The position numbers and the translations under genes were made by a program. DNA of 11,604 bases from Nitrospira sp. (GTDB lineage Bacteria > Nitrospirota > Nitrospiria > Nitrospirales > Nitrospiraceae). Under the pieces are notes generated by a model. It did not search any database, was not told the DNA's origin, and worked only from the letters and a program-made list of their open reading frames with translations. Shown here piece by piece: positions 1 to 11,604 of the stretch (positions are counted from its first letter, which is position 1; every line of letters begins with the position of its first letter). Where the stretch lies: assembly GCA_012032965.1 (NCBI GenBank), contig JAAUPT010000019.1, positions 1-11,604 of the forward strand. Reading direction: 5' to 3'.

Positions 1-119
1 ATCATCAGCAGTGCGGCCAGAAGAAAGGCGCCGACCGCTTCCTCCATCGTGGCAGCGCCGTCGTTGGCGATGATCAGCACCATGCCAGGCAGTGACCAGG
101 CGATCATGATCGGCAGGCG
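1..119 (-). CDS. Internal fragment of a BenE-like (benzoate transporter family) membrane protein
   Basis: On the - strand a frame is open from about 119 down to 3 and encodes about 39 residues, mostly hydrophobic. It contains RLPIMIAWSLPGM followed 15 residues later by EEAVGAFLLAALL. The pattern Arg-hydrophobic-Pro, AWS-x-PG, then EA-(I/V)-G-x-F matches, from memory, the segment of BenE/YdcO-type aromatic acid:proton symporters around an early transmembrane helix. Both ends are missing: it runs off the window at 1 and stops matching near 119, where NuoG-like coding begins on the + strand. The + strand frame of NuoG has a stop at 93-95, so this stretch is not NuoG. The family call rests on one short motif; what is firm is that the piece is foreign to the nuo operon. 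Confidence 0.45.
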
Positions 120-123
120 GTGG
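117..123. other. Probable chimeric or rearrangement junction
   Basis: To the right, the + strand reads as NuoG (VAEIKREHGPDAIAG and onward). To the left, the NuoG frame turns into non-homologous sequence with a TGA at 93-95, while the - strand encodes a transporter-like segment. A nuoG gene should continue upstream for roughly 300 more codons. The break therefore marks an assembly chimera at a contig end, or a real rearrangement that truncated nuoG. The exact base cannot be fixed, because the antisense reading stays plausible for a few codons past 119. Confidence 0.55.
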
Positions 124-1850
124 TGGCCGAGATCAAGCGCGAGCACGGTCCCGATGCCATTGCCGGCCTGGCGACGGCGCGCTGCACAAACGAAGAACTG
201 TATGTGTTCCAAAAGCTGATGCGTGCTGGTTTCGGCACCAACCAGCTCGACAGCAGTGCCCGCTATGGTCACATGAACTTTGTGCTCGCCTCCAAGCATG
301 CCATCGGGTTAGGGAGAACGTCGAACGATTGGGAAGATTTGACGAAGGCGAAGACAATCATTGTGATTGGTTCCAATATTACGGAAACGAACCCGCTGAC
401 CGCCGTGCGAATCAAAGAGGCGATCCAGGTCTACAAGGCGCAGGTGGTCACCCTCGACAGTGCCGTCACGAATATGGCCAAGCTGGCATCGCATCCTTTT
501 TTGATCAAGCCTGGGACCGAGGGAATGGTGATTGATGGCTTAGTGAAGGCGGCGATCGTCTATGACTTGGTGGACGAAGAAACGGTCGGCAAACATCCTA
601 GAGCGTTTGACGAGCTCAAGGGTGCGCTGGAGGACCTCTCGTTCGAACAGGTATCTGCTCAGACAGGGCTTGCGGTGGAGGCTTTCAAAGAAATCGTGAC
701 GATGTTCGTCGAGTCACCGAGGTCCATCATTTTGTGTGCAGAGGGGATTGTCAGGAGAACGAACGGCTATCAGAATGTCTTAAAGCTGATGGATCTTGCC
801 TGGATTACTGGGAAGATCGGCCAACCGGGATGTGGTGTGAATACCGTGACAGAGGAGCCGAATGAGCAGGGAGCCGTGGATATGGGAGTGGCGCCGGAAT
901 TCCTCCCCGGACAGGCTCGGTTTGATGACGCAGCCGCTCGAGATCGTTTTGCGAGTGCGTGGGATGCATCGCTTCCATCCGTTGCATCAGGGACGCATCT
1001 GGTTGAGATTCTAAAAAGGTGTAAGAGTGGCCAGATTAAAGCGCTGTATGTGTTGGGTGAAAATCCTCTGGCAACCTTCCCCGCGTCAATGGAGGTACGG
1101 GCTGCGCTCGAACGTCTGGAACTATTGGTCGTGCAAGATCCCTTTCTGACCGAGACAGCGAAGATGGCGCATTTTGTGCTTCCTGCCTGCACATATGCGG
1201 AAAAGGAAGGCACATTTACGAACCTCGAAGGTCGTGTCCTTCGGATTCGTCAGGCGATGGATTATCTTGGCGAAAGCTTGCCGGACTGGCACATCATGAC
1301 TGCCCTCGCGAATGCCATGGGTTGCCAGTGGGAATACCAATCAGCCAACGATATTCAGAGTGAAATCATGAAGCTTCTTCCCGGGTATTACAATCTTGGT
1401 CAACCTCGGAAATTCGTACCGGTGCTCGATCAATATCTGTCTAGCGGCTATGCGACGGAGGTGAAGGCTCGTTATCGTACGACCCACGCTTCTGAGGAAC
1501 ACACACGCCCCTTCGCCCTGGTAATGGGGCAGTTGTTGATGCATTCGGGCAAGCTGTCCGCGCAAGCATCCGGACTGATCAAGATTGCTCCCAACACGGG
1601 GAAGTTGCGGATGAATATACGGGATATGGAACGTCTTGGACTGCAGGATGGTACGAAGGTACGCCTGATCTCTGATCGTGGGTCGCTTCAACTGGCGGTG
1701 CAACCCGATCAATCCATCGCGCCAGGGACCTGCTTTTTCCCTGAACATTTTAATGAGCCCCCGGTGAAAGACTTGATGACGGTCTCGGTTGACGCCACGA
1801 CGGGCGTGCCGTCGTTTAAACACATGTGGGTCAGTGTTGAACAGGTATAA
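120..1850 (+). CDS. nuoG: NADH-quinone oxidoreductase subunit G, C-terminal part (5' truncated)
   Basis: NuoG is the large iron-sulfur subunit of the peripheral arm of complex I; it carries electrons from NuoE/F toward NuoB/I on the cytoplasmic side. These 576 codons cover the rest of the molybdopterin-oxidoreductase-like domain (residues ~1-400; ARCTNEELYVFQK at 20-32, GENPLATFP, FLTETAKMAHFVLPACTYAEKEGTF) and the C-terminal dinucleotide-binding-like domain (~465-576; ALVMGQLL, then RLGLQDGTKVRL). The N-terminal [2Fe-2S] and [4Fe-4S] domains, about 300 residues, are missing. GTG at 120 is only the first possible codon after an upstream stop and is not the true start. The best-matching sub-type is formate-dehydrogenase-like, but the Cys/Sec Mo-ligand position (R-x-U/C-H in FdhF) reads R-Y-G-H, Gly50 at 267-269. 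That argues for an electron-transfer NuoG rather than an active formate dehydrogenase. The next gene is nuoI, 40 bp on, with no nuoH between. Confidence 0.85.
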   Translation: MVAEIKREHGPDAIAGLATARCTNEELYVFQKLMRAGFGTNQLDSSARYGHMNFVLASKHAIGLGRTSNDWEDLTKAKTIIVIGSNITETNPLTAVRIKEAIQVYKAQVVTLDSAVTNMAKLASHPFLIKPGTEGMVIDGLVKAAIVYDLVDEETVGKHPRAFDELKGALEDLSFEQVSAQTGLAVEAFKEIVTMFVESPRSIILCAEGIVRRTNGYQNVLKLMDLAWITGKIGQPGCGVNTVTEEPNEQGAVDMGVAPEFLPGQARFDDAAARDRFASAWDASLPSVASGTHLVEILKRCKSGQIKALYVLGENPLATFPASMEVRAALERLELLVVQDPFLTETAKMAHFVLPACTYAEKEGTFTNLEGRVLRIRQAMDYLGESLPDWHIMTALANAMGCQWEYQSANDIQSEIMKLLPGYYNLGQPRKFVPVLDQYLSSGYATEVKARYRTTHASEEHTRPFALVMGQLLMHSGKLSAQASGLIKIAPNTGKLRMNIRDMERLGLQDGTKVRLISDRGSLQLAVQPDQSIAPGTCFFPEHFNEPPVKDLMTVSVDATTGVPSFKHMWVSVEQV

Positions 1851-1879
1851 GCGGATGCGTGCAGTGGCCGGTCTGTGAC

Positions 1880-1885
1880 GAGGAG
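1880..1885 (+). promoter_or_regulatory. Shine-Dalgarno site of nuoI
   Basis: GAGGAG lies 5 nt upstream of ATG 1891. This fixes the nuoI start well before the later ATGs that lie in the shifted frame. Confidence 0.7.
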
Positions 1886-1890
1886 CTACG

Positions 1891-2478
1891 ATGGGTGTCG
1901 TTACGCTGACAAAAAAACTCCTTCATGCTGCGTTGTTCTTTGAGATTTTGGGACGCTATGAAAGTCACCTTTCGGCACATGCTGCATAAGCCGATGACGT
2001 TTCAGTATCCGCGTGAACAACGAGCAATCCCTGATACGCACAGAGGTGCGCTTGCCTGCTCCGATACGACGATGGACAGGAGCGTTGCGTCGGTTGTGAT
2101 TTGTGCGAAGTTGCATGCCCATCTCACTGTATTAAGGTGATTAGTGCAGAGGACACGACTCGGCCACTTCAGCGATACGCAAGCGAATTCTACATCGATA
2201 TTACGAAGTGCGTGTTCTGTGGTTATTGTGTCGAGGCCTGTCCGGTGAACGCGCTGGCAATGACCAAGATGTACGAATATTCGACGCATGACAAACGGAG
2301 TCTGCTGTTCGACAAGAAACGGCTGTATGATATCGGCGAGCGCCATCTTGATGACGGGAAGAAATACCTATATGCCCACAATCAAGAAAAGGATGTGGAG
2401 CAGAGCCGGGAGTACCGGTACTACTTTCCTCAGTCGATACAGAAGGCTACCCAACAACCTCCCAAACATTTGAGCTGA
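1891..2478 (+). CDS. nuoI: NADH-quinone oxidoreductase subunit I (two 4Fe-4S clusters), with two compensating frameshifts
   Basis: NuoI holds the clusters (N6a/N6b) that pass electrons to NuoB and N2 at the base of the peripheral arm. Translation begins MGVVTLTKKLLHAALFFEIL in frame 1, continues as MKVTFRHMLHKPMTFQYP in frame 2, and returns to frame 1 at LRYDDGQERCVGCDLC. Both ferredoxin motifs are intact: CVGCDLCEVACP (Cys codons 2086, 2095, 2104, 2116) and CVFCGYCVEACP (Cys codons 2209, 2218, 2227, 2239). With one base removed from GGG 1950-1952 (or the neighbouring T run) and one C added near 2059, the product is 195 residues, a little longer than the usual ~160-180, with a hydrophilic C-terminal tail. 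Read literally, frame 1 stops at a TAA soon after the first shift and the protein would be lost. The intact motifs on both sides favour sequence errors over decay. It is followed by nuoJ after 9 nt. Confidence 0.85.
1946..1953 (+). other. Frame break 1 in nuoI (extra base)
   Basis: The run TTTTGGGA contains one base too many. Removing one G gives E-I-L-D-A-M-K-V-T-F, which joins the frame-1 N-terminus to the frame-2 middle of NuoI. Confidence 0.75.
2054..2062 (+). other. Frame break 2 in nuoI (missing base)
   Basis: The sequence GCCTGCTCC lacks one base. Adding a C (TGC CTC CGA TAC) gives A-C-L-R-Y-D-D and restores the frame carrying both cysteine motifs. It compensates the upstream insertion. 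Confidence 0.75.
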
Positions 2479-2487
2479 GCCGAACAC

Positions 2488-3015
2488 ATGGTGTTGGTGT
2501 TTTTCGCGTATTTCGCGTTGGTCAGTATTGCCGCAGGCGTTCTCGTGGTGGCTCTGCGCCACCCCGTCCACTGTGCGCTGGCGCTACTTGCCTTACTCTT
2601 GCACGTCTCGGGTCTTTTCATCCTGCTGAATGCGGAGTTCTTGTGGGCTGTGCAGGTCATCGTCTATGTTGGGGCCATTCTGGTGCTCTACCTTTTCGTG
2701 TTGATGCTGATGAATCTTAAAACTGACGAACGCTATTTTCATCCATCAGCTCTGTATTTTGTAGGACCTGCGATCTTGGGAGCTGTGTACGTGCTCTATC
2801 TTCTTCTGCAGTCTCCGTTCGATGGCGCGAAGGGTACTGCTCCGCCTAGTGTCGTCCTGCAAGACGGCGATACCTATGCCGTCGGTATCACGATGTTCAG
2901 TGACCATATTCTTCAGTTCGAGATCGTGGGCATATTTCTCCTTGGTGCCATTATTGGTGCCATTGTCTTGGCCAAGACTCCGAAGGCTCTGGATCCCGAG
3001 AAAGAACGTCGATGA
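2488..3015 (+). CDS. nuoJ: NADH-quinone oxidoreductase subunit J
   Basis: NuoJ is a five-helix membrane subunit next to NuoK, A and H; its TM3 contains a pi-bulge involved in coupling. The 175 residues are hydrophobic with the expected layout, and length is close to the usual ~170-200. The signature TM3 is clear: QVIVYVGAILVLYLFVLMLM (residues ~57-76), with the conserved Tyr at 61 and the VGA turn. An early HPVHCAL segment (residues 26-32) and the late FEIVGIFLLGAIIGAIVLAK helix also fit. ATG 2488 is chosen because it follows the nuoI stop by 9 nt and gives a normal N-terminus; GTG 2491 is an alternative, and the ribosome site is weak. It overlaps nuoK by 4 nt (ATGA). Confidence 0.93.
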   Translation: MVLVFFAYFALVSIAAGVLVVALRHPVHCALALLALLLHVSGLFILLNAEFLWAVQVIVYVGAILVLYLFVLMLMNLKTDERYFHPSALYFVGPAILGAVYVLYLLLQSPFDGAKGTAPPSVVLQDGDTYAVGITMFSDHILQFEIVGIFLLGAIIGAIVLAKTPKALDPEKERR

Positions 3016-3314
3016 TCCCGCTGTCTGCCTACACAGCCGTAAGTGCGGTGCTGTTCACGACTGGGCTCCTCGGCGTACTGGTCAGGCGCAATTTTATCAT
3101 TGTGCTGATGTCCGTTGAGATGATGTTGAATGCTGCCAATATCAATCTCGTCGCATTCTCACACTATCTAGAATCGATGTCGGGGCAATTGGTAGCTCTC
3201 TTCGTCATTGCCATCGCTGCAGGTGAAGCCGCCGTCGGCCTGGCGATCATCATCGTGGTGTTCCGAGGCAAGATTTCAACCAATGTCGATGAAATGAACC
3301 TTTTAAAGTGGTAG
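3012..3314 (+). CDS. nuoK: NADH-quinone oxidoreductase subunit K
   Basis: NuoK is a three-helix membrane subunit that shares the mrpC-like fold and provides two buried glutamates in the central proton path. The 100 residues match the family length exactly. Both key residues are in the E. coli positions: Glu36 (MSVEMMLNAANINLVAF) and Glu72 (AIAAGEAAVGLAI). The C-terminus NVDEMNLLKW is typical (usual form NVDDINLLKG). ATG 3012 overlaps the nuoJ stop as ATGA, implying translational coupling. No feature suggests a defect. Confidence 0.96.
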   Translation: MIPLSAYTAVSAVLFTTGLLGVLVRRNFIIVLMSVEMMLNAANINLVAFSHYLESMSGQLVALFVIAIAAGEAAVGLAIIIVVFRGKISTNVDEMNLLKW

Positions 3315-3448
3315 CAGGATGTTGAGGATGGCGACAATCTTCCTGCACAGTGCGTCATGCCATCAATATGTCACCAAGCTGATACTACGAGACCTGGCTC
3401 CAGAGGAGATCATCTCCTAACCGAGAGTGCTGAGAGTTATAGGATACC
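3315..3448 (+). other. 134-bp spacer between nuoK and nuoL with two inverted repeats
   Basis: This is the only sizeable gap inside the operon; all other joints are 4-nt overlaps or 9-40 nt. It holds a possible hairpin at 3314-3346 (GCAGGA pairing with TCCTGC, inner GTTG with CAAT) and a near-perfect palindrome at 3404-3418 (AGGAGAT-C-ATCTCCT). Neither is followed by a T run, so neither looks like a rho-independent terminator. A 33-codon frame (ATG 3319 to TAA 3420) exists without a well-spaced ribosome site and resembles nothing I recognise. I see no convincing promoter. The function, such as RNA processing or expression balancing between K and L, is a guess. Confidence 0.4.
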
Positions 3449-5427
3449 GTGTCTAACCTCACTGATCTGCTGATTAAGCTGATTCCCATTTTCCCGTTGA
3501 TGGCGGTCATCGTAAACGGCCTTCTGGGGAGTCGCTATTCCCGAGATATGGCTCATCGACTCGCCTGGGGATCAGTGGGCCTTTCGTTCCTCTGCACAGT
3601 CGCCGTATTTACGGATGTCATGCGGACTGGGACTACCCATGAAGTTATCGCGTACCAATGGATTTTTGGAGGAGATCTGACGATCAATCTTGCGTACCTC
3701 GTGGATCCTCTCACCTGTGCGTGGTTGCTGGTCGTCACCGGTGTGGGCTTTCTGATCCACGTATATTCCGTGGGCTATATGCATGGGGAAACTGGGTTTA
3801 CGCGATTCTTTACGTATATGAATTTGTTTATGGTCTCCATGCTGCTGCTTGTCATGGGGAACAACTATCTGGTGCTCTTCATTGGTTGGGAAGGGGTGGG
3901 ACTCTGTTCCTATCTACTTATCGGCTATTACTATGACAAAGTGTCCGCTGCAAAAGCGGCGACGAAGGCATTCGTCGTCAATCGGATCGGCGATGCCGGC
4001 TTTCTGGTCGCCATCTTTCTCATCTTCGTCAACTTTAGGACTCTCGACTATACCAAGGTCTTTGCGCAGGCTGGTCAACTGTCTCCAGAGATGGCCACAG
4101 CGATAGCTCTGTGCCTGCTTGTGGGCGCTGTGGGAAAGTCCGCGCAATTGCCTCTGCACACATGGTTGCCTGATGCGATGGAAGGTCCAACACCGGTCAG
4201 CGCCCTCATCCACGCAGCGACGATGGTGACGGCAGGCGTCTACATGATCGTGCGCAATCATGCGATTTTTGATCTTTCGCCTTTTGCCATGTCGACGGTG
4301 GCAGTCGTCGGTGGTGGCACCGCATTGTTTGCCGCGACCATCGGGCTCGTTCAAACCGACATTAAGCGCGTGTTGGCCTATTCGACCGTGAGCCAACTTG
4401 GATACATGTTCCTGGGTTGTGGGGTTGGTGCCTACACAGCTGCTGTGTTTCATGTCATGACGCATGCATTTTTCAAAGCCTTGTTATTTTTGGCGGCCGG
4501 GTCGGTCATTCATGCGCTATCCGGTGAGCAGGACATCCGAAAGATGGGTGGACTGAGCAAACGCATCCCATGGACCCATCGTCTGTTTCTGATTGGTACG
4601 GTTGCGATCGCTGGGTTGCCTCCTCTCGCCGGATTCTGGAGTAAGGATGAAATCATGGCTCACGCATTTATGAATCATCACTACCTCCTATACAGCATGG
4701 CTGCGGTTGGGGCACTGATGACTTCGTTTTATATGTTTCGGCTGACGTATCTCACGTTCTATGGCCCTTCAAGGATGGATCATCATACGGAGGAGCATGT
4801 GCACGAATCTCCTATGGTCATGGTCGCACCTCTGATGGTTTTAGCCTTCCTCTCTGGTGTGGGCGGATTAATCCTTGGGTTCCCCCCAGAGCATGGGTGG
4901 CTGCATGGCTTTTTGGCTCCGGTCGTTGGAGCTGCAGGTGCACATGAGGCCAATACGGGGATGGTGTTTCTGTTGATGGGTGTGGCCGTCGCGATTGCCG
5001 TGATCGGATGGGGACTCGCACATTTTCTGTATGGCGTGAGTTCGGCCACGGCTGATGGGTGGGCGGAGAAGTTTTCTGGGACATATCGAACACTCTATAA
5101 CAAATATTATATCGATGAATTGTACGACCGACTATTTGTGGAATCAGTGAAACGCCTTGGAATGTTACTAGACTGGTTTGATCGCACCGTCATCGACGGT
5201 GTGGTGCGCAGTGTGGGGCGGCTCGCCGACTGGGGGGCCTTTTGGGTTCGACATGGATTGAGAAATACGTCGTCTATGCCGGCTTGAATGTGATCGGATA
5301 CGGCAACCATCTGGCAGCTCGTGAAGGACGAAAAATGCAGAGCGGAATGGTCCACCACTATGCCGCCATCATTGTTGCGGGGCTTTTTCTTCTGGCGGTC
5401 GTGGTTCAACTTGTAGTTCAGATGTAG
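3449..5427 (+). CDS. nuoL: NADH-quinone oxidoreductase subunit L, with extended lateral helix and one frameshift
   Basis: NuoL is the distal antiporter-like proton-pumping subunit, and its C-terminal amphipathic helix HL runs along the membrane arm. Key residues are visible: Glu148 (TM5, FIGWEGVG), Lys230 (TM7, GAVGKSAQLPLHTWLPDAMEG), His255, and Lys399-Asp400 (GFWSKDEI, TM12). The start is GTG 3449, with AGGA 4 nt before it and an in-frame stop just upstream at 3440. In the raw frame it ends at 5287, but the conserved tail (EKYVVYAG..., then RKMQSGMVHHYAAI and the last TM helix) continues in frame 1 to TAG 5425-5427. A base is missing between about 5231 and 5247, most simply a G in GGG 5244-5246. 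Corrected length is about 659 residues against ~610-650 in ordinary NuoL. From IDG (5192) to QSG (5346) there are 52 residues, about 26 more than in typical homologues recalled from memory, which lengthens HL as expected for a complex with an additional NuoM. Confidence 0.93.
5231..5247 (+). other. Frame break in nuoL (missing base)
   Basis: The stretch has a run of six G (5232-5237), four T and three G. Adding one G at 5244-5246 turns the frame into D-W-G-A-F-W-G-S-T-W-I-E-K-Y and joins the main NuoL frame to its conserved C-terminal helix; a missing G in the six-G run would also work. It lies inside the unusual HL extension. Confidence 0.75.
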
Positions 5428-5452
5428 GTCGGAAGGTAGAGAGACGGTCACT

Positions 5453-7015
5453 ATGCTCGAAGAACTCACGGCTGGGTTTCCAATTCTGTCCTGTATTCTC
5501 TTTTTCCCTGTGGTTGGAGCAGCTGTCCTGTGGGTGATCGATGACGAGGATACGGTCAGGAGTGCTGCCCTCACCATCGCACTGGTTGAGCTTGCGCTCT
5601 GTGTATTTGTCTTGCTTCGCTTCGTGCCAGAGTCGGCCGCCATGCAGTTCACAGAACGTGTGCCGTGGATTCCGGCTCTAGGGATCAGCTACCACTTGGC
5701 GGTCGATGGAATCAGCGTCCTGTTCGTGGGTCTCACGGCGTTTCTGACCGTTCTGGTTGTGGTCTACTCGTGGGATACGATTCGCCATCAGGTCAAATTG
5801 TACATGATGTGCCTGTTAGCCCTTGAAACGACGACGATGGGCGTGTTCGTCTCGTTGGACTTGATCTTATTCTTCGTGTTCTGGGAGCTGATGCTGATTC
5901 CGAGCTACTTCTTGATCAAACTGTGGGGAGGCGGAGCCGAACGTCACTACGCGGCGTTGAAGTTCGTCCTCTATACGCTTTTGGGCAGTGTCTTCATGCT
6001 GGTTGGAATTGCATTACTGAATATCAATTTCCATGAGTGGGCCTCGTTGCATCATGCCGATCAGGCGTACTCGTTTGATTTCCTCGACCTTCTGAGCGTG
6101 CCAATTCCAGTCAGTCAGCAGATGGTGATCTTTTGGCTGATGTTTTTGGGATTTGCATTTAAGGCACCGGTGTTCCCATTCCATACCTGGTTGCCTGATG
6201 CCCTCTTAGAGGGACCGATTGGAATGGCTGTCGTATTAGCCGGTCTCAAACTAGGCACCTTTGGCTTTATGCGCTTTAGTATCCCACTGCTCCCAGACGC
6301 ATCGAAAAGTGAGACGGTTGTCACTGTCCTCGTGGTCCTCGGTCTCTGCGCAATTCTTTATGGGGCCTGGATGGCGTTGGTGCAGGCTGATTTGAGACGG
6401 TTGCTCGCTTACAGCAGCGTGAGTCACTTGGGCTTTGTGGTGGTGGGGTTGTTTGCGTTGAATTACCAAAGTCTGCAAGGCAGTTTGCTGACCATGATCA
6501 ATTTGGGGTTCAGCACAGCTGGATTATTTTTTATCGCGGGGTTTTTGTACTCCCGCCAGCAGACGACTCAATTATCCGCCTTCGGTGGAATGGCCAAACA
6601 AGTGCCGCTGCTCGCCACGTTCTTTCTTATTATCGGACTGGCGTCCATTGGGCTTCCCGGTACAAATGGCTTTGTCGGTGAGTTTCTTATTCTGCTTGGG
6701 GCTTTTGAGGCCAGATGGTGGTTTGGAGCCGTTGCCGTTTTGGGGGTGATCTTCGGTGCCGCCTATTTCCTCTGGTATTACGAGCGATCCATGCTTGGAC
6801 CGGTGGGGACAGCGGTGAGAGCCACCATGAGTGATCTGCAGCTTCGTGAGATGATTATTGTCGTCTCCTTGTCGGTCATGATTCTTTGGATCGGGCTCTA
6901 TCCATCCCCGTTTCTACGAATTATGAATGGATCGGTTCAAGCGCTCGTTGACCGGATCCACCACGATCAGGCAGCAGCGGTTGTGAGTCCGCAAATCCAA
7001 TTGGGGAAGAAGTAG
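5453..7015 (+). CDS. nuoM: NADH-quinone oxidoreductase subunit M, first copy (M1)
   Basis: This is an antiporter-like proton-pumping membrane subunit of complex I. It has 520 residues, normal for NuoM (~500-510), with ~14 helices. Hallmarks: Glu145 in TM5 (FWELMLIPSYFLIKLWGG), Lys237 in TM7 (GFAFKAPVFPFHTWLPDA), Lys266 in TM8 (LAGLKLGTFGFMRF), His325 (YSSVSHLGF) and Glu410 in TM12 (LPGTNGFVGEFLIL). The His found after the TM10 motif in E. coli NuoM (H348, MIAHGLS) is Leu351 here (MINLGFSTAGLF), and the neighbouring HTR is QTT. The sequence after HTWLPDA is also atypical (LLEGPIGMAV). ATG 5453 follows the corrected nuoL stop by 25 nt, with a weak GAGAGA 8 nt upstream. It is followed 9 nt later by a second, divergent nuoM. 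Of the two copies this one is closer to canonical NuoM in its pumping residues. Confidence 0.94.
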   Translation: MLEELTAGFPILSCILFFPVVGAAVLWVIDDEDTVRSAALTIALVELALCVFVLLRFVPESAAMQFTERVPWIPALGISYHLAVDGISVLFVGLTAFLTVLVVVYSWDTIRHQVKLYMMCLLALETTTMGVFVSLDLILFFVFWELMLIPSYFLIKLWGGGAERHYAALKFVLYTLLGSVFMLVGIALLNINFHEWASLHHADQAYSFDFLDLLSVPIPVSQQMVIFWLMFLGFAFKAPVFPFHTWLPDALLEGPIGMAVVLAGLKLGTFGFMRFSIPLLPDASKSETVVTVLVVLGLCAILYGAWMALVQADLRRLLAYSSVSHLGFVVVGLFALNYQSLQGSLLTMINLGFSTAGLFFIAGFLYSRQQTTQLSAFGGMAKQVPLLATFFLIIGLASIGLPGTNGFVGEFLILLGAFEARWWFGAVAVLGVIFGAAYFLWYYERSMLGPVGTAVRATMSDLQLREMIIVVSLSVMILWIGLYPSPFLRIMNGSVQALVDRIHHDQAAAVVSPQIQLGKK

Positions 7016-7024
7016 GGTCTGGTC

Positions 7025-8733
7025 ATGGGAGAGCACGCACTGCTGTATATCCTCTTCGCTCCGTTTCTTGGAGCGTTAGGGCTGATTTTTGTTTCCAATC
7101 GTCAACCTCTGCTTGTCCGTGGCATTGCCGCGAGCTCTGCCTTCGTGTCGTTAATTAGTTCAATCTACCTCTTCTATGCCTATGATCCTGTGAAGGGGGG
7201 ATTTCAGTTTGTCGAAAAAATTGAATGGTCTCGCCAGCTTGGCATTTCCTTGCATCTGGGTGTCGACGGTATTGGAACTCCTCTCGTACTGGCCTCAACG
7301 ATTCTCTTATTCGCTGGGATCTTCGTGTCCTGGCATATCACGGACCGGACGAAAGAGTTCTACATCTGGTTGCTGATCCTGGCGGCTGCCACGATCGGCG
7401 TCTTCATGTCCCTTGATCTGTTTTTCCTCTACTTCTTCTACGAAATGTCCGTGATCCCGATGTACTTACTGCTGGGCATGTGGGGAAGTCACACCAAGAA
7501 GTATCTGGAAATGAGTGATCCTGAAGGGGTGAAACTGAGGGATTCCGTCGGCTTCATTCTAAATTTCGGCTCCAATAGCAAAGAATATGCGGCCATGAAA
7601 CTGGTGCTCTTTCTCTCTGCGTTCGCGGTCGTGGCCTTAATGGGTATTCTGCTGATCTATAAATATTCGGGGCTTAACACCTTTGACATCTTGGTCCTTC
7701 GTGAGCAAGCCAACCTCATGAATATCCCGGTCCTGGGTACGACGCTGGACAAGATTATATGGGTTTTAGTTTTCTTCGGATTTGCATCGATCGCCCCGCT
7801 TTGGCCGATGCACTCATGGTCTCCCGTTGGCCATGCGGCGGCGCCGGCTGCGACGAGCATGCTTCATGCCGGTGTCCTCATGAAGCTGGGGCATTTTTCC
7901 ATCATCAGAGTTGCCTTCGAAATTCTTCCGGAAACGACCAGAGAAATGATGCCGATTGCTGCCGTTCTTTGCATGTTCAGCATCATCTACGGAGGTTTTG
8001 TCGCTTTTTATGCCAAGGACACGAAGTATGTCATCGGCTATTCAAGCTCCAGTCACATGGGCTATGTGTTTCTCGGCATGGCCGCCCTCAGCTACATCAG
8101 CTTGAGCGGTGCCGTCATCTATATGTTCGCCCACGCGATGGCCACGGGCATGCTGTTCGCGATGGCGGGATGGGTCTACGATCAAACCCATACACGCGAC
8201 ATTCCTTCGCTGGGTGGACTTTCCAACAAGATGCCTTTTATTTCTGCCTGTTTTATGGTGGCGTGTATGGCCTCGATTGGGATGCCGGGCACGGTGAATT
8301 TTATTGCGGAGATCATGATTGTCGTCGGCAGTTGGAATAAGTACCCATTGCAAGTGATCGTAGCGATGTTGGGCATTGTACTGACGCTGGCCTACCTATT
8401 TAAGATGATGAGGGGCCTGTTCTATGGTCCGATGAATCAGAAGTACGGCCACGCCCATGATGCGATTTCTACGGTTGATCGCCTGCCGTTGTTGATCATG
8501 ATCTCAGTCAGCATCGGGTTCGGTATTTTCCGATGCATCTGTATGATGTTGTTCGCTCTGGCGTGGATCCATTGATCGTGAAGATCACCGAAGTCGTTCC
8601 TGTTGCGCAATCTGGGGACGGCGCACGCCCTCAGAACGTAGGACGTCTCTCTGAGACCATGACGACGACGCCGGTGGTTGCCAACAAGGTTCTGCCGACT
8701 CCTGTGCAGACGTCACCAGGAGGGAGCGAATGA
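7025..8733 (+). CDS. nuoM: NADH-quinone oxidoreductase subunit M, second divergent copy (M2), one frameshift
   Basis: This second NuoM-like antiporter subunit would add a fourth pumping module to the membrane arm. Recognisable parts: Glu140 in TM5 (YFFYEMSVIPMYLLLGMWG), Lys287 in TM8 (LHAGVLMKLGHF), His344 (SSSHMGYVFLG), His370 (MFAHAMATG), THTRDIPSLGGLSNKMP and Glu429 (MPGTVNFIAEIM). Differences: the TM7 motif FAxK-x-P is FASIAP, so the channel lysine is Ile256 (codon 7790-7792), and WLPDAH is WSPVGH; an insertion of ~27 residues follows TM5 (156-186, HTKKYLEMSD...). The raw frame ends at 8575 in a non-homologous tail. Adding a C to CC 8530-8531 gives GIFPMHLYDVVRSGVDPLIV and a stop at 8731-8733, for about 569 residues with a ~50-residue hydrophilic tail. 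That corrected stop overlaps nuoN by ATGA, which supports the correction. ATG 7025 has AGGG 7 nt before it. Confidence 0.92.
8526..8532 (+). other. Frame break in nuoM2 (missing base)
   Basis: TTTTCCG lacks one C. With TTC CCG ATG CAT the protein reads G-I-F-P-M-H-L-Y-D, matching the usual NuoM end (G-x-Y/F-P-x-x-x-x-D). The open frame then runs to the TGA that overlaps the nuoN start. Confidence 0.75.
8718..8723 (+). promoter_or_regulatory. Shine-Dalgarno site of nuoN inside the end of nuoM2
   Basis: AGGAGG (continuing as GAG) lies 6 nt upstream of ATG 8730. It is the strongest ribosome site in the window and sits inside the corrected 3' end of nuoM2, fitting coupled translation through the ATGA overlap. 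Confidence 0.75.
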
Positions 8734-10226
8734 TCTTTTCGCTGAATCTCTCCTTTTCAGATCTGCTTCTTCTCTTGCCCGAAATCTTCCTCACGTGTTG
8801 GCTTTGTGTTGTCCTCATCGTCGATTTCGTCTCTCCACGCCTGCCTAAAGAACAGTTGGCGTATCTCAGTGTGGCAGGCCTCGTCATCACACTAGGATGT
8901 TTGGCGTGGTTTGACGTCAATCATATATCCGGGGCGCTGTTTGGCAACATGTTTGTACTGGATCGCATGGCGATCTTTTTCAAGGTGTTTATTTTGGGAG
9001 CCACCATACTCGTGATTCTGTCGTCAGTCGAGTATGTCAATCGGTTCACGTTATTCCGGGGAGAATATTATGTTCTCGTGGTGATGTCGGCGCTTGGCAT
9101 GATGTTCATGGCGTCGGCCAATGATCTCCTTTCTGTCTTTGTCAGCTTGGAGTTCTCCACACTTGGGTTTTATGTACTCGTGTCGTATTTACGCGATGAC
9201 TTGGCCTCAAACGAGGCAGGATTGAAATTTTTTATCCTTGGCGTTTTTGCTGCTGGCCTGTTCGCGTACGGCATCAGCCTCGTCTACGGTGAAACGGGTC
9301 AGTTAGTGTTCTCAGAAATGTCGTCCGCACAAGCAACCCCCGGCTTGATCATTGGATTTCTGCTGATCTTTGCCGCCTTAGGATTTAAGATCGGGGCTGT
9401 TCCTTTCCATTCGTGGATACCCGATACCTATCACGGCGCCCCAACCCCCGTTACGGCCTTTTTGTCGATTGCCCCCAAAGGCGCTGCTTTGGTGATCCTA
9501 CTCAGGATTTTTCTCGTTGCATTGGCGTCGTTTAAACCGGTTTGGGTGTACTTGTTAGTTGCGGTCTCGATCGTGTCGATGACCTATGGAAACATCGTGG
9601 CCATCGCTCAGCGAAACATCAAGCGACTGCTTGCTTACTCTGGGATCGCCCAAATAGGAAACGTGTTGATAGGATTGGCAGCGGGAACCAAGATGGGAAG
9701 TGATGCCATTCTATTTTATCTCCTGGCCTATCTCTTTGCGAATCTCGGAGCTTTTGCCGTTGTCATTGCAGTCAGCCAGGCGATCGGGAAGGACGAGATC
9801 GAGGATTATCGTGGCCTAAACAGACGCTCTCCGTTTTTGGCATTTGCCATGTTGCTGTTCCTCTTGTCATTGGCCGGGGTCCCGCCGCTAGCTGGGTTCA
9901 TTGGAAAACTCTACATCTTTGTCGCTGCGATCCAGGAAGGGCTCTATACCTTAATCACGGTCGGCCTGATCAATATCGTCATATCGATGTACTATTACTT
10001 AATTGTCGTGAAGCAAATGTACATCAATGAACCGATTGATCCGTCTCCAATTAGGATTTCCTCTCCGATGAAAACCGTCATCTATGTCAGCTTAGCGGGG
10101 ACTTTGGTGATCGGAATTTACCCCCAACCGTTTACCGACTGGGTGGTGGAAGCTACGCTGATGTTTTCCAACTTTGTGACTCCTTCCGCAACGGCCCTTC
10201 CCTCAACGATACATGTTGGTGGCTAG
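8730..10226 (+). CDS. nuoN: NADH-quinone oxidoreductase subunit N
   Basis: NuoN is the antiporter-like proton-pumping subunit closest to NuoK in the membrane arm. The 498 residues match the family's ~480-500. Key sites are present: Glu141 in TM5 (FVSLEFSTLGFYVL), Lys220 in TM7 (AALGFKIGAVPFHSWIPDTY), Lys250 in TM8 (TPVTAFLSIAPKGAA) and Lys393 in TM12 (GVPPLAGFIGKLYIF). The segments NIKRLLAYSGIAQIG and YYYLIVVKQMYI are typical of the family. It is the last gene of the nuo cluster here: ATG 8730 overlaps the corrected nuoM2 stop, and after TAG at 10226 there is a 112-bp spacer before a gene of a different kind. No clear rho-independent terminator follows. Confidence 0.96.
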   Translation: MIFSLNLSFSDLLLLLPEIFLTCWLCVVLIVDFVSPRLPKEQLAYLSVAGLVITLGCLAWFDVNHISGALFGNMFVLDRMAIFFKVFILGATILVILSSVEYVNRFTLFRGEYYVLVVMSALGMMFMASANDLLSVFVSLEFSTLGFYVLVSYLRDDLASNEAGLKFFILGVFAAGLFAYGISLVYGETGQLVFSEMSSAQATPGLIIGFLLIFAALGFKIGAVPFHSWIPDTYHGAPTPVTAFLSIAPKGAALVILLRIFLVALASFKPVWVYLLVAVSIVSMTYGNIVAIAQRNIKRLLAYSGIAQIGNVLIGLAAGTKMGSDAILFYLLAYLFANLGAFAVVIAVSQAIGKDEIEDYRGLNRRSPFLAFAMLLFLLSLAGVPPLAGFIGKLYIFVAAIQEGLYTLITVGLINIVISMYYYLIVVKQMYINEPIDPSPIRISSPMKTVIYVSLAGTLVIGIYPQPFTDWVVEATLMFSNFVTPSATALPSTIHVGG

Positions 10227-10253
10227 TTTTCTGCTTCCCCCTCCGTAGAGTTC

Positions 10254-10262
10254 TGCTACAAT
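10254..10262 (+). promoter_or_regulatory. Possible extended -10 promoter upstream of the histidine kinase
   Basis: TGCTACAAT fits an extended -10 element (TGn plus TACAAT, five of six matches to TATAAT). No good -35 sits at the usual spacing, which extended -10 promoters can tolerate. It lies 76 nt before the kinase ATG and would give the gene its own transcript. Pattern only. Confidence 0.3.
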
Positions 10263-10300
10263 TGAGTCGGGTGACGTATCTCTTGGTTCGGATTCCGCGC

Positions 10301-10328
10301 GACAGCTAGGACGCCGTGGCGGCTTGTC
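10301..10328 (+). promoter_or_regulatory. Hairpin just upstream of the kinase start
   Basis: GACAGC (10301-10306) can pair with GC-T-TGTC (10322-10328, one bulged T), with an inner CGCC/GGCG stem around a GT turn. It ends 10 nt before ATG 10339, in a leader without an obvious Shine-Dalgarno sequence, so it could limit translation or be the remains of a terminator. There is no T run. Speculative. Confidence 0.25.
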
Positions 10329-10338
10329 ATCCTGACCC

Positions 10339-11604
10339 ATGGACTCAACCACAAACCATCACGCGAAGCCTCCGGCGTTAGCGTCCGAGGAGGCAAAACC
10401 TCATGCCGACATTCTTCCGGGTGCAACTGGGTTTAGTCACGTTCGTGTGCCATGGTTTGAAAAACTCACCATTGAGCAAAGGGTCCTAGTTGGTTTCAGC
10501 CTTGTGTTTGTTGGGATCCTGGTTATCACTGCTGTCTCGTATAACAATACCAGTATTCTCCTGGCCAGCAGCCGACTTGATGGTCGCAGCCATGATCTCC
10601 TCCAGCTTCTCAGCAACATTGATATTGCAATGAATGAGGCGGAGGATGCACATCGACGATATCTCGTCACAGGAGAAACGTCCTATCTTGAGTCCTACAA
10701 GAAGGTGGTACAACAAGAACCGCTATTCGCCACCTACCTGCGTGAATTGACACGCGGTTCTACGGAACAAGAGCAACGAGCTGGGGTGCTGGAACGGATG
10801 ATGACGAAACAATTGAACGCTGAGTCCAAGGCCATTGACCTGTTCGACCGGGGTGGGTTTCGAGCGGTGAAGAAGATGGCGATTGAGGGGGCCGGCCGCC
10901 GAGAGTTGGGAGCGATTCATCAGCTCATTACCGATATAGATTCAGACGAACGGCAGACCATGAATCGCCGCATGGCGGACTCCGCTGAGGGGACCAAGAA
11001 TACGATCGTGTTGTTAGGTCTAGGGGCGTGTCTCCAGCTGGTCTTGCTGGCATGGGTCTACTATCTCATTCGGCATGACATTACGGAGCGGCGGCGTGTT
11101 GCGGGGGAGCTGCAGCGTCGAGGGGAACTCTTGGAGGCTGCAAACAAGGAGCTCGAAGCGTTCAGCTACTCAGTCTCTCATGATTTACGAGCGCCCTTGC
11201 GGCATATAGACGGGTACGCGGCTCTCCTGCGCAAATCGGTTGAGGCGTCGCTGAATGAGAAGGGTGCGCGGTATTTACAAACAATTTCTGATGCCGCCAA
11301 GCAGATGGGACAGCTGATTGATGACCTGCTGGTCTTTTCACGCATGGGCCGACAAGAAATGCTTCGCACCAGTGTCAATCTGGAGCAGTTGATCAAAAGC
11401 ATTCTTGCGGATTTACGTCTGGACTTGCAAGGGCGTGAGATATCGTGGACAATCGCCCCGTTACCTGAAGTCAAGGGTGATCCAGCCATGCTGAGACAGG
11501 TATTTGTGAATTTGATCACGAACGCAATTAAGTTCACCGGTACCAGGTCACAGGCTTCTATTCAAATCGGTGTGGATCGTCCAAGCTCCGAAGAAATCGT
11601 TATT
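10339..11604 (+). CDS. CHASE3-type membrane sensor histidine kinase, 3' end outside the window
   Basis: This is a partial gene of 422 codons, open to the window end. ATG 10339 is the first start after an in-frame TGA at 10333-10335; the ribosome site is poor, so a later start such as GTG 10447 is possible. Layout: cytoplasmic N-terminus ~1-48; TM1 ~49-67 (VLVGFSLVFVGILVITAV); extracytoplasmic CHASE3-like sensor ~75-215 (MNEAEDAHRRYLVTGETSYL fits the 'RgylLTGd..yL' core); TM2 ~223-244; short linker with an EL..RGELLEAANKELEAF coiled segment; HisKA dimerisation domain with phospho-acceptor His281 (SVSHDLRAPLRHIDGY); then the HATPase N-box (QVFVNLITNAIKFTG, Asn391/Asn395). The G-boxes are outside. 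The H-box resembles the phytochrome-like kinase class. Signal and partner regulator are not visible. It follows nuoN by 112 bp with its own possible promoter, so a functional link to complex I is not implied. Confidence 0.9.
   Translation, partial: MDSTTNHHAKPPALASEEAKPHADILPGATGFSHVRVPWFEKLTIEQRVLVGFSLVFVGILVITAVSYNNTSILLASSRLDGRSHDLLQLLSNIDIAMNEAEDAHRRYLVTGETSYLESYKKVVQQEPLFATYLRELTRGSTEQEQRAGVLERMMTKQLNAESKAIDLFDRGGFRAVKKMAIEGAGRRELGAIHQLITDIDSDERQTMNRRMADSAEGTKNTIVLLGLGACLQLVLLAWVYYLIRHDITERRRVAGELQRRGELLEAANKELEAFSYSVSHDLRAPLRHIDGYAALLRKSVEASLNEKGARYLQTISDAAKQMGQLIDDLLVFSRMGRQEMLRTSVNLEQLIKSILADLRLDLQGREISWTIAPLPEVKGDPAMLRQVFVNLITNAIKFTGTRSQASIQIGVDRPSSEEIVI

What the first reader, a model, noticed from the sequence alone, without database searches (positions are those of the whole stretch)
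7775..7830. M2 lacks the TM7 channel lysine
Where NuoM has FAxK-x-P-x-x-P-x-H-x-W-L-P-D-A-H, M2 reads FASIAPLWPMHSWSPVGH: the essential Lys (E. coli K234) is Ile256, and the D of LPDAH is lost. TM5 Glu140, TM8 Lys287 and TM12 Glu429 remain. The Glu-Lys pair is considered central to proton pumping in all antiporter-like subunits, so M2 may use another residue, pump differently, or act as a spacer or coupling element. That would weaken the assumption that 2M means one extra proton.
Basis: partly seen in the sequence, partly recalled or inferred. Interest (0 to 1): 0.72.

Follow-up and report, generated by a model that had tools for sequence, protein, structure and literature searches.

The report
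Proton-pump subunit missing its key lysine
In nitrite-oxidising Nitrospira and their kin, the extra pump-like subunit of an enlarged respiratory complex I lacks the lysine thought indispensable for moving protons and carries a histidine nearby instead, so the common assumption that this subunit simply adds one more pumped proton needs a direct test.

Summary
M2 (7025-8575) is the second NuoM of a Nitrospira 2M-type complex I. At the column of E. coli NuoM Lys234 (TM7) it has Ile256, as do 313 of 313 distinct M2 sequences examined, down to 56% identity. No other Lys replaces it inside TM7. M1, canonical NuoM and NuoN rows all keep Lys. The Asp of LPD and the gate Leu are lost too, while TM5 Glu140, TM8 Lys287, His344 and TM12 Glu429 stay.

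New here: all 313 also have His281 on TM8, where canonical NuoM has Leu. That is the place of the NuoL/MrpA 'histidine switch', with the MrpA-type H-x5-K spacing. M2 is the most conserved of the four antiporter-like subunits in 75 of 81 loci, so it is no decaying spacer.

Best reading: a remodelled, working module next to NuoN whose Glu-Lys gate is replaced by a histidine relay. Whether it pumps its own proton is untested. A second Lys-less family, the terminal MrpD-like subunit, has Asn there (120 of 120 listed hits). No structure could be modelled, other 2M lineages could not be reached, and the founding 2M paper could not be read.

The parts
7025..8575 (+). nuoM2 (M2), second NuoM of the 2M complex I; reading frame differs from relatives after residue 502 (relatives are mostly about 530-570 aa)
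   Evidence: (TIGR01972, 400 bits, cut-off 263.8)
7781..7834 (+). TM7 signature FASIAPLWPMHSWSPVGH (residues 253-270)
7790..7792 (+). Ile256 codon (ATC) at the place of the TM7 lysine
7820..7822 (+). Ser266, in place of the channel-gate Leu (P. denitrificans ND4 L242); 313 of 313 Ser
   Evidence: PMC9802314 passages
7826..7828 (+). Val268, in place of the Asp of LPD (Val 309, Ile 4 of 313)
7865..7867 (+). His281 on TM8, at the NuoL His254 / MrpA His248 place; 313 of 313
7883..7885 (+). Lys287, TM8 lysine kept (E. coli K265); 313 of 313
7892..7894 (+). His290 on TM8, M2-specific (His 311, Gln 2 of 313; canonical Ala/Thr/Gly)
7442..7444 (+). Glu140, TM5 glutamate kept (E. coli E144)
8309..8311 (+). 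Glu429, TM12 glutamate kept (E. coli E407)
7502..7579 (+). M2-specific insert between TM5 and TM6 (about residues 160-185), well conserved
5453..7015 (+). nuoM1; keeps the TM7 lysine (K237)
8730..10226 (+). nuoN; neighbour of M2 in gene order; keeps TM7 and TM12 lysines
3449..5287 (+). nuoL; in relatives its lateral helix has a 26-residue insert; in the window the frame breaks near 5239-5247 and the rest is read in ORF 5242-5427

Best explanation
M2 is a working, deeply divergent NuoM-type module of the Nitrospiria 2M complex I in which the TM7 Lys half of the Glu-Lys gate has been given up and a TM8 histidine relay (His281 with Lys287, MrpA-like H-x5-K) put in its place. Shown here: the Lys is gone, the His is gained, both without exception in the sample; the other axis residues are kept; M2 lies next to NuoN in gene order and NuoL has a lateral helix longer by 26 residues, as needed to span a fourth module. 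Inferred: M2 sits physically between NuoN and M1; its Glu140 is paired with the TM12 Lys of NuoN and/or protonated His281 rather than an internal Lys; the charge wave from NuoN reaches Lys287 and Glu429 through His281, which switches as His254 is proposed to do in NuoL. On this reading M2 still transmits the signal and probably moves a proton, but with another gate, so a fifth proton is possible yet not given by the presence of M2 alone.
For: Ile256, His281 and Lys287 each 313 of 313; Glu140 312 and Glu429 311, the rest being gaps in cut-off sequences. His281 falls on NuoL His254 in the M2-NuoL profile alignment, and in the NuoL-NuoM one through E. coli L259. The MrpA-like subunits of 7 of 7 related two-MrpD-type loci that hold one show H-x5-K on TM8 with a TM7 Lys, the same spacing as H281-x5-K287; a published MrpA H248A primer read gives the same spacing. 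In MrpA H248A abolishes salt-tolerant growth (PMC9568556, passages); a switch linking the Lys-Glu pair to other lysines is proposed for NuoL (PMC13358369, abstract, introduction and discussion). M2 is the most conserved of L, M1, M2, N in 75 of 81 loci, with dN/dS 0.019-0.05 in the 11 of 12 pairs where it is finite (dS is large in most, so rough). Gene order puts M2 next to N wherever N is present. The NuoL insert is in 5 of 5 2M NuoLs and 0 of 4 others. The N. moscoviensis 2M cluster is expressed above median (PMC6606698, passages).
Against: In the MAFFT superalignment His281 is one column off NuoL His254. The Ser (NuoL S150) that holds the switch in one position is Met146 in M2, as in canonical NuoM. 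Three further losses on the uptake side (gate Leu, Asp, Glu to Ser, Val, Ala) could mean that the N-side channel is changed or shut. P. denitrificans K232Q and L242A in ND4 severely cut activity (PMC9802314, passages), which argues against easy replacement. In B. subtilis complementation NuoL H254A and K229A had little effect (PMC4938563, passages), so neither residue's role is settled.
Confidence: 0.42

Rival explanations
1. M2 is a coupling relay without its own pumped proton. Lacking the Glu-Lys gate and the usual N-side gate Leu, it only carries the electrostatic signal between NuoN and M1, so a 2M complex would pump four protons with a longer lever, or gain something other than stoichiometry.
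For: Loss of TM7 Lys, gate Leu, LPD Asp and the following Glu together; in P. denitrificans ND4 the Lys and the Leu are both needed for activity (PMC9802314, passages); TM8 Lys and TM12 Glu, which carry the signal onward, are kept.
Against: Gain and strict keeping of two TM8 histidines (His281 313/313, His290 311/313) is more than a relay needs. TM8 Lys287, the residue thought to take protons up from the N side, and H270/Y270 of that channel are kept. In the work seen, single mutations slowed the whole enzyme and did not yield lower stoichiometry (PMC9802314).
Confidence: 0.33
2. The missing Lys is supplied in trans: the TM12 Lys of NuoN, which faces the TM5 Glu of the next module, pairs with Glu140 of M2, so the ion pair now crosses the subunit border and no histidine role is needed.
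For: Gene order L-M1-M2-N with M2 beside N; NuoN keeps TM12 Lys in 127 of 127 2M rows; M1 has TM12 Glu, so N-M2-M1-L is the order that avoids an unpaired Glu-Glu contact (inference).
Against: Canonical NuoN has the same TM12 Lys beside a NuoM that still keeps its own Lys, so this alone explains neither the loss nor the gained His. Physical order is inferred from gene order only.
Confidence: 0.17
3. Sequence error, pseudogene or local decay.
For: The window carries several small frame-breaking indels and the assembly is fragmentary (67.84% complete, 440 contigs).
Against: 313 of 313 sequences agree at 256, with silent codon change and low dN/dS; M2 is intact to full length in relatives.
Confidence: 0.01

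Closest known systems
Second NuoM of 2M complex I, clade 3 (Nitrospira; named in PMC6606698 after Chadwick et al. 2018)
   Same: Gene order L-M1-M2-N, lengthened NuoL, no nuoH beside the other genes; this is that subunit.
   Different: The papers seen describe it as an added pump; none of the passages seen mentions the missing TM7 Lys or the TM8 His. Chadwick et al. 2018 itself was not held.
Canonical NuoM / ND4 / Nqo13
   Same: Family (TIGR01972), TM5 Glu, TM8 Lys, axis His344, TM12 Glu, lateral-helix anchor His263.
   Different: Lacks TM7 Lys, gate Leu and LPD Asp; has TM8 His281 and His290 and an insert between TM5 and TM6.
MrpA and NuoL (histidine-switch subunits)
   Same: TM8 His; with Lys287 the MrpA-like H-x5-K spacing.
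   Different: MrpA and NuoL keep TM7 Lys and have TM12 Lys; M2 has neither, and by sequence M2 scores as NuoM.
Terminal MrpD-like subunit of 'green' complex I and of the Manganitrophaceae five-module complex
   Same: Also lacks the TM7 Lys.
   Different: Has Asn, not Ile (120 of 120 listed hits, 8 of 8 loci); keeps LPD or L[TA]D and lacks the TM8 His; not closely related to M2.

Membership tests
NuoM (NADH-quinone oxidoreductase subunit M, TIGR01972) | Profile score above the curated cut-off | tested here: met
   400 bits against 263.8
NuoM (NADH-quinone oxidoreductase subunit M, TIGR01972) | TM5 Glu, TM8 Lys, TM12 Glu | tested here: met
   Glu140 312/313, Lys287 313/313, Glu429 311/313; the others are gaps
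NuoM (NADH-quinone oxidoreductase subunit M, TIGR01972) | TM7 Lys of the Glu-Lys pair, called 'absolutely conserved' in PMC7419157 (passages) | tested here: not met
   Ile in 313/313
Second NuoM of 2M complex I | Two adjacent nuoM genes between nuoL and nuoN | tested here: met
   L-M1-M2-N in 82 loci; the other loci are cut at an end, lack one recognised ORF or carry two L-type genes
Second NuoM of 2M complex I | NuoL lateral helix lengthened | tested here: met
   26-residue insert in 5 of 5 relatives' NuoLs, 0 of 4 others; in the window it is read in a second frame
Second NuoM of 2M complex I | Pumps an additional proton | not testable with these tools
   Hypothesis in the papers seen; no measurement seen
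NuoL / MrpA histidine-switch subunit | TM8 His at the NuoL His254 place | tested here: met
   Profile alignments and H-x5-K spacing; one column off in the MAFFT superalignment
NuoL / MrpA histidine-switch subunit | TM7 Lys and TM12 Lys | tested here: not met
   Ile256 and Glu429
NuoL / MrpA histidine-switch subunit | Histidine switches between two positions in the structure | not testable with these tools
   Structure prediction switched off

The most novel reading that the evidence does not exclude
The M2 clade is a naturally evolved antiporter-like module that works without the TM7 lysine by using an MrpA-like TM8 histidine-lysine relay, with the neighbouring NuoN lysine completing the ion pair. 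The Glu-Lys gate would then be one of several ways to gate a complex I module, and pumped protons could not be counted from the number of modules. The independent Asn-type terminal MrpD-like subunit would be a second natural case.
Probability: 0.38. Interest if true: 0.8.

Novelty: new variant of a known kind. Interest (0 to 1): 0.62.

Why it matters
Models of complex I (Glu-Lys ion-pair opening, one proton per antiporter-like subunit, or exit through NuoL only) rest on the TM7 Lys being universal and essential. A clade that kept every other axis residue but fixed Ile there, and gained a NuoL/MrpA-type His, is a natural mutant series under strong selection. Energy budgets for Nitrospira (nitrite oxidation, comammox, reverse electron transport to ferredoxin) assume a fifth proton from M2; that number is now open. 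If M2 pumps, the Lys is dispensable and the His relay is sufficient; if it does not, 2M needs another reason to exist.

Tried and rejected
Rejected: sequencing error (313 of 313 agree); another Lys in TM7 (none); M2 as a recent copy of M1 (in the quick tree M2 is one clade on a branch of 1.12 outside M1 plus canonical NuoM, support 91; the program warned that long branches meet, so the exact rooting is unsure); passive spacer (conservation).

Led nowhere: M2 of other 2M lineages (Chloroflexi, Acidobacteria, archaeal clade 2) could not be reached. The protein searches list only the best 120 and were filled by Nitrospirota, the plasmid collection holds only matches under 60% identity, best about 37% (their TM7 was not examined except for S. 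meliloti pSymA), and genome searches centre only on Nitrospirota handles. In the 245 Nitrospirota genomes, M2 at 57% identity or more was found in 86, all of the window's class (8 families); 2 same-class genomes had no match, and the next best were 38%. So conservation across independently arisen 2M complexes is not tested.

Papers: nine searches showed no title or passage reporting the missing Lys. The founding paper (Chadwick et al. 2018) and its supplement were not held, and no supplements could be read, so priority is unchecked.

Counting notes: searches (131 rows; 113 M2 rows) include copies of the window from overlapping loci; one search replaces them for M2. One search dropped matches under 250 residues; in it NuoL-like rows have Lys 130 and Asn 6 of 136 in one group, 6 of 6 and 9 of 10 (one gap) in the others. 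It listed 6 Asn rows, while the recount found the Asn in 8 of 8 two-MrpD-type loci.

Full report
What is there. The window carries the 3' part of nuoG, nuoI, J, K, L, M1, M2 and N of a complex I operon, then a sensor kinase-like ORF (names beyond L, M1, M2 and N are recalled from sequence look and gene order). L, M1, M2 and N score as NuoL, NuoM, NuoM and NuoN. It lies in a Nitrospira-like genome that also holds a canonical complex I with its own NuoM on contig C340. The two adjacent nuoM genes make it a 2M complex I. For N. moscoviensis PMC6606698 (passages) files this complex in clade 3 of 2M, lacking nuoE, nuoF and nuoH, and reports expression above median. In keeping with that, three nearly complete genomes of the genus (G102, G110, G117) have a single NuoH, beside the canonical NuoM and away from M2.

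The observation. Residue 256 of M2 is Ile where NuoM has the TM7 Lys. Over 313 distinct M2 cores (240 database proteins, 129 locus ORFs, the window) it is Ile every time. Sequences reach down to 56% identity, and the loci span eight families of one class, including the Manganitrophaceae-like five-module complexes. Lys is present at this column in the M1, canonical NuoM and NuoN rows (130/130; 45/45 and 11/11; 127/127, 37/37 and 10/10). Most papers seen treat this Lys as universal: PMC7419157 calls TM7 and TM12 lysines 'absolutely conserved' and essential (passages), and in P. denitrificans ND4 K232Q severely cuts activity (PMC9802314, passages). One study against: NuoL K229A had no visible effect in a B. 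subtilis complementation test (PMC4938563, passages).

What else changed. Against canonical NuoM, M2 has lost in the same segment the gate Leu (Ser266), the Asp of LPD (Val268, rarely Ile) and the following Glu (Ala272, Ser in 16), and has gained His281 and His290 on TM8. It kept Glu140, Lys192, His263 (the lateral-helix anchor), Lys287, Lys334, His344 (one Gln) and Glu429. A branch of M2 in the Manganitrophaceae-like complexes has, always together, Tyr270, Lys286 and Asp370 in place of His, Met and His (44 of 371 rows, window copies included; 40 of 313 distinct cores for 270 and 370).

His281. In the direct profile alignment of M2 with NuoL it falls on His254. In the NuoL-NuoM alignment His254 falls on E. 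coli L259, which is the M2 His281 column. The MAFFT superalignment is one column off. The spacing settles the register best: MrpA-like subunits read H-x5-K with the TM8 Lys, as seen in 7 of 7 loci that hold one and in a published MrpA primer. M2 reads H281-x5-K287, canonical NuoM L-x5-K. [quoted passage not shown] This His is proposed as a switch joining the Glu-Lys pair with uptake and release routes (PMC13358369 abstract, introduction and discussion; PMC9568556 passages). M2 thus carries a mark of MrpA/NuoL in a NuoM body, in a module that has lost the Lys partner.

Is M2 working? It is the most conserved of L, M1, M2 and N against the window in 75 of 81 loci that have all four, dN/dS is low (rough), and the Ile codon changes silently. 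NuoL of the 2M loci has a 26-residue insert in its lateral helix in 5 of 5, not in 4 others, as PMC9040806 also reports (passages). So M2 most likely sits in the complex. Gene order has M2 next to N wherever N is on the locus. If physical order follows gene order, NuoN TM12 Lys (127 of 127) faces M2 Glu140. This is inference.

Mechanism. Most likely, M2 is a working module with a histidine-based gate: Glu140 paired with NuoN Lys and/or His281, signal and proton passing His281 to Lys287, then to Glu429 and on to M1. Shown: residues, conservation, register by sequence. Inferred: contacts, switching, pumping. The main rival is a relay that passes the signal but pumps nothing. Sequence alone cannot part the two.

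A second case. In the complexes with two MrpD-type subunits in place of NuoL, the second and terminal one has Asn at the TM7 Lys: 8 of 8 loci, S. meliloti pSymA among them, and 120 of the 120 best database hits, a capped list. Two different families have therefore given up this Lys.

Limits. No structure. Other 2M lineages not reached. Chadwick et al. 2018 not held, so it may already mention the loss. The tree is a quick one with long branches.

Noticed in passing
L123-L127, L189, L192, L200; P0241-P0360: The terminal MrpD-like subunit of two-MrpD-type ('green' and Manganitrophaceae-like) complex I has Asn at the TM7 Lys in 8 of 8 loci and 120 of 120 best database hits: a second natural loss of the 'universal' Lys.
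   Followed up: partly
M1, window 5453-7015, around 6161-6260: M1 is also odd: TM8 is two residues shorter before its Lys (AGLKLG against AGVLLKLG) and the E. coli H348 place is Leu in 123 of 130 rows, His in 5 and a gap in 2.
   Followed up: partly
window about 1946-2056 (nuoI), 5239-5247 (nuoL end), 8530 (M2 end): Small indels against two relatives break three reading frames in 11.6 kb, which looks like assembly or read errors.
   Followed up: partly
M2 of L123-L127 and relatives, residues 270, 286, 370: Three changes that always go together (His/Met/His to Tyr/Lys/Asp; 44 of 371 rows), a possible re-tuning of the axis in five-module complexes.
   Followed up: partly
M2 residues about 160-185 (window 7502-7579): An insert of about 25 residues between TM5 and TM6, strongly conserved in M2 and absent from canonical NuoM and M1; function unknown, perhaps a contact to a neighbour.
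   Followed up: no
2M operon, window between nuoG and nuoI (about 1850-1930): No nuoH between nuoG and nuoI; some genomes hold a single NuoH, beside the canonical complex, so the 2M complex may share it or do without.
   Followed up: partly
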